From Natrialba sp. SSL1 (GTDB lineage Archaea; Halobacteriota; Halobacteria; Halobacteriales; Natrialbaceae): DNA of 64,000 nucleotides. The notes under the pieces were generated by a model that saw nothing but the letters and a program-made list of their open reading frames with translations, did not search any database and had not been told where the DNA came from. Below are positions 1 to 64,000 of the stretch, piece after piece. Location of the stretch: positions 1-64,000 of the forward strand of contig NZ_MASN01000012.1 in the NCBI RefSeq assembly GCF_001861355.1. The letters run 5' to 3'. Both the position numbers and the translations under genes were made by a program. Each line of letters begins with the position of its first letter. The stretch's first letter is position 1.

Positions 1-520
1 ACGTGTAGTCGTCTTCGTCGGATTCAAGAGCAGACTCGACGGACGGCTCCGGTTCCGGCACTTCGTACTCCGGACGGAGCTGAATCGTCTCTGCACCGTC
101 GATAGTCGCGAGTTCAGCCGTGTCGACTGCAGTGGTGTCGACCTCAGCACGAATCGCGTTCGTGATCCAGTAGGTGTTGACCACGTCGACGCCAGCGAGT
201 GCGTCGATGTCTTCAGTCGCAGCCGTCTGCGACATCTCAGCGTGCTCTTGCAACTGTGCGATCGCACGCTCGCGATCATCACTCAGTTGCCCATCGTACT
301 GATCAAGGATAATGTATACCTGTTCTGTCCCACTCGCTTCTTCGAGTTCGGTGTCGATCGATGCCGGCCCGTCGGCGTCGGCATCGACAACTGATTGGGC
401 GTCACTGTGCTCCGTTGCCGCAACGCTCCCTGCCAGCCCGGTGCCAGCGATCGCGACGAGCGAAAGCACCATGAGTGCAGTGAGCAGGACGGCAGTCAAT
501 TGTTCTCGTGTGTCTGTCAT
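1..520 (-). CDS. secreted protease (S8-like) N-terminus, cut by window edge
   Basis: An open frame begins with ATG at 520 and runs off the left end (173 codons visible). Residues 9-35 form a hydrophobic Sec-type signal segment ending near VAA, followed by an acidic linker. Residues 66-150 contain VYIILDQYDGQL, then a helix, then an ITNAIRAEV strand and a DGAETIQL strand. This resembles the I9 inhibitor-type propeptide of haloarchaeal subtilisin-like (S8) proteases. The catalytic domain would lie outside the window, so the family call is inferred from the propeptide alone. A perfect 12-bp palindrome lies 72-83 bp upstream. A different secreted protein with an I9-like prodomain remains possible. 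Confidence 0.6.
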   Translation of the reverse strand, partial: MTDTREQLTAVLLTALMVLSLVAIAGTGLAGSVAATEHSDAQSVVDADADGPASIDTELEEASGTEQVYIILDQYDGQLSDDRERAIAQLQEHAEMSQTAATEDIDALAGVDVVNTYWITNAIRAEVDTTAVDTAELATIDGAETIQLRPEYEVPEPEPSVESALESDEDDYT

Positions 521-1015
521 TGGATAGTATTGTCTAACCGATTGTTGTGACTGCGCAGACCGCGCGTACCGTTTCGACAGCTTAGTAACCAAACAGTACT
601 GTTAGTTCACACTGTTTGATCACATAACTATCCAATAATGAAGGAGACTATATAATTAACGGTGATTGCTAGTACCAACCAGTTATGGGAATTTGTATAC
701 ATAGCTATCGAAGTACAGAGTATATCAGAAATCAATAGCAAAATACTCAGAACAAGATAGGTGAGGTCGGGTTTTCGATCAATCGAACACCACAATTTGA
801 ACGACAAAGTGGCCGGTACGCAGTAGTCGCAAGATCCACATACAAAATCAAGACTACTGACACCCCACTGGATACCTCACAAACCCACAATAAGATCAGT
901 GTCGTATACTCTACATATTTCTGAATGGTTCAACGTATGACGTGTACTAACGACTGCAGTGGAATACTCGAGTACAAACAGACGCACAAAACCGTGATCC
1001 GTGATCGGTCTCGGG
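521..1015. other. intergenic region, no gene; AT-rich with a 12-bp palindrome
   Basis: This stretch of about 495 bp separates the start of the leftmost gene from the end of the PadR gene. It is clearly AT-richer than its surroundings, especially 580-900, and no frame with haloarchaeal coding character is seen. The perfect palindrome AACAGTACTGTT lies at 592-603. AT-rich blocks near 650 (actatataatt) could be a promoter for the leftward gene with a long leader. Nothing else is supported. Confidence 0.6.
592..603. promoter_or_regulatory. perfect palindrome, candidate operator
   Basis: AACAGTACTGTT is a perfect 12-bp inverted repeat 72 bp upstream of the leftward protease-like start codon, inside an AT-rich region. 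Its position suggests a regulator site, but no binding protein can be named. Confidence 0.3.
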
Positions 1016-1549
1016 CTAGCGTGGCGGCTCGACTTCGTCGAGCCATGCGAGGAACGCATCGATAATTCGAACGCGGAGGTCGATGAGGTCACGTCGGTAC
1101 CCCACTGATTCACGGTCATCGACGGACGATTCGTGCGTCTGGTCGATATCGAGCAGGGTCTCGCGGGCGGTGTGCAATTGATCCTTGAACTGATTGAGTT
1201 CGTCGCGCTGTCGCTCAGTCGGAAGATGATGTAAAAAGCCGAGTTTGAGCATGAGATGCGGGCGGAAGGACGGATGCGAAACGTCTTCGACTGGCTCGGT
1301 GAGGAGAGATTGCAGTCGATCCTGACCAGAATCTGTCAGTTTGTACGTCGCAACTGGCGTACTGGCTGTCAGTTCGACGTGGCCTTGGTCCTCCAGGTGA
1401 TCAATCGTGGGGACGAGGATGCCGGTACTCGCACCCCAGTACCGACCGAAGTTGTGCTGCAGTCGCTCGTGAACCGTCTCGACCGACGCCCGGTCTTCTT
1501 CGGCGAGGATTCCGAGTACGCCGATACTCGCGAGTTCCCGTTGTTCCAT
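1016..1549 (-). CDS. PadR family transcriptional regulator
   Basis: This 177-aa protein has a winged helix-turn-helix at about residues 5-80. The segment ASIGVLGILAE opens it, YWGASTGILVPTIDHLEDQG forms the recognition region and start of the wing, and YKLTDSG closes the wing. Residues 100-177 are helical and charged, as in the PadR C-terminal dimerisation region. PadR proteins usually repress nearby or effector-linked genes. The gene ends before an intergenic region and lies downstream of the cyclase/acyl-CoA dehydrogenase pair on the same strand, so that catabolic pair is a plausible target. The effector is unknown. Confidence 0.85.
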   Translation of the reverse strand: MEQRELASIGVLGILAEEDRASVETVHERLQHNFGRYWGASTGILVPTIDHLEDQGHVELTASTPVATYKLTDSGQDRLQSLLTEPVEDVSHPSFRPHLMLKLGFLHHLPTERQRDELNQFKDQLHTARETLLDIDQTHESSVDDRESVGYRRDLIDLRVRIIDAFLAWLDEVEPPR

Positions 1550-1627
1550 ACCCTCTCTAGCGGGTCGGGTGCCTTAAAACTGGAGTGCAACGAGATCCCG
1601 GCGCTCGGATCGGGCGTCGGTGAACAG

Positions 1628-2353
1628 TTAGTCGTCGACGACAGCAAATGCCCGAATCGGACTCGCCGTTGCGCCCTCGAGTGGGAGCGGTGCCGCGTTG
1701 AACGTGAACCGGTGGGCGGGAATGTCGTCGACCCCACGGAGGTGCTCGACGACCAGCACATACTCCTCCGGTGCACCGTCCCGGAGTAGCACGCGGTGTG
1801 CGGGAAACGACACGTCACCCGCCACGTCGACGTTACCGCAGTCGATGCCGACGACGCTAACGGAACGTTCGAGGAGCCACTCCGCGCCCGCCTCTGACAG
1901 CCCCGGATGCTCTTCCAGATACGTCTCCTCGTCCTCTGGCAGGTACGAATCCCAGCCGGTGTAGAGCAAGACCGAGTCACCCGGTTGGACCTCGACCCCG
2001 GCGTCAGCGGCCGCGCGCTCGAGTAGCTCCGGTCCGATTTCCCCCTTCGCGCCGGCATCCGAGACGTCGAGCCAGACCGCAGAGCCATAGCACTCCTCGA
2101 GTGCGATTTCCTCGGTGGTCGACCCCTCTGGGTGAAGGTGAAACGGCGCGTCGATGTGCGTGCCGTTGTGTTCGGCCAGCAGAACGAAGCCGTTGATCAG
2201 CGAGAGGTCCTCGACGCCCTTGCCACGCCAGAGGTCTTCCGCGTCGTCGTGGTTCAGGCGGGTCCCCGTGAGAAAGACCGGACTCCGGCCGTGACTCGGG
2301 TGGTTTGCCATCTCCTCGGTGATCGGTGCAGTCAGGTCTATCAGCTCGGCCAT
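1628..2353 (-). CDS. cyclase family (kynurenine formamidase-like) metal-dependent hydrolase
   Basis: This 241-aa protein carries the cyclase-family metal signature at residues 62-72 (HNGTHIDAPFH), with H62, H66, D68 and H72 as likely ligands. It also has the conserved VVGIDCGNVD segment. Family members include arylformamidase and isatin hydrolase, which open amide or ester bonds. The start at 2353 gives an N-terminal strand MAELIDLTAPI typical of the family. It lies about 80 bp downstream of an acyl-CoA dehydrogenase on the same strand, so a role in degrading an aromatic or cyclic acid is possible. The exact substrate cannot be read from sequence. Confidence 0.85.
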   Translation of the reverse strand: MAELIDLTAPITEEMANHPSHGRSPVFLTGTRLNHDDAEDLWRGKGVEDLSLINGFVLLAEHNGTHIDAPFHLHPEGSTTEEIALEECYGSAVWLDVSDAGAKGEIGPELLERAAADAGVEVQPGDSVLLYTGWDSYLPEDEETYLEEHPGLSEAGAEWLLERSVSVVGIDCGNVDVAGDVSFPAHRVLLRDGAPEEYVLVVEHLRGVDDIPAHRFTFNAAPLPLEGATASPIRAFAVVDD

Positions 2354-2434
2354 ACCCGACGTGTGAGTGGGTGTCGTATAACAGTTGGCGCTCGGGGCAA
2401 GGCGGTCACTCGAGATTCGAAGTGTCTGCCAGGA

Positions 2435-3601
2435 CTACTCGTACAACTGGTTGGCAACAACTAGCCGGTTGATCTCGTTCGTCCCCTCGTAGATCTGCAT
2501 ACCCTTTGCGACGCGCATGTAGCGTTCGATTGGCCGGTCTTTCGAATAGCCACGCGAGCCGTGAATCTGGACGGCCTCGGTGGCAGCGTCCATCGCCACG
2601 TCGGTCGCTTTCGCCTTCGCCATCGCAGCTTCCTGGGTGACGCGTTCACCCTGGTCCCGTTTGGCGGCCGCCTGGAGCGTCAGCAGTCGCGAGGCCTGCA
2701 CCTCCGTCGCCATATCCGCCAGTTTGAACGAGACGCCCTGGAACTCCCGGATCGGCTGGCCGAACTGCTCGCGCTCGTCCGCGAAGTCGCGGCTGGCCTC
2801 GAAGGCAGCCTGCGCGACGCCGACACCCTGTGCGGCGGTGCCGATTCGTCCGATGTCGAGTCCCTCCATCACGTACCGGAAGCCGCGACCCTCCTCGCCG
2901 ATGACGTTCTCGGCGGGCACACGAAGGCCGTCGTACTTGATTTCGCTCTCGATTGCTGCCTCGCCCTCCATCGATGGAATATCGCGGACGACCTCGAAAC
3001 CGTCTCGCTCCTGTGGGTTCGGCACGCCGATGAGGCTGACACCGCCAGCTCCGTCCTCGTCACCAGTTCGGGCGGCAACGACGACGAAATCGGCGACCTC
3101 GCCGTTCGTGGTCCAGACCTTGTGGCCGTCGATAACGTACTCATCACCGTCGCGTGCGGCGGTCGTCTCGAGTGCCGCTGCGTCGCTCCCCGCATCTGGC
3201 TCGGTTAGCGAGAGTGCGGGGATCCAGTCGCCGGCACAGATGGAGCCGAGCCACTCCTCGCGCTGCCACTCCGCGCCGAACTCGTGGATCGGATAGCCGA
3301 CGAGACTGCCGCAAATGGAGGCGGTGCCCGCGAGAAACTTCCAGCTTCGGGCGAGTTCCTCGATCGTGATCGCGTACGACCGGTAGTCCAAGCCGAGGCC
3401 GTCGTACTCCGTGCCGTACTGGACGCCGTTGAAGCCTGCTTCGCCGACTTTCTCGACGATCTCGAACGGGAACGTCCCCTCGGATTCGTGTGTTTCGACG
3501 TGCGGGTCGATCTCCGCCTCGCAGAACTGGCGGACTTCCTCGCGGTGCTCGTGATGTGCCTCGGTTAGCTCGAAGTGCCCTGTCATGGTATCAGTGCTCA
3601 C
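2435..3601 (-). CDS. acyl-CoA dehydrogenase
   Basis: This 388-aa flavoprotein is full length for the family. It has the N-terminal helical domain, the FAD/substrate middle region (ALSLTEPDAGSDAA and VWTTNGEVADFVVVAART) and a C-terminal helical domain with REQFGQPIREFQ. It ends in QIYEGTNEINRLVVANQ, where E372 matches the catalytic base of short- and medium-chain enzymes. It would make a 2,3-enoyl-CoA from an acyl-CoA and pass electrons to ETF. It is divergent from an acyl-CoA synthetase starting about 190 bp away, and the two probably act on the same acid. Chain-length preference is not deducible. Confidence 0.95.
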   Translation of the reverse strand: MSTDTMTGHFELTEAHHEHREEVRQFCEAEIDPHVETHESEGTFPFEIVEKVGEAGFNGVQYGTEYDGLGLDYRSYAITIEELARSWKFLAGTASICGSLVGYPIHEFGAEWQREEWLGSICAGDWIPALSLTEPDAGSDAAALETTAARDGDEYVIDGHKVWTTNGEVADFVVVAARTGDEDGAGGVSLIGVPNPQERDGFEVVRDIPSMEGEAAIESEIKYDGLRVPAENVIGEEGRGFRYVMEGLDIGRIGTAAQGVGVAQAAFEASRDFADEREQFGQPIREFQGVSFKLADMATEVQASRLLTLQAAAKRDQGERVTQEAAMAKAKATDVAMDAATEAVQIHGSRGYSKDRPIERYMRVAKGMQIYEGTNEINRLVVANQLYE

Positions 3602-3791
3602 GTGGTCGGCTGATCGTCTGCACAGTTCGCGTCGGAGACCATAACTCTCGGGGCTGGGGCAGTCGCCGTGCCATCAACAAACGATTGGCAAACAGAGAGA
3701 CGTATAAAATATGCGTGAAGCACGAGAGATAAGGGCGACGAAATGAGTGACAGTCACTACCATTATTACGGTCCCCTTCGATAGCCGGCAT

Positions 3792-5357
3792 ATGAGCCAG
3801 CCCACCGGGAGCGACGTGCTTAGCCAGGCCGCCGCGAAGTATCCCGACCAGACCGCGATCCGCGATCCAGACCGAGACATTTCCTGCTCCTTCGCCGACC
3901 TCGATGAGGGTGCCAGATGCGTCGCCGTCGGTCTCCGCGAAATCGGATTCGAGCCCGGTGACCACCTCACGGCGATACTCACCGACTCCGTCGAATTCCT
4001 CGAACTCATGTTCGCCTGCGCCCACGCCGGGCTCGTCTTCAACCCCATCTCCTCTCGCATGGCTCCCGAGCGACTGGCGTACGTCCTCGACCACGCCGAA
4101 TCTGCAGGCCTCGTCTTCGACACCCAGTGTCAAGGAACCGTCGCCGAAGTGGCCGCCGAAGACCGCCCCTCGACGCTGATCGGCGTTCGCACCGACGGCT
4201 CGCTCGCAGACCACGCGTACAGTTCGCTCGGACAGAGTAGCGCACCCGAGGCACTCGAGTCCGGTCACGAGTATCACGTCGAGATCGACGAATCCGACCC
4301 GGCACTACTCCTCTACACCTCCGGCACCACCGGCCAGCCGAAGGGTGTCCTCCACACCCATCGCAACGTCGTCGAGGCCACGTACGCCAGCCTGCCGTAC
4401 AACCGCTTCCGGCCAACCGATGTCAACCTCGCGCTCGGCCCGATGTACCACGTCGGGCCGCTGCTCTGTAATATCCTGCCGGGGCTCTCGATGGGCGCGA
4501 CAACGGTCGTCCAGCAGGAGTTTGATTCGGCAGTGACACTCGAGTGGATCGAGTCCGAGGGAATCACCGCGATGTGGGGAGTACCGACACACTATCGCGC
4601 GCTCGTCGACGACGAGTCGATTTCAGGCCGCGACATTTCCCACCTCCGGATGCTCCAGTACTCCGGCGCGGCGATGCCGGAGGCTGTCGCCCGGCGCTGT
4701 CGCGAGCACGTGCCGGGCTGTGAGTTCGTCAACGCCTACGGCACGACCGAAATCGTCTTCGGGACGGTGCTGTTCCCCGAGTTCCACGACGACAAACTGG
4801 GGAGTATCGGCCGTGCGGTGCCGAAGGCCGAGGTTCGGGTTGTCGACCCCGAAACAGCAGATCCAGCGGAGACGCTGCCAGCCAACGAGGTCGGCGAACT
4901 CCTCGTGAAGACGCCGAGTTGCATGCGCGAGTACTGGCGCAATCCCGAGGCGACGGCGGACGCAATCGTCGACGGCTGGTACCGGACCGGTGACCTCGGC
5001 CGACGCGACGAGGACGGCTTCCTCTACTTCGTCGACCGGAAGGACGACATGATCGTCTCCGGCGGCGAGAACATCTATCCGGCGGAGGTGGAGGACGTAC
5101 TCCACGACCACGCCGACGTCACCGCCGGCGCGGTCGTCGGCGTCCCCGACGAGGAGTGGGGCGCGGTCGTGACCGCCTTCGTCGTTCCTGACGACGAGTC
5201 GCTGACAGCGGACAACCTCGAATCGCACTTCCTGAACTCCGACGCCATCGAATCCTACAAGCGCCCGCGCCGCTACGAGTTCCGCGACACCCTGCCGATG
5301 ACCCAAAGCGACAAGATCGATCGCCAGGCGTTACTCGAGTCGGTCGCTGACGAATAG
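3792..5357 (+). CDS. AMP-forming acyl-CoA synthetase
   Basis: This 521-aa adenylate-forming enzyme activates a carboxylic acid with ATP and CoA. The P-loop-like motif YTSGTTGQPKG lies at about residues 174-184. YGTTE follows near 317. The hinge and A8 core (YRTGDLGRRDEDGFLYFVDR) lies near 397, with GGENIYPAEVE after it. The C-terminal SDKIDR supplies the catalytic Lys near residue 507. The ATG at 3792 (MSQPTGSD) is preferred over an upstream GTG at 3747, whose extra 15 residues are not family-like. It is divergent from the acyl-CoA dehydrogenase and likely supplies its substrate. It belongs to the fatty- or aromatic-acid ligase branch, with unknown specificity. Confidence 0.93.
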   Translation: MSQPTGSDVLSQAAAKYPDQTAIRDPDRDISCSFADLDEGARCVAVGLREIGFEPGDHLTAILTDSVEFLELMFACAHAGLVFNPISSRMAPERLAYVLDHAESAGLVFDTQCQGTVAEVAAEDRPSTLIGVRTDGSLADHAYSSLGQSSAPEALESGHEYHVEIDESDPALLLYTSGTTGQPKGVLHTHRNVVEATYASLPYNRFRPTDVNLALGPMYHVGPLLCNILPGLSMGATTVVQQEFDSAVTLEWIESEGITAMWGVPTHYRALVDDESISGRDISHLRMLQYSGAAMPEAVARRCREHVPGCEFVNAYGTTEIVFGTVLFPEFHDDKLGSIGRAVPKAEVRVVDPETADPAETLPANEVGELLVKTPSCMREYWRNPEATADAIVDGWYRTGDLGRRDEDGFLYFVDRKDDMIVSGGENIYPAEVEDVLHDHADVTAGAVVGVPDEEWGAVVTAFVVPDDESLTADNLESHFLNSDAIESYKRPRRYEFRDTLPMTQSDKIDRQALLESVADE

Positions 5358-5527
5358 CGTACCAGTAGTTAGCAGTAATTTTATTCACCGAGTATAAGTC
5401 TCGGAACGCAACTGTTCAGTTCGGCACGCCGTGTTGGAACTCGACGTGCGGAAGAAAATAGTACGTGCCAATTCACGAGAAACGCAGCTTATGCTGTTTG
5501 CTACCGTATAACATAAATAGAGCAACT

Positions 5528-5656
5528 ATGGGCGACAGAAACCATCTACATGTGTGCCGACATTGTGGAGTAGTTATGGCCTCCTCATCACTGACTCCTC
5601 CCCAAAAATGCATCATTTGTGATGACGCTAACTTCTCCAAGTACACGCCAAATTGA
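5528..5656 (+). CDS. 42-aa zinc-ribbon microprotein
   Basis: This very small frame encodes 42 residues with two CxxC knuckles, C10/C13 (CRHC) and C28/C31 (CIIC), separated by 14 residues. That arrangement suits a zinc ribbon. Haloarchaea encode many such one-domain zinc-finger proteins, some linked to regulation or stress. The ATG at 5528 is preferred because an in-frame GTG at 5465 only adds residues outside the ribbon. An AT-rich box (cgtataacataaat) ends about 12 bp before the ATG. Function is unknown. The short length means coding is supported mainly by the cysteine pattern. Confidence 0.6.
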   Translation: MGDRNHLHVCRHCGVVMASSSLTPPQKCIICDDANFSKYTPN

Positions 5657-5990
5657 GGGAGTTTCCCGTTCAACCACCGTCTCTTCTTTCAGTCTCAAGA
5701 AAAGCAAACAGGTATCTGCTCCGTCTCTCCATTCGCAGGTGTAGTGGTCACCCGTCTTTACTCAAGTATTCGCGAACGAAGTGGGCGATTCACCGCCGGA
5801 GCGGCGGTGAAACCCCGCGACGGCAACATTTCGCCATTAACGGGTTTTGACGGGGGTTGAGGCGAGCGTCGAAGACGCTGGCCGCTGTCCCCGATAAAAG
5901 AAAGTGCCGTACCGAACGCGAGTTCCATCCAACTCCGATAAAGACCACGCTGCTATCGATTGGGGACGAGTGATGCCCACTGATGAGGTG
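5657..5990. other. non-coding interval with two hairpins
   Basis: No convincing gene lies between the microprotein and the end of the hydroxyacyl-CoA dehydrogenase gene. Two perfect hairpins occur: TTCACCGCCG / CGGCGGTGAA with a 3-nt loop (5789-5811), and AGCGTC / GACGCT with a 3-nt loop (5865-5879). They could be a structured RNA, a terminator pair, or the decayed right end of an IS200/IS605-type element. No transposase frame remains. Confidence 0.4.
5789..5811. repeat. perfect 10-bp stem hairpin
   Basis: TTCACCGCCG at 5789-5798 pairs with CGGCGGTGAA at 5802-5811 around loop GAG. There is no T-run next to it, which argues against a simple terminator. A mobile-element end or an RNA stem is equally possible. 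Confidence 0.5.
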
Positions 5991-7037
5991 CTACTCCTCC
6001 CGTCCCGATTCGTTTTGATCGTTACCAGATTCGACTGCAGTAGCGTCTGAACCATCCGCGAAACCGCCGAGCGCCCGTCGAATCGCCGCAACTCGCTCGT
6101 CACGGCGGCCCGTAATCTCGTCCGGGTCGTCGTCGTACTCGAAGAATCCCGCACCGGCTTCGATCCCCGTTCGGCCTTCGTCGATTCGCTCGCCGTACAG
6201 CGGGTTCGCGTCGTCCCGATCCGTCAGATCAGGGTAAATGTCGTTCGCACTCGTCTGAAACAGTTCTAGGCCCGCGATGTCGACCGTCTCGAGTGGGCCG
6301 ATCGCAGCCGTCCGGGTCGCATAGCCGTCTCGAATCGCACGGTTCACATCGTCAGCCGACGCGATCCCTTCCTCGACGATGTGGAGACATTCCCGGATAA
6401 CGGCGTGCTGAACGCGGTTCCAGACGAAGCCCGACACGTCACGCTCGACCATAACCGGGTCGCGGTCGACGGACGCGAGGAACGACCGGAGCCGCTCGAC
6501 CGTTCGCTCGCTCGTCTGCTCTCCCGGAATAACTTCGACAGGACGGAGCAGATACGGCGGATACCACCAGTGACAGCCGATAATGCGGTCCGCCGCGTCC
6601 GGCGCACCGGCGGCGATGTCGGTGATCGGCAGGCCCGACGTGTTCGACGCCAGCAGCGCATCCCTCTCGGCTTCGTCTGCGAGCGCCCCGAAGAGTTCGC
6701 GCTTGGCGTCGAGGTCTTCAGAGATCGTCTCGAGTACTACGTCAGCGTCGGCGACGGCACGAGCGCGGTCAGTCGTGTACGTTACGTCCGTTTCGACGGC
6801 GGCCGGCTCGAGTGCGGCGAGTTCCTGCTCAGCCAGAAAATTCGCGGCGTTTCGGGCTCGCTCTCGTGCTCGCTCGAGGTTCGATTCGCGGTGGTCGACT
6901 AGCCTGACGGACAGTCCCGAACGCAGGAACTGGACGACGAAGCCGTGGCCCATCGAACCGGCACCGATGATCGTGACGGTCGTTGACGTGTCCGAATCCG
7001 ACTGCGAATCAGATTGGCGATCCACTTCAGTGTCCAT
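5991..7037 (-). CDS. 3-hydroxyacyl-CoA dehydrogenase
   Basis: This 348-aa protein oxidises a 3-hydroxyacyl-CoA with NAD+. The Rossmann motif GAGSMGHG lies at residues 25-32 and its acidic NAD-binding Asp at D48. VLETISEDLDAKRELF lies at 101-116. The catalytic dyad is H156 (in GCHWWYPP) and E168 (in VEVIPG). Residues 185-310 form the C-terminal helical domain with the family segment NRVQHAVIRE. The unusual HWWYPP in place of the common HFFNP suggests a non-standard substrate. The acidic N-terminal 18 residues and Ser/Asp-rich tail are halophilic extensions. It shares a strand with the SDR and CoA-transferase genes, which suggests one degradation pathway. Confidence 0.93.
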   Translation of the reverse strand: MDTEVDRQSDSQSDSDTSTTVTIIGAGSMGHGFVVQFLRSGLSVRLVDHRESNLERARERARNAANFLAEQELAALEPAAVETDVTYTTDRARAVADADVVLETISEDLDAKRELFGALADEAERDALLASNTSGLPITDIAAGAPDAADRIIGCHWWYPPYLLRPVEVIPGEQTSERTVERLRSFLASVDRDPVMVERDVSGFVWNRVQHAVIRECLHIVEEGIASADDVNRAIRDGYATRTAAIGPLETVDIAGLELFQTSANDIYPDLTDRDDANPLYGERIDEGRTGIEAGAGFFEYDDDPDEITGRRDERVAAIRRALGGFADGSDATAVESGNDQNESGREE

Positions 7038-7165
7038 GTGTTACAGTTACAATCTCAGTCAGTCCCTATCAACAACTGTGCTCCGTTGGCCGACATGTGC
7101 TCCACCGCTCGAGTTGGCGGTATAGAACGCCATAGAACGGCACTGGAACAGCGATAGAACACCAG

Positions 7166-7906
7166 TCACTGCATCCGCTGTCCTCCATTGACGTTCACCG
7201 TCTCACCCGTCACGAACGTCGCATCTCGGAGAAACGCCGCTGCCTGTCCGATTTCGGACGGCTGGCCGAGCTTTTTGAGGGGGATCTGCTCGCGTCGCTC
7301 GCGTTTGTCTTCCGTCGTGTTCGTCTGGTCCGTCATATCCGTCTCGATGTATCCCGGTGCGATCGCGTTGACGCGAATGTCTGGCGCAAACTCGCTCGCG
7401 TGGCTCTTCGTCAACGCGATGATTCCCGCCTTCGCCGTCGCGTAATGCGGTTCGTACGCCGCCCCCGCGTGGGCGAGCCGCGAAGAAAGGTTGATGACGG
7501 AGGGTCCTTCAGGGACGGTGGACTCGAGTAGGTGTTCCCGTGCAGTCTTCGTCACAGAGAAGGCGCTGGTTGCGTTGACCTCGAGTATCTGACTGAACTC
7601 CTCGGGGGACAGTTCGGGGGTGTATTTGTGCTGGTTGATGCCGGCGTTGTTGACGACGTGGTCGATACCACCGAACCGGTCGGCCGTTGCGTCGACGAGG
7701 CCTGTGACCGCCTCGGGGTCACCCACGTCTGCCTGGAGGGCGACGGCGTCACTGTCTGTCTCGTCGCGGATCGTGTCGACGACTGCGGTAGCCGCGTCCT
7801 CGCTGCTGTAGTAGTTGACGGCGACGTCGTATCCATCCCTGGCGAATCGCTCGGCGATCCCACGGCCGATTCCGCGGGACGCACCGGTCACGAGTGTCGT
7901 TGGCAT
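7166..7906 (-). CDS. short-chain dehydrogenase/reductase (FabG-like)
   Basis: This 246-aa classical SDR has the cofactor motif TGASRGIG at 7-14, NNAG at 86-89, and catalytic S142, Y155 and K159 (YATAK). GYIETDMT and the C-terminal VTGETVNVNGGQ match 3-oxoacyl-ACP reductase-type proteins. In archaea, which lack type II fatty-acid synthesis for membrane lipids, such enzymes usually act on hydroxyacyl-CoAs or secondary alcohols. The neighbours (hydroxyacyl-CoA dehydrogenase downstream, CoA-transferase upstream) favour a catabolic role. Cofactor preference is not certain from the sequence. Confidence 0.93.
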   Translation of the reverse strand: MPTTLVTGASRGIGRGIAERFARDGYDVAVNYYSSEDAATAVVDTIRDETDSDAVALQADVGDPEAVTGLVDATADRFGGIDHVVNNAGINQHKYTPELSPEEFSQILEVNATSAFSVTKTAREHLLESTVPEGPSVINLSSRLAHAGAAYEPHYATAKAGIIALTKSHASEFAPDIRVNAIAPGYIETDMTDQTNTTEDKRERREQIPLKKLGQPSEIGQAAAFLRDATFVTGETVNVNGGQRMQ

Positions 7907-8030
7907 ACCACTCCATTTTGTGAGAGAGTACCTAACGCTTTTGTCAGAACATCAGTAGTTTTGACCACAGTGTGAGAGATAGCCGAAAAAGTCGGAGACT
8001 GGTCTTTGAGGTTCGAATATGTCGATCACT

Positions 8031-8048
8031 ATCCGGTTGCTCCCGGAT
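8031..8048. terminator. small hairpin after the CoA-transferase genes
   Basis: ATCCGG and CCGGAT form a 6-bp stem with a 6-nt loop, about 100 bp downstream of the CoA-transferase operon end. It may help end that transcript. There is no strong T-run, so the call is weak. Confidence 0.25.
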
Positions 8049-8145
8049 CGGAACCAGAATTGGAGTTGCGTTCGAGATCAGGAATAGAGAATGAGATCGA
8101 GAGTTAGAATAGGGCGGAGAGCGGCCAGAGAAAGGCGGACAGCAC

Positions 8146-8955
8146 CTACTCCGCCTGGTCGGTGTAGAGCTCCTCCGGATCGAGCACCTCTCGAATAAGG
8201 CGGAGTTCCTCATCGGTGGGTTCCGGCGTTTGCTGCAGGTCGTCGGCGAACTCGATCTCCCAGCCGGTCTTCGACTGGATATCGTCTCGAGTTGCAGACG
8301 GGTGTAGCGAGTCGACGTACAGTTCGCCGTCGTCATTGAATCGGTAGACGCCCAGATCAGTGATCACTGCCTCCGGGCCACCGTCGAGTCCGAGCTCTGC
8401 TCGACCCTCACGGCCGCCGACGTAGCCCGGGCTTGTGATGAAGTCAACCTCCTCGGGGAACCGGCGTTCCGTGTGCGGCGTGATGATCATCGTTCGATCG
8501 ACGTGGCAGGCGATTTCGCAGGCCCCACCGCTTCCCGGCAACCGAACGACCGGATCGTCGTAGTCACCGATAACCGTCGAGTTGATGTTCCCGTGCCGGT
8601 CGATCTGCGCGCCTCCGAGGAAGCCGACGTCGAGGCGGCCGGCCTGCAGATAGTAGTTGAATCCGTTGCGCATCGGTTCGATCGAGAGCGCGCCGGCGGC
8701 GAGTCCCGGATCGCCGATCGACAGCAGCGGCGTCTTCGGGTTCGAGCCGATCGTCCCCGACTCGTAGACCATCCGCAATTCTGGTGCGTGCGTCCGCTTC
8801 GCCACGTTACAGGCGAGATTCGGCTTTCCGATCCCGACGAGCACAGAGTCGTCGGACTCGAGTTCCCGCGCTGCGGCGACGACCATCAGTTCGCTGTTCG
8901 TGTATGCGCGTTCGGTGTCGGTTTCAGTGGTGGTCTCCGTCTCGTCCGTCGTCAT
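8146..8955 (-). CDS. CoA-transferase subunit B (glutaconate/3-oxoadipate type)
   Basis: This 269-aa protein is the smaller half of a two-subunit family I CoA-transferase. The likely catalytic Glu is E65 in RMVYESGTIG. The glycine-rich LGGAQIDRHGNINSTVIG and GSGGACEIA segments are typical of beta subunits. The first 15 residues are a Thr/Glu-rich extension. The start overlaps the end of the subunit A gene by 4 bp (ATGA), giving translational coupling. The pair would move CoA between a donor such as succinyl- or acetyl-CoA and a dicarboxylic or keto acid. The actual acid is unknown. Confidence 0.92.
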   Translation of the reverse strand: MTTDETETTTETDTERAYTNSELMVVAAARELESDDSVLVGIGKPNLACNVAKRTHAPELRMVYESGTIGSNPKTPLLSIGDPGLAAGALSIEPMRNGFNYYLQAGRLDVGFLGGAQIDRHGNINSTVIGDYDDPVVRLPGSGGACEIACHVDRTMIITPHTERRFPEEVDFITSPGYVGGREGRAELGLDGGPEAVITDLGVYRFNDDGELYVDSLHPSATRDDIQSKTGWEIEFADDLQQTPEPTDEELRLIREVLDPEELYTDQAE

Positions 8956-9866
8956 CGGTACTCACCCATATTGACCGGCGTCGCGTAGGCCGTCTCCGGC
9001 TCGAGGTCGAGAATGCGTTCGGTCCCAAGCTGTTCGACGTACTCGCGTCGGTCGTCAACGCCGTAGACCCACTCGTCGAGCCATTCCTCGACCGTTTCGC
9101 GGTCGGCCGCGGTCTCGGCCCACGATAGGTACGCCTCGTTGTCCCGGCCGTAGTAGCCCTGCGCGTAGGAGGGATGCGAACCGTAGGGCTCGACGACGAC
9201 GTGATCGACCTCGTCGGCCGTGATGACGGTCCGGTTCGGATCACTCCGGATCGTCTCCTCGGAGCACTGCTCCTCAACGGAGAGGATCACCGTGTCCGCG
9301 GCCAGTGCGGCGAGTTTGACCTCCCCCTGGATCCCCCAGAGGTGGGCGTTGCCGTCCTCGTCGGCTCGCTGGGCGCGGATGACCGCAACGTCGGGCTCGA
9401 TCGGCGCGACCGCGTAGACGTAGTCGTCATCGAACGGGCTCTCGACCCGCGCGATGTTGTCGTTGTGCTCGGGCAGGTCCGAACCGATGAATCCCCGAAG
9501 CGGCATGAACGGCAGGTTCGATGCGCCGGCCTCGAGTGCCGCAATCATCCCGAAGTGCGTGTACTCCTCGAGTTCGATTTCCGTGGGATACCCGTCCTCG
9601 GCTGCGCGTCGGAACGCAGGAAGGCTGCCGACGCCAGGGTTACCCGCCCAGGAGAAGGTCACCTTCCGCGCACAACCGGCAGCGATCAACTGGTCGTAGA
9701 TCAGGTCCGGCGTGGCTCGGATGAGTTCGAGATCCGTTCGACCCTGTCTGATGATTTCGTGCCCCGCGGCGAACGGGATGAGGTGGGTGAATCCCGCGAG
9801 GTAGAGGCTATCTCCGTCGTCGACGGCTGTCGCGACGGCGTCGTGCATACTGGTCACTTTACTCAT
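8952..9866 (-). CDS. CoA-transferase subunit A
   Basis: This 304-aa partner of the downstream beta subunit has the alpha-type N-terminus (DGDSLYLAGFTHLIPFAAGHE), the segment KVTFSWAGNPGVGSLPAFRRA and VAPIEPDVAVIRAQRADEDGN. The last of these is a family signature in which the protein handles the CoA substrate. It is first in a two-gene operon with a 4-bp overlap to subunit B. Length and order match glutaconate CoA-transferase-like pairs in actinobacteria and haloarchaea. With the hydroxyacyl-CoA dehydrogenase and SDR downstream, it may start or finish a CoA-dependent acid breakdown route. Confidence 0.92.
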   Translation of the reverse strand: MSKVTSMHDAVATAVDDGDSLYLAGFTHLIPFAAGHEIIRQGRTDLELIRATPDLIYDQLIAAGCARKVTFSWAGNPGVGSLPAFRRAAEDGYPTEIELEEYTHFGMIAALEAGASNLPFMPLRGFIGSDLPEHNDNIARVESPFDDDYVYAVAPIEPDVAVIRAQRADEDGNAHLWGIQGEVKLAALAADTVILSVEEQCSEETIRSDPNRTVITADEVDHVVVEPYGSHPSYAQGYYGRDNEAYLSWAETAADRETVEEWLDEWVYGVDDRREYVEQLGTERILDLEPETAYATPVNMGEYR

Positions 9867-10029
9867 GGATGAAGCTGGATAGTTGAGTGGTAGTCAATAG
9901 CAGCCATAAGCGTTGTTATCCATACTGAATTCACCACACCAGAGAGACAGTGGGAACCTGTCCAGAGTGTAGAGAAGGAGAGAGGATCGTGTGCGAGTAG
10001 CGAGAAGATCGCAAAGAGCGAGTAGCGCG

Positions 10030-10827
10030 TCAGCGCTCGTCGTGTCGTTCCAGACTCTCCTCGTAGGCCGCACACACGTCACGTCCTGTTTCGATGAGAC
10101 TCGTCATGTCCTTGCCGGCAATCTGCCAGTCGAATCCGCGTTCGACGGCTCTGTCGACATCGTCTGCACGGACTGAAAGCGTGCCGACCGCGAGTCCCGC
10201 CTCGTTCGCCGTTTCGATGACGGAGGTCATCGCTGCCTCCAGTTCGGGCGCGTCCCAGTCGTAGAAGACGTCGAGCGACGCCGAGAGATCTGCCGGGCCG
10301 ACGAACAGCGCGTCGAGGCCGTCGACTGTGGCGATTTCCTCGGCGTTCTCGACGCCCGCTTCGGTCTCGATCTGGCCGATAACGCACAGCGAGCGGTGGC
10401 CGGATTCGACGTACTCGACAAAGTTTTCCCCGTAGTCCGCCGCACGGCCAGAGGCGACGCCGCGTTCGCCGTCGGGCGGATAGCGCGTCGCCTGGACGAG
10501 TTCCCGCGCATCCCCGGCGTCGTCGATCATCGGCACCATGATTCCGTCGACGCCGATATCGAGGATGCGTTTGATCCGAACCGGATCGTTCCAGGCTGGC
10601 CGGATGACGACCGAGAGGTCGTCCGACGCAGCCGTCGCCGCTCGGGCGAGTGCTGCGACGGTCTCGAGACTCATCGCCGTGTGTTCGGTGTCGATCAGCA
10701 CGAAGTCGAATCCCGCGCTGGCAGCCGCTTCGACGATTGCGGGATGGCCGATCGAGACCCACATTCCGAGCGCGTTTCCCGAGGTTAGCTGTGCCGCAAG
10801 GTCGGCGCTGTCGGCATCACCAGTCAT
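10030..10827 (-). CDS. HpcH/HpaI-family class II aldolase
   Basis: This 265-aa metal-dependent pyruvate aldolase retains the family active site. H49 lies in DTEHTAM, R76 in VIRPAW, the metal ligand E154 in GQIETEAG, and D180 in VGPADLSASL. HpaI and the rhamnonate-pathway aldolase YfaU split 2-keto-3-deoxy acids into pyruvate (or a 2-keto acid) and an aldehyde. Two enolase-superfamily dehydratases lie directly upstream on the same strand. They would make just such 2-keto-3-deoxy acids, which supports a sugar-acid role over homoprotocatechuate breakdown. The exact substrate is open. Confidence 0.92.
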   Translation of the reverse strand: MTGDADSADLAAQLTSGNALGMWVSIGHPAIVEAAASAGFDFVLIDTEHTAMSLETVAALARAATAASDDLSVVIRPAWNDPVRIKRILDIGVDGIMVPMIDDAGDARELVQATRYPPDGERGVASGRAADYGENFVEYVESGHRSLCVIGQIETEAGVENAEEIATVDGLDALFVGPADLSASLDVFYDWDAPELEAAMTSVIETANEAGLAVGTLSVRADDVDRAVERGFDWQIAGKDMTSLIETGRDVCAAYEESLERHDER

Positions 10828-10867
10828 CGGCAGCGAGTCCTCCGTAGTCGTGTGGGTTGGTGAGGTG

Positions 10868-10936
10868 GTGTCTCTGTACGTTGATGGGAAGTGTCCCTGT
10901 CCGTTGGTTGGTGGTGTCTCTGTCCGTTCGTCGGGA
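10868..10936. repeat. three 23-bp imperfect tandem repeats
   Basis: Three units start GTGTCTCTGTACGTT, GTGTCCCTGTCCGTT and GTGTCTCTGTCCGTT, at 10868-10890, 10891-10913 and 10914-10936. They lie in the gap between the aldolase start and the end of the next enolase-superfamily gene, and a partial fourth unit may follow. They are probably minisatellite-like, with no known role. Confidence 0.7.
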
Positions 10937-10989
10937 GTGCGTGTTCGTGCTCATTGTCAGGCTCGGTTTCGGCCAGTTCATTCGCAAAT

Positions 10990-12156
10990 TCACTCGTAGG
11001 TCCGGCGGCCAATCTCGCGCTCGTAAATCTCGTCCCAGTCGTACTCGACGCCGAGGCCCGGCCCCTCCGGAACCTGAACGTGGCCGTTCTCGTCGACCGT
11101 ATCGAGCATGTCCGAATAGTCGTCGGCGTACACCGGTGGCTGGGTGTTCGGACAGTCGGGATGGACCAGCGCGACCTCGTAGTAGTTGCTGTTGCGCGTC
11201 GCCGCCAGACAGTGGCGCTGGGCCGGACCGGGCGCGTGATACTCAACGTCCAGTCCGAAACCCTCCGCGACGCGAGCGATCTTCATCGCACCCGTGATAC
11301 CGCCGTCGTACTCCGGATCCGCCCGGACGAAGTCCGTCGCGTCCGCCGCGATGAAATCGGTGTGTGGCTCGAGCCCGCGAACGTGCTCGGTCTGCAACAG
11401 CGGCGTCTCGAGTTGCTCCCGAAGTTTGCGGTGGCCGTGCTGGGAGATGCCGCCGTCCCGGTAGGGATCTTCGTACCAGAGGTAGTCCATTTCGTCGCAG
11501 GCTTTTCCGATTTTCAGCGCGTCCGCGAACGTGACCGGGTTGCAGGCGGGGTCGATCATCAGGTCCATCTCGTCGCCGACGCGGCGGCCGACTTCGCGGA
11601 CCGTCTCGGCCGACTCCTCGGCGTCGGTCCAGTCGCCGCCCCAGTCGTGGATCTTGAAGCCCTGATACCCCATTTCGAGGCAGTCCTCGGCGAAGTCGGC
11701 GTAGGCTTCGGGTGAGTCGAGACCGCCGTTGCGGTCGCCCTGATAGGTCGAGGCGTAGCTGGGGAACGATCGCCGGTAGGTGCCGAGCAGTTCGTGAATC
11801 GGCGCATCGCGGTACTTGCCGGCGAAATCCCAGAGGGCGATGTCGATCGGCCCCATACCCATCCAGTCGTACTTTCGGAGTGCGCGCTTGAGCGCGCTCC
11901 AGTGTTGTTCGCGGTCGAGTGGATTCTTCCCGACGAGGTAGTCGGCAACCATGTTGAGCTGTGCGGCGGCAGGCGAGTTGCCACCGATGTACTCGCCAGT
12001 GATCCCAGCGTCGGTTTCGATCCGAAGCGCGAACAGTTTCCGCTCCGTGGTCGTTCCGGGCTCGTAGACGATACTGAAGCCGTTCGGCGCATAGCCGACG
12101 TCCGGCAACTCGTAGCCGAACTCGACGGACTCGATGCGCGTGATCTCGGGAGGCAT
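10990..12156 (-). CDS. enolase-superfamily dehydratase/racemase (first)
   Basis: This 388-aa protein belongs to the mandelate racemase/muconate lactonizing group. The N-terminal capping domain (1-125) ends in GPIDIALWDFAGK. In the barrel, likely Mg ligands are D202 (MIDPAC), E229 (WYEDP) and E257 (QTEHVRG). The second-strand motif is KIH (K168, H170), and H307 lies in VEYHAPG. Together these suggest acid-sugar dehydration by proton abstraction. The aldolase gene downstream and the second homologue upstream lie on the same strand. It is not a muconate cycloisomerase by context. Substrate remains unknown. Confidence 0.9.
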   Translation of the reverse strand: MPPEITRIESVEFGYELPDVGYAPNGFSIVYEPGTTTERKLFALRIETDAGITGEYIGGNSPAAAQLNMVADYLVGKNPLDREQHWSALKRALRKYDWMGMGPIDIALWDFAGKYRDAPIHELLGTYRRSFPSYASTYQGDRNGGLDSPEAYADFAEDCLEMGYQGFKIHDWGGDWTDAEESAETVREVGRRVGDEMDLMIDPACNPVTFADALKIGKACDEMDYLWYEDPYRDGGISQHGHRKLREQLETPLLQTEHVRGLEPHTDFIAADATDFVRADPEYDGGITGAMKIARVAEGFGLDVEYHAPGPAQRHCLAATRNSNYYEVALVHPDCPNTQPPVYADDYSDMLDTVDENGHVQVPEGPGLGVEYDWDEIYEREIGRRTYE

Positions 12157-12314
12157 CTACCGGCGCATTGTCGACTGTTACCTAATCTCTTTCCCCCGCG
12201 GTGATTCCGGCTGGATGATAACAGCGACGACGGCGAGATCGTGCTAAACCATCGAAACAGCCAAAACCCGAATGTCAGAAGGTCTGAAAACCCGAAAACC
12301 GGAACAAAACCCGC

Positions 12315-13550
12315 CTACGAGGACGAACAAACCTGCGTCCGCGACTCGACCACCGACTCGTCGATCACGATCCCAAGCCCCGGTCGGTCGTCGAGCGAAA
12401 TTACACCATCCTCTGGCTCCGGCGGCTCCTCCAGGAAGAACTGGAACCCTTCGTTCCACTTCACGAGGTACTCGAGTACCGGCGAGACGGCGGGCGACTG
12501 CGCGGCGGTGAGATGCAGGTTCGCCGAGACGGAGTGGCCGTGGGGAATCACGGGGACGTCGTGGACCGAGCCGAGCGTACAGATTCGCTGGAGTTCCGTG
12601 ATGCCGCCGGCCCAGAACGTGTCGGCCTGGACGACGTCGAGGGCCTCGCGCTGGAGGAGCTGGTGGATACCCCAGCGGGTGTACTCGTGTTCGCCGCCCG
12701 CGATGGGGACGGAGGAGGTCTCGCGGAGGCGCGCGAGCTGGTCGAGTCGGTCGGGGTGAACCGGTTCCTCGATCCAGCGCGGGTCGTAGTCAGCGAGCTT
12801 CGGAATCGCCCGCTCGGCGTAGCTGCGGGTCCAGCTCATCCAGCAGTCGAACATGAGATCGTAACCGTCACCGACCGCGTTGCGTGCTGCCTCGGCGAGT
12901 TCGAGGTTCTGTTCCAGCCCGTCCGTGCCGGAGCCGGGACCGTGTCGGAAGAACCACTTCTGGGCGTCGTAGCCGGCCGCCTTCATCGTCGTCGCGCGCT
13001 CGCGAACGTCGGCGGGGTCGACCGAGTAGCCGAGCATCGAGGCGTAGGCGGGTATCTCTGTCCGCGTCGGCCCGCCGAGCAGCCGGTAGACCGGCTCGTC
13101 GTAGTACTTCCCCTTCAGATCCCAGAGCGCGCAGTCGATCGCGCTGATCGCTTTCATCGTCTTGCCCTTTCGGCCGTGGATCTCGTTGCGGTACATGAGA
13201 TCCCAGAGCTTCTCGGTTGCGAGCGCGTCCCGGCCGACGAGCAGGCCGGCGACGGAGTCGACCAGTCGAGCCCACTCGCGGTCGATCGGCCCCGCGACAC
13301 CCTCGATTCCCGCGTCGGTCGTGAGCCGGAGGTACGTCTGCGTGACGCGGATCTCGTCTCGCTCCTCGTCGACGTAGGGGGTCATCACGTCGTCCGTCCC
13401 CATCAGATACTCCGCGCCGATCGAGCGGAACTCGTCGTAGACGTCGAGCGGGATCGCCAGCCGTTCCTCGTAGAACGTTCGCGCATCGTCGTAGCCCTCG
13501 AGTGTCCCCGTCAGTTCGACGCACTCGTAGCCGGTGATCTTCACGGCCAC
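12315..13550 (-). CDS. enolase-superfamily dehydratase, rhamnonate dehydratase-like (second)
   Basis: The barrel has the second-strand motif AQKWFFRHGPGSG, similar to L-rhamnonate dehydratase-type proteins. Mg-ligand segments are MFDCWMSW, WIEEPVHP and IAGGEHEYT, followed by DVVQADTFWAGGIT and the late His motif VIPHGHS. The GTG at 13550 (VAVKITGYE) fits the family N-terminus. Extending to 13616 would add 22 basic residues atypical of a halophile. RhmD (dehydratase) and YfaU (aldolase) form a known rhamnonate pathway in bacteria. The same pairing here suggests a 6-deoxy or related sugar acid, which is inference. Confidence 0.88.
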   Translation of the reverse strand: MAVKITGYECVELTGTLEGYDDARTFYEERLAIPLDVYDEFRSIGAEYLMGTDDVMTPYVDEERDEIRVTQTYLRLTTDAGIEGVAGPIDREWARLVDSVAGLLVGRDALATEKLWDLMYRNEIHGRKGKTMKAISAIDCALWDLKGKYYDEPVYRLLGGPTRTEIPAYASMLGYSVDPADVRERATTMKAAGYDAQKWFFRHGPGSGTDGLEQNLELAEAARNAVGDGYDLMFDCWMSWTRSYAERAIPKLADYDPRWIEEPVHPDRLDQLARLRETSSVPIAGGEHEYTRWGIHQLLQREALDVVQADTFWAGGITELQRICTLGSVHDVPVIPHGHSVSANLHLTAAQSPAVSPVLEYLVKWNEGFQFFLEEPPEPEDGVISLDDRPGLGIVIDESVVESRTQVCSSS

Positions 13551-13818
13551 CCCCTCCGATTTCGGCGGGAAGGGACGGCCCGTTGGTCGGTAATGCGAGC
13601 GGGACGGTGCTGGCACCGACGGCTAGCTGGTGGGTTCGTGGAGTGAACTGCCTCGCTAATTGGCATAAGTGAACACACAGCAATGTCAAACATAACAGTT
13701 CGGGTACTCGAAGAGGCCGGCCCCGAAACGAAGTACTCGAACGGAGTCGGTTCCGGGTCAGGGAGCACAAACGGAGCAGGCCCAGGACGGGGTGCCCGAA
13801 CGGATCTGGTTCGCCCGA

Positions 13819-14325
13819 TCAGGAGAGATCGTACGCAAACGAATAACAGTACTTCTCGTAGCCCAGGTCCTCGTAAAAGGCATGAGCCTCGTCGCGCCAC
13901 AGCCCCGACTCGAGTTCAACCGCCTCACAGTCTCGGTCGGCCGCCCACTCGTGGACGTACTCGAGTAGCCGCCGGCCGTAGCCGTGCGACCGTTCCGCCT
14001 CGGTCGTCACGAGGTCGTAGACGTAGGCGTGGCGACCGAGGTAAAAGTTGGTCGTGATTTTTACGCCGGCGACGGCGACGGTGTCGCCCTCGACATCGCA
14101 GGCGAACATCGTGTATCCGTCGTCGGCCATCTCGGTGTAGTATTCCAGGTACTGTTCCTCATCGAGGTGGTCGCGGAGTTCGACGAGAACAGGGAAGACA
14201 TCGCGAACGTCGGCGAGCGACTCGAGTTCGCGGCTGCCACTCGCGTGTCCGGTATCGTCGACGTCGCCCCCGTCGTCAGTTCGGAACGGCTGACTCGGCG
14301 GTTGTTCCGCTGGGGCGCTATCCAT
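13819..14325 (-). CDS. GNAT family N-acetyltransferase
   Basis: The 168-aa product has an acidic N-terminal tail (about 30 residues) followed by a GNAT fold. Strand 4 is AYVYDLVTTEAERSHGYG and the acetyl-CoA loop is SHGYGRRLLEYVHEW. AVELESGLWRDEAHAFYEDLGYEKYCYSF is split across strands 5-7 and is typical of single-domain GNATs. The ATG at 14325 is favoured over 14427 because the upstream part is basic and contains non-family sequence. The acceptor, whether small molecule or protein, cannot be predicted. It stands alone between a catabolic cluster and an MFS gene. Confidence 0.88.
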   Translation of the reverse strand: MDSAPAEQPPSQPFRTDDGGDVDDTGHASGSRELESLADVRDVFPVLVELRDHLDEEQYLEYYTEMADDGYTMFACDVEGDTVAVAGVKITTNFYLGRHAYVYDLVTTEAERSHGYGRRLLEYVHEWAADRDCEAVELESGLWRDEAHAFYEDLGYEKYCYSFAYDLS

Positions 14326-14608
14326 CTCGGTCTCGGAATCTGAGTTGTGAGCAGTCAGTACTCGAGTACGGGAGTGTACGTAACATGGCAATCGCGGCTC
14401 TCGCTGTACGCGGTTCGAGACTGCCATCGACGGTGGAGGATGAGCCAGTCACGGTGTGACAGTAGAGTTATGAGACGGCTACTATTTTAACCTTGTTCAG
14501 CCCTCGTACTCGTATCGAGGATCCTGTTCTACACTATTCGAAAACTTCGTCCCTGGTACACACAGGTAGAAATCGTTATGACGGAGGGGATTCGTGTGTG
14601 AACTGTCA

Positions 14609-15895
14609 ATGAGCACGGCGCAGTCAGGTCGGATGAACGACAACGACAAATCGATCACGGGGTTCGCGATGATTTCCCACGCGGTTGTCCACACGTACGA
14701 ACTCTCGATCCCGATTCTGATGGTGATCTGGCTCACCGAATTCAGCGTGAGCACGGCAATTCTCGGTACCGTCGTCGCGGTGGGCTACGGTCTGTTCGGG
14801 ATCGGCGCGCTGCCGGCCGGCATTCTGGTCGACCGGTTCGGATCGCGCGAACTCGTGTTGGCCTGTCTGGCCGGGATGGGCGGCTCGTTCCTGCTTTTGA
14901 GCGCTGCACAGGGAATCGTCACGATCACCATTGCGCTCTGTCTCTGGGGGATTGCAGCGAGCATTTACCATCCAGCGGGGCTCTCGCTGATCTCGACCGG
15001 CGTCGAGCAGCGCGGCACCGGCTTTGCCTACCACGGCATGGCCGGCAACTTCGGAATCGCCTTCGGGCCGTTGCTGACGGCGATCCTCCTGTTGTTCTTC
15101 GACTGGCGGCTCGTTACGGCACTGCTCGTCATCCCCGCGGGCATCGCGATCGCGTACGCGTTGACGGCGAGCTTCGACGAGCAAGCGGCCGTGCAGGCCG
15201 AGACCGACGGTGGTGACGTCGACGAGGACGTCGAGGGACAGATGACGCTCTCGCGATTCATTGCAGACAGTCGCGCGCTGTTCACGCTCGGTTTCACCGT
15301 CGCCATCGCGGTCGTGATGATGAACGGGCTGTTCTACCGCGGCACGTTGACCTTCCTGCCGGACGTGCTGAGCGACTTCATGCCCGACATCGCCGAGCAA
15401 CTACAGCTGTTCGACCCCGATAGTCCCATGGCAGAGGAGTTCAACCCCGCATCCTACCTCTACGCCGGGCTCCTGATGGTCGGCATGGCCGGCCAGTACG
15501 TCGGCGGGAAGCTCACCGACCGAATCCGGACCGAGACCGGACTCGCCGTCATCTTCGCCTCGCTCACCGTGGTCGCCGTCCTGTTCGTGCCGGCCGCACA
15601 GGCTGGGCTGGCGTCGCTCCTGCTCGTCAGCGCGCTACTCGGCTTCCTGCTGTTCTCTCTACAGCCGATGTACCAGGCGACCATCGCGGAGTACAGTCCG
15701 CCCGGAGAACGCGGCCTCTCCTACGGCTACACGTATCTGGGCGTCTTCGGGATCGGTGCTGCCGGCGCGGCGATCGCCGGCTTCCTCCTCTCGATCGGCA
15801 CCGTCTGGCAGACGTTCGTCATCCTCGCCGTCTTCCCCGCAGCGGGCGCTGCCCTCGCGATTGCGCTCTCACGGACCGGCGACAGACGGAACTGA
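14609..15895 (+). CDS. MFS transporter (first)
   Basis: This product of about 428 aa has roughly 12 predicted membrane spans and the MFS motif A variant GILVDRFGSRELVLA between TM2 and TM3. A cytoplasmic acidic loop (about residues 195-215, rich in Asp/Glu) joins the two six-helix halves. The second half has GGKLTDRIRTETGL. The ATG at 14609 (MSTAQSG) is preferred to the GTG at 14594. The region from residue 255 holds a large extracytoplasmic insertion before TM8. The substrate is unknown. Catabolic neighbours suggest an organic acid, but export is equally possible. Confidence 0.9.
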   Translation: MSTAQSGRMNDNDKSITGFAMISHAVVHTYELSIPILMVIWLTEFSVSTAILGTVVAVGYGLFGIGALPAGILVDRFGSRELVLACLAGMGGSFLLLSAAQGIVTITIALCLWGIAASIYHPAGLSLISTGVEQRGTGFAYHGMAGNFGIAFGPLLTAILLLFFDWRLVTALLVIPAGIAIAYALTASFDEQAAVQAETDGGDVDEDVEGQMTLSRFIADSRALFTLGFTVAIAVVMMNGLFYRGTLTFLPDVLSDFMPDIAEQLQLFDPDSPMAEEFNPASYLYAGLLMVGMAGQYVGGKLTDRIRTETGLAVIFASLTVVAVLFVPAAQAGLASLLLVSALLGFLLFSLQPMYQATIAEYSPPGERGLSYGYTYLGVFGIGAAGAAIAGFLLSIGTVWQTFVILAVFPAAGAALAIALSRTGDRRN

Positions 15896-15945
15896 GGACG
15901 AACGGACGAAAAAGCGTCGCAGACCCTTTTCTACAGATCGATACC

Positions 15946-17106
15946 CTATACGTCCGAGGTCGAGACGTACTCGAACGACTCGGGAACGTCCTCGAAGCGG
16001 TCCGCCGCGAACAGGTCGGTCGAGAACGACGGCGACTCGCCCGTCAGTCGCTCACGAACCGTCGGGCCGACGACCGGCGACGTCATGATACCGAGCCCGT
16101 TGAATCCGGTTGCGACGAGCAGGCCGTCGGGCGCACCCCGCGGTGCGTCAATGACCGGGCGCGTATCCGGCGACGCGGCGTCGATCCCCGCCCAGCCGTT
16201 GACGAAGCCAGCGTCGTCGAAGCCGTCGACGAACTCGGGGACGAAATCAGCAATGTCGAGCCGGAACGACTCGTCGACATCCGTCGTGTAGGACGCCGGA
16301 TCGTCGATCGGGTAGTGGCCACCGCCGATCAGCAGGTCGCCGTTGTGCTCCGGCCGGAAGTAGACGTGTTCGCTCCCGACGCGCCCGAGTGGGAACTCCG
16401 AGGAGAGCGGCCCCTCCGGTTCGAGGACGACGACCTGCGTCCGATACGGGCGGATCTGAACGTCGACGCCATCGGGCAACAGACTACTCGTTCGCCAGCC
16501 GGCCGCGATCACAACCGCGTCTGCCTCGATAGTTTCGGACTCCGTTTCGACGCCGGATACATCGCCATCGTCACTCACCAGATCAGTTACTTCCGCATCT
16601 AAGTCGAACGTCGCACCCCGCTCGCGTGCCGCACTCTGGAGGGCCGTTGCGTACGTGTACGGATCGACCCAGCCAGTGTCCTCGTACACCACTGCGCCCG
16701 CAAACTCTTCGAGATTAAACTGCGGGTAGCGCTCCGTGACCGCACCCGAGTCCCGGTACGCAACCGGGAACCCCTCGTCCGACAGTCGGGAGGCGAGCTC
16801 CTGTGCCTCCGCCGCCTCAGCCTCGGTCATCACGTCGATCCGATCCCGTTTGGTAAACGTGAAGCCGTGGGAGCCGTCGAACTCCCGGAAGAAGTCGTTC
16901 GCGTGCCGAGCGATATCGGGCGCGTCACTGTAGAAGAGCGTCGGGGCGATGATCCCCGCAGAGAGGCCCGTCGCTTCGGCCGCGATCCCGCTTCGGTCCA
17001 GTACCGTGACCTCGTGGTCGACGGCGAGGTTCCTGGCGGCGTGACAGCCGGCGACGCCAGCACCGACGATCACGACGTGATCGTGTTCCCTGGTGGATGC
17101 ACACAT
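15946..17106 (-). CDS. DAO-family FAD-dependent oxidoreductase
   Basis: This 386-aa protein has an N-terminal dinucleotide fold (VVIVGAGVAGCHAA, residues 12-25) and GLSAGIIAP, which holds the flavin pyrophosphate. The C-terminal segment GWAGIDAASPDTRPVIDAP and GLLVATGFNGLGIM is shared by glycine/D-amino-acid oxidases, sarcosine oxidases and related dehydrogenases. It likely oxidises an amine or 2-hydroxy/amino acid. The gene sits between two MFS genes, both transcribed rightward. One may import its substrate, but no operon links them. The true electron acceptor is not evident. Confidence 0.88.
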   Translation of the reverse strand: MCASTREHDHVVIVGAGVAGCHAARNLAVDHEVTVLDRSGIAAEATGLSAGIIAPTLFYSDAPDIARHANDFFREFDGSHGFTFTKRDRIDVMTEAEAAEAQELASRLSDEGFPVAYRDSGAVTERYPQFNLEEFAGAVVYEDTGWVDPYTYATALQSAARERGATFDLDAEVTDLVSDDGDVSGVETESETIEADAVVIAAGWRTSSLLPDGVDVQIRPYRTQVVVLEPEGPLSSEFPLGRVGSEHVYFRPEHNGDLLIGGGHYPIDDPASYTTDVDESFRLDIADFVPEFVDGFDDAGFVNGWAGIDAASPDTRPVIDAPRGAPDGLLVATGFNGLGIMTSPVVGPTVRERLTGESPSFSTDLFAADRFEDVPESFEYVSTSDV

Positions 17107-17214
17107 AGAACACTATCATTCGAACACCGACATACCAGTTTCGTTCGGCGTATGAAAGACACCGACTCCTGTTCAACGTCGTCTCAGAAACCCCTACATT
17201 CTTAGTATCGACGA

Positions 17215-18504
17215 ATGAGTATCACGCAGAGCGAGTCGACTCGAGTACACCCGCCGCTCGAACGCCATTGGATCGAGATACAGGCGAGTCACAGGCGGAC
17301 GACTGTCGAGTCGACCGGTCGGTGTTCGATGATGCGCTGGCGATATCGAGAGACGGTGCTTGCCCTGTGTACGCTCGCGTTCTTCGTGACGATGTACGGC
17401 CGGGTCGCGATCAGCCCGGTCGTGCCGTCGATCACGGACGAGTTCGGCGTGTCGAACGCCGTCATCGGCGTGGCACTGACGGGAATGTGGCTCGCCTACG
17501 GATTGTCGCAGTTTCCGAGTGGCGTCCTCGGCGACCGGTACGGAGAGCGAGTCGTCATCCTCGTCTCACTCGGCGGAACTGCGGTCGCGAGCGTGCTCAT
17601 CGCCGTCGCTCCTGTCTTCGGCGTCTTCGTCGTCGCGACGGTCCTCCTCGGCGCAGTCGCGGGGTTACACTACAGCGTCGCGACGACGCTGCTGTCGCGG
17701 ATCCACGACAACGTCGGCACCGCGATCGGCATCCACAACTCTGGAGCGACAATCGCCGGCCTGGTCGCACCGCTGATCGTCGCCTGGGTTGGCGTCACCT
17801 ACGGCTGGCGCGCGGCGATCGCCACTACCGCTGTGGTCGGCATTCCGGCGTTCGTCCTGTTCGCACTGTTAGTCAAACCGACCGAGCCGCGACGGCCGGA
17901 GCAGTCGATGCGCGACCAGTTCGACCTGGCGTCGCTCCTCGAGATCCTCTCGCGGCCCGTCATCGCGTTCACGCTGTTCGTCGCCATCGTCGGCGAGTTC
18001 GTGTGGCAAGGCGCGGCGTCGTTCCTCCCGGTCTTTCTCATCGAGCACCGCGAGTACTCGCCGACCCTCGCAGCGACCGGCTTCTCGGCGTACTTCGTCG
18101 CGCAGGGAATCGCACAGGTCGGCGTCGGTGCGGTCTCGGACCGATTCGGGCGCGACCGGGCGACGGCCGGCTGTCTTCTCGTCGGTGCGATCGGTCTCTG
18201 GCTGCTCGTCGCCGGTCCCGGCCTCGTCAGTGCCGCAGTAGGCGTACTCCTCCTCGGAATCGGTATGAGCTTCGAGGCGTCGCTGCTCCCGCGATTTCTC
18301 AACGCGCTCGGGGACGAGGAACGCGGCACTGGCTTCGGCCTCGTGCGCACAGTATACGTCATCACGGCCTCGTTCGGCTCCGTCATCGTCGGGCTCGTCG
18401 CCGACTTCTTCGGCTGGGGAATCGCGTTTGCGTTCCTCGCCGGTCTGTTGCTCCTCGCGGTCATCGCGTTCGCCGTGAACTGGCTGTTCTCGCTGGAGTT
18501 GTAG
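17215..18504 (+). CDS. MFS transporter (second)
   Basis: This 429-aa protein of the major facilitator superfamily has motif A as GVLGDRYGERVVIL after TM2 and the repeat GAVSDRFGRDRAT in the second half. It has about 12 membrane spans. The first 38 residues are hydrophilic and contain few acidic residues, and an internal ATG at 17329 (MMRWRYRETVL) starts right before TM1. That site could be the true start. The preceding DAO gene is divergent, so both could share control. The substrate is unknown. Confidence 0.88.
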   Translation: MSITQSESTRVHPPLERHWIEIQASHRRTTVESTGRCSMMRWRYRETVLALCTLAFFVTMYGRVAISPVVPSITDEFGVSNAVIGVALTGMWLAYGLSQFPSGVLGDRYGERVVILVSLGGTAVASVLIAVAPVFGVFVVATVLLGAVAGLHYSVATTLLSRIHDNVGTAIGIHNSGATIAGLVAPLIVAWVGVTYGWRAAIATTAVVGIPAFVLFALLVKPTEPRRPEQSMRDQFDLASLLEILSRPVIAFTLFVAIVGEFVWQGAASFLPVFLIEHREYSPTLAATGFSAYFVAQGIAQVGVGAVSDRFGRDRATAGCLLVGAIGLWLLVAGPGLVSAAVGVLLLGIGMSFEASLLPRFLNALGDEERGTGFGLVRTVYVITASFGSVIVGLVADFFGWGIAFAFLAGLLLLAVIAFAVNWLFSLEL

Positions 18505-18664
18505 TTGCTATCCAGTACTCGTGCCATCCAGCCTATCCGTTCCATCCATCTTCACACCAAGTACATCATCTGCACCAACCATCCCATCCACGTCGTCGAC
18601 CCCTGCAACCCACGCCGACGACACCTAGACGTATGGTACTGCACTCGTAACAGACAGCCATCGC

Positions 18665-19858
18665 ATGGGACGTTCACGCACAGCACAGGTGACCGGTATC
18701 GGACTACTCCCGAACGGAACGCACTCGAGTCCCGAACGAGAGCTCGCACTGACTGTCGTTCGTGACGCGCTGGCGGACGCGAGACTGTCGCCCGCAGCGA
18801 TCGACGGGCTCTACATGCCCGCGCCGCGGCCGTGGGCGGAGCAGAAGTTCGTCTCGACGACGCTCGTCCACGGACTCGGCATCGAACCCGATCGAACCCT
18901 CGAGGTGTCGACCGGTGGCTCGAGTAGCGCGAACGCGTTCCAGACCGCCGTCCACGACGTTCGACACGGTGTCGTCGACACGGCGATCGTCCTCGCGGCC
19001 GAGCGGAGTTCGACCGTCGAGACGACCGGTCCCTACTTCGAGTACATCCTCAGCACGTTCGACGCGGAGTTCGAGTCCCCAATCGGGCTGTCAGTGCCGG
19101 GTGCCTACGCCCAGAGCATGCAGCGGTACTGCCACGAACACGACATCGACCGCGACGATATCGCCGACATCGTCGTGAAGAACCGCGAGAACGCGGCCGA
19201 CGATCCGGACACGCTGTTCAGCGAGGGGGTCGGGCGGAGGGAGGTACTCGAGTCCCGGCCGATCGCGGAGCCGATCCGGCTGTACGACTGTCCGGCACCG
19301 TGTGATGGGGCGGCGGCGCTGGTGGTGACGGCCTACGACGTTGGGGAGACGGGCACGGAATCTGAGGACGATGGCGAACCACCGATCACAATCGCCGGAG
19401 TCGGCAGCCACCACGCGGCGAGTCACTTTCTGCAGACCCACGGCGAACCGATCACCGAACTCCCCGCGGTTCGGCGAGCAGCCCGGACGGCGAGCCAGGA
19501 GGCTGGGCTTGAGCCCGACGAACTGGACATTTACGAGCCATACGCGCCGTTTCCGCACATTGAGGCGATCATCACCGAGGAGCTCGGATTGGTCGACCGT
19601 GGCGAGGGTGTCGACGCCTGCCTCGGCGGTCAAACACGGCCCGACGGCGCGTTCCCGATCAGCCCCTCTGGCGGCTGTCTCGGCCGAGGCCACCCGCCGA
19701 TGGTGACGCCGCTGTACAACTACGTCGAGGCCGTCCGCCAGCTCAGGGGAACGGCCTCGACCCAGATTGCAGGCGCCGAGCACGTCATGACGACCGCGGA
19801 GCACGGCCACGTCAACGGCGCGACCGCCACCGTCTTCGCGAGAGGGAGGGGTGCGTAA
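18665..19858 (+). CDS. thiolase-like protein without the nucleophilic Cys
   Basis: This 397-aa protein has the thiolase fold signatures of the SCP-x/archaeal thiolase group. The C-terminal PSGGCLGRGHP keeps the conserved GHP (H343). In canonical enzymes the acyl-accepting Cys lies in a segment such as NCATG, but here residues 81-88 read VSTGGSSS with no Cys. The C-terminal CxG motif is also replaced (AEHGHVNGA). It is therefore probably not a normal Claisen thiolase. Ltp2-type aldolases, thiolase-fold proteins that pair with a DUF35 protein, are a precedent. The DUF35 gene follows after 2 bp. The reaction is inferred only. Confidence 0.88.
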   Translation: MGRSRTAQVTGIGLLPNGTHSSPERELALTVVRDALADARLSPAAIDGLYMPAPRPWAEQKFVSTTLVHGLGIEPDRTLEVSTGGSSSANAFQTAVHDVRHGVVDTAIVLAAERSSTVETTGPYFEYILSTFDAEFESPIGLSVPGAYAQSMQRYCHEHDIDRDDIADIVVKNRENAADDPDTLFSEGVGRREVLESRPIAEPIRLYDCPAPCDGAAALVVTAYDVGETGTESEDDGEPPITIAGVGSHHAASHFLQTHGEPITELPAVRRAARTASQEAGLEPDELDIYEPYAPFPHIEAIITEELGLVDRGEGVDACLGGQTRPDGAFPISPSGGCLGRGHPPMVTPLYNYVEAVRQLRGTASTQIAGAEHVMTTAEHGHVNGATATVFARGRGA

Positions 19859-19860
19859 CG

Positions 19861-20295
19861 ATGACCGAAACCGCGTTCACCGACCCGTTCTGGGAGGCAC
19901 TCGCCGACGGACGATTCGTCGTCCCCCACTGCGAGGAGTGTGACGAGTACTTCTTCCTACCAGCACCGAGCTGTCCGCACTGTTACTCGAGAAGCGTTGA
20001 GTGGGACGATTCGTCGGGCCGCGGCTCTCTCTACTCGTTCACTCGCCAGCACGCGACCGCCGAAGGGTTCCCCGACGAACTCGTCGTCGGACTGGTGACA
20101 CTCGAGGAGGGCCCACGAGTGCTCGCCGAGTTCGATGCCAGATACGAAGAACTCGCGATCGGTGACCCTGTCGTAATCGAGTCCCGTGCATATCCGCACC
20201 AGTACGACCGCGACCGGCGTGCCGACGAGCCGTTCTTTGTGGCCCGTCTGCGCAACGGTGATTCGAGGTCAGATTCGGACAAAGGCCGTCAATGA
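19861..20295 (+). CDS. DUF35 Zn-ribbon/OB-fold partner protein
   Basis: This 144-aa acyl-CoA-binding DUF35 protein has rubredoxin-like zinc-ribbon ligands C24/C27 and C38/C41 (HCEEC and CPHC), followed by an OB-fold from about residue 50 to 130. Such proteins form complexes with thiolases or HMG-CoA synthase in archaea and with Ltp2 aldolases in bacteria, where they present CoA substrate. The start codon lies 2 bp after the stop of the thiolase-like gene, so both are surely co-transcribed. Complex formation is inferred from this context and family behaviour. Confidence 0.92.
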   Translation: MTETAFTDPFWEALADGRFVVPHCEECDEYFFLPAPSCPHCYSRSVEWDDSSGRGSLYSFTRQHATAEGFPDELVVGLVTLEEGPRVLAEFDARYEELAIGDPVVIESRAYPHQYDRDRRADEPFFVARLRNGDSRSDSDKGRQ

Positions 20296-20411
20296 GCTGC
20301 CTCGCGGTCAAATCCGGGGCTTCCCGTAGAGCTTTGTATCCCGACGCGAATCGTGTGTCCAGACAGCATGCCACACCAGCAGCCGCGATCACCACGTGAG
20401 GTGTCCCGTTC

Positions 20412-21893
20412 GTGAGCGACTCGAGTACGCCTGCCGGCGCGTCCGATCCCACGGACGCTCTCGAGGCGCACGACGAAACGTTCCGCACCGATCTCGAGTC
20501 GTTGCTCGCCCAACCCTCGATCAGCGCGACCGACGAGGGCGTTGTCGAGTGCGCTTCAATGGTCCAGGAGCTATGTCTCGAGTACGGCTTCGACGAGGCG
20601 AAGATCGTCGAGACGCCGGGACAGCCGGCGATCATCGCGCGTGCGGCGGCCGACCGCGGCGGAGCAGGACAGGGAGATGGAGCGCCCGCCGATGACAGCG
20701 AAGACGCACCCACAGTCCTCCTCTACGGCCACTACGACGTCCAGCCCGCGACACCCGAGGAGTGGGACTCACCGCCGTTCGAGCCGACCGTCCGCGAGGG
20801 TCCCGACGGCGAGCAGCGACTCTACGCGCGCGGCGCGGGCGACAACAAGGGCCAGTGGTTCGCCCACGTCTGTGCCGTCCGCGCGCTGCGCGAGACCACC
20901 GGCCTCCCCGCGAACGTCACCCTCCTGATCGAGGGCGAGGAGGAAAGCGGCAGCGAGCATCTCGAGTGGCTCGTCCGCGAGCACCGGGACGAACTCGCCT
21001 GCGACGTTGCCGTCGTCGCGGACGGCCCGATCGACTCCTCGGGTCGGCCCCACGTCCTGCTCGGCGCGCGCGGACTCCTGTACGTCGACCTCGAACTGCG
21101 CGGGGCGAACCAGGACCTGCACTCAGGCAACTTCGGCGGCCCGGTGCCGAACCCGGCCGCCGCACTCACCGATCTGCTTTCCTCACTCGAGGACGATGGG
21201 CGCGTGACGCTCGATGGATTCTACGACGACGTGCGGCCGCTAACCGATCGCGGCCGGGAAATCGTCGCGGAGATACCGGTCGACGAAGCGGAAATCCGGG
21301 ACGAACTCGAGCTCGACGCGTTCGAAACCGACGCAGACGAGAACTACGTCGAGCGGTTGCTCACGCGTCCGAATCTTAACGTCGCGGGGCTCGATGCGGG
21401 CTACCACGGCGACGGGATGAAAACGGTGCTCCCCTCGGAAGCGAGCGCGAAGATCGACTTCCGGCTGGTCGCCGACCAGGATCCGGACGCGATCTACGAG
21501 TCGCTCGTCGACTACGCGACGGCGCACGTACCGGCGGGCGTCGAGATCGAACTCTCCCGCGTCGCCGCGATGGCACCGCAGCGGACGCCAACCGACAGCC
21601 CCGTGGTCGAGCCGGCGATGCGGGCGACGCGCGAAGGATGGGGCACCGAGCCGATTCTGAAGCCGACACTCGGAGGATCGGTTCCGACGTACGTCTTCGC
21701 GGACAATCTGGACGTGCCGTGTCTCGTGATTCCCTACGCGAACGAGGACGAGCGTAACCACGCGCCGAACGAGAATCTCAAGCTCTCCTGCTTCCGCGCA
21801 GGAGCGCGGACTACGGTGGCGTTGCTTTCGGAGTTTGCCGAGGCAGACCTTTCGGATCCTTCATCCTCGTCCTCGGACTCAACTTCGACCTAG
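20412..21893 (+). CDS. M20 family dipeptidase/amidohydrolase
   Basis: This 493-aa metallopeptidase has di-zinc motifs. YGHYDVQP lies near residue 104, GAGDNKGQ near 141 carries the bridging Asp, EGEEESGSEH near 174 holds the general-base Glu, and the His motif after the lid is NEDERNHAPNE. HSGNFGGPVPNP marks the dimerisation lid. The length fits carnosinase-like dipeptidases. Translation starts at GTG 20412. The Ser/Asp-rich tail ends by overlapping the convergent universal-stress gene by 4 bp. It probably cleaves cytosolic dipeptides or N-acyl amino acids. Confidence 0.9.
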   Translation: MSDSSTPAGASDPTDALEAHDETFRTDLESLLAQPSISATDEGVVECASMVQELCLEYGFDEAKIVETPGQPAIIARAAADRGGAGQGDGAPADDSEDAPTVLLYGHYDVQPATPEEWDSPPFEPTVREGPDGEQRLYARGAGDNKGQWFAHVCAVRALRETTGLPANVTLLIEGEEESGSEHLEWLVREHRDELACDVAVVADGPIDSSGRPHVLLGARGLLYVDLELRGANQDLHSGNFGGPVPNPAAALTDLLSSLEDDGRVTLDGFYDDVRPLTDRGREIVAEIPVDEAEIRDELELDAFETDADENYVERLLTRPNLNVAGLDAGYHGDGMKTVLPSEASAKIDFRLVADQDPDAIYESLVDYATAHVPAGVEIELSRVAAMAPQRTPTDSPVVEPAMRATREGWGTEPILKPTLGGSVPTYVFADNLDVPCLVIPYANEDERNHAPNENLKLSCFRAGARTTVALLSEFAEADLSDPSSSSSDSTST

Positions 21894-22324
21894 ACGACCG
21901 TCACGGCCTGGTCTGCGTTGAGAATAACGTCCTGCGTGACGCTCCCGAAGACGGCCTTGCCGACGGCCGAGCGCTTGCGGCCCGCGAGGACGATCGCGTC
22001 GGCCGGGACCTCATTCGCGTAATCGATAATCTCTGCGGCCGGGTCGCCGTGGCGACGGACGAGATCCGGTTCGATGCCGGCGGCCGTTAGTTCGTCACGA
22101 ACAGCGAGGACGGCGTCTGGGAACTCGTCTTCGTCGTAGAGGTCCTCCGACCGGGCGACGCCTTCGTCCCTCGCTTCGAACTCCTTGAACACGTTCAGGA
22201 TCGACACAGCGACGGTGTCGGGGTCATCGATCGGGCCGTCCTCACCAACGAGGTCGATCACGTGCTGTGCTGCTTTCGTCCCGCGGTCTTGTTCCGAGTC
22301 GACCGGAATAACAATCTGGTACAT
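21890..22324 (-). CDS. universal stress protein (UspA family)
   Basis: This 144-aa single Usp domain begins MYQIVIPVDSEQDRG and ends with the nucleotide-binding type segment AGRKRSAVGKAVFGS, then VTQDVILNADQAVTVV. These fit the ATP-binding Usp class. The ATG at 22324 removes a basic N-terminal stretch present if 22417 were used. It is convergent with the M20 dipeptidase gene, with stop codons overlapping by 4 bp. The function is probably a stress or energy-status role in the cytosol, but no partner is visible. Confidence 0.92.
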   Translation of the reverse strand: MYQIVIPVDSEQDRGTKAAQHVIDLVGEDGPIDDPDTVAVSILNVFKEFEARDEGVARSEDLYDEDEFPDAVLAVRDELTAAGIEPDLVRRHGDPAAEIIDYANEVPADAIVLAGRKRSAVGKAVFGSVTQDVILNADQAVTVV

Positions 22325-22486
22325 GGGAATCTCTGTTGGAAAGAATGTGTGCAGATCCGTATGTAGCTTCCGGCTCAGCAGGTACTGCTGGGAAGAACAA
22401 GCGTTCTCGATGGGCAACGATCATAGGCCACTGGTTCTCTCCGCAACCGGAGCTGTTTTGTGCTCGTTACCATACCATATGGCACG

Positions 22487-23881
22487 ATGGCACACGAAAC
22501 AGGGTCCGGATCAGCCTGCCGCTTCCTCGAGGAGCTCTCGATCGACGGTCGGGTGAGCTTCGAGGAAAGCGTTCGTAAGCGGTACGTCTCCGACGAGAGC
22601 GCCCACACCGGGCAACTCCCGGAGGCAATCGTCTGGGCAGCCTCGACTGACGACGTCGCCGCCGTTCTCGCGGCCGCCAACGACCGAGGGATTCCCGTCA
22701 CCCCCTGGTCCGGCGGCTCCGGACTCGAGGGCAACGCGGTCCCGCTCGCCGGCGGCATCGTTCTCGACACAGCCGAGCTAACGAGTCTCTCCGTCTCCCC
22801 CGAAGATATGCAGGCAACCGTCGGCGCAGGTGTCGTCTACGACGATCTGAACGAGGAACTCGCTGCCTACGGACTCCGGTTCGCACCGGGCATCTCGAGT
22901 GGCGAAGTCGCCACGATGGGCGGCATGGTCGCGACGAACGCGAGCGGCTTCAACGCCGTCCGCTACGGCGAGACGCGCGATCACGTCCGCCGGCTCGAGG
23001 TCGTCACCGCCGACGGCCGCGTGGTCGAGTGTGGCCGCGGCGTCGTCAAGACCTCCGCGGGCTACAGCCTGAAGGACCTGCTCGTCGGCAGCGAGGGCAC
23101 CCTGGGCGTCGTGACGGAGGTTACAGTCGGCCTCGTCGGCATTCCGGAACACCGCCGGGCAGCACTCGTCACCTTCCCGGACCGGGAGTCGGCCTCGCGA
23201 GCCGTCGCCGACGCCATCGGCTCCGCGCTCGTGCCGGGTGCACTCGAGTTCATCGACGAGATGTCGACGAAGATGCTGAACGCTTACCGGGAGGACGCGC
23301 CGTTTACGGAACAGCCGACGTTGCTCATCGAGTTGCACGCGAACAACGACGGGATCGAGGAGGATCTGACGTTCGCGAAGGCGATCTGTGAGGATCACGG
23401 CATGACCTCCTGGGAGGCAGCAGGACAGGAGAACATCGACGAGATCTGGCAGGCCCGCCGAGACAAGCTCTTTGCGACGCGGAGCTACCGCGAGGAGTGG
23501 GATATCGCGCTCGTCGGCGACGTGGTGGTTCCGATCTCGTCGTACCCCGAGATCGTTCGGACGGTACAGGAGGTGAGCGACGACCTCGACCTCGTCACGT
23601 CCTGCGTCGGCCACGCCGGCGACGGCAACCTACACTTCACGCCGCTGGTGGATCCGGACGACGAGGAGATGGTCGAACGGGCTCACGAACTCAACGAGCG
23701 GGTCGTCACTCGCGCGATCGAACTCGGCGGCACCGCCACCGGCGAGCACGGCGTCGGCATCGGGAAGCGCAAGTTCATGGCCGACGAGCACGGGGCCGCA
23801 CTCGAGCTCATGCAGTCGGTCAAGGAGACGATGGATCCGAACGGGATTCTGAATCCGGGGAAGGTGCTTCCGGAGCGGTAG
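22487..23881 (+). CDS. FAD-linked D-2-hydroxyacid dehydrogenase (GlcD/Dld type)
   Basis: This 464-aa VAO-type flavoprotein oxidises a D-2-hydroxy acid such as D-lactate or glycolate. The FAD-binding domain has TPWSGGSGLEGNAVPLAGG, PGISSGEVATMGGMVATNASG and GSEGTLGVVTEVT. The C-terminal domain has GHAGDGNLHFTPLVDP and TGEHGVGIGKRKFM, with the His residues typical of the active site. The ATG at 22487 (MAHETGSG) fits. It stands next to a sugar-acid dehydratase gene on the same strand. The electron acceptor is probably quinone or an Fe-S partner and is not shown. Confidence 0.93.
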   Translation: MAHETGSGSACRFLEELSIDGRVSFEESVRKRYVSDESAHTGQLPEAIVWAASTDDVAAVLAAANDRGIPVTPWSGGSGLEGNAVPLAGGIVLDTAELTSLSVSPEDMQATVGAGVVYDDLNEELAAYGLRFAPGISSGEVATMGGMVATNASGFNAVRYGETRDHVRRLEVVTADGRVVECGRGVVKTSAGYSLKDLLVGSEGTLGVVTEVTVGLVGIPEHRRAALVTFPDRESASRAVADAIGSALVPGALEFIDEMSTKMLNAYREDAPFTEQPTLLIELHANNDGIEEDLTFAKAICEDHGMTSWEAAGQENIDEIWQARRDKLFATRSYREEWDIALVGDVVVPISSYPEIVRTVQEVSDDLDLVTSCVGHAGDGNLHFTPLVDPDDEEMVERAHELNERVVTRAIELGGTATGEHGVGIGKRKFMADEHGAALELMQSVKETMDPNGILNPGKVLPER

Positions 23882-24046
23882 TGGCGGTGTCCGCGGTCGT
23901 CACGGTCGTCGCGATACCCGCAGTCGTCGTTGGTCGCTGCCGACAGAACGGTTTCTAACAGCTCTCCACAGCCGGCCGCCAGCCACACGAAATCGCCAGT
24001 ACCAGTAGATTGATACTGTCGGCTCGCAACGGTGCCACGTGATACC

Positions 24047-25279
24047 ATGTATACAGACTTTGCGGCGCGGTTAGCAACGAGTATCTGGCCGGATTTCGAT
24101 CGGACGCCAGCGCGGTCGACGGATACGCCGGCGATCACCGACGTGGAGACGGTCGTCATCGACGGCAACTTCCCGTGGACCATCGTCACCGTCGAGACCG
24201 ACGCGGGCGTCACCGGCATCGGTGAGGCCTACCCCTCCCCCGGCGTCCACGAGGTCATCACCGACTTCTTCGGCCCCGTACTGGAGGGGGAGAACCCGCT
24301 CGACGTCGAACGGCTCTACCACCTCATGCGCGAGGCGCTCTCGGGGCGCGGCTCGCAGGACGGTATCGGCACCATCGCGATCAGCGGCGTCGAACTCGCG
24401 CTGTGGGACGCCGCCGGAAAGATTCTCGACCAGCCGGTCTACCAGCTCCTGGGCGGCAAAATGCGCGAGGAGGTCCGGATGTACGCGGACTGCCACGCGG
24501 GCGAGGGAATGGTCGAATCGGCGCTCAACGAGGGCGAAGAACACGGCGTCTACAAGCCCGAGGCCTACGCCCGTGCCGCCCGCGCCGCCGTCGACGACGG
24601 CTTCGAGATCATCAAGTTCGACCTGGACGTCCCCTCGGGCCGCGAAATCGACACCATCTCACGGCACTTCGACAGTCCCGAAATCGAGCACAAGCGCCGC
24701 CTCGTCGAGGCCGTCACCGACGAAGTCGGTGCCGAAGCCGAGGTCGCCGTCGATTTGCACTGGAACTTCAGTTCCGACGCGGCCCGAAAGCTCTGTCACG
24801 CACTCGAGCCCTACGACCTCGCCTGGGTCGAAGATCCACTACCGCCGGAGAACGGCGACGCGATGGCGACGCTCAACCGCAGCGTCGACCAACCGCTGCT
24901 GACCGGCGAGAACCGCTACGGTCGCCACGGCTTCCGCGACCTCGTCGAACAGGAGGCCGTCTCGTTCGTCGCCCCCGACATCCCGAAGACCGGCGGCATC
25001 GCCGAGACCAAGAAGATCGCCGAACTCGCCGACACCTACTACATGACGCTCGCCCCCCACAACATCGGCAGCCCAGTCGCGACGATGGCCGGGGTCCACG
25101 TCGGCGCGACCGTGCCGAACTTCCTGGCACTCGAGTTCCACGCGCGTGACGTGCCGTGGTGGGACGACCTGGTGGTGCGCGAGGAGCCGCTGATTCAGGA
25201 CGGCTACATCGAGGTGCCGGATACGCCGGGGCTGGGAATCGAACTGGACTGGGATGTTGTCGAAGAACATCGCGCGTAG
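24047..25279 (+). CDS. enolase-superfamily dehydratase, galactonate dehydratase-like (third)
   Basis: The 410-aa product has a capping domain ending in ISGVELALWDAAGK, then barrel motifs KFDLDVPSG (second strand), VDLHWNF (Mg ligand Asp), WVEDPLPPEN (Mg Glu), TGENRYGR (third ligand), PDIPKTGGIAE and LAPHNIGSP (His). This set is typical of sugar-acid dehydratases including D-galactonate dehydratase. The ATG at 24047 is favoured over the GTG at 24032. It is the third superfamily member within 14 kb. The Lrp-like regulator downstream may control it. The substrate is unknown. Confidence 0.9.
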   Translation: MYTDFAARLATSIWPDFDRTPARSTDTPAITDVETVVIDGNFPWTIVTVETDAGVTGIGEAYPSPGVHEVITDFFGPVLEGENPLDVERLYHLMREALSGRGSQDGIGTIAISGVELALWDAAGKILDQPVYQLLGGKMREEVRMYADCHAGEGMVESALNEGEEHGVYKPEAYARAARAAVDDGFEIIKFDLDVPSGREIDTISRHFDSPEIEHKRRLVEAVTDEVGAEAEVAVDLHWNFSSDAARKLCHALEPYDLAWVEDPLPPENGDAMATLNRSVDQPLLTGENRYGRHGFRDLVEQEAVSFVAPDIPKTGGIAETKKIAELADTYYMTLAPHNIGSPVATMAGVHVGATVPNFLALEFHARDVPWWDDLVVREEPLIQDGYIEVPDTPGLGIELDWDVVEEHRA

Positions 25280-25387
25280 GCAACGCGGAGGTCACACGGA
25301 ACGGCTGTTCCGAGCCATCGGAGACCGAGGCCAGTCTCTCTGGAACAGCGCACGAAATTATTAACCGCAGTTCGCCGAACAGACGAT

Positions 25388-25894
25388 ATGGCAGCCGATC
25401 TCGACGAAACCGATGTCGAAATCCTCGCACGAGTCGAGCAATCGAGCGAGACGAATCTCGAAGAACTCGCCGAGGAACTCGGGCTTTCGAAGTCGACGAT
25501 CCACTACCGGCTGACGAAGCTCAAAGATAGCGGCGTGATCACCGCGACTGCAGCAACAGTCGATCCGCACGCGCTGGGACTCGACATGCTCGTGTTCACG
25601 GACGTCACCGTCTCCCACGAGAGCGGCTACGCCGAGGATATCGGCGAGGCGATTGCCGAAATCAACGGCGTCTCACAGGTCTACTACGTGATGGGTGACA
25701 TCGACTTCATCGTCATCTCACGGGTGCAAACCCACGACCAGCTCCACGCACTCATCGACGACATCGTCGAAATCGACGGTGTTAACGAGACATCCTCGCA
25801 GTTCGTGATTCAGGAGGTGAAAACGGACGGTCGCGTGATCGCGAACATGTCCGACGAGATGATCGGGACGGTACTCGAGTCCGATCGAGCGTGA
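25388..25894 (+). CDS. Lrp/AsnC family transcriptional regulator
   Basis: This 168-aa regulator has an N-terminal helix-turn-helix (LEELAEELGLSKSTIHYRL, residues 19-37). A beta-alpha-beta-beta-alpha-beta RAM-like domain (residues 60-150) carries SQVYYVMGDIDFIVISR. Such proteins bind amino acids or other small ligands and form octamers on DNA. It lies 108 bp after the third dehydratase gene on the same strand and before convergent CoA-transferase III, so local control is plausible. No operator is evident. Confidence 0.93.
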   Translation: MAADLDETDVEILARVEQSSETNLEELAEELGLSKSTIHYRLTKLKDSGVITATAATVDPHALGLDMLVFTDVTVSHESGYAEDIGEAIAEINGVSQVYYVMGDIDFIVISRVQTHDQLHALIDDIVEIDGVNETSSQFVIQEVKTDGRVIANMSDEMIGTVLESDRA

Positions 25895-25990
25895 CGCCGG
25901 CTGAGTGTGATAGCGACTGCGCGTGACACCGATTGAACGTAATACCCAGTGGGCACGACGACAGTTCAGTCGGGACAACCAGCCTGAGCG

Positions 25991-27208
25991 CTACGCCTCC
26001 GAAAAGACCACCTCCTGCTCGTGCAGTCGGTCGATATCGGCCGTCGAATACGAGAGCGCCTCCAGAATATCGGCTGTCTGTTCACCCTTTGCCGGCGGTC
26101 GCGAGGAGAAGCCGCCATCGTGAATACCTGCACTAAAGCGGAACGGGAGCGCTGGAGCGACGACGGCCTCGTCGGTCTCCGGATTGTACGAATCGACGAG
26201 CATCTCGCGCTCCTCAACGTGTGGATCGCGGTCGACGAGATCCGCGACGGTTCGAACCGCACCCGATGGGACGCCCGCGTCGAGCAGTTCCGTCTCGAGT
26301 TCCCAGATGTCGTACTGTTCGAACTCGGCGGTGAACTCGTCGCGAAGGATTTCGCGGTGGTCCATGCGGTCCTCGATGGTCTGGAAGCGCTCGTCCTCGA
26401 GGAGGTCCTCGCGGTCGAGGAGGTGACAGAGGCGTTCGTACATCGCTTCGGAGAGCGTGGCAACGTAGATGTAGTCGGTGCCGTCCTCGTCGCCCTCCTG
26501 CCCGCCGGCCGGGAAAACGCCGTTCGGTGCGCTGCCGATTCCGCGGCCGCCGGCGCGTTTGGGGAGGTCGCCGGTGCGGTCGTAGCGCGAGATCCAGTAG
26601 GACATCCAGGCGACGGCAACGTCGAACAGCGAGATGTCGATCTCGGTTCCCTCGCCGTGGCGGTCGCGATGGCGGACGGCCGCCAGGATCGCGAAGGCGG
26701 CGTTCGCACCCGTTCCGCAGTCGATGAGGCTCGCGCGGATGCGGACCGGCGGACGGTCGCTGTAGCCGGTCGTCGCCATGAGCCCGGACACCGCCTGGAT
26801 GCAGGGGTCGTAGCCGGGGTAGGAGCTGTAAGGGCCCGTACGACCGAAGCCCGACAGCGAGCAGTAGATCACGTCCTCGTTTCGTTCGGTAACGGACTCG
26901 TAGTCGAGGTCGTACTGTTCGAGAACGCCGGGGCGGAAGCTCTCGACGAAGACGTCCGCTTCGTCGACGAGTTCGGTGACGATTTCGTGGCCGTCCTCGG
27001 ACTTGAGGTCGACGCAGAGGCTCTGCTTGCCGTGATTGAACGGCGTGAACATACTGCCGCCCATGAGGTGTCTGAAGTTGTCTCCCGCGGGCGGTTCGAC
27101 CTTGATGACGGTGGCACCCATTTCGCCGAGCAGTTGCGTACAGACAGGTCCGGCAACCGACTGAGTCATGTCGACGACCGTGAGGTCGTCTAGCGGCTGT
27201 GGCTGCAT
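25991..27208 (-). CDS. family III CoA-transferase (CaiB/BaiF)
   Basis: This 405-aa protein matches family III CoA-transferases. The N-terminal VVDMTQSVAGPVCTQLL and MGATVIKVEPPAGDNFR lead the fold. The catalytic Asp is D163 in the conserved ASLIDCGTGANA. PNGVFPAGG and AFDESKS-like lid segments follow, and VRTVADLVDRDPHVEEREM is a family signature. The ATG at 27208 (MQPQPLDD) is clear, since the longer frame is a shadow extension. It moves CoA between two acids without a phosphorylated intermediate. It is convergent with the Lrp gene, and an MFS gene lies upstream on the same strand. Confidence 0.92.
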   Translation of the reverse strand: MQPQPLDDLTVVDMTQSVAGPVCTQLLGEMGATVIKVEPPAGDNFRHLMGGSMFTPFNHGKQSLCVDLKSEDGHEIVTELVDEADVFVESFRPGVLEQYDLDYESVTERNEDVIYCSLSGFGRTGPYSSYPGYDPCIQAVSGLMATTGYSDRPPVRIRASLIDCGTGANAAFAILAAVRHRDRHGEGTEIDISLFDVAVAWMSYWISRYDRTGDLPKRAGGRGIGSAPNGVFPAGGQEGDEDGTDYIYVATLSEAMYERLCHLLDREDLLEDERFQTIEDRMDHREILRDEFTAEFEQYDIWELETELLDAGVPSGAVRTVADLVDRDPHVEEREMLVDSYNPETDEAVVAPALPFRFSAGIHDGGFSSRPPAKGEQTADILEALSYSTADIDRLHEQEVVFSEA

Positions 27209-27299
27209 AGTCAGGGGATGTGAGTGAACCGAGAAAGACTTTTGGGAACAATGCACACGACGAGATGGGGGAGCGGGAGGCGGGAGGCGAGTGCCCGAC

Positions 27300-28523
27300 T
27301 CACTGCTCTGGAATGCGAGCTGCGAGGAGCAGCATAACACCCGCGAGAACGGCCAAAGCCATAAATGCCTGATCGAAGAAGTCGTTGTCAGCGGCCGCAC
27401 CGAACGCGACGGGACTCAATGCTGCGACCATGAACGCGATCGTTCGAAGGATCCCAAATCCGGTCCCTCTGATCTCCTCCGGGAGTGTCTCGAGGAGGTA
27501 CGGTTCGGTCACAGTTGCGAATCCGAGAAGTGTACTCACGAGGGCCGTTATCCCAACCAACGGCCAGAATCCTTCGATAAACGGCAACGCGAGAAGCGCA
27601 ATTGCGGGGCCACTCGCGACGATGACGAGCGAACGCCGAATGCCGATGCGGTCGTACGCGCCGCCCGCGAGGGGTTTGATGAGAATGCCGAGCGCGAAGA
27701 AGAGCCCGAACAGCGTCGAGGAGACGGTGGTCGAGAGGTCCTTGACTTCGATGAGATAAGTCGGATAGAAACTCGTGAAGGCCTGCCAGACACAGAGACC
27801 GAGCACCAGAACGGCGGTCGGGTAGATGACGGCTCGCTGTCCGAGCACGGCGAGGAGGTCGCGGATGCGTTCGGACAGCGGACCTGAATTGTCCTCGCCG
27901 TTCGCTGCCGGTTCCTGGACCGGGACGGTGAACCAGAGGACAGCGCCCATCAGCAAGAACAGCGGGATGACGAATCCGAACCCGAGCTGCCAGAGAAACA
28001 GCGACGCAATGACGCCGGCGAGCGGCGGGAGCACCGATTGCCCGGCGTCCTGTGAGGCCGCGGTGACGCCGTTTGCTGCGCCGATGCGTTCGGGGTACAG
28101 TTTCGGCAAGATCGTGTACCGCGCGACGGCGTACAGCGCCGTCCCGAACCCGAACAGCGCCGTTGCAGCGAAGAGGATCGCCGGCGAGTTGGCCGTGATA
28201 ACGAGGCCGAGGGTTATCGCGGCGACGACCGTACTAAGCGTCAGTACGGTTCGCTCACCGATTCGGTCGGCGAGCATCCCGCCCGGCAACTGCCCGATCG
28301 CGTACGCAAGAAAGAGGACCGTCAACAGCAAACCGGAGGTCGTCAGATCGAGCCCGTACGCCTCTCGAAGGTGAGGTAACAGTACTGGATAGATCATTCG
28401 AACACCCATCGAGAGGAACCAGCCACCCGCAAGCGCGAGCAGAATTGACCCACGCCCGTCCTTACGGAGTGCAGCGACTGTCTCGGAGAGTGCGCTCAGG
28501 GAACGCGACGGATCGGGTACCAC
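27300..28523 (-). CDS. MFS transporter (third)
   Basis: This 407-aa MFS protein has 12 predicted membrane segments. Motif A is GGMLADRIGERTVL (near residue 80), repeated in the second half as AGGAYDRIGIRRSL. The hydrophilic central loop is acidic. Translation begins with GTG at 28523. A TATA-like TTTAA about 28 nt upstream predicts a leaderless transcript. It shares a strand and a 91-bp gap with the CoA-transferase gene, so the two may import and activate one carboxylate. The IclR gene is divergent across a long intergenic region. Confidence 0.88.
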   Translation of the reverse strand: MVPDPSRSLSALSETVAALRKDGRGSILLALAGGWFLSMGVRMIYPVLLPHLREAYGLDLTTSGLLLTVLFLAYAIGQLPGGMLADRIGERTVLTLSTVVAAITLGLVITANSPAILFAATALFGFGTALYAVARYTILPKLYPERIGAANGVTAASQDAGQSVLPPLAGVIASLFLWQLGFGFVIPLFLLMGAVLWFTVPVQEPAANGEDNSGPLSERIRDLLAVLGQRAVIYPTAVLVLGLCVWQAFTSFYPTYLIEVKDLSTTVSSTLFGLFFALGILIKPLAGGAYDRIGIRRSLVIVASGPAIALLALPFIEGFWPLVGITALVSTLLGFATVTEPYLLETLPEEIRGTGFGILRTIAFMVAALSPVAFGAAADNDFFDQAFMALAVLAGVMLLLAARIPEQ

Positions 28524-28548
28524 GTGGCCCTACGATAGCAGTACGTGC

Positions 28549-28556
28549 AATTAAAG
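28549..28556 (-). promoter_or_regulatory. TATA box of the third MFS gene
   Basis: The reverse strand reads CTTTAATTG about 28 nt upstream of the GTG start, the usual spacing for a leaderless haloarchaeal transcript. Confidence 0.45.
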
Positions 28557-28747
28557 ATTGGTATACCCCCGAAAACGACTCCATTTCGGAGTGGCGTCGA
28601 CGAGAGTGAAGAATTTCGGCAGAGCCGAAACGTCGTGCTATCCAATTCTGACGGTCCTGATCGGATCGCCGGTATCGAAGTAACAAAACAGAACGAACAC
28701 AGAATGGCTTCTGGGCGAAAATAAAGAAGCCACGCGGTGTCCGTACG

Positions 28748-28809
28748 CAGCTGTACCAATATGGCTAGACATAACATGCCAGTAGCCATGTATTACGAAT
28801 GTACAGCTG
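28748..28809. repeat. nested inverted repeat
   Basis: CAGCTGTAC (28748-28756) is complementary to GTACAGCTG (28801-28809). Inside it, ATGGCTA (28761-28767) is complementary to TAGCCAT (28783-28789). The 62-bp structure could form a cruciform or an RNA stem-loop, or hold two operators. Confidence 0.6.
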
Positions 28810-29035
28810 TAATTCTGACCGCGATTTCGGTAAAATCGATCGAACGGACCGCAAGCAGCGTCACAATTTAACACACCAGACGCTCGATTCGCCAGCACCG
28901 AAACCACCAAAGTGCGTACAAACGTGATATATCTAAAATCGCCAGCAGTAGCCCAAATACACTCTCAACGTGTTGAATGCACAAGACTGGTGACACCGGC
29001 AGAATTATGGTCCTGTTACCACTTGTTCCGAGAGA

Positions 29036-29806
29036 ATGCCACACAATACCGAGGCTGGAGGGGGAATCCGGGCGACAGAAACCACATTCGCCCTCATCGA
29101 AACGCTTGCCGAGCGTGACCACGCGCGGCTGACGGAGCTCGCGACAGCAGTCGGTATCGCAAACAGCACCGCCTCCGAACACCTCGCGACACTCAAAGCA
29201 AACGGCTACGTCGTCGAAGACGACGAGGGCTACCGACTCGGCCTCAAGTTCATGGATGTCGGTATCAGAGCCAAACGTCACTACGACGGGCTACTCGAGT
29301 GCGCCGAGCCGGTGCTCGAACAGCTGGTCGACGAAACGGGTGAGACGATCGGACTGCTCGCACAGGAGAACAACCAGGCGGTGTACGTCGATCGGCGGGT
29401 CGGCGAGCAGGGAGTGCCGACGAACGCCTGGGTTGGCAAGCGAAAACCGATGCACACGATGGCTTCGGGGAAGGTGATTCTCGCGCACCTGTCGTCGGAT
29501 CGACGGGACGAAATCATCGACGACCGTGGCTTGACGGCGGTCACCGAGCAAACGATCACGACGCGCGACGAACTCGAGGCGGACCTCGAGACGGTCCGCG
29601 AGCGCGGCGTGGCGTTCAACGATTGTGAGTCACACGAACGGGTTCGTGGTGTAGCCGCGCCGATCGTTCTGGGGGACGATATTTACGGGGCCGTCGCCGT
29701 GGCGGGGCCGGCCAGGCGACTCACAGAGGCGTATTTTCGCGAGGAGTTACCGAACCTGTTGCTCGGTGCGGCGAACGAGATCGAGCTCAAGTTGACGTAT
29801 CACTGA
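29036..29806 (+). CDS. IclR family transcriptional regulator
   Basis: The 256-aa protein has an N-terminal winged helix (RLTELATAVGIANSTASEHL, residues 28-47) and a C-terminal GAF-like IclR effector domain (about 80-250). The latter contains GETIGLLAQENNQAVYVDR and MHTMASGKVILAHL. It probably senses a carboxylic or aromatic acid. The divergent MFS/CoA-transferase genes are the obvious candidates for control, through the repeat-rich intergenic region. The actual effector is unknown. Confidence 0.93.
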   Translation: MPHNTEAGGGIRATETTFALIETLAERDHARLTELATAVGIANSTASEHLATLKANGYVVEDDEGYRLGLKFMDVGIRAKRHYDGLLECAEPVLEQLVDETGETIGLLAQENNQAVYVDRRVGEQGVPTNAWVGKRKPMHTMASGKVILAHLSSDRRDEIIDDRGLTAVTEQTITTRDELEADLETVRERGVAFNDCESHERVRGVAAPIVLGDDIYGAVAVAGPARRLTEAYFREELPNLLLGAANEIELKLTYH

Positions 29807-29901
29807 CTCTGACGAGATCATGGTGGTTCGGACGGGCAGACCGTTCCCAGCGGTAGTGGCCCGCTGGCAGGGCAGTTGCGTGGAGAGAACGGGGAGGCGG
29901 A

Positions 29902-30309
29902 CTACAGCCAATCGGCCATGACGGCCCACAAAACGACGGCACTGAGAGCAATCGGCAGCAGTTTCGTCGCATCGAAGAACCCAGCCATCAGGACGAGTGA
30001 GAGGATGGCCCCGCTGCCAGCCAGGAGTCGCCACCAGCTGAACGGAAGCCAGAACTCGAGGACCGCCAGCGCAGCACAAAACGAGAGCGTTGCGGCGGTC
30101 AGCGCGAGGAATAATCCGAGAAGCGGCAAGTCGGCCGACACCGCAAGCTGGCCGAACAGCCCGCTGTCGCCATCACTCCACGGCCAGACCCACCGCAAGA
30201 GGCCGCCAAACTCCTGTTGTGCCTCCCTGTCCAGCGGCACGAGATACGACGCCGCAAAGTGGGCCTGTAGTAGCAGCACCACTGAGAACAGCCATTTTGC
30301 GGTCGTCAT
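29902..30309 (-). CDS. small membrane protein of unknown function
   Basis: This 135-aa frame is strongly hydrophobic with about four membrane segments. They lie around residues 4-21, 57-80 and 93-110, with one at the C-terminus. A Trp-rich hydrophilic stretch (WVWPWSDGD) lies between the first two. The composition is consistent with a real membrane protein rather than an antisense shadow. No family is recognised. It lies alone between IclR and the ornithine cyclodeaminase-like gene. Confidence 0.6.
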   Translation of the reverse strand: MTTAKWLFSVVLLLQAHFAASYLVPLDREAQQEFGGLLRWVWPWSDGDSGLFGQLAVSADLPLLGLFLALTAATLSFCAALAVLEFWLPFSWWRLLAGSGAILSLVLMAGFFDATKLLPIALSAVVLWAVMADWL

Positions 30310-30543
30310 ATTGTCTGTAAGCCGTGCTATACTAAAATCCTATCTGGGGACGGCAGTCGACTATGGTGGGTGTAACGGAGACAGTTACTGGGTAACCCGA
30401 ACCCGAGACGGAAGAGTGAGACGTCCAACGGAGTAGCAAGCGAATAGCACAGTCGCGATGGCACGAACGGGCACAACGCAATCCTTCGACGCCACCGAAG
30501 AGTTGGAAACGGTGCAGCGCAAGTCGTCGCCGCATCACGCGCC

Positions 30544-30553
30544 TTTTTCTATA
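30544..30553 (+). promoter_or_regulatory. TATA box for the cyclodeaminase-like gene
   Basis: TTTTTCTATA is centred about 25 nt upstream of the ATG at 30574. This spacing predicts a leaderless transcript. Confidence 0.5.
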
Positions 30554-30573
30554 CGGGATGAGAGACTCTGTGT

Positions 30574-31602
30574 ATGACCGAGACCCAAGCAGAGACGGGA
30601 ACAGAAACCCTGTTTCTCACCAGCGAACAGCTCGACGGACTCGCATCGCCGGCGGACTACGTCGCCGCAGTTCGCGACGGCTACCGACAGATCGGCGAGG
30701 GTGCACCGGCCTACCCCCGCCAGAAGTTCAACCGAACCGATCCGGACGGAATGTTCACGAGCTACGCCGCTCTGCTCCCCGACACCGGGGCAATGGGCGG
30801 CTACATGTACAGCTCCGGTTTCGGGGCCGGCAACGCCTGGTTCATGACGCCCCTGTTCGACGCCGAGAGCGGCGAACCGCTGGCCGTCCTCGACGGCGCG
30901 AGCATGAACCCGTTCAAAACCGGCGCTGCAGGTGCCGTCGCCGTCGACGAACTCGCCCGCGACGACGCTACGACGCTCGCCGTCATCGGCAGCGGCTCGC
31001 AGGCACGCGGCCAACTCCACACCACCGCAACCGTCCGTGACCTCGACGAGGTCCGCGTCTTCTCGCCGACACAAGCGAACCGCGAGACGTTCGCCGACGA
31101 GTTCGACGACCAGCTCTCGGCCGACGTTCGCGCGGTGGACTCGAGTACCGCCGCGCTCGACGGCGCGGATATCGTTATCACGGCGACGAAAGCGAGCGAG
31201 CCGGTCTTCGACGGCGACGACCTCGAGCCGGGAACTCACGTGACAGCAATGGGGCAGTACCAGGAGGGGAGCCGCGAACTCGATACGGCGACGATCGAGC
31301 GGGCCACCTACGTCCCCGATCTGCGCGAACGGGCCACCTACGACGCCGGCGCGTTTCTCGCCGCACTCGAGGCGGGCGCGATCACGGAGGACCACGTCCA
31401 CGCCGACCTAGGCGAGGTCGTGGCTGGCGAGGCGGCGGGCAGGACGAGCGACGAGGAGATTACGGTGTTCGACAGCGGCGGGACGGGGATCGAGACCGTC
31501 GCCGCGGCGCACATGCTCTACGAGCGAGCACGTGAGGAGGGGATCGGGTCGACGGTTTCGTTCGCACCGGCGAGCGAGGCGTTGACTGGCCGGTTACCGT
31601 AG
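30574..31602 (+). CDS. ornithine cyclodeaminase/mu-crystallin family dehydrogenase
   Basis: This 342-aa protein of the ornithine cyclodeaminase/alanine dehydrogenase family has the Rossmann motif VIGSGSQARGQL (residues 138-149) and an N-terminal substrate-binding half with YPRQKFNRTD and MFTSYAALLPDTGAMGGY. The AMGQYQEGSRELD segment is typical of the C-terminal half. It acts on an amino or imino acid with NAD(P). Whether it is a cyclodeaminase, alanine dehydrogenase or imine reductase cannot be settled here. The TAXI-TRAP transporter genes, convergent from the right, could import a related substrate. Confidence 0.9.
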   Translation: MTETQAETGTETLFLTSEQLDGLASPADYVAAVRDGYRQIGEGAPAYPRQKFNRTDPDGMFTSYAALLPDTGAMGGYMYSSGFGAGNAWFMTPLFDAESGEPLAVLDGASMNPFKTGAAGAVAVDELARDDATTLAVIGSGSQARGQLHTTATVRDLDEVRVFSPTQANRETFADEFDDQLSADVRAVDSSTAALDGADIVITATKASEPVFDGDDLEPGTHVTAMGQYQEGSRELDTATIERATYVPDLRERATYDAGAFLAALEAGAITEDHVHADLGEVVAGEAAGRTSDEEITVFDSGGTGIETVAAAHMLYERAREEGIGSTVSFAPASEALTGRLP

Positions 31603-31731
31603 CGGACTGTCCTGGCTGTTCGACTGCGACGGGAACTGATTACTATGACTCACAGGAGCTGACGGCGAGCCGCTCGAACCAACCGACAGCGAAACGGGCG
31701 GTGTGAGAGACGCCGAAAAGGGAGTGGGTCG

Positions 31732-33744
31732 CTAGTCTTTCGTCCCAGAGACGGGGTCGGAGTCAGCTGCAGAGCCGCTGCCGAACCGGGCAAGGATCGG
31801 CTCGCGAAGCTGGGCTATGACGAGCACGAGGATGAGCGCAACACAGGCCAGGCGGACCGCGGTGTTCGGGAACACCATGGCCAGTAGTCCTGCGACGAAG
31901 TAGACGCCCTTCACGGGGAAGACCACGGCTGGGCTCGGGTGGAAGAACTTCCCGTGGTAGTTGAGTCCGTGGGAGACGCCGAACGCGCCGAACAGCGCGA
32001 TCAGTCCCGACGCGAACGTCCATGGTCCCCAGCCGCCGACGACGAGTTCGGGGTTGTAGATGAACGCGAACGGCAGGATGTAGATCGGGGCCGAGATCTT
32101 CAGCGCCTCGAAGCAGGTGCGCCAGAAGTTGCTGTCGGCGATTCCGGTTGCGACGACGACAGCGATCGCGATCGGCGGTGTCAGTCCCGATAGGATCGCC
32201 GCGTACAGGACGAAGTAGTGTGCGGCGAGTTCCGGCACGAAGAACTGTTGGACGAGTGCCGGTGCGATCAGCGCTGCGACGACGACGTAGGCTGCCACCG
32301 TCGGCATCCCAAGTCCGAGGATGATCGAGATGATCATCGCGAGGATGACCGCGACGACCATCACGCCGCCCGAGAGGTCGAGCAGGGCAAGCGAGAGCAC
32401 ACCCGGAACGCCCGACGCCTCGAGAATGTCGACGACGCCATTAATCGAGGCGATGATGATCGCGATTGGCGCGAGGATAATCGCACCTTCACGGAAGCCG
32501 AAGGCAGCCTGTCCGAGGAGGTCGGAGAACTCCGCTTTGACGTCGCCGCCGTTGGTGATCGTCGCGACGAGCGGGAAGCCAAAGCCGGTGACCAACATCG
32601 CGACGACGGTGTAGAGCGCGGATGTCAGCACCGTCCACTGGAGAACGCCGAGCGTCCAGATCAGGATCGCGAACGGAATCCCGAACCGTGCGCCCTGAAT
32701 CGCGAGTTCGCGACGGCTCAGCCGTTCGTCGAAGTGATTCGTTACCGCGACATCGAGGTCCTGCCCGCGGAGCTGTTCAGTCCCCGTGTAGTGGACGGCG
32801 ATGATGACCGAGCCGTAGAAGATCGCCGCCGGGATGAGGCCGGCGACGAGCACGTCCAGGTACGTGATGCCGAGCAAGGACGCCATCACGAAGGCGGCTG
32901 CGCCCATCACTGGCGGCATGATCTGTCCGCCGGTTGACGCGACAGATTCGATGCCGCCGGCCACCTCTGAGTCGATCCCACTCTCCTTCATCAGCGGAAT
33001 CGTGAACGAGCCGGTGATCGCCGTGTTCGCGGCCTGACTCCCGGTAATCGAACCAATGATGATGCTCGCGGTGACCGCAGAAAGTGCAACGCCCGACCGG
33101 ACGAGTTCTGCGGCACGCAGCGCAAGCCGCATGATGAGGTCGAACGCACCGAAGCCGCGCATCAGTCCCGCATAGAGCAGGAACAACGCGACCCAGGTCG
33201 CAATAATCCGGGAGATCGAGCCGTAGACTCCCTGAAAGTCGAGCACCATAATGTTCGCCGTACGGTTGAGGCTGAAGCCGCCGTGGCGAAGGATACCGGG
33301 TGCGTAGTTTCCGTAGACTCCATACAGGATCGCAGCGACGATGACTGCGAGGAACGTCAACCCGTAGGCGCGGTACGAGAGGTACAACACTACGAGGACG
33401 AACGCCGCAGCGATCGCGTACTCGTGAGTCAGGGCGGTCCCGACCCGGATCGAGAGCAGTGTCTCGTAGAACGCATACATGTACACCGTGGTCCCGATCG
33501 TGATCACACTCGAGACGCTCAGTAGAACCATGTCGAGTGTGTTTCCGTCCTCGATCGCGTCGATCAGTTCGTCTCCCAGGTAGACGAGCATGATCGCACC
33601 GAGGAAGATGACGGTGAAGAGGATGCGATCCATCTGCTGGGTAAACGCGTAGTAGAGGATCCACACCCAGGTAACGATCGCAAAGAGCGTGATCGCATCG
33701 CGAGCGATATCGAGCCGGTTCTTATCAGCTGTTGAATAAACCAT
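31732..33744 (-). CDS. TRAP transporter fused 4TM/12TM permease
   Basis: This 670-aa integral membrane protein fuses the small (DctQ-like) and large (DctM-like) TRAP permease units, as in TAXI-type systems. It has about 16-18 membrane spans. The segments GSITGSQAANTAITGSFTIP, SVASTGGQIMPPVMGAAAFV and GLTPPIAIAVVVATGIA are large-subunit signatures. It uses an ion gradient to import a carboxylate delivered by the binding protein, whose gene lies just upstream on the same strand. Its C-terminal end is Ser/Asp-rich. The substrate is unknown, and glutamate-like or other organic acids are known for the class. Confidence 0.95.
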   Translation of the reverse strand: MVYSTADKNRLDIARDAITLFAIVTWVWILYYAFTQQMDRILFTVIFLGAIMLVYLGDELIDAIEDGNTLDMVLLSVSSVITIGTTVYMYAFYETLLSIRVGTALTHEYAIAAAFVLVVLYLSYRAYGLTFLAVIVAAILYGVYGNYAPGILRHGGFSLNRTANIMVLDFQGVYGSISRIIATWVALFLLYAGLMRGFGAFDLIMRLALRAAELVRSGVALSAVTASIIIGSITGSQAANTAITGSFTIPLMKESGIDSEVAGGIESVASTGGQIMPPVMGAAAFVMASLLGITYLDVLVAGLIPAAIFYGSVIIAVHYTGTEQLRGQDLDVAVTNHFDERLSRRELAIQGARFGIPFAILIWTLGVLQWTVLTSALYTVVAMLVTGFGFPLVATITNGGDVKAEFSDLLGQAAFGFREGAIILAPIAIIIASINGVVDILEASGVPGVLSLALLDLSGGVMVVAVILAMIISIILGLGMPTVAAYVVVAALIAPALVQQFFVPELAAHYFVLYAAILSGLTPPIAIAVVVATGIADSNFWRTCFEALKISAPIYILPFAFIYNPELVVGGWGPWTFASGLIALFGAFGVSHGLNYHGKFFHPSPAVVFPVKGVYFVAGLLAMVFPNTAVRLACVALILVLVIAQLREPILARFGSGSAADSDPVSGTKD

Positions 33745-33774
33745 ATATTCCGTGTTCGTCCCGTCGTCACTCAG

Positions 33775-34830
33775 TTAAATTTCGCCTCGAGTCCAGTCGT
33801 CGTTCCAGACGCCGTTGTCTTCGTACCAGTCGGCTGCACCGGGGTGGATACCGACTTCGTCGGTGTGAGTGAGGGCGAACGTGAAGTTATCGGGATCGGA
33901 GTAGTCGAGAATCGCAGGCTGTGCGTCCTGCATCGACTGGTAGTGTTCGTGGCAGATCTCCATGAGGTCGTAGACGACCTCGTCCGAGATGTCTGGGTCG
34001 AACATGTACGGGTACGTCTCCGTCCACGTTGCGTAGGAGTCGTCGCCAATGTCGACGTCTTGATCCCAGCCGCCCGGCGCCTCGTCGAGCTCCTCGTATC
34101 CTGCACCCGCGAACTCCTCGGCTGCGTCGGCGAACTCGTCGGTCATCTCGACCATCTGGACGTCGTTCCGCGCGTCGACTTCGACGGCCCAGGCGGGCAG
34201 CGCATCGTAGTTCGACGTGTAGACGACCGCTGCATCGACACGGCCTTCCTCCATTGCACTCGCCGCCTCACTGGTTTCGAAGTTGACAACCCCGTCCTCT
34301 AGTTCCTCCCAGAGACCGACTTCGCCGTACATCTGTTCGGTCATGTCCCGAAGCCCCCAGCCAGCAGGGAGCGCGTAGATGTCGGCACCGAACAGGTCGT
34401 CGGTGGTCTCGATCCCGCTGTCCTCCAGTGCAACCCAGTAGAGGTTCAGCGAGAGGTGTGAGAAGCCGTGCAGTGGGAACGTATCGATGTTGTCCGGCTC
34501 CTCGAACGGCCCCGAGTCCGTCAGCGCCTGATTGAGGATGAAGTTCCCCGTCGAGTAGGCGTTTAGTTCGTCGTCGGCGTACAGTCGCATCGACTGCGGG
34601 TCACCGCCGGCGTCCTGCGTAATGAAGTTGATCGAGTCGGATTGCTCGCTAACGACTCGCTGGATTGCCTGTGAGTTGTCGTACGTCGTCGACCCGGACG
34701 ACGACGATCCGACCGTAATATCGGTTTGGTCACCGCCGCCAAGGCACCCAGCGAGACCAACAAGCCCGACCCCTCCAGTTAGCTTTAATGCGTCTCGTCG
34801 TGAAACACCGTCCTTGCAAGACATCATCAT
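33775..34830 (-). CDS. TAXI family TRAP solute-binding lipoprotein
   Basis: This 351-aa extracytoplasmic receptor has a twin-arginine signal (RRDALK, residues 11-16) followed by the hydrophobic stretch and lipobox LAGC with C29, so it is exported by Tat and lipid-anchored. A GGGDQT linker follows. Then come TITVGSSSSGSTTYDNSQAI-like TAXI residues and DIYALPAGWGLRDMTEQM in the second lobe. It binds a substrate for the fused permease encoded 30 bp downstream. A TTTATATA box lies just upstream. Confidence 0.94.
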   Translation of the reverse strand: MMMSCKDGVSRRDALKLTGGVGLVGLAGCLGGGDQTDITVGSSSSGSTTYDNSQAIQRVVSEQSDSINFITQDAGGDPQSMRLYADDELNAYSTGNFILNQALTDSGPFEEPDNIDTFPLHGFSHLSLNLYWVALEDSGIETTDDLFGADIYALPAGWGLRDMTEQMYGEVGLWEELEDGVVNFETSEAASAMEEGRVDAAVVYTSNYDALPAWAVEVDARNDVQMVEMTDEFADAAEEFAGAGYEELDEAPGGWDQDVDIGDDSYATWTETYPYMFDPDISDEVVYDLMEICHEHYQSMQDAQPAILDYSDPDNFTFALTHTDEVGIHPGAADWYEDNGVWNDDWTRGEI

Positions 34831-34847
34831 ACAAGATACAGAGGCAG

Positions 34848-34855
34848 TATATAAA
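34848..34855 (-). promoter_or_regulatory. TATA box of the TAXI-TRAP operon
   Basis: The reverse strand reads TTTATATA about 18-25 nt before the start codon at 34830, in an AT-rich region. This is a strong haloarchaeal promoter with little or no leader. Confidence 0.6.
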
Positions 34856-34892
34856 TCTTTCCCATTAGTAGGTCAAAAACCGAGAGTTGGCG

Positions 34893-34913
34893 CGTACTTT
34901 CACACTAAGTACG
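34893..34913. terminator. 7-bp stem hairpin ending the DUF58 operon
   Basis: CGTACTT and AAGTACG form a perfect stem around a 7-nt loop. In the leftward direction it is followed by a T-run (GGTTTTTGACC) at about 34872-34881. It could terminate the operon to its right, or act as an operator for the TAXI promoter. Confidence 0.4.
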
Positions 34914-34975
34914 ATTATAACTAGGTATTTCGTAAAATTTTCATTTAGAGGAGACGGGCCGATACACCGGGAAGA

Positions 34976-35539
34976 TTACCGCTCACTCTCAGCAGATTCG
35001 GCGTCGCCGCCCCCAAATATTCGACCGTCAAGTACTGCGCTCGGGCCTAACGCGATCGCGACGACACTCGCTGCGAGGAAGAACAGAACGACTGCAATTA
35101 GCGGTTGTACGCCACCGCCCAGACCAGATGCAACAATCCCAACCAGAACGAGACAGTTCCCGACAGCGAGACTGGCAAGGCTGTGGCCGAGTTCAGCCCG
35201 AACGGTCGGAGCGGACGGACCCAGTTGACGCCTGATGCTAATCGCGTTCTGACCGCTGTCCCACGCAAGGATCGACGCCGTTACCGCAACGAGAACAGCG
35301 GCGGTCGACGCACCGTTTCCAGCGGCGACGAACCCACCGAGGACGAGCACACCGGCACCCGTCGTTAGCGTCGTTCGGTCGCCAGCGAGCAGCGCCAGTC
35401 CGAGCACAAGCCAGCCCACCGTCGAAAGCGCCGTCGCATGGATCGAGTACGGAATCCCAACACTCCAGCCGACACCCGCGAAACAGATCGCACTCCACGA
35501 ACTCACCGTCGCCGGCGAATCGGTGCTCCGGCTCATCAC
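34976..35539 (-). CDS. membrane protein at the end of the DUF58 operon
   Basis: This 187-aa hydrophobic protein has about six membrane segments (e.g. LVLGLALLAGD, VLVLGGFVAAG, AVLVAVTASILAWD, AVVLFFLAASVVAIALG) and acidic ends. GTG at 35539 overlaps the stop of the DUF58 gene by 4 bp, so it is translationally coupled. Related short membrane proteins accompany DUF58 genes in haloarchaea, but I do not assign it a function. Confidence 0.82.
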   Translation of the reverse strand: MMSRSTDSPATVSSWSAICFAGVGWSVGIPYSIHATALSTVGWLVLGLALLAGDRTTLTTGAGVLVLGGFVAAGNGASTAAVLVAVTASILAWDSGQNAISIRRQLGPSAPTVRAELGHSLASLAVGNCLVLVGIVASGLGGGVQPLIAVVLFFLAASVVAIALGPSAVLDGRIFGGGDAESAESER

Positions 35540-37815
35540 CGACCACCTCTCAGCGCAGTCTGAAGGTCACTATCCCAGCCCCAATCGATCACGGTACCCC
35601 CCTCCGACCGGAGCTGTCGCACTCGCTCCCTCCGTTCGACCCGTGCAAGCGCCCTCGACGGCCCATCCACCGTCGTCGGATCCGGCGCAACGACTGACAG
35701 CGCAAACCCACTCGAGTGCAGTGAGCGAACGAACTCGAGCGCGCCGTCGTCACAGAGAGGCGAGATGAGGATGAGTTGTGTCGATGCTGGGGAAATGCGG
35801 TTGAAGTGGGAGAGGTCGATGTCAGCACCGCTGGCAGGAGCAGTAGTCGCGACAGTCCTGCCCTCGTCGGTTCGAACGGTGTCCGTAGGCCCATCAGCAT
35901 CAGCATCGGAATCCGCGTTCGGGCGGTCAGCAGACCGAGCTGTGGGCGGCTGTGGACTGAGTCCTGGTGCCGTGCCGAGCATCGTTCGGCCAGTAATCCG
36001 GTGTTCGCGACCGGTTCCCGGCGCGAGCCAGAGTGGGTCGGGACCGACAGACGCGAGGCCGACAGTGTGTCCTGCATCGAGCAGCGTACCGAAGGCGGCA
36101 GCCGCACCGTCGACAGCCCGGTCGACGGCGTGTGTCGGTGTCGCCTCGTCGGGTGATCGATACGCGCTGTCGCGGGCGTCGATGGCGATGACCACTGTCG
36201 CCGACTGGTCATCACGGAACGAAACCGTCGCCAGCGAGCCGTGTCGCGCGTAGCGGTTCCAGTCGATTCGTTGCATCGGGTCGCCCGAACGGTACTCACG
36301 GACGCTGTGGAACTCGACCCCAGGGCCAGAATCGGTCGTCTGCAGCGGACCGGACAGAGTCGAGCCACGGTGTGCGAGCAGGTGGTCGACACCCGACGGG
36401 AGCGACTGCAGTGTCGGGAGACACGTGAGTGTCGTATCCGTGGTCGTTATATCAGCAGTCGGTTGCTCGGTCACTGGCGAGTCAGCTGACGGCGACGCTG
36501 CTGCTGATGCCCCCTCTGCGTCCGGCCCCGACGCCGTGATTCGAACGTCTGTTTCGACCGACCCGCTCGCGTTTCTGCACAGAACCTGCACCGGATCGAA
36601 CTGATGGCGGCCGCGCCGGGCAGTAACCGTATACTGGACCACCGCCGACCCACCAGGAGCAAGCGTCGTCGCCGCCCGCGACGAACCCGATTCGACGGCC
36701 AGTTCGGACGGTACGCCGTCGATAATCCGCACGTCGACGAGGCGACGCTCACCCTCGTTTCGAACGACCGTCGTCACCGAAACCGATTCGCCGGGCTCAG
36801 GGTGGGCCTCACTGACGCTGCGCTCGACTGCGATCTCCGGTGGGTCAGCATCGACCGATCCGAGCCGCGAATAGGCCGCAAATCCCATCCCGACGCCACT
36901 CGAGACGATCACTGCGGGTTGTTGGTAGAGCACACCGATGACGATTCCGACGAGCGCAACGACGGTGATTCCTACCCAACGCCCCGTCCGGCGCGTCGTG
37001 ACGGCTGGCGTCGATTCACCATTCTCACTCGCGTTCGTCGCCGAACCAGTATCGGCGCTCGTATTCGTCGCCGGACCATCATCCTCGTTCGTCTGGCTGC
37101 CTGTGTTCGACCCCCCATCGCCAGCATCCGTTTCGGACCCAGGGCCGATCGCCGCCGTCGACTCGAGCGGGGGAACAGCTGTTGGCCGGCGGGCATCGGG
37201 TGCCGCCCCGGCAAGCGCTCCGACAGCGGTCATTGCCCGGCGAAGGTCACGACGTGCGAGAATATCTGTACCGCCCAGAGCGGCAAGCACACGGTCCTCG
37301 AACGACGTAGGCGGCCGGTCCTCATCGTCGGCGAGCACGGCCGCAGCACCGTCGTCGGCCGTCCAGTCACCGGTTGCAACTGCCTCGGCCGCATCGACTT
37401 CGGTCTGGTTCTCGGCAGCCACCAGTGCGTTGCGGGCACGTGCTCGCAATCTATCTCTAACCGCCTCGTACGTCGGATCCGAACGATCCGAGACGGAGAT
37501 AAGCTGGTGGTACAACTCGTCGCCGGGCGTTGGAACCCGACTCGCAGTGTCGCGGTCCGGCGGCGACGCCGCCGACTCACCGGATCGAAGTATGTGGCGG
37601 ACGATGCGGTAACTCTGGATCAGCAGAGCGAGCAACACCAGATAGAGCCCCAACTGACCGAACACCTCGAGGGCGACAACGACCTCGTAGGGGAGAACAG
37701 CCAGAACGACATCGGTCGCGAGCAACACGATTCCACCGCCGGCAATCGCAACAGCGGCGAGTAGAACCATCGCGAACCGAACGTATCTGGCAGTGCCGTC
37801 GGCCATCTCACTCAT
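35536..37815 (-). CDS. DUF58 domain membrane protein
   Basis: This protein of about 759 aa begins with two membrane segments. A large acidic disordered region (about residues 200-280, Asp/Thr/Ser-rich) and a further membrane pair come next, then an Ig-like CARDB/DUF11-style domain (about 330-440). The C-terminal DUF58 region has the signature VEFHSVREYRSGDPMQRIDW near residue 505, followed by VVIAIDARDS, a von Willebrand-like strand. DUF58 proteins act with MoxR ATPases and DUF4129 proteins, often in envelope processes. Its ATG at 37815 overlaps the preceding stop. Confidence 0.9.
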   Translation of the reverse strand: MSEMADGTARYVRFAMVLLAAVAIAGGGIVLLATDVVLAVLPYEVVVALEVFGQLGLYLVLLALLIQSYRIVRHILRSGESAASPPDRDTASRVPTPGDELYHQLISVSDRSDPTYEAVRDRLRARARNALVAAENQTEVDAAEAVATGDWTADDGAAAVLADDEDRPPTSFEDRVLAALGGTDILARRDLRRAMTAVGALAGAAPDARRPTAVPPLESTAAIGPGSETDAGDGGSNTGSQTNEDDGPATNTSADTGSATNASENGESTPAVTTRRTGRWVGITVVALVGIVIGVLYQQPAVIVSSGVGMGFAAYSRLGSVDADPPEIAVERSVSEAHPEPGESVSVTTVVRNEGERRLVDVRIIDGVPSELAVESGSSRAATTLAPGGSAVVQYTVTARRGRHQFDPVQVLCRNASGSVETDVRITASGPDAEGASAAASPSADSPVTEQPTADITTTDTTLTCLPTLQSLPSGVDHLLAHRGSTLSGPLQTTDSGPGVEFHSVREYRSGDPMQRIDWNRYARHGSLATVSFRDDQSATVVIAIDARDSAYRSPDEATPTHAVDRAVDGAAAAFGTLLDAGHTVGLASVGPDPLWLAPGTGREHRITGRTMLGTAPGLSPQPPTARSADRPNADSDADADGPTDTVRTDEGRTVATTAPASGADIDLSHFNRISPASTQLILISPLCDDGALEFVRSLHSSGFALSVVAPDPTTVDGPSRALARVERRERVRQLRSEGGTVIDWGWDSDLQTALRGGR

Positions 37816-38692
37816 CGGACTCCTCCACTGGTGGCTCACGCTCCGTCTCGCGTGTGCCGTCTGTCTCGCTCAACTCGAGTGCAAGGTCCTCCGCCAGCGC
37901 ACGTGCTCGACGTTCCTGGTCCAGTGTCGGGGAACGGTGGTCGTACCTGCTAGCTTCGAACAGGCGAGTCAGTTCGTCGACTGCCGAGCGGTCGAAGCCA
38001 CACTCGATCGCTTGGGTTCGGATCTCTCCCGGCGTTGTGGCGGCATCGTTGCCCGTGCCGACTGCATCGGCGATCAGCAGCCAGGTCCGATACACGTCGT
38101 TGTCCGCAGCGGCATGCGAGATGGAGACGGGGTCGGACGCGCTGGCGGTCCGCCGGGTCGGTGACTGCAGTTCGACGGAGCCGTTGGTACTGTCCGTCCC
38201 GTCGAGGACCGGATCGTCGTCACGGGAGAAGACGAACGCCGCCGCGAGAACGGTCAGAAACGCGACGAGCGCCCCGATAACGAGCGGGAACGATTCGGAG
38301 ACGAGACCGGTGCTAGCGTCCCCGCCGATCTGGCCGGATCGGTCGAAGGCGAACAGCACGCCGATCAGCGCGACGATGATGACGGTAGTTGCGAGAATCG
38401 TTCGTCCCCGATCCGGATTGACGACGAGCGCACGGCCGAGTACCAGCAGCGAGACGAGGCCGGTACCGAGGAGAAGCCATTCGACTGGCAGCGGGTTCTC
38501 GGCTTCGTCGGCTCCCTCCGGTTCGCCGAACTGGTCGTCGAGGATCGATTCGGCTTCGTCGCTCGGTTCCGATGAGTCGACGGCGTCGTCGTCGACAACC
38601 GAAACGGCCGTCGGCAGCGCCGGTGCAGCCACTGAGACGGCCAGCATGCCGGCGAGGCCGAGACAGAGAAGCCAGACGGCGCGTCTATCCAT
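37808..38692 (-). CDS. DUF4129 domain membrane protein
   Basis: This 294-aa protein starts with a signal or anchor segment (RRAVWLLCLGLAGMLAVSVA) at ATG 38692, has an acidic extracytoplasmic stretch, and then three membrane spans (WLLLGTGLVSLLVLG, ILATTVIIVALIGVLFAF, LVIGALVAFLTVLAAAFVF). A cytosolic DUF4129 domain near the C-terminus contains TPGEIRTQAIE and ELTRLFEASRYD. DUF4129 is also seen with transglutaminase-like and DUF58 proteins. It is first of a three-gene operon with overlapping starts. Upstream frames to 38833 are not used. Confidence 0.85.
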   Translation of the reverse strand: MDRRAVWLLCLGLAGMLAVSVAAPALPTAVSVVDDDAVDSSEPSDEAESILDDQFGEPEGADEAENPLPVEWLLLGTGLVSLLVLGRALVVNPDRGRTILATTVIIVALIGVLFAFDRSGQIGGDASTGLVSESFPLVIGALVAFLTVLAAAFVFSRDDDPVLDGTDSTNGSVELQSPTRRTASASDPVSISHAAADNDVYRTWLLIADAVGTGNDAATTPGEIRTQAIECGFDRSAVDELTRLFEASRYDHRSPTLDQERRARALAEDLALELSETDGTRETEREPPVEESDE

Positions 38693-39006
38693 TGCTCTCT
38701 GTCCGCACGACACGAACGCACCACGGATAGTGATTGTTGTCGGGTTCGGGTTTGCCGGCGAACGCAGACAGTGACAGACCGACCAAGCTGACGGCAACAA
38801 ACTGTCAGCTTCACTCGTGCCCCCACCCTCCACTGCACTTCAGGACCCAGTTCCGACCGCGATGTCGACTCCGTTCAGGTGCACCGTACTCGAGTAAGAC
38901 GACGCGCACGAATACAACAATATGCAGAGATAAAGGCTCATAGATCAGTTATAGTATGTGTACTACGCGGACTCACTTGCGCTGTGAAACGAGGTGGAAT
39001 CCGAAG
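38693..39006. other. intergenic region upstream of the DUF4129 operon
   Basis: These 314 bp hold no gene. The first half is GC-rich and the second (38900-38970) AT-rich. The promoter of the leftward operon should lie near 38715-38730, but no clear TATA box is seen. An ACTCGAGT word lies at 38888. Confidence 0.4.
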
Positions 39007-40230
39007 CTACTGCGACAGCCGACGCGTCGTCGCCGCGAACGTATTCGCTCCCGCGACCACGTCCTCCCACTCCGTGAACTCGTCCTCGTTGTGAGTCCGG
39101 CCGTCGACGCTCGGAACGAAGAGCATTCCCGCATCCGTTACCTCGGTCAGATAGTTCGCATCGTGGCCGGCACCGCCGACCATAGACCGGTAGGAAACAC
39201 CCGCCTCCTCGGCCGCCTCGCGGGCAGCAGTCCGGACAGAATCAGCGAACTCCGTGTGCTCGATTCGCCAGATTTCTTCGAGTTCGTACTCGGTACCCTC
39301 GCGTGCACAGGCGGCCTCGAGTTCGGACTCGACACGCTCGACGAGTTCAGCAACGATCGCGTCGTCGTAGCTGCGGACGTCTGCAGTGAACGTCACCTCT
39401 GAGGGGATCACGTTGATCGAACCGGGTTGGACCGTCAGTTCGCCTACCGTCGTCACAACGTCCTCGTAGCGGTTCGAAAGGCGACGGATTCCCTGTACAA
39501 CGTCGGTTGCCGCAACCAACGCGTCGCGTCTCGAATGCATCGGCGACGGACCGGCGTGGTCGGCCGTTCCCTCGATGGTCGCCTCGAGCCACGACATGCC
39601 GTAGATTCCGTCGACGACCGCGACCGACTGGCCGTGCTCCTCGAGTACCGGCCCCTGTTCGACGTGGAGTTCGAGGTAGCTGTGGATCGGTTCGTGCGGA
39701 CCGCACTCGGCGTCGCCGCGATAGCCGGCCGACTCGAGTGCTTCCTCGACAGTCGTCCCGTCGGCGTCGGTGCGAGCAAGCGTCTCCTCGACGCTGAACT
39801 CGCCGACGAACGTCCCGCTGCCCATCAGCGCCGGCTTGAATCGCGATCCTTCCTCGTTGGTCCAGTTGACGAGTTCGATGGGGCGGCGGTGCTCGATACC
39901 CTGGTCGTCGAACGCGCGCAGCGTCTCGAGGGCGCTCAGAACACCGAGCTGCCCGTCGAACCGCCCGCCGTAGGGCTGGGAGTCGAGGTGAGAACCGATC
40001 AGTACCGGCGCAGCGTCGGGATCGGTTCCCTCCCGCCGACCGAAGATATTCCCGATTTCGTCGATACGGACGTCGAGCCCGAGCGACTCGAGATCGTCGA
40101 CGAGCTGGTCGCGGACACGAACGTCGGCGTCCGACAGCGTGAGTCTGTGGAGGCCGTCGTTGTCGGTGCGGCCGATATCGGAGTACGTTTCGAACGTGTT
40201 TCGGAACCGCTCTGCGTCGATGCTTGTCAT
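39007..40230 (-). CDS. M20 amidohydrolase (N-carbamoyl amino acid hydrolase-like)
   Basis: This 407-aa zinc hydrolase matches the allantoate/N-carbamoyl-L-amino-acid amidohydrolase group. H81 and D92 lie in GSHLDSQPYGGRFDGQLG, E127 in NWTNEEGSRF, and HVEQGP follows. The lid has GTADHAGPSPMHSRRDAL, and GGAGHDANYL supplies another ligand. Such enzymes finish the breakdown of hydantoins or purine products, or of N-carbamoyl amino acids. A HyuB gene is present far away at the right edge, but no operon links them. The exact substrate is unknown. Confidence 0.92.
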   Translation of the reverse strand: MTSIDAERFRNTFETYSDIGRTDNDGLHRLTLSDADVRVRDQLVDDLESLGLDVRIDEIGNIFGRREGTDPDAAPVLIGSHLDSQPYGGRFDGQLGVLSALETLRAFDDQGIEHRRPIELVNWTNEEGSRFKPALMGSGTFVGEFSVEETLARTDADGTTVEEALESAGYRGDAECGPHEPIHSYLELHVEQGPVLEEHGQSVAVVDGIYGMSWLEATIEGTADHAGPSPMHSRRDALVAATDVVQGIRRLSNRYEDVVTTVGELTVQPGSINVIPSEVTFTADVRSYDDAIVAELVERVESELEAACAREGTEYELEEIWRIEHTEFADSVRTAAREAAEEAGVSYRSMVGGAGHDANYLTEVTDAGMLFVPSVDGRTHNEDEFTEWEDVVAGANTFAATTRRLSQ

Positions 40231-40559
40231 TGGTCGTCGTGGGGTTGTCGTTCCACAGTCGAATAGCTATGGGTAGTGCTAGCGCTCGGCCGATACCTGA
40301 GGGGAGTATTGTCGTTGGTGCAGTTCTGTACTCGTTGCTCTCGCCGTAGAGGCTGCTCCCGAGTAGAGAAGTCCAAAAGTGCCTAAATAGATAACTGTAT
40401 TCTGGGTAGGTACTTTTGGATGACAGACGAACATCAAGAGTCAGCAGCCGGCGTGGTGCTCGCTTTCGCTCCACAAAATTGTCGTAGTGCTCGACGGGGC
40501 CGAAGAATATGGGTCGAGAACGGTTCCGCGGTTGGTGAAGACGACGCGTCGATCCGAAA
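40231..40559. other. intergenic region with a 14-nt inverted repeat
   Basis: These 329 bp lie between the M20 gene start and the S9 gene end. No coding frame is supported. The only clear feature is the inverted repeat at 40372-40420. A TATA-like box for the M20 gene is not obvious. Confidence 0.45.
40372..40420. repeat. inverted repeat with 14-nt arms
   Basis: The arm TCCAAAAGTGCCTA (40372-40385) faces TAGGTACTTTTGGA (40407-40420), with one mismatch that would be a G-U pair in RNA. The spacer is 21 nt. It lies downstream of the leftward S9 gene and upstream of the leftward M20 gene, so it could be a terminator, a mobile-element remnant or an operator. Confidence 0.65.
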
Positions 40560-42461
40560 TTAGACGTGTTCGTCGAGGAACGCACCAATCCGCTCGAACT
40601 GCTCGATACGGTTTTCGAGTTTGGTCGTGTGGTGACCTTCGTCCTCGAAGATGCAGGTTTCGACGGGGACACCCTGTTCTTCGACGGCGGCAGCGATCTG
40701 TCGGGCCTCATCGACCGGAACACGCGGGTCGTTCGCGCCGTGCTGGACGAACAGCGGACACGAAATTTGATCGACCTCGTGAATCGGGCTGATCGACTCG
40801 AGGAACTCGCGGTCGGACTCGAGTGATCCGTACTCTGCCTCGCGGTGGGGTCGGCGGTAGTCGCCGGTGTTCTCGAGGAAGGTCACCCAGTTCGAGATGC
40901 CGACGAAATCGACGGCAGCCGCCCAGATGTCGGGGTACTCGGTGATACACGCGAGCACCATGAAGCCGCCGTAGGAACGGCCGTAGCAGACGATCGAGTC
41001 GGCGTCGATCGCCGGCTGGTCGCGGAGCCACTCGACTCCGTGTGCAATATCCCGGACGGAATCCATCCGTTTCTCGACATCGTCGAGTGCGGCGTACTCG
41101 CTCCCGTAGCCCGAGGAACCGCGAACGTTCGGCTCGAAAATGGCGTAGCCCGCGTCGAGGAAGTACTGACGGATGGGCCGGTTTCGCCACGACGGGCGTC
41201 GCTGGGAGTGGGGGCCGCCGTGGATGTCGACGATGACTGGTGTCTCTCCCGCTTTCTTCCCCTCTCGCGCTCCCGCTTCTTCGTCGTCGTCAGGAAGGGT
41301 GAAAAACGCCGGAATCTCCCTCCCGTCGAACGTCTCGTATCGAATCAGTTCGGGCTCGTGATACTGGTCGAGCGGGACGCCGCCAGAGGAGGGGACCGTC
41401 CAGCGCTCCACCGCTGGTGTCTCGCCGTCAGCGAGCGTCTCCAACTCGACGGCGTAGATCGAGTAGTTCAGGTTGGTCGACGAAACCGTCATCGCCGCCC
41501 GGGCTCCTGCAGGGTCGATCGTCAGCCCAGAGACGACGCCGTCTGGCACCTCGACTGGGGCGGTGTCCGCCTGGGTTGATGTGTGAAGTTCGCCAATAAA
41601 TAGCTCCGAGTAGCCGTCGACGTTCCGCGCGTACGCGAGCCGGCCGGTGGCCGCATCGAGTTCGAACTCGTCGATACTCCAGTTCCCGTTTCCGTTCCGT
41701 TCCTGGTCACCGACGGCGACAGGTTCGCACTCGAGTGTCCCCAGATCGATACGGATCAGTTCCAGAGTATCGCCGAAGCGATCGCTCGTGCAGTAGATCG
41801 CCTCGCCGTCCGGGCCGAAGGTGGGGTGACCGTATCGAGCGGCGTCCTCGTGCGGGGTAACGTGCCGACGCTCGCCGCTATCGACGTCGACGACGGAGAG
41901 GTCAATGTCCGAACTGGCGTGGGCGTTTCTGCAGAGGAGTCGGTCGCCAGACGGACTCCAGCCGACGACGCTGATACGGCCGTCGCCCGCACAGACGAGC
42001 GTCGGTTCATCGGCGTCGGCTGCGCTTCCGTGGTCAGTCCCGCCCTCGTCAGTATCGATATCCATCACGTAGACGTCGAAGTCAGCAGTTGAGCGACGGT
42101 TGGCAGTGAACGCGATCCGGTCTCCCTCGGGGCTCCAGCCGCCCCACTCGTGGATCGCATCCGGCTGGTCCGTCAGTCGGTCGATCGAACGGTCGGTAGG
42201 ATCGAGTTGGTACAGTTGGTCGTGCTCGTCGGCACCGGCGTCCTTGCCGAAGGCGATCACGTCGCCGCTTGGCGACCAGTCGACGAACGAAACGCGCTCG
42301 TCGTAGAACGTCTGCTGGGTCGGCCAGCCGCCCGGTTCGTCAAGCGTCCAGACCTGCATCGTTCCGGTGGTGTCAGCGCGAAACGCCAGACGGCCATCCG
42401 GCGCGACCGTCGCCCCTCTCGTTCCGCGAGCGTTCAGATAGCGTCCGACAGTTCGTGTCAT
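40560..42461 (-). CDS. S9 family prolyl oligopeptidase-like peptidase
   Basis: This 633-aa protein has a WD40-like beta-propeller (residues 1-360, with repeats such as VDWSPSGDVIAF and GGWSPEGDRIAF) and a C-terminal alpha/beta hydrolase. The catalytic triad is S496 (YGRSYGGF), D578 (HGANDPRVP) and H610 (EDEGHHTTK). DIHGGPHSQRRPSW forms the oxyanion region. It is an intracellular oligopeptidase, with no signal peptide at the ATG 42461 start. It is divergent from an M28 peptidase, and together they suggest peptide recycling. Confidence 0.93.
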   Translation of the reverse strand: MTRTVGRYLNARGTRGATVAPDGRLAFRADTTGTMQVWTLDEPGGWPTQQTFYDERVSFVDWSPSGDVIAFGKDAGADEHDQLYQLDPTDRSIDRLTDQPDAIHEWGGWSPEGDRIAFTANRRSTADFDVYVMDIDTDEGGTDHGSAADADEPTLVCAGDGRISVVGWSPSGDRLLCRNAHASSDIDLSVVDVDSGERRHVTPHEDAARYGHPTFGPDGEAIYCTSDRFGDTLELIRIDLGTLECEPVAVGDQERNGNGNWSIDEFELDAATGRLAYARNVDGYSELFIGELHTSTQADTAPVEVPDGVVSGLTIDPAGARAAMTVSSTNLNYSIYAVELETLADGETPAVERWTVPSSGGVPLDQYHEPELIRYETFDGREIPAFFTLPDDDEEAGAREGKKAGETPVIVDIHGGPHSQRRPSWRNRPIRQYFLDAGYAIFEPNVRGSSGYGSEYAALDDVEKRMDSVRDIAHGVEWLRDQPAIDADSIVCYGRSYGGFMVLACITEYPDIWAAAVDFVGISNWVTFLENTGDYRRPHREAEYGSLESDREFLESISPIHEVDQISCPLFVQHGANDPRVPVDEARQIAAAVEEQGVPVETCIFEDEGHHTTKLENRIEQFERIGAFLDEHV

Positions 42462-42633
42462 ACTCTGGTGCAGCAACGCCGTTCGTTTGAACGTATGGGT
42501 CCCGGAACCACCGACGTGAACCGACGAGGAGAGTGTGACCCGATCCGACTCGAACGCAACCAGACTGGTCTCACTCCCGTGTGAGACTTCCGCGTTCCAC
42601 AGCTTCTTTTGACAGGCCGACAGGCACCTATTC

Positions 42634-43980
42634 ATGACGAGACTCCCCACCGAAGTGATCGGCGACGCGCATACGAGCACCTTCCACTGGGAGGTTCTGG
42701 AAGATCTGGTCGACATCGGCAACCGGATGGCTGGACAGGAGGGCGAACGACGAGGGGCCGAGCGTATTCGGGACGCCTTCGAAACCGTTGGATTGCGCAA
42801 TGTCCACCTGGACGAGTTCGAAATCGACGGCTGGTGGCGCGGCCCTGCCACGCTCTCGACGAGCGGCGCACACGAGGAAACGTTCGCGGCCGACTATCAG
42901 GTACTCGCCCTCCCGGGGACGCCGAGCGACACCGTCGAAGCCGAACTCGTCGACGTCGGCTATGGTCGGCCGGAAGACTTCGAAGATGCCGAACTCGAGG
43001 GGAAGGTCGTGATGGCCTCGAGCGAGACGCCGAACGATTACGGCCGCAGGCTTCACCGGATGGAGAAGTACGTCAGCGCAGTCGACGCCGGTGCGGTCGG
43101 CTTCGTCTTCCGGAACCACGTCGAGGGCTGCTTGCCGGCGACCGGCGAAATCGGCTACGACAACCGCCCTGGACCGATTCCGGCCGTAGGCGTCTCGAAA
43201 GAAGTCGGCCAGCGACTGTTGCGTCATTCGGCGTCGGAACCGCTCTCCGTCGAACTCGAGGTCGAGGCTCGCAACGAACGCACCAACTCGGTGAACGTCG
43301 TCGGCGAAGTCGGGCCGGACACCGACGAAGTCGTAATGGTGACCTCCCACGTCGACGCCCACGACATCTCGGAAGGAGCCAACGACAACGGCGCGGGCAC
43401 TGCGCTGGTCTGTGAAATCGCACGGCTGCTCACACAGGTCGAAGACGATCTCGAGACCCGCGTCCGATTCGTCCCGTTCGGCTCGGAGGAGATCGGACTG
43501 CAGGGGGCCTACCACTCCGCGGCGACCCAAGAGCTCTCGAACGTCAAGTGCGTCATCAACATCGACGGTGCCGGGAACTCCCGGAACCTCCGGGTCAACG
43601 CCAACGAGTTCGACGCGCTGGAAGCGCTGTTCGAGGAGGTCGCAGACGAGTTCGACGTGCCGCTGTCGACGAGCGACACCATCAGCCCGCACGGGGACCA
43701 GTGGGCGTTCGTCCAGGAGGGCGTGCCGGCATCGATGACGTCGTCGACATCCGACTCGAGTGGCCGCGGCTGGGGACACACGCACGCCGACACGCTGGAC
43801 AAACTGGACGTGCGCGACCTGCGAGCGCTGTCGGCTCTCATCGCTGCAGCGGCGCTCACGGCTGCGGAGGCCGACCGCGAGTTCCCACAGCGTACTCGAG
43901 AAGAGACGAAAGCGATGATCGACGAGGGCTACGTCCAGGAGCTGAAGATTGGCGGGCGGTGGCCGTACGACGACGAGTAG
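42634..43980 (+). CDS. M28 family aminopeptidase
   Basis: This 448-aa zinc aminopeptidase has a PA-like insert (about residues 100-200) and a peptidase domain. Expected ligands are H239 (SHVDAHD), D251 (GANDNGAG), E285/E286 (GSEEIGLQG), D311 (NIDGAG) and a late His in WGHTHADTLD. No signal peptide is evident, so it is probably cytosolic. The start codon lies 172 bp from the divergent S9 gene. It probably removes N-terminal amino acids from peptides. Other M28 substrates such as N-acylated molecules are possible. Confidence 0.92.
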   Translation: MTRLPTEVIGDAHTSTFHWEVLEDLVDIGNRMAGQEGERRGAERIRDAFETVGLRNVHLDEFEIDGWWRGPATLSTSGAHEETFAADYQVLALPGTPSDTVEAELVDVGYGRPEDFEDAELEGKVVMASSETPNDYGRRLHRMEKYVSAVDAGAVGFVFRNHVEGCLPATGEIGYDNRPGPIPAVGVSKEVGQRLLRHSASEPLSVELEVEARNERTNSVNVVGEVGPDTDEVVMVTSHVDAHDISEGANDNGAGTALVCEIARLLTQVEDDLETRVRFVPFGSEEIGLQGAYHSAATQELSNVKCVINIDGAGNSRNLRVNANEFDALEALFEEVADEFDVPLSTSDTISPHGDQWAFVQEGVPASMTSSTSDSSGRGWGHTHADTLDKLDVRDLRALSALIAAAALTAAEADREFPQRTREETKAMIDEGYVQELKIGGRWPYDDE

Positions 43981-44131
43981 GCTCGGACCGGCAATCGTCT
44001 CGACTTGATCAGAGCCAAGCTTTCGGCTCACCAATCGGGACACGCAGCGATCGAGACACGCAGCGGATCTACACCCGAAATACAGACGAGCCGGGTCACT
44101 TTTCCGACAACTCAACGTTTAATCCCTGAAG

Positions 44132-45568
44132 GTGGGAAATCGGCCTGTGTTTATCGTTCTCTTATCGCTGGCTGAACGCCGGTTCTGGCGCGTCTGGCGG
44201 CGCGTGTTTAGCCTCTCGTGGCCAGTGATGGCCGAACAGGTGTTGCGGACGCTGATGCGGACGACGGACCTGATCGTCGCGGGCTTTTTCTCTCCCGCCG
44301 CGGTCGCAGCCGTCGGCCTCGCGGATATCTACGCGCGATTCCCACTCCGATTCGGGATCGGAATCGGCGACGGAGCGATCGCCCTCTCGAGTCAGGACAC
44401 GAGCGCGGACGCGACGGCGAACCGAAATCAGGCGGTCTCGCAGGCAGTGCTAATCGGTCTTCTTGGCGGTATCCCGTTCATCCTGTTCGGCCTCTTGCTC
44501 AACGAGTACGCAATCGCCGTACTCGGGGCGCTCACCGAGGAAAGCGCGATGGAGGCCGTGATCAACTACGGCAGTACCTACCTCATGATTATCATGATCT
44601 CGGCCCCGGCGATCCACACCAACTTCATCGCCGCCCGGTCGATCCAGGGGACCGGCGACACCAAGACGCCGATGTACGTCAACGGTGCCGTCAACGCGCT
44701 CAACATCGTCCTCACCGTCAGCCTCGCCTTCGGACTCGGCCCGCTGCCGGAGCTGACCGTCATCGGGATCGCGGTCGCGACCGCGGTCGCCGACACGTTG
44801 GGCGCGCTGACTTTCCTCGCGATACTCTGGTCGCCACGCAGCGAGATTCAGTTCGTCGCCCCGCGCGAACTCGTCATCACGAAGCAGTTGATGCTCATCA
44901 GCTGGCCGCGGATCGCTGAGGGCGTCACGGAGATGATTGCGGAGTTCCCGTTCAACGCCATCTTGCTCGCGTTTGGCACCGAGGTCAACGCCGCCTACCA
45001 CATCGGACGACGAATGTACCAGCAGGTCGCTTCGCCGCTTGCGCGAGGCTACGGCGTCGCAGCGAACATCATGGTCGGCCAGTCGCTCGGGCGCAACGAG
45101 GCGTCCACCGCCTACTACAACGGAATCGCCGCAACGTCACTGAGCGTGCTCACCATCGGCGGACTCTGCGGTTTGCTGTTCTTCTTCGCCGAGCAGTTCG
45201 TCCTCGTGTTCACGCGCGAGCCGGAGACGATCAGCTACGCAGTCGGCTTCGCGCAGGCGTACGCGATTGCCGCGCTGTTGATCGCGGCGTATCTCACACT
45301 CGCGGGCTCGCTCCGGGGTGGGAGTGAAACCGTCGTTCCGTTCGTCTCCCGCGTTATCGGGACGTTCGTGTTCCTGCTCGGCTTCACCTACGTGTTCGGC
45401 GTCATCCTCGGATACGGCGTCGTCGCGGCGTACGTCGCCGTCGTCCTCGACTTCGTGTTCCGAGTTGGGTACCTCAGCGTCGTCTTCTATCGCCGCCGCT
45501 GGATCGAACGAGGTACCTCGATGATGCGAGAACGAGGGAGTTTCGAAGAGCAGTCGGTCGAGGACTGA
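44132..45568 (+). CDS. MATE family efflux transporter
   Basis: This 478-aa protein with 12 membrane spans matches the MATE family. The two halves begin with FSLSWPVMAEQVLRTLMRTTDLIVAG and LMLISWPRIAEGVTEMIAEFP-like segments (positions 29-54 and about 250-270). NFIAARSIQGTGDTKTPMYVN and SLRGGSETVVPFVSRVIG are the conserved loops. It would export drugs or metabolites against a Na+ or H+ gradient. The GTG start at 44132 is accepted, and shorter starts near 44141 cannot be excluded. The C-terminus is short and acidic. Confidence 0.93.
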   Translation: MGNRPVFIVLLSLAERRFWRVWRRVFSLSWPVMAEQVLRTLMRTTDLIVAGFFSPAAVAAVGLADIYARFPLRFGIGIGDGAIALSSQDTSADATANRNQAVSQAVLIGLLGGIPFILFGLLLNEYAIAVLGALTEESAMEAVINYGSTYLMIIMISAPAIHTNFIAARSIQGTGDTKTPMYVNGAVNALNIVLTVSLAFGLGPLPELTVIGIAVATAVADTLGALTFLAILWSPRSEIQFVAPRELVITKQLMLISWPRIAEGVTEMIAEFPFNAILLAFGTEVNAAYHIGRRMYQQVASPLARGYGVAANIMVGQSLGRNEASTAYYNGIAATSLSVLTIGGLCGLLFFFAEQFVLVFTREPETISYAVGFAQAYAIAALLIAAYLTLAGSLRGGSETVVPFVSRVIGTFVFLLGFTYVFGVILGYGVVAAYVAVVLDFVFRVGYLSVVFYRRRWIERGTSMMRERGSFEEQSVED

Positions 45569-45604
45569 CCAGCAATCTACCCAACCATTCCGACCGGCCT
45601 TTAA

Positions 45605-45660
45605 CCAGTCACCACCCAGTCACCACAGTCACCACCAGCAATCAACCAGTCAGCAACACC
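45605..45660. repeat. degenerate CCAGTCACCAC repeats
   Basis: The word CCAGTCACCA recurs at least three times with small changes between the MATE and aminotransferase genes, followed by CCAGTCAGCAA. It is a low-complexity minisatellite, and no function is inferred. Confidence 0.5.
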
Positions 45661-45758
45661 GGACAGGCATCCACATAGCCACTCGAGGAGACGAGGTCAA
45701 CTGATTGACAAAATGGTGAAACGCGAATCAGAAGTCGCGAACGTGAACCGAAGCGAGA

Positions 45759-47123
45759 TCAGTTCGAACCGGTACTCGAGTCGATCGCCGCACAGATGAT
45801 GTCAGTCCCGACCTCAGCCTGCTGCTCGGTGAGCACGAGCGGCGGGATGAGACGGAGGACGTTGCCGTGGCGGCCGGCGCTCCAGACGAGGACGCCGTTC
45901 TCGTAACAGCGCGTCTGGATCTCCTCGACGAGGTCGTCTGCCGGCGCGCCGTCCTCGTCGACGAACTCGACGCCGACGAACAGTCCCTTGCCGCGGACGT
46001 CCGCGATTTCCGGCGTCGTTTCCGCAACTTCGGCGAAGCGACCGCAGATGTACTCGCCGAGTTCGGTCGCGTGGGAGAGCAGGTCGTGGGACTCGATGTA
46101 GTCGATCGCGCGGATACCACCGACCATCGCGGGTGCGTTGCCGCGGAAGGTTCCGACGTGGCCACCGGGGCCCCAGGTGTCGAACTTCTCGTGGTAGAGC
46201 ATGCCGCCGATCGGAAGGCCGGAGCCACCGAGCGCCTTCGCCATCGTGATCGCGTCCGGCGTTACGTCGTAGTGATCCGAGGCGAACCACTCGCCGGTAC
46301 GGCCGAAGCCGGTCTGGATCTCGTCGACGACGAGCAGCGCGTCGTTGTCGTCCGCGATGTCTCGCAGCCCCTGCAGGAAGCCCTGTGGCGGGACGTTGAT
46401 ACCGCCTTCGCCCTGAATCGGCTCGACCCAGATCCCCGCCGGTGACTCGTGGCCGCCGTAGGGGTCCTCGAACTTCCGCTGAACGGCGTCGAGCGCGCGC
46501 TCGACGCTAATCCCATCCTCGGTCCCCTCCGGGTCCGGATACGGGACGTGGACGGCATCCGCGAGCAGCGGGCTGTAGTTCTTCTTGTACTTCTTGCCGG
46601 CGGTAAGGCTGAGCGCGCCGGCCGTCGTGCCGTGGTATGCACCCTCGAACGCCAGCACACCGTGTCGGCCGGTGTTGTGCTTTGCGAGCTTGATCGAGCC
46701 CTCGATCGCGTCGCTCCCACTCGGACCGCCGAAGACGACGTTACTCGAGCCCTGGAGGCCACCCGGTGCAATCTCGCGGAGTTTGTCGATCAGATCGATT
46801 CGCGCCTCTGTTGGGAAGTCGATCGTATGCGCGACATCGTCCAGTTGCGACTTGACGGCATCGAGGACGTACGGGTTCGAGTGGCCAACGTTCAGCACAC
46901 CAATTCCTGCGAAGAAGTCGAGGAACGTGTTGCCGTCGACGTCCCGAATCGTCGCGCCTCGCGCTTCATCGAGGGCGATTGGAACGCGTCGAGGATACGC
47001 GACGGCGTTACTGTCGACGTTTCGCTGGCGCTCGCGGAGTTCGTTCGATTTCGGCCCGGGTACCTCGTCGACGTCGGGTTCCTGACTGAAGTGAAGGTCG
47101 TCAATCGCTGGTCCTACGGTCAT
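45759..47123 (-). CDS. class III PLP-dependent aminotransferase
   Basis: This 454-aa enzyme has PLP-binding K296 (TMAKALGGS), D267 in VDEIQTGFGRTG, and FGGPSGSDAIEGSIKLAK, which binds the phosphate. FEGAYHGTTAGALSLT is also typical. It transfers an amino group from an omega-amino acid (GABA, diaminobutyrate, ornithine or beta-alanine) to a keto acid. The ATG at 47123 (MTVGPAID) fits. The gene stands between a MATE exporter and a GNAT. No ectoine genes are adjacent, so diaminobutyrate specificity is not supported. Confidence 0.92.
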   Translation of the reverse strand: MTVGPAIDDLHFSQEPDVDEVPGPKSNELRERQRNVDSNAVAYPRRVPIALDEARGATIRDVDGNTFLDFFAGIGVLNVGHSNPYVLDAVKSQLDDVAHTIDFPTEARIDLIDKLREIAPGGLQGSSNVVFGGPSGSDAIEGSIKLAKHNTGRHGVLAFEGAYHGTTAGALSLTAGKKYKKNYSPLLADAVHVPYPDPEGTEDGISVERALDAVQRKFEDPYGGHESPAGIWVEPIQGEGGINVPPQGFLQGLRDIADDNDALLVVDEIQTGFGRTGEWFASDHYDVTPDAITMAKALGGSGLPIGGMLYHEKFDTWGPGGHVGTFRGNAPAMVGGIRAIDYIESHDLLSHATELGEYICGRFAEVAETTPEIADVRGKGLFVGVEFVDEDGAPADDLVEEIQTRCYENGVLVWSAGRHGNVLRLIPPLVLTEQQAEVGTDIICAAIDSSTGSN

Positions 47124-47247
47124 ACCAGAGTATTCGCACCGCCCCACATATAATTGACTCACATCTCCCGCAGTGAGCGTTCGTGGTCTTTCGGCTAGGA
47201 TATCGATTGGATGCTGAACAAGATTTACTACTGTCCGCTTGCCGCTC

Positions 47248-47373
47248 ACCACTCACTGCTCACTGCCCACCACCTATAGTAACAACTGCAACTATTTACA
47301 CACTGATCGCCGAGCAGGCTGGCGATCAGGTGTGCATTGACTTGCAGTGGCTACTATACCACTCACTGCTCAC
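47248..47373. repeat. 16-bp direct repeat pair
   Basis: ACCACTCACTGCTCAC occurs at 47248-47263 and again at 47358-47373. The second copy overlaps the last codons of the GNAT gene. Such short direct repeats could reflect a duplication or an excised element. The DNA between them has no gene. Confidence 0.55.
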
Positions 47374-47899
47374 CGATCACTCCTTCCTCTCCCCCACGAG
47401 CCGGCTCGAGCGACTTCTCCATCGAACACATATCGTAGGGCCGATCCGTGATCTCTTGAGTACCCGTCCGCTCGTAGCCCCGATCGCGATACCACTCGAG
47501 AAGGAACGGATGGCCGGTGTAGGTCGAGAGCTGGATACGGTCGTGGCCCTGCTCGCTGGCGATGGACTCGAGTCGGTCCATCAGGTGGCTGCCGACGCCC
47601 TGACCCTGCCAGTCGGGATGGACTGCGAGGCGTTCGGCGTAGGGAACGTCGCGTTCTTCGAGGAGACGAACGGTGCCAGCCGGTTCGTCGTCTGCGGTTT
47701 CGGCGATGATGGTCGTCGCGTCACGCTCGAGCCACGAGGAGACAGTTTCGGCTTCGATATCGACCATACTCGATGGAAAGCCGTCGTCGGCAGCGCTCTG
47801 ATACGCACGACGGTAGAGGGCGGCAAGCGCAGGCGCATCGGACTGGTCGACGCGGCGGATCGTAAGCGAGGCGCGCGCGGGTGTATCGGCCATATCCAT
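47363..47899 (-). CDS. GNAT family N-acetyltransferase
   Basis: This 178-aa single-domain acetyltransferase contains VRLLEERDVPYAERLAVHPD and the acetyl-CoA loop WQGQGVGSHLMDRLE, followed by IQLSTYTGHPFLLEWYRDRGYE. These are strand 4 to strand 6 of the GNAT fold. The first residues include ASLTIRRVDQSDAPALAALY, a common GNAT opening. The acceptor is unknown. It is unrelated in detail to the GNAT at 13819 and stands alone near nikR. Confidence 0.9.
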   Translation of the reverse strand: MDMADTPARASLTIRRVDQSDAPALAALYRRAYQSAADDGFPSSMVDIEAETVSSWLERDATTIIAETADDEPAGTVRLLEERDVPYAERLAVHPDWQGQGVGSHLMDRLESIASEQGHDRIQLSTYTGHPFLLEWYRDRGYERTGTQEITDRPYDMCSMEKSLEPARGGEEGVIGEQ

Positions 47900-48270
47900 T
47901 CGTCATCGCAGGCGGGCAAAAACGTCGCGACTTGCCGACACGAGTGGCGAAGCGGTGTGACGCTGCAGAGACACGTGCTGGAGCGTGTACCCCGCAATGT
48001 TGGGTAGCGGTGCTGTGAGTGAGTGGGGGCGGGGCTGTGATGTGCAGGTGACGGGGCTGTGGTGTGTGGGGAGAGTGCTGCAGTGTGCGGGCAGGGCTAC
48101 TCGAGTAGGGCAGTTTGTGGCGGGCGGGGAAAGCGGTCGGTGTTGTGTGTTGGGTGGCGGTCGGTGTTCGCGGTGGGGTAGCGGGAGGTGAGTAGCGGAA
48201 GGTGGGTGGCGAGTGCTGTGGTGGGACACGGAGAGGAGAGGAGAGGAGAGGAGAGGAGAGGGCGGTAAAC
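47900..48270. other. G/T-rich intergenic region with a GAGAG repeat
   Basis: These 371 bp have strong strand asymmetry. The plus strand is G- and T-rich (several GGG runs at 48174-48227), and the complement gives only a His/Pro-rich artefact frame. Six GAGAG units end the region before the nikR stop codon. No gene is supported. It may be a decaying or slippage-generated region. Confidence 0.5.
48231..48260. repeat. (GAGAG)6 simple repeat
   Basis: Six perfect copies of GAGAG run without interruption between the GNAT and nikR genes. Pentanucleotide tracts like this can change length by slippage. It lies downstream of nikR (leftward), so it could affect the 3' end of its transcript but not its coding sequence. 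Confidence 0.85.
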
Positions 48271-48657
48271 CTAGGACCGCAACAACAACACCTTCACTCG
48301 ACCAACAGCGTCGAAGTCCCGCAGTTCATAAACCAACTCACGCACGCGTGTCGCGTCGCCGCGACAGAAGACCGTCTCGAGACACCACCCGTCTTCGTGC
48401 ATGTGGCTCGTCGTGACGATCACGTCCTGAAAATCGTGCTGAATATCGTGCAGGTCGCGGATAACGTGTTCGTGCTGGTAGTCGAACGCTAGCGTTGCGC
48501 TGACATCACCAGAGACGGACTCGAAGGTGGTGTGTGCCGCAATGTACTCCTGCATCGCCTCGCGAACCGCACGCGAGCGCGACTCGAACCCTTCCGCTTG
48601 CCAGGTCTCGTCGAACTCCTCGAGGAGGTCGTCCGGGATATTGAAACTCGTTCGCAT
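48271..48657 (-). CDS. nikR: NikR-type nickel-responsive ribbon-helix-helix regulator
   Basis: This 128-aa protein has a ribbon-helix-helix N-terminus (MRTSFNIPDDLLEEFDETW, residues 1-19; SRSRAVREAMQEYI, 27-40) and an ACT-like metal-binding domain (50-128). Candidate nickel ligands are H74, H85, H87 and C92, matching H76, H87, H89 and C95 of E. coli NikR. The spacing to the cysteine is one residue shorter. Binding of Ni would alter DNA affinity. A NicO exporter gene is divergent 94 bp away, so NikR probably controls it. Confidence 0.9.
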   Translation of the reverse strand: MRTSFNIPDDLLEEFDETWQAEGFESRSRAVREAMQEYIAAHTTFESVSGDVSATLAFDYQHEHVIRDLHDIQHDFQDVIVTTSHMHEDGWCLETVFCRGDATRVRELVYELRDFDAVGRVKVLLLRS

Positions 48658-48751
48658 CGTATCGGTCGTTCGGTCTCAGCACCAAGCAGTATTACGATTC
48701 CCCCGAAATGGTGATAACAGTCCTTTTGTGGGCTATCGGACGCTATACGGT

Positions 48752-49576
48752 ATGGATCTCGATCTCGTCTTGGGGGTGATCGTGATCGGGTTCGTTCACG
48801 GTGTGCTTCCCGACCACGGCTGGCCGATTGCGGCGACCTACGGGCTCAACCACTCTCGGACGTGGCTCTACGGGACACTCGGGGGACTGATACTCGGTCT
48901 TGGACACCTGTTCAGTAGCGTCGTGCTGGTGCTTGCGTACTTCTGGTTTAGCCGGTTCGCGAGTTTCGCAGAGGGACCGTGGCTCCGGTACGTTGCGGGG
49001 ACGATGCTCATTTTGCTGGGGATCCACGAGTATCGTCACGGTGGACATGGACACAGCCACGGTCATGGCCATGGGCACGACCACGGACACGAACACGGGC
49101 ACGACCATGACCACCAACAGGAGCATACACACAAGCACGGGAACGGGCACGGGAGCGAGCACGAACACGACCACAACACCGCCGAAATCAACGAAGACGA
49201 AGTCAGCAATAGCGGTCTACTGAGCAACCTCCGAACCAAACTGTTCGGCGGCGATGGCGACGGTCACCGCCATCTCGACGAATCAGACGCCGACCGCGGC
49301 CTCTTCGCACTCGGAGCGACTGCACTACTGCTCGGCTTCGCACACGAGGAGCCGATCCAGATCCTGGCAATCTGCGTCGGGACGGCGTACTGTCTCGAAC
49401 TCATGCTGCTCTACTCGCTGGCCGTAATCATCGCCATCCTCGTTCCAACGCTACTGTTGATCGCCGGCTACGAACGCCACCGGGAGACCGTCGAACGCTA
49501 CACGCCGTACCTCCCGCTCGTGACCGCAGTCGTCCTCGTCGGCATGGGACTGGCGTTCATCGGTGGCATCTTCTGA
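48752..49576 (+). CDS. NicO-type nickel/cobalt transporter with a His-rich loop
   Basis: This 274-aa membrane protein has about six spans and the HX4DH signature of nickel/cobalt transporters in the first helix (H16, D21, H22). The loop at residues 96-142 is extremely His-rich, as in RcnA exporters. Another H198 lies in GFAHEEP. The ATG at 48752 removes a long shadow extension. The direction is likely export, by analogy with RcnA, though import is possible. The divergent nikR gene strongly supports nickel control. Confidence 0.88.
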   Translation: MDLDLVLGVIVIGFVHGVLPDHGWPIAATYGLNHSRTWLYGTLGGLILGLGHLFSSVVLVLAYFWFSRFASFAEGPWLRYVAGTMLILLGIHEYRHGGHGHSHGHGHGHDHGHEHGHDHDHQQEHTHKHGNGHGSEHEHDHNTAEINEDEVSNSGLLSNLRTKLFGGDGDGHRHLDESDADRGLFALGATALLLGFAHEEPIQILAICVGTAYCLELMLLYSLAVIIAILVPTLLLIAGYERHRETVERYTPYLPLVTAVVLVGMGLAFIGGIF

Positions 49577-49739
49577 CTGGCTCTGACGGCGACCACCTGT
49601 TTCCAGCAGCCCCTTCCACTCCGTCACAACTGGACGGACAGAGCAATACAAGCCACGTCCGGACCATCACTACACTATCACCGGAACGTCATCGGATCAT
49701 CACCCGACCCTCACACCGATCGCAGAGGGAGAGAAACCA

Positions 49740-51092
49740 CTACTCGAGTACCCAGGTTCGAAGCGCGTACTCGCCGTAGCTGTGATCGCCGTCGTGGTAC
49801 TCGACTGGTTCCTCGACCGCACCGATCGTGTTCAGATCCGACGCAGCAGTCGAGTTCGTGTTCGTGGCCGACTCGAGTGCCACTGCGGTCGCGATACCGT
49901 CGGTCTCCAGGACGGTCCCGGCTCCCGTTTCGAGGTCGAACTGACGGACGCCGTGCGTCATCGGATCGCGGACCCGGACGTTTTGTGCACACGGAACGAC
50001 GACTGACGACGCCGTTGTGGCCAGTTCGTGTGCGTAGCCGCGGATTTCGGCACTCCAGCGGGTGGTGCCGTCCGTATCGAACACGGCGAGCTGGTGCTCG
50101 TTCGGGTGGCGCGAAGCGGTTTCGCGGCTCCCCACGGCGTAGGTGTTCCCGGTGACGAACGCGACGTGATCGTCGCCGACAGCGACGTGGTTCGGATATG
50201 CATACAGCGTCTCCCCGTCACACTCCGTTTCCGTAGCGAGGGGGACCCGCCAGCGTTCCTCACCGCCGGGACCGAGCAGGTAGCCACACCTGTCGCCGTG
50301 ACTCGCGACCGCAACGCGGTCGCCATGGACAGCCACGTCGCCGACGCGCCGGCCGCTTGTAGTGCCGGGATCCCAGTTCCAGTTCACTGTCCCAGAGTCC
50401 GCATCGAGGACGACGAGACCGACGTTGTGGTCACCGAGACAGCGGTTGTAGCCGACGGCGAGGTGGGTACTCGAGTGAGTAGCACCGCCGTCGTGTCTGT
50501 GACGGGTCGATCCGAGCGACCGGTCGCCGAGTGAGAGCGCGTTCGACGACGCATCTGTCTTGTATCGCCAGTCGACGGTTCCGTCCGCATCGAACGCGAG
50601 CACGACGCTTTGCCAGCACCGATGCTCGCCATCGCGTTCGTACCGCTGGGCGGCCGCGTACACACGGCCGCGGTCGGCAGTGAGGCTGGCGGCCGGTTCC
50701 GACTCGAGTGCGGTCACGTGCGGAAGCGCGAAAAGTCCGTCCTTGGTGGGGACGCCGATGTCTGTCGCCGTTTCGTACTGCCAGCACTGCGTGCCAGTGT
50801 CGATATCGTACGCCGCAATCGTCCCCTGCTCGCCACGGCTCCCGACGATGAGTCGGTCTGTGAGCGGCGTCATCGTGACCGCGTGTCCGGGGTGAGCAAC
50901 CGTCCAGTGGGGGTCGAGTGTGTCGCGGTCGAACGCAGTTACGCGGCCGTCCCAGCGGCCAACGACGAGGAGATCGGCGATGGACTGAACACACGAGCGT
51001 GTCCACAACTGACGGCTCCGGACGGGATCGACCCCACCGAGCCAGACGCAGCGGCCGCGGCGGGTGTCGCGAGTAGGTGGGACGTTCATCAC
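49740..51092 (-). CDS. Cys-rich PQQ-like beta-propeller protein
   Basis: This 450-aa protein has repeated propeller blades of the WD/PQQ kind. Examples are RVTAFDRDTLDPHWTV, TIAAYDIDTGTQCWQYE, VVLAFDADGTVDWRYK and LVVLDADSGTVNWNWD. The C-terminal blades are weaker. Eight or more cysteines are unusual for a haloarchaeal protein. No signal peptide is seen, so it is probably cytosolic. It precedes the CIS-like cluster and is followed by an unrelated gene in the same direction. Function is unknown. Confidence 0.72.
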   Translation of the reverse strand: MMNVPPTRDTRRGRCVWLGGVDPVRSRQLWTRSCVQSIADLLVVGRWDGRVTAFDRDTLDPHWTVAHPGHAVTMTPLTDRLIVGSRGEQGTIAAYDIDTGTQCWQYETATDIGVPTKDGLFALPHVTALESEPAASLTADRGRVYAAAQRYERDGEHRCWQSVVLAFDADGTVDWRYKTDASSNALSLGDRSLGSTRHRHDGGATHSSTHLAVGYNRCLGDHNVGLVVLDADSGTVNWNWDPGTTSGRRVGDVAVHGDRVAVASHGDRCGYLLGPGGEERWRVPLATETECDGETLYAYPNHVAVGDDHVAFVTGNTYAVGSRETASRHPNEHQLAVFDTDGTTRWSAEIRGYAHELATTASSVVVPCAQNVRVRDPMTHGVRQFDLETGAGTVLETDGIATAVALESATNTNSTAASDLNTIGAVEEPVEYHDGDHSYGEYALRTWVLE

Positions 51093-51323
51093 TAGTGAAA
51101 GCTACCTTTCTCATGTGCAATATAGATTTAGTTTCCGCGGTGGATGGGGGCGAGTGAGGGGAAGGGGTGGTACGAGGAAGAGCAGTCAACGAAAGGGCGA
51201 CGAAAGGGTGACGAGAGGACGCGAAAGGCAACGGAGATGAAGAGAAGGACAGAGATAGAGTGAAGAAACACACGAGAGCGAGTGGTGGGACGGCGAAACG
51301 AAACAGCGCAGTCGAAACGCATA

Positions 51324-52430
51324 TCAAAGGGACGGCAGCGGCGGAAACCGCATCCAGTCGATAACCGCATCCGGATCGTGGTAGCGCTGATAGAACGCAT
51401 CCTGTTCATACACAGCAGTAAACGAGTCGATCCCCGGCCCACGAACCCGGAAATCGCGCGGCGGTGCAACACCCATTCCAAGATAGCAATCGCGGAGTTG
51501 GCACCGAAGCTGGTCGACGAGAGCGCGCTGGAACGCAGCAACGGACTCGAACGGCGTCTCCTCCACCGGCAACTGCAGCCGGACGCTGCTCTCGTCGTCA
51601 GCAACGGATTCGCTCGACTGCTCGTATTCTACTCGAGTACACCCATCGCGCACCCACTCAACGCGAAGGGGACGACAGGGAAAGACGAGCGTCGTACCGT
51701 CGCGGTCGGTGGTTGCGTCCACCGTCGGGAGGGGTGGCGAACCGTCGACAGGTACCTGCGAGAGGGCACTGGCGAGGCGAGCGAAACAGTCACCGCTTCG
51801 TCGTTCCGGGAGGGCAGCCATCGATTTCCGGAGCGCGCCGAGTCCCTCGAGTTCGATGAGGATGTCGAGAAGCGGCCGAAGTGCCGCGTCTTCAATGTCG
51901 ACGGCAATGTCCTGCTCGATCAGTCGACAGGTCGACGGTGCGAACCCAGTCGGCGGATCGACGGGCAGTCCATCTGCGGCTGACGCCGCGGTGTCAGCAT
52001 CGGGTGCAGAGTCAGTGTCGACTCCAGAGTCGGAATCCGGGCTGAGTACGCGCCGGTCAGCACCAGCCACTCGCTGTCGATACGCCGTTTCGAACGTCGA
52101 TGCAACCGTTTCGGGCGTCATTGCGCCAAGCACGAGCGTCGCAGCAGCCAGGTGTTCCGGATAGGTGATTCGATCGGTCGTGCTGTAGGGATCGATCGTA
52201 TCGAACCCGCAGGCACGAAAGGCGACGTACTTGGCAAATCTGGATCGTTGTGCATGCTGTGTACGTGCCGCCACCGCCCGGTCGTCGCCGGTAGGCGGTG
52301 GGATTTCGTCCGAGGAGTGGTACTCGAGTTCACCCTCGCGTGTGACGGTAAGCGACTGTTCGATGCCGTCGTTATCTGTGACAGTGAGGTCGACGCGTCG
52401 ATCGGTCCGGGACTGAATAGTGGCCTGCAT
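51324..52430 (-). CDS. unknown protein encoded next to the CIS module
   Basis: This 368-aa acidic protein has no domain that I recognise. The N-terminus (TVTDNDGIEQSLTVTREGEL) is beta-rich. The middle (about residues 110-160) is Asp/Ala/Ser-rich and disordered, and the C-terminal half mixes helical and beta segments, ending in VIDWMRFPPLPSL. The ATG at 52430 is chosen because the upstream frame is basic. The AT-rich region to its right carries a TATA-like block at 52514-52527 and separates it from the rightward CIS genes. Its divergent position suggests linkage or shared control, but no role can be assigned. Confidence 0.75.
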   Translation of the reverse strand: MQATIQSRTDRRVDLTVTDNDGIEQSLTVTREGELEYHSSDEIPPPTGDDRAVAARTQHAQRSRFAKYVAFRACGFDTIDPYSTTDRITYPEHLAAATLVLGAMTPETVASTFETAYRQRVAGADRRVLSPDSDSGVDTDSAPDADTAASAADGLPVDPPTGFAPSTCRLIEQDIAVDIEDAALRPLLDILIELEGLGALRKSMAALPERRSGDCFARLASALSQVPVDGSPPLPTVDATTDRDGTTLVFPCRPLRVEWVRDGCTRVEYEQSSESVADDESSVRLQLPVEETPFESVAAFQRALVDQLRCQLRDCYLGMGVAPPRDFRVRGPGIDSFTAVYEQDAFYQRYHDPDAVIDWMRFPPLPSL

Positions 52431-52641
52431 TCGAGGAGCGGAATGGAGCGAGTCGTGTCTGCGGTGTGTTTGAGCTTCGGTACAGCCGGCTCGTAGCTGC
52501 AATTCCAACGCTGAGTATATAAAATATAGCGGTGTGCCCCTAATTACCCAACCTGATGCGTACACTTTTGTTCGGTGTCCGACTGAAGGCACTACTGTTT
52601 ACTACCAGTAGCATTCGTTCAATACTGAACCAATCGATCAT

Positions 52642-52648
52642 TTTATAA
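52642..52648 (+). promoter_or_regulatory. TATA box for the CIS-associated gene
   Basis: TTTATAA lies 38 nt before the ATG at 52686 and only 5 nt before a GTG at 52653. The transcript start would fall near 52670, which supports the ATG at 52686 as the real start. Confidence 0.5.
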
Positions 52649-52685
52649 CATAGTGACTGAGAACGATAGATGTGCTCGCTTTGCC

Positions 52686-53957
52686 ATGACTCGGGACGGG
52701 GACTACACGACCAACGAGATGGGAGGACTCTCTCAGTTCAAGAAGAATCGATTCTTCAGGGGGAAGTTGATGACCCCCCGCGATATGGAAGCAGAGCAAG
52801 CGTACCACGCTGAGCGACTGGAGACGATAACCCGGTTCCTCGATGGATCGGGAATCGTCCACGGGCTCGAAGTTCAGTCCGTTACCGAAACAGAGACCGG
52901 CCTCGACGTTACGGTCGACGCTGGCTTTGCACTCGACGGACGCGGGCGACCGATCGTCGTCGAACAGGTAACGACGAAGTCGCTTCCCGAACCGACGACC
53001 GACGAGGTACACCTGTTTATCCAGTTCAGCGAGGTCGCCGTCGAAACCGTTCCCGTTCCGGACACGGACGGTGCAATCGACGACGAAGCGGTACCGAACC
53101 GCGATGTCGAAGTGTTCGAACTGACACACCGCGAGGAGCCCCCGGAGACACCCACAGAGCCGCCGACGCTCGACCTCGACGGGTACGATCCGGAAACGGC
53201 CGACCCACAGGCGATTACCAGAGCACTGACAGCGCAGTACCATGCCAACCACCGAACCGGGACACCGGAAACGGACGACCCGGCCGTCTATCTCGGCGGG
53301 TTCGAGCGCCAGCCGGATGGGCGGTGGGAACCGATAGCAACCGCGGCAACCGACACTGACACCGACACCGACACCGGCAAGCAGTACGCAGCTGATCACG
53401 AGCTGTTGTTCGCAGCGCTTGCAGCACACCTCGCCGATACCGACAACCCACACCAGACACCAGTCTCGGACCAGACCGAAGACCGACCCGACGACCTGAC
53501 CGGAATCGTCAAACGGCTCAGGGCGATGGAAGAGACGGTCGGCGAACTCGAACAGGAGCGAGACACGATGCAGACGTACCTGCTCCGGAAGACCGTCAAA
53601 GACCGTGTCCGGTTCTTCGAAACGCTGAGCGACCGACTCGAGCCACACACGGGCGAAGGCGCGCGGATCACCCGTGAAATCGCAGAGCTCTCCCGGGACA
53701 ATCACGCCGCGACCACACGCGAAGACGTCTATCGCGCACAACTCTCCGCGCTGCTGGACTACCTGGTCCGACTCGGTGAACCCCTCGAATCGGTCGTCAC
53801 CGAGGAGAGTCTCGAACGCTACCTGAAAGCGGTCTCTCGACTCCAATCACGGATCGACGAGAACGGACCGCTACTCGAGTTGATCGACGCACACGACCAG
53901 GTGTGTGAAGCGGCCGAGTCGCTCGAAATTCTGGTTGGTGTCGTTCCTGAAGCGTAG
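52686..53957 (+). CDS. conserved CIS-associated protein (possible baseplate or cargo-adaptor)
   Basis: This 423-aa protein has an N-terminal segment (about residues 17-63) with KNRFFRGKLMTPRDMEAEQA followed by HAERLETITRFLDGSGIVHG and LEV. This pattern resembles a family often found beside phage-tail-like/CIS genes (a consensus like F.G.LL...DF..EQ.YH...R..N..LHG.GVV.GL). The centre has a repetitive Asp/Thr-rich stretch (about 218-235), and the C-terminal half is helical or coiled-coil. The ATG at 52686 is supported by the TATA position. The function is not known, but a structural or adaptor role in the particle is inferred from context. Confidence 0.7.
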   Translation: MTRDGDYTTNEMGGLSQFKKNRFFRGKLMTPRDMEAEQAYHAERLETITRFLDGSGIVHGLEVQSVTETETGLDVTVDAGFALDGRGRPIVVEQVTTKSLPEPTTDEVHLFIQFSEVAVETVPVPDTDGAIDDEAVPNRDVEVFELTHREEPPETPTEPPTLDLDGYDPETADPQAITRALTAQYHANHRTGTPETDDPAVYLGGFERQPDGRWEPIATAATDTDTDTDTGKQYAADHELLFAALAAHLADTDNPHQTPVSDQTEDRPDDLTGIVKRLRAMEETVGELEQERDTMQTYLLRKTVKDRVRFFETLSDRLEPHTGEGARITREIAELSRDNHAATTREDVYRAQLSALLDYLVRLGEPLESVVTEESLERYLKAVSRLQSRIDENGPLLELIDAHDQVCEAAESLEILVGVVPEA

Positions 53958-54004
53958 AAACGTCGAGAACCGCCACCGGCGGAACGTGTAGGTTAAGCAA
54001 AAGT

Positions 54005-54055
54005 ATTATATTATATCAATATAGAACACACATAACGTAGTAGAAGTTCAAGAGG
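54005..54055 (+). promoter_or_regulatory. promoter and Shine-Dalgarno for the tail sheath gene
   Basis: TATA-type sequence (attatattatat) lies at 54005-54016 in an AT-rich block. GAGGT at 54052-54056 lies about 9 nt before the sheath ATG at 54065. A separate strong promoter with a leader and an SD is unusual in this mostly leaderless genome, and it marks the sheath gene for high expression. Confidence 0.6.
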
Positions 54056-54064
54056 TAATTAAGA

Positions 54065-55789
54065 ATGCCAGAGTATCAGGCCCCAGGTGTCTACGTCGAG
54101 GAAGTCAGTAGCGGAAGCAAATCGGTCGAAGGAGTTAGCACGAGTACGGCTGGCTTCCTCGGTCAAACGCGCCGTGGCCCGGTGGAGCCACGGCTGGTGA
54201 CGAACTACGCCGAGTTCGAACGCGTGTACGGTTCGAGCCCGAAGAACTCCCACCTCGACGTTGCTGTCGACGGATTCTTCAAGAACGGTGGTAGCCGCTG
54301 TTACATCGGTCGCGTGACCGCCGTGGATCCGAACGACGTTGCAACGACGGCGTTGATCGACGAAACCGGTACGGAAACCGTCGAAATCGAAGCGAACGGC
54401 CCAGGCGAGTGGGGAACGTCCGTCGCAGTCATCGTTCGCGACGGCCAGCGCCCAGGCCAATTCGACATGATCGTCCGCTACTGGTCGTGTGATCTCGAAG
54501 AGGTCAGCCAGCCGGAATCCAACCGTCCGGAACCCACACCCGATGTCGAGGAAGTCTTCGATGGTCTCTCGAGTGACCCACAGTCGAGCCAGTTCTACGA
54601 AAAGCAAGTGACTTCCTCCGTTCTCGTCGATGTCGAATACCTCGGAGACGGACGCCCCGTCGAGGGACTCACGTGGCTGAGCCGCGACACGCCGACGGCG
54701 TGTTCCGACGGCGGTCTCGTCGAGACGGACGGTGAGGAAACCGTCGTCTACATCCCAGACGAACTCGAGGAGCTGGGGTACAACGATCTTCGCGGTGTCG
54801 CAAAGCCGTTCGAAATCGCAGGAAATGCCTCGAAGGACGATCTCATCGAAGAGCTCGAAGAGATTCGCTCCGGTGAGCGAGAGGTCGAGGTCGAGGTCGT
54901 CACCGAGGAACCAGAGAAGCCCGATGCAGAGGGCGAAGTCACCCTGAGCCACTACGAAGGGATCGACAAGCCGGGTCTCCGGACTGGCCTTGCTGGCTTC
55001 AAGGCACTCGACGACATTTCGATCGTCTGTGTTCCCGACGAGAACGATGTGAGTGGGTTGACCGACGCCCTCGTGGCTCACTGTGAGAACATGGGCGAGC
55101 GGTTTGCGATCCTCCAAGCGCCACAGAACCCCGGCCCAGTCTCGGAGATGGAGACACCGGTCGACTCCACGTACGCGGCGTACTACTATCCGTGGCTTAC
55201 CGTCCTCGATCCAGTGACGAATCGCGAAAAGCTCGCCCCACCAGGCGGCCACATCGCCGGTATCTACGCCCGAAGCGACGCACAGCACGGCGTGCACAAA
55301 GCCCCCGCAAACGAAGTCGTTCGCGGCATCGTTGGCCTGCAACACGAGATCACGAAGGGAGAACAGGACGTACTCAATCCGAAGGGGATCAACTGTATCC
55401 GCAGCTTCCAGGGCCGCGGTGTTCGCGTCTGGGGGGCGCGAACCACCTCGAGCGATCCCGAATGGAAATACCTCAACGTCCGACGCCTGTTCCTGTTCAT
55501 CGAGCAGTCGATCGACGAGGGGACCCAGTGGTCGGTGTTCGAGCCGAACGACAAGGACCTCTGGGCACGGATCCGTCAGTCCGCCGAAAACTTCCTCACA
55601 ACTGTCTGGCGCGAGGGCGGTCTCCAGGGGTCGACCGCAGACGAGGCGTTCTACGTCCGCTGTGGCGAGGAAACGATGACACAGGACGATATCGACAACG
55701 GTCGTCTCATCGTCGAAATCGGCGTTGCACCGGTCAAGCCGGCTGAGTTCGTGATCTTCCGCATCAGTCAGGACACCGGCGACGCCTAA
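54065..55789 (+). CDS. phage-like contractile tail sheath protein
   Basis: This 574-aa protein matches tail sheath proteins of contractile phages and CIS. The N-terminus PEYQAPGVYVEEVSSGSKSV is the handshake region. The segment GTRR-like STAGFLGQTRRGPVEPRLV and the C-terminal domain NVRRLFLFIEQSIDEGTQW and NPFL-like FLTTVWREGGLQG are typical. Residues 140-340 hold an inserted, surface-exposed acidic domain. A complete reading frame with no signs of decay suggests a working part. Its own promoter and SD lie upstream. The tube gene follows after 161 bp. Confidence 0.95.
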   Translation: MPEYQAPGVYVEEVSSGSKSVEGVSTSTAGFLGQTRRGPVEPRLVTNYAEFERVYGSSPKNSHLDVAVDGFFKNGGSRCYIGRVTAVDPNDVATTALIDETGTETVEIEANGPGEWGTSVAVIVRDGQRPGQFDMIVRYWSCDLEEVSQPESNRPEPTPDVEEVFDGLSSDPQSSQFYEKQVTSSVLVDVEYLGDGRPVEGLTWLSRDTPTACSDGGLVETDGEETVVYIPDELEELGYNDLRGVAKPFEIAGNASKDDLIEELEEIRSGEREVEVEVVTEEPEKPDAEGEVTLSHYEGIDKPGLRTGLAGFKALDDISIVCVPDENDVSGLTDALVAHCENMGERFAILQAPQNPGPVSEMETPVDSTYAAYYYPWLTVLDPVTNREKLAPPGGHIAGIYARSDAQHGVHKAPANEVVRGIVGLQHEITKGEQDVLNPKGINCIRSFQGRGVRVWGARTTSSDPEWKYLNVRRLFLFIEQSIDEGTQWSVFEPNDKDLWARIRQSAENFLTTVWREGGLQGSTADEAFYVRCGEETMTQDDIDNGRLIVEIGVAPVKPAEFVIFRISQDTGDA

Positions 55790-55882
55790 CGCCACCAGCA
55801 CTGCGAGCCGTTAGTTACCAGCCCGCGAGCACAGACACGCGGAACAACCTGCGGACACGAGACGCGTAACAAACAACCGAAC

Positions 55883-55914
55883 GAGGCGGGGCGCCGTGAC
55901 TACGGGAGCGCCTC
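55883..55914 (+). repeat. hairpin between sheath and tube genes
   Basis: GAGGCG at 55883-55888 pairs with CGCCTC at 55909-55914, with an inner CCGT/ACGG stem (about 55894-55905). It lies between the sheath stop and the tube start and may be a partial terminator or RNA-processing element that sets the sheath-to-tube ratio. Confidence 0.4.
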
Positions 55915-55950
55915 AGCCGACACCAACTCACAACAGACAACAGCGCACAT

Positions 55951-56403
55951 ATGCCAGAACACGGACCACTTCCAAGCACGGAGTTCGCCGTCGAACTCGA
56001 CGGCGTCGATATTCCCGGTTTCCTCGAGGTCAAACTGCCGACCCAGGAAACGGACGAACAGGACTACCGCGAAGGCGACGACCCGAAGCACTCGAAGAAG
56101 CTCTTCGGTGACGTCCATTACACGCCACTCGTACTGGCCCGCGGTGCCGAAGAAGACAACGAACGACTCGACGATTGGCGAAAAGCCGTCGCAAACGGTG
56201 ACGCTGAGGAGGCACGAAAGAATATCGCCGTCATCATCCAGGACAAGGCGGGTGAGTCTGCTCTCCGATTCGAGTTCACCAACGCCTGGATTCGGAAGTA
56301 CGAACCGCCAGCACTCAACGCACAGGCAGGCGGCGGCCCAGAAGCGATCGCCGTCGAAACCTACACCGTCGAATTCGAGGAGATGGAACGGAAGAACGTA
56401 TGA
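55951..56403 (+). CDS. tail tube protein (first, gp19-like)
   Basis: This 150-aa protein has the tail tube fold of CIS/T4 gp19-like proteins. It begins LPSTEFAVELDGVDIPGFLE and continues VKLPTQETDEQDYREGDDPK, both beta strands. VHYTPLVLARGAEEDNERL and the C-terminal VETYTVEFEEMERKNV fit the inner tube. It would form hexameric rings inside the sheath. Its stop overlaps the next start by 4 bp (ATGA). A second tube paralogue lies at 57552. Confidence 0.9.
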   Translation: MPEHGPLPSTEFAVELDGVDIPGFLEVKLPTQETDEQDYREGDDPKHSKKLFGDVHYTPLVLARGAEEDNERLDDWRKAVANGDAEEARKNIAVIIQDKAGESALRFEFTNAWIRKYEPPALNAQAGGGPEAIAVETYTVEFEEMERKNV

Positions 56404-56603
56404 CCGGATCGGACGGGGAAAGCGAGACAGCAGTGTCGATAGCCCGCACGTACACGGTTGGTCGCAACCGGTACCGTGACAGTTGGACTGTCGATGCAGA
56501 GGGCTGTCTGCACACCGGATCGGCGACGACCACGCCGTTCGTCGAGCGCACGGCGACGAGTACGCAGTCGGCGCTCACGCATCGAGGTGTTCGCCACCCA
56601 TGA
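56400..56603 (+). CDS. 67-aa ORFan between tube and chaperone-like genes
   Basis: This 67-aa frame has 4-bp overlaps at both ends (ATGA with the tube gene, ATGA with the following gene), so it is probably real and translationally coupled. It contains VSIARTYTVGRNRYRDSWTV and Thr/Ser-rich residues, and one Cys. No family is recognised. It may be a small part of the particle or a tail accessory. Confidence 0.65.
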   Translation: MTGSDGESETAVSIARTYTVGRNRYRDSWTVDAEGCLHTGSATTTPFVERTATSTQSALTHRGVRHP

Positions 56604-57172
56604 CAGACCAGCCACTACAGACCGAGTTCGAATTCACGCTACCTCGGGGGTACGTCGATGACGATGGCACACTCCACACGGAGGGCCGGATGCGCCTTGC
56701 GACCGCTGCCGACGAAATCCAGCCGTTGCAGAACCCGCGCGTACAATCGAACTCGTCGTACCTGACCATCGTCTTGCTCTCACGTGTCGTCACTGAACTC
56801 GGGACACTCGAGACGATCGACGAAGACGTCATCCAGAATCTCTTCGTAACGGATCTCGAGTACCTCCAGGCGATGTACGAACGAGTCAACAACCGCGGGC
56901 GGAACGCTACGGAAACGGCGTGTCCGGACTGCGGGTCGGTGTTCGACGTGGATGTCGAAACCGGTGCACAGCTCGCACCGCCAGCCGATGCGGAGATTGA
57001 GCAGCCAGGTGTGAACGCCGACGCAGACCCCATCGAGGGGGTTCACGGAACCAGTGAGTCGGCCGATTCGACTGGAGCCGCTACCGCTGTACCCGATGGT
57101 TCGGACGCTGGGAACGATACCGAGCGCGAACACGAACAGACGGAGGTCGAAGCGGGAAACCCGAGCGAGTGA
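56600..57172 (+). CDS. probable tail-assembly chaperone-like protein with a CxxC
   Basis: This 190-aa protein has an N-terminal domain (about 1-105) with FELPRG-like FEFTLPRGYVDDDGTLHTEG followed by LATAADEIQPLQNPRV and YLTIVLLSRVVTELGTL, a pattern of phage/CIS tail-assembly proteins. C108/C111 (CPDC) form a half zinc knuckle, and a long acidic disordered tail follows. It is translationally coupled upstream and downstream (GTGA overlap). Role by analogy is assembly of the tube and tape measure, though no tape-measure gene is in the window. Confidence 0.7.
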   Translation: MTDQPLQTEFEFTLPRGYVDDDGTLHTEGRMRLATAADEIQPLQNPRVQSNSSYLTIVLLSRVVTELGTLETIDEDVIQNLFVTDLEYLQAMYERVNNRGRNATETACPDCGSVFDVDVETGAQLAPPADAEIEQPGVNADADPIEGVHGTSESADSTGAATAVPDGSDAGNDTEREHEQTEVEAGNPSE

Positions 57173-57465
57173 TACGGCTGTCCGATCCCGACACCCTCTT
57201 CGAGGAGGTCGCGTTCATCGCCTATCACTTCGGCTGGAGCCACGACGAGGTCCTCACACTCCCCCACTGGGAACGACGCCGGTGGTGTGGCGCGATCAGC
57301 GAGATCAACGACCGAATCAACGAAACGGGTATGCCAGACCATGAAGGTGGTCAGAGCGCAACTGAGAGAGCTGGCGGCGCCAGCGCACAGACTGGTGGTG
57401 CCGGGAGCTTCCTCGACGATGACGGTGATGGGATCGTGCTGCAGAACTCACTGGACGAACTCTGA
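57169..57465 (+). CDS. DUF6760-like small CIS protein
   Basis: This 98-aa protein starts with GTG at 57169, overlapping the previous stop. Its N-terminal 55 residues contain VAFIAYHFGWSHDEVLTLPH followed by WERRRWCGAISEIN, resembling the DUF6760 proteins found in CIS and phage-tail clusters. The C-terminal 40 residues are Gly/Ala-rich and disordered. The conserved context (between chaperone-like and tube genes) supports a tail role. The exact function is not known. Confidence 0.72.
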   Translation: MIRLSDPDTLFEEVAFIAYHFGWSHDEVLTLPHWERRRWCGAISEINDRINETGMPDHEGGQSATERAGGASAQTGGAGSFLDDDGDGIVLQNSLDEL

Positions 57466-57551
57466 AACGAATTAGCAGCGACTTGAACGACGACGGGAGC
57501 GACGAAGAGTACGCGGAACTCCCCACTTTTACAAGCAGGATCCAACACACA

Positions 57552-58019
57552 ATGACCGGCGACGAAACACCATACACGGGCGGAGACGGGCCATACGCGC
57601 AGTACAACTTCGAAGTCGAAATCGACGGCGAGACAGTCGCGGGTTTCGCCGAAGTCTCGGGAATTACGATGCAACTCGAGACGATCGACTATCGCGAGGG
57701 AGGGGTGAACGATCACGTCCACACACTCCCGGGGACGTTCGCACACGCGAATCTCGTATTACAACGCGGAATGACGAAGGATGCATCGTTCTGGGAGTGG
57801 ATTCAGGACGTGATGAGTGGCAGTGTCACGCGAAAGAACGTCGTTGTGAAGATGCGAGAGGGGTTCAACGGAGAGAACGGCTGGGGATGGGAGTTCAAAC
57901 GCGCCTATCCGACGATGTGGCGTGGCCCTGATCTTGTGAGTACGAATCAGGGGATGGCAATCGAATCTATCGAACTATCCTACGAGCGGTTTTCGAAGAT
58001 GTCGGGATTGCCGGAGTAG
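57552..58019 (+). CDS. tail tube protein (second, gp19-like)
   Basis: This 155-aa tube paralogue starts MTGDETPYTGGDGPY and continues YNFEVEIDGETVAGFAEVSG, then METIDYREGG-like QLETIDYREGGVNDH. LPGTFAHANLVLQRGMTKDA and the C-terminal SIELSYERFSKMSGLPE are strongly tube-like (Afp1/Afp5 type). The ATG at 57552 is preferred. A TTG at 57483 would add 23 residues that do not align. Two tube types are common in CIS, where one may form the initiating ring near the baseplate. Confidence 0.9.
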   Translation: MTGDETPYTGGDGPYAQYNFEVEIDGETVAGFAEVSGITMQLETIDYREGGVNDHVHTLPGTFAHANLVLQRGMTKDASFWEWIQDVMSGSVTRKNVVVKMREGFNGENGWGWEFKRAYPTMWRGPDLVSTNQGMAIESIELSYERFSKMSGLPE

Positions 58020-58137
58020 CACGAACAACAGGACTCACAAACGGATTGTGACAGGGAGACGGGAACAGACGACAGCGAGACACGACGCCGAATGCACTCG
58101 AGTTACGCCCAAATAACACACACCACAGAGACACCAA

Positions 58138-58794
58138 ATGGCAGCACCAACCGCACTTCGAGACACGACTGACTTACTGGTGACGCTGCTCCGGCTCCAG
58201 TTGGCGGGAGATGATGACGACCGGCTCAACGAATCCCAGATTCAACCGATTCCACCGACGGCAGTCGACGACGACTCGACGGTGAGACTCACGCTGAGCC
58301 TCTATGACGTCTCGAAAGCCGGATCGCTCAACACCGGTTCGAAGCGTATCACCGACAATCGAACGGAAAAGCCACCGCTTGGACTCGAACTCCGGTATCT
58401 ACTGATGGCGTTTCCGAGTGCCGACGACGAACGTGATGCGGTGTTAGCCCAACAGCAACTGCTCGGGGCTGCGATGCAAACACTGTACGACGCCGAAGCG
58501 ATCGAGCCCGAGGAATTGCCAGCGGGGCTCGACGAGCGACTGACGATTACACTCGAGCAACACGAGCCATCGGCCGCAACTGAGCTCTGGAGTTCGATGC
58601 CGGATCTACCGCTCTATCCGCACGTGATCTATACGGTTCGGCCGGTTCGAATTCCGTCGACGCAGTCGACGCCGTTCGAACGCGTCAGCGAGCGAGACGT
58701 GCGTGTTGGGCGCGGTGTTACCACTGACACGGACGGTGAGAGCAACACAAGCGACGAGCACGGCGACCGCACCGAGATGGACAGAAGCGAGTAG
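58138..58794 (+). CDS. DUF4255 (Pvc16-like) tail terminator protein
   Basis: This 218-aa protein matches DUF4255 proteins. The segments TALRDTTDLLVTLLRLQLAG, VRLTLSLYDVSKAG, GLELRYLLMAF and SSMPDLPLYPHVIYTVRPVR form the alpha/beta core that in Pvc16/Afp16 proteins caps the tube and sheath. The last 40 residues are acidic and disordered. It ends the CIS module in this window, and no baseplate or ATPase genes follow. A CTAACCAGTT repeat pair lies just downstream. Confidence 0.88.
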   Translation: MAAPTALRDTTDLLVTLLRLQLAGDDDDRLNESQIQPIPPTAVDDDSTVRLTLSLYDVSKAGSLNTGSKRITDNRTEKPPLGLELRYLLMAFPSADDERDAVLAQQQLLGAAMQTLYDAEAIEPEELPAGLDERLTITLEQHEPSAATELWSSMPDLPLYPHVIYTVRPVRIPSTQSTPFERVSERDVRVGRGVTTDTDGESNTSDEHGDRTEMDRSE

Positions 58795-58810
58795 GGAGAA
58801 TATGGGCAGA

Positions 58811-58833
58811 CTAACCAGTTAGCCTAACCAGTT
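58811..58833. repeat. CTAACCAGTT direct repeat pair
   Basis: CTAACCAGTT occurs at 58811-58820 and 58824-58833, with CTAACCAGTTAG being a near-palindrome. It lies right after the CIS module. It may be a boundary or operator for the M24 gene, or chance. Confidence 0.45.
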
Positions 58834-58948
58834 GAGATAGATAGTGGAGCGAAAGCGGGAAGCACAGCTAGTCAGTTCTGACGACAGTCAGGGCAAGGGA
58901 GTGGGGAACCCAAACAATCAGCACGGTAACGCACGAACAACAGCGTAG

Positions 58949-60085
58949 ATGACAGCTACTGACTCTTCGAGCACCGAAGCGGACTCGAGTACACTCATTC
59001 ACGACAGACTGGATCGCGCACGGGAGACACTCGAACAGGAGGGGGCAGACGCCCTGATTCTGTTCCCAAGTTCGAATATGGGGTATCTCAGCGGGTTCCA
59101 GGAGGAGCCGATGGAACGCCACCTGTTTCTGTTCGTGACTCGCGAGGAGACGCTGTTTCTCGCACCCGAGATGTACGACGAACAGCTGGCGGCCGAGTCG
59201 GTCGTCTCGACGGTTCGGACCTGGAGCGACGGCGACGATCCAACAGTGTTGCTCGCAGCGATCGGTGACGAACTCGAGATTACGTCCGGGCGGCTCCTCG
59301 TCGACGACACGATGTGGGCGCTTTTCACGCAGGATCTACGCGAGACGTTCCCCGAAGCGACGTTCGGGCTCGCGAGCGAGGTCGTCGACGAGCTTCGGCT
59401 GCGGAAGGACGAGGTTGAACTCGAGAAGCTTCGGTCGGCTGCAGCCATTTCGGATCGTGTTAGCGAAGCCGTTCGCGACCTCGGCGAGGAGGCAATCGGG
59501 ATGACTGAGGCGGAACTGGCGGAGGAGATCGAACACCGGCTGACGGCGGCCGGTGGCGAGGGCGTTTCGTTCGAAACCGTCGTTGGATCGGGACCGAACG
59601 GTGCGCGACCGCACCACCGCCACACCGACCGACAGATCGAACGCGGTGACCCCGTCGTGCTCGACTTCGGGACGAGCGTCGAGGGCTATCCCGGCGATCA
59701 GACGCGAACAGTCGTTTTCGCTGGTGAGCCGCCCGCAGATTTCGAAGACGTTCACAGTGCGGTGCTTGCTGCCCAGCAGGCTGCACTCGACGCAGTCGAA
59801 CCCGGTGTCGAAGCACAGGCGATCGACCGCGCAGCACGGGAGGTACTCGAGAACCGAGGCTACGGCGAGGAGTTCGTTCACCGAACGGGCCACGGAGTCG
59901 GTCGCGACGTCCACGAACCGCCGTACATCACCGAGGGGAACGAGCGGGTGCTCGAGCCGGGAATGGTGTTTAGCATCGAGCCCGGAGCGTATCTCGAGGG
60001 CGAATTCGGTGTGCGGATCGAGGATCTAGTTGTCGTCACCGACGACGGCTGTGAGCGGCTAAATCGATCGCCACGGGAGTGGTAG
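58949..60085 (+). CDS. M24 family Xaa-Pro peptidase
   Basis: This 378-aa pita-bread enzyme has an N-terminal creatinase-like domain (to about residue 150) and a catalytic domain with metal ligands D239, D250, H315, E344 and E358 ([36 protein letters not shown]). It probably cleaves the bond before proline. It is transcribed in the same direction as the CIS module, 154 bp downstream, but its family is common and not part of known CIS, so linkage is doubtful. Confidence 0.94.
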
Positions 60086-60110
60086 TGCGCTTGGGGGTCT
60101 GCCAGGCCTG

Positions 60111-60173
60111 TCTGCCATACCTGCCACGTCTACCGCACCTGCTATACCTGCCACACCTGCCACGCCTGCCAAG
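60111..60173. repeat. 9-bp tandem repeats (CCTGCCACA-like)
   Basis: Seven consecutive 9-bp units, most close to CCTGCCACA (for example CCTGCCACG, CCTGCTATA, CCTGCCAAG), run between the M24 stop and the histidine kinase start. One further unit (60098-60106) lies 4 bp before. The period of nine gives strong order in an untranslated stretch. Confidence 0.8.
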
Positions 60174-60205
60174 GGGTTTAGTTCATCCGCGCACAATCCG
60201 TCCTA

Positions 60206-62548
60206 ATGAGTGAGCAGGAAGATTCCTCCAATCCGTCCGTCCCGGAGACACGAGAGGAGACTGAGACACTCAACCACTCACAGACGCTGCTGAACAATGT
60301 CTCCGAAGGAATCTTTCAACTCGATGCCGAGGAGCGGTTCGTCGCGGTAAACGAGTTTCTCACCGAAACAACGGGCTACACGCGAGACGCCCTCCACGGA
60401 GAACACATCTCAGTCCTGATTGACGACGTCGATAGCAAGCGACTCGAACAGGAGATTCGCGCTCGAGTCGACGCGGGCACGGACCCAGAAACGGCATTCA
60501 ATCTCACAGTCGAAACGTCGTCTGGTGATCGCATTCCCTGCGCGTTGCGATTCAACCTTCTCGTCGATGATGGCTCGTTGACGGGGATTGCCGGCATCAT
60601 TCGACCGATCGAAACGAACGAATCAGCGAACGATCACTCGCCGTCAGTCTGGGGGACCCACGAACCGATCTCGTCCGTCATCGACGAAGCTGACATCGGT
60701 GTGTTCGTTCTCGACGACCAGTTCGATGTCGTGTGGGTCAACGAAGCAATCGAGGAGTATTTCGGTCTCAATAGAAGCGATGTCATCGGTCGCGACAAAG
60801 AGACACTGATCCGGAAGCGTATCCGTGATCGGCTTGTTGATCCCGAAGCGTTCGCAGAAACGGTTCTGGCAACTTACGACGACAATACCTACGTCGAACA
60901 GTTCGAATGCCAGATTTCCCCCGCTCACGACCGAGAAGCGCGCTGGCTCGAACACCGAAGTAGACCAATCGAGTCCGGCTGGTATGCAGGCGGGCGCGTC
61001 GAACTCTACTACGACATCACCGACCGGAAAACGGCAGAGCGTATCACCCAGGACACGAAAAAGCAACTGCAACAGGAACACAACCTGACCGAGCAAATTC
61101 TGGAGACGGCACCCGTCGGAATTACCGTCGTAAATCGGGACGGCTCAACCGCCCGTACAAACGAACGGATGACGGAGCTACTCGAGTTACCGACGGTCGA
61201 CGAACCCTACACTACAGGACAACAGGATATCTACGACGAGAGTGGAGAATTTCTGCCGCCAGAAGGCCGACCCGTCTCTCGTGCGTTCGAGACGGGAGAG
61301 CCGATAATCGATCAGGAGGTTCTGCTCAAACGATCGGACGGGCAACGCCAGTGGCTCTCGATAAATGCGAGGCCAATCGCCGACGAACGGGGAGAACCAG
61401 AACAGGTCGTCGAGACTGCAACGGATATTACCGGGCTGAAAAAACTAGCACAAGGACGAAAACGGGCGTTGCACGAGCGTGAAAAAGAGCTCGCTGCCGT
61501 ACAGCTCGCAACGAACCTGCTCGAATCCAGTGACCAACCCGTCGACCAGTTTATCCAAGAGTTCGTTACTGTCCTCCCGCAGTGTTTCCAGTATCCCGAC
61601 CAGACGGACGCACGGGTATCTATCGGCGAGACTGTCGCGACAACGGACGGCTACGGGCAGTTCGACGACCGCATCACGTCCCGTACGGCGACGATTAACG
61701 GCACGCCGATTACAATCAGTATCGTCCTCCAGACGATACCCGAGAGCGCCGAAGACGCGAGCGGCGGGTTTCTCGATGAGGAACAGGAGTTAATCGAGAC
61801 GCTCGCACTGCTTCTGAAACTCCACTTCGATCGACAGGAGTATATCGACGACCTCCGACAGTCGAACGAACGCCTCGAACAGTTCGCCTACGCCGCCTCA
61901 CACGACCTTCAGGAGCCGCTTCGGATGGTCTCTAGCTACTTGCAACTCGTCGAACAGCGGTATGCCGACGAACTCGACGCCGATGGCCAGGAGTTCCTCG
62001 AATACGCCATCGACGGTGCCGAGCGGATGCGGTCGATGATCGACGGCTTACTGCAATACTCTCGCGTCGAATCGCGCGGAGATCCCTTCGATGCGGTCGA
62101 TCTTGATGCAGTGGTTGCGGATGTGCTGGGCGATCTTCAGCTCTCGATCGAGGAGCACGATGCAGAGATCACGTCCGAACCGCTCCCGACTGTCGAGGGC
62201 GACGCCAGCCAACTCCGTCAGGTGTTTCAGAACCTCATCGACAACGCAATCGAATACAGCGGGAACGATCCCCCGCGCGTTCACATCTCTGCCGAGCGCA
62301 CCGGAAAGAAATGGAGAATTACGGTCCGTGACGAGGGAATTGGCATCGACCCCGAAGATTCCGACCGCGTGTTCGAGGTGTTTCAACGACTCCACACACG
62401 TGATGAGCACGCCGGAACCGGAATCGGCCTTGCACTCTGTCGCCGTATCATCGAACGCCATACAGGAGAGATTCAGGTCGAATCTGAGCCCGGTGACGGT
62501 GCAGCGTTTTCGTTCACCCTTCCGGCCCTCGAGGAGCCTGCTGAATAA
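60206..62548 (+). CDS. multi-PAS sensor histidine kinase
   Basis: This 780-aa cytosolic kinase has three PAS-type domains (about residues 30-140, 150-275 and 295-420), a GAF-like linker (about 430-550), a HisKA domain with phospho-acceptor H566 (AYAASHDLQEPLRMV), and a HATPase domain. The HATPase N-box is QNLIDNAIEYS near 675 and its G-box GTGIGLALC near 740. No membrane segments appear, so the signal is internal or diffusible. No response regulator is next to it, as is common in haloarchaea. The promoter lies in the repeat region upstream. Confidence 0.94.
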   Translation: MSEQEDSSNPSVPETREETETLNHSQTLLNNVSEGIFQLDAEERFVAVNEFLTETTGYTRDALHGEHISVLIDDVDSKRLEQEIRARVDAGTDPETAFNLTVETSSGDRIPCALRFNLLVDDGSLTGIAGIIRPIETNESANDHSPSVWGTHEPISSVIDEADIGVFVLDDQFDVVWVNEAIEEYFGLNRSDVIGRDKETLIRKRIRDRLVDPEAFAETVLATYDDNTYVEQFECQISPAHDREARWLEHRSRPIESGWYAGGRVELYYDITDRKTAERITQDTKKQLQQEHNLTEQILETAPVGITVVNRDGSTARTNERMTELLELPTVDEPYTTGQQDIYDESGEFLPPEGRPVSRAFETGEPIIDQEVLLKRSDGQRQWLSINARPIADERGEPEQVVETATDITGLKKLAQGRKRALHEREKELAAVQLATNLLESSDQPVDQFIQEFVTVLPQCFQYPDQTDARVSIGETVATTDGYGQFDDRITSRTATINGTPITISIVLQTIPESAEDASGGFLDEEQELIETLALLLKLHFDRQEYIDDLRQSNERLEQFAYAASHDLQEPLRMVSSYLQLVEQRYADELDADGQEFLEYAIDGAERMRSMIDGLLQYSRVESRGDPFDAVDLDAVVADVLGDLQLSIEEHDAEITSEPLPTVEGDASQLRQVFQNLIDNAIEYSGNDPPRVHISAERTGKKWRITVRDEGIGIDPEDSDRVFEVFQRLHTRDEHAGTGIGLALCRRIIERHTGEIQVESEPGDGAAFSFTLPALEEPAE

Positions 62549-62563
62549 CCCATCGTGACAGTA

Positions 62564-64000
62564 CTACTCCGATGCCGACGACCACTCGCTCGCCGCTCGC
62601 TCCCGCACCATCTCTCGGAACTGCGCCGTCGTCTGCTCGAGTAACTCGCCGGAGGACCACTCGAGTATCACGCCGTACCGACGGATGAGATCCAGCGTGT
62701 CGAGCTCACCGTCGCGGTACCGTTGGGCGATCGCTTCGGGGTCTTCCTCGAGCCACTCCGTCCGGTGACCCCGGATGTGGTCGCGCTGGTCGGCCGTCGC
62801 CTCGTGATCGATTTCGTACGCACAGACCTCCGGATCGATTTCGTCGATGACGACACCGTAGTCCCGTTTGGCGCGTTCGACGGAGACGTAATCGTCCTTG
62901 ACGTCTTCGAGGACAGCCTCGGGGTCGCGCTCGAGTGGGTCGCCAAAGCCGCCACCGCCTGACGACGGGCGGACGAACTCGTCTCCCTCGTCGATTGGCA
63001 CGTTCGAGAACACCGTTCCCATCTGGCGCTCCTCGCCGTCCTGAGTGAGTGTGACGCCATGCGGAATACCGGGAAGACCGCCGTTAATGCCCCAGGTGAT
63101 CGAACGCGACCGGTCCGAACAGTAGGACATGACGCTGCTCTCGCAGGCGAGCATTCGGCCGCCCTTGCGAACGCCACAACCGCCGCGGTACTCGCCCGGT
63201 CCCGCAGAGTCGGTGACGATCGAGTGCTGGCTGGTCAGGAGCGGCGTGTCTCGCTCCTGGCCCTCGAGCGACTGGACGGCAAGACCGGCGCCGAACACCG
63301 GTGCGGTCGCGTTGGAGCCGTCCTTACCATCGCGACCACCCCACCCGCCGGCCATCCAGTCGTACCAGGCGAACTCCTGCCCCTCGTGGCCTGGACGCTG
63401 GTCTTGTCCGCCAGCGAGCAAGTACTCGAGGTTGAACGACGCCGCCATGGCGCGCTCGGGCAGCACCTCCGACCAGAGTTCGAAGATGGCGTTCATCACC
63501 TTCTCGTACGCACCGGCGACCGAGCCGGTGACCGGCACCGGTTCTGGTGCATCGACGACGGTGCCTTCCGGGAGATCGGCGCTGACGACGCGGTAGAGTC
63601 CCGAGTTGAGCGGCACGTCCGGGAAGAACATCTTCGTCCCGGAAACGACCGCCGAGAAGGACGTCCCGAACGTCGAGTTCAGGAAGTTGCCGATGTACTC
63701 ATCAGAGCCCGACAGATCGTAGTGAACCTCGTCACCGTCGATCGTCATCTCTACGTCGATTGTAACGAATCCTTCCTCCTTGTTCGGGTCCGCGTCGATG
63801 TAGTCCTGCGTGTGCCAGGTGCCGTCCGGCAGCTCTCGGATCTGCTCGCGCATGATCCGTTCGACGTACGATTTAGACTCATCGAACGCCGTCATGACCG
63901 TGTCGATGCCGTACTTCTCGACGAGTTCGAGCAGCCGTTCCTCGGCGATACGGGTCGCTTCCGTCTGTGCTCGCAAGTCGCCCATACGGTCCTCCGAGAG
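62564..64000 (-). CDS. hyuB: hydantoinase B/oxoprolinase subunit, N-terminus beyond the window
   Basis: The visible part is about 478 codons. MGDLRAQTEATRIAEERLLE is an internal segment (compare WGDLRAQIAAN in complete HyuB), so the frame continues past 64000 and the N-terminus is missing. Downstream features include FELWSEVLPERAMAA, GGCGVRKGGRM and PSSGGGGFGDPLERDPEAV, all typical of the HyuB subunit that opens hydantoin or oxoproline rings with ATP and HyuA. HyuA is not in view and probably lies to the right. The last residues are ASEWSSASE. Confidence 0.93.
   Translation of the reverse strand, partial: LSEDRMGDLRAQTEATRIAEERLLELVEKYGIDTVMTAFDESKSYVERIMREQIRELPDGTWHTQDYIDADPNKEEGFVTIDVEMTIDGDEVHYDLSGSDEYIGNFLNSTFGTSFSAVVSGTKMFFPDVPLNSGLYRVVSADLPEGTVVDAPEPVPVTGSVAGAYEKVMNAIFELWSEVLPERAMAASFNLEYLLAGGQDQRPGHEGQEFAWYDWMAGGWGGRDGKDGSNATAPVFGAGLAVQSLEGQERDTPLLTSQHSIVTDSAGPGEYRGGCGVRKGGRMLACESSVMSYCSDRSRSITWGINGGLPGIPHGVTLTQDGEERQMGTVFSNVPIDEGDEFVRPSSGGGGFGDPLERDPEAVLEDVKDDYVSVERAKRDYGVVIDEIDPEVCAYEIDHEATADQRDHIRGHRTEWLEEDPEAIAQRYRDGELDTLDLIRRYGVILEWSSGELLEQTTAQFREMVRERAASEWSSASE

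Follow-up and report, generated by a model that had tools for sequence, protein, structure and literature searches.

The closest described system is the archaeal T6SS of H. borinquense, which was reported to be functional and to have 14 structural genes (Zachs 2024, PMC11566945). Its genes form two subclusters lying 8.7 kb apart on one plasmid, and the cluster is described as being without homologues of the plug (Cis6), the tape measure and the crown (Cis19). The clade with a six-TM anchor candidate was imaged at the membrane (PMC11566945). The DNA analysed here, a window of 64,000 nucleotides at the start of contig NZ_MASN01000012.1 (C12) of Natrialba sp. SSL1, encodes part of a contractile injection system (CIS), and the genome as a whole carried the same 14 structural genes as H. 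borinquense: Cis1, 2, 5, 13 and 16 in the window, Cis7, 8a, 8b, 9, 10, 11a, 11b and 12 on contig C4, and Cis15 on contig C60. The features of the haloarchaeal T6SS and clade IIa CIS were found as well, namely Cis2/1/5, the baseplate and spike set, Cis15 with Cis16, and eCIS_core effectors with a downstream partner. Judging from the sequences, the window very probably supplies the tail cassette (Cis13-2-1-5-16 and small assembly genes) to a single complete, membrane-anchored CIS of the 'archaeal T6SS' kind. Its baseplate, spike and anchor would be supplied from C4 and its ATPase and effector from C60, with assembly in trans and with dispersal as the origin of the split.

The module in the window is encoded on the forward strand and every frame in it is intact. 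It begins with Cis13, a baseplate-periphery protein (52686-53957, start ATG at 52686; NCBIfam NF053767 CIS13_fam, 570 bits against a cut-off of 370). The Cis2 contractile sheath (54065-55789; Pfam Phage_sheath_1, 1.8e-23) and the Cis1 inner tube (55951-56403; Pfam gp19, 6e-28; NCBIfam CIS1_fam, 288 bits against a cut-off of 220) come next. The sheath matched PDB 9ezm over its full length with 1025 bits; this entry, named 'Phage tail sheath protein FI' (574 aa), is probably the Cis2 sheath of H. borinquense. Downstream lie a conserved small ORF of 67 codons (56400-56603), a Zn-ribbon tail-assembly-chaperone-like protein (56600-57172; PHROG 508 tail assembly chaperone, 2e-8, and weak Zn-ribbon matches), a DUF6760 protein (57169-57465; Pfam, 9e-39) and the Cis5 inner-tube adaptor (57552-58019; Pfam gp19, 2e-38; NCBIfam CIS5_fam, 289 bits against a cut-off of 260). 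For Cis5 the ATG at 57552 is preferred, and the frame is open from a TTG at 57483 (57483-58019). The last gene is Cis16 (58138-58794; Pvc16_N/DUF4255, Pfam 1.8e-30), a predicted tail terminator or cap, which was present in one copy per genome in all 15 genomes searched. The small ORF overlaps its neighbours by 4 bp at both ends. In many relatives tblastn placed it at the same position, flanked by Cis1 and the chaperone-like gene, and an NCBIfam search gave no match for it.

A sequence-only reading of this DNA had already named the sheath, the two tube paralogues, the DUF6760 and DUF4255 proteins and a tail-assembly-like protein, all in intact frames; Pfam confirmed these assignments, with a PHROG match for the last protein, and the frames are indeed all open. 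Its description of the junctions as mostly 4-bp overlaps held only in part. Such overlaps exist, but at three of the seven junctions within the module, two of them owing to the 67-codon ORF that had been overlooked; the remaining gaps measure 86-161 bp. The module had also been described as lacking baseplate, spike and ATPase. A Pfam scan of the region around it (window 49.7-60 kb) detected no gp25, BaseplateJ, VgrG or Afp15-like ATPase; however, 'without baseplate' is not strictly true of the window, since Cis13 is a baseplate-periphery protein. The predicted fold of Cis13 appeared weakly TssK-like (AlphaFold model pLDDT 66; best Foldseek matches TssK, E 4.5e-4, TM about 0.2), which is a lead only because of the low model confidence and the TM of about 0.2. 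The model also gave a weak structural match to the Anabaena thylakoid-anchored CIS (PDB 7b5h), and a sequence-profile search of Cis13 against the PDB returned no CIS match. A prophage was considered and rejected, as it had been in the earlier reading: no capsid, terminase or portal was found among the genes identified in the 10.9-kb segment with the module, and the module DNA matched none of 50,697 phage records.

The whole-genome search recovered one sheath, two tubes and one gp25, the sole strong gp25 lying on contig C4. There, domain content and gene order delimit a baseplate block at about 68.7-85.9 kb with all genes on the same strand. The order is a six-TM protein, a long Ser/Pro/His-rich ORF, a CIS_tube plus LysM protein (Cis7), the GPD hub and the spike (together the two VgrG halves), PAAR, gp25, BaseplateJ, a second BaseplateJ and Cis12. 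Cis12 scored 957.7 bits in NCBIfam against a cut-off of 860, and the Cis numbers of the other C4 genes were assigned here by domain and order. The six-TM protein upstream of the baseplate block is an anchor candidate of 396 aa, in which six hydrophobic segments are followed by a soluble C-terminal tail of roughly 165 aa; compared by description, its layout is like that of the H. borinquense anchor candidate Hbor_38620 (six TM helices and a cytoplasmic domain). Cis11b and Cis12 form a single ORF here (C4 about 81.6-85.9 kb; L028:15560-19900) and two genes in the sister species. The difference is a single additional G in a G run where the two meet; it may be a true change or an error of assembly. 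The long ORF between the six-TM gene and Cis7 has 1447 codons (L028:4026-8369) and is rich in Ser, Pro, His and Arg; many relatives conserve its last ~70 residues, and it may encode a disordered protein that ends in a conserved motif. With the cluster ATPase of N. magadii (G046) as bait, the best ATPase match was an 818-aa WHD-AAA protein on contig C60, with an eCIS_core gene and a partner gene next to it. These results strongly support the earlier suggestion that the module cooperates with baseplate genes located in another part of the genome: gp25, BaseplateJ and VgrG were found on C4, and the ATPase and an effector on C60. The same reading had also offered a reduced haloarchaeal form, able to work with no baseplate, spike or ATPase. 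The window alone does lack those genes, but the genome has intact copies of them, and the baseplate co-diverges with the tail. Because all 14 of the 14 known haloarchaeal T6SS structural genes are present, the reduced form is refuted and retains practically no chance of being correct.

Most of the window aligns collinearly with the N. magadii megaplasmid pNMAG01, the individual blocks having roughly 70-92% identity; the exceptions are a few rearranged pieces and the segment 47939-58863. This segment, which contains the tail module and a few other genes, is absent from pNMAG01 by blastn of its flanks. At the empty site there (359,293-359,430), a GNAT gene is separated from an M24 peptidase gene by only about 137 bp. 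The flanks of the C4 block match pNMAG01 as well, and the baseplate block is missing there. Since the C12 and C4 flanks both align to pNMAG01, the tail and baseplate blocks, assigned by synteny, probably belong to a single replicon but to distant sites on it, which in pNMAG01 coordinates are about 190 kb from each other. The M24 flank gene, which lies on the second replicon of N. magadii, had prompted the idea of a split between chromosome and megaplasmid; the pNMAG01 match of both flanks led to its rejection. Collinearity of C60 with pNMAG01 was not seen over the 40 kb compared. The insertion boundaries share no direct or inverted repeat of at least 11 bp, and a tyrosine recombinase gene that adjoins the C4 block is present in pNMAG01 too; a mobile element at the boundaries was rejected on these grounds. 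A 58-62-bp element at 47301-47362 occurs once in the window and has 17 pNMAG01 matches at 89-98% identity in both orientations, and Rfam gave no match in the window, this element included.

The usual layout, in which the structural genes form one cluster and which is not essential to the mechanism, was not found here: the genes are on three contigs, and they are also split in G044 (N. chahannaoensis), G045 (N. hulunbeirensis), G030 and G033. The genome is a 61-contig draft, so the physical distance between tail and baseplate is estimated as at least about 78 kb from the contig ends and as the above value from pNMAG01. Such a draft might suggest that the split is an artefact of chimeric contigs and that the true locus is contiguous. 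However, a contig break cannot explain the split: the nearer end of C12 is 9.7 kb away from the tail block, and the baseplate block is well within C4, a contig of 199 kb. Moreover, the two sister Natrialba, which are independent assemblies, are split with the same tail-side flanking genes, collinear with pNMAG01, and the same kind of split occurs in one-contig, closed genomes of another genus, where sheath and gp25 are 0.89 Mb (G030) or 0.64 Mb (G033, across the origin of the record) apart. Misassembly, which the earlier reading had named as fatal to a split system, was therefore not upheld, and we consider it very improbable.

Comparison across Natrialbaceae suggests how the layout arose. In G012 (Halopiger djelfimassiliensis) and G096 the three blocks are joined in one locus (baseplate; effectors and ATPase; tail) with a 368-aa neighbour at the far end, the blocks of these two genomes occupying about 30-36 kb; for the contiguous clusters of G012 and N. 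magadii, all blocks fall within about 25-30 kb. The G012 cluster has orthologous blocks, the same internal order per block and the 368-aa neighbour, but is contiguous; the N. magadii cluster likewise has orthologous blocks but is contiguous and on the chromosome. The Natrialba sp. SSL1 blocks keep the internal order of these joined relatives, but on three contigs. The tail and baseplate protein trees do not unite the split Natrialba with the other split clade, G029/G030/G033, as sisters but place joined forms between them, which favours at least two dispersals. In this reading a once contiguous cluster became dispersed, most likely at least twice. In a class-wide sample, 49 of 391 genomes had a sheath over the cut-off, with tail and baseplate usually within about 35 kb, and the far split is a minority state among these sheath-bearing genomes. 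The dispersed layout is probably the new point of this work; we found no description of it in the literature consulted.

Both halves are under purifying selection, with dN/dS mostly 0.02-0.25 in the split genomes. Among the split Natrialba, the sheath came out at about 0.03, the tubes at 0.02-0.05, and Cis7, hub, spike and gp25 at 0.01-0.05. The BaseplateJ proteins and Cis12 lay at about 0.13-0.21, and DUF6760 reached 0.45 in one pair. Protein distances of tail and baseplate across 29 genomes were correlated at r = 0.973, a level that no permutation out of 2000 attained, and shared species ancestry contributes to this value. Low dN/dS and co-divergence together speak for one selected machine. 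An early stage of loss, as the sequence-only reading had also proposed, would make the module a decaying remnant. Signs of decay or incompleteness do exist in some Natrialbaceae: G073 gave weak partial sheath matches only, G057 and G071 had a sheath but no gp25 match, and real decay is possible in these genomes. However, the frames are open here and in the sister species, no decayed frame was seen in the close relatives, and dN/dS is not relaxed. Early loss is refuted by the intact frames and the low dN/dS of both halves, and a remnant is extremely improbable. What this study observed directly is the gene content, the intact frames, the selection on both halves, their co-divergence and the split layout.

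The ATPase is tied to effector genes. We found five eCIS_core (DUF4157) matches in the genome of the window, and the C60 copy is followed by its partner gene downstream. Two effector-type genes of this family (C11:37129 and C36:11897) lie on contigs away from the structural genes, and some relatives have 14 to 34 eCIS_core matches. Natrialbaceae yielded 48 copies of the ATPase, of which at least 35 had an eCIS_core effector no more than 2.3 kb away, 34 of those on the opposite strand. At least four ATPase loci were present in G044 (on its contigs C36, C37, C46 and C61) and three in G033, most of them divergently paired with an eCIS_core gene. We tentatively propose, with less than even confidence, that the haloarchaeal T6SS consists of three separable and perhaps independently regulated cassettes, namely tail, baseplate with anchor, and ATPase with effector and partner. 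Because the third is multiplied and scattered, several effector-specific AAA+ loaders might serve one shared machine. A selective association of Pvc15 with effectors was reported (PMC11495950), and the effector-tied ATPase copies make it testable whether every effector has its own loader, as Pvc15 suggests.

The 368-aa protein is encoded at 51324-52430 on the reverse strand, divergently from Cis13, and in several genomes it adjoins the tail module. Members of its family share a CQ(L/V)RDCYxxMGxxPP stretch, conserved at the C terminus. In the loci compared, about 30 of about 53 members lie directly downstream of an eCIS_core gene, both counts being approximate as some loci overlap between collections, and another set stands alone, divergent beside Cis13. 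dN/dS was about 0.2-0.25 within Natrialba and 0.37 for G030 versus G033, and Foldseek gave no significant match for the protein model. We regard it as a candidate effector partner, adaptor or immunity protein; because the family is conserved alongside different effectors, an adaptor-like role seems more likely than classical immunity.

By homology with H. borinquense, the products of the three blocks would meet in trans, the six-helix membrane protein and the baseplate would assemble at the cytoplasmic membrane, and Cis1 and Cis2 would polymerise on the baseplate via Cis5 and Cis7. Cis16 may cap the tail, and the ATPase may help to load or recycle. Contraction of the sheath would then drive the PAAR/VgrG-tipped tube with eCIS_core effectors into a touching cell; assembly, anchoring, contraction, delivery and killing are all modelled on H. 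borinquense. A released extracellular CIS (eCIS) is an unlikely alternative to this membrane-anchored, T6SS-like machine: the DUF4157, Pvc16 and gp25 families are common to eCIS, but upstream of the baseplate block lies a six-TM anchor candidate, as also reported for the clade that was imaged at the membrane (PMC11566945), and a separate receptor-binding fibre gene was not identified among the C4 and C12 genes. What tempted one to see a baseplate-less contractile module is half of a known machine, which corrects that misreading. Surveys for a single contiguous cluster may, this suggests, miss or truncate such systems, and cassettes that are dispersed but co-inherited make it testable whether baseplate and tail are controlled separately.

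Compared with known systems, the Anabaena thylakoid-anchored CIS (PDB 7b5h) has homologous sheath and BaseplateJ proteins. However, it has a plug (Cis6) and a crown (Cis19), whose homologues are reported to be missing from the H. borinquense cluster (PMC11566945). The extracellular PVC/AFP systems share the Pvc16_N cap, the AAA+ ATPase and the sheath, tube and gp25 homologues, whereas here a membrane-anchor candidate is present in place of an identified receptor fibre. Unlike in PVC/AFP, with its effector-associating ATPase Pvc15, the ATPase here is linked to effector genes and not to the structural operon. The H. borinquense T6SS is alike in its 14 structural genes, the full-length 9ezm sheath match, the six-TM anchor candidate as far as its described layout goes, and the DUF4157 effectors with a downstream partner gene. 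It differs in that its two subclusters share one plasmid, whereas in Natrialba sp. SSL1 there are three unlinked blocks, two of them probably at sites of a pNMAG01-like replicon and the third on a different contig.
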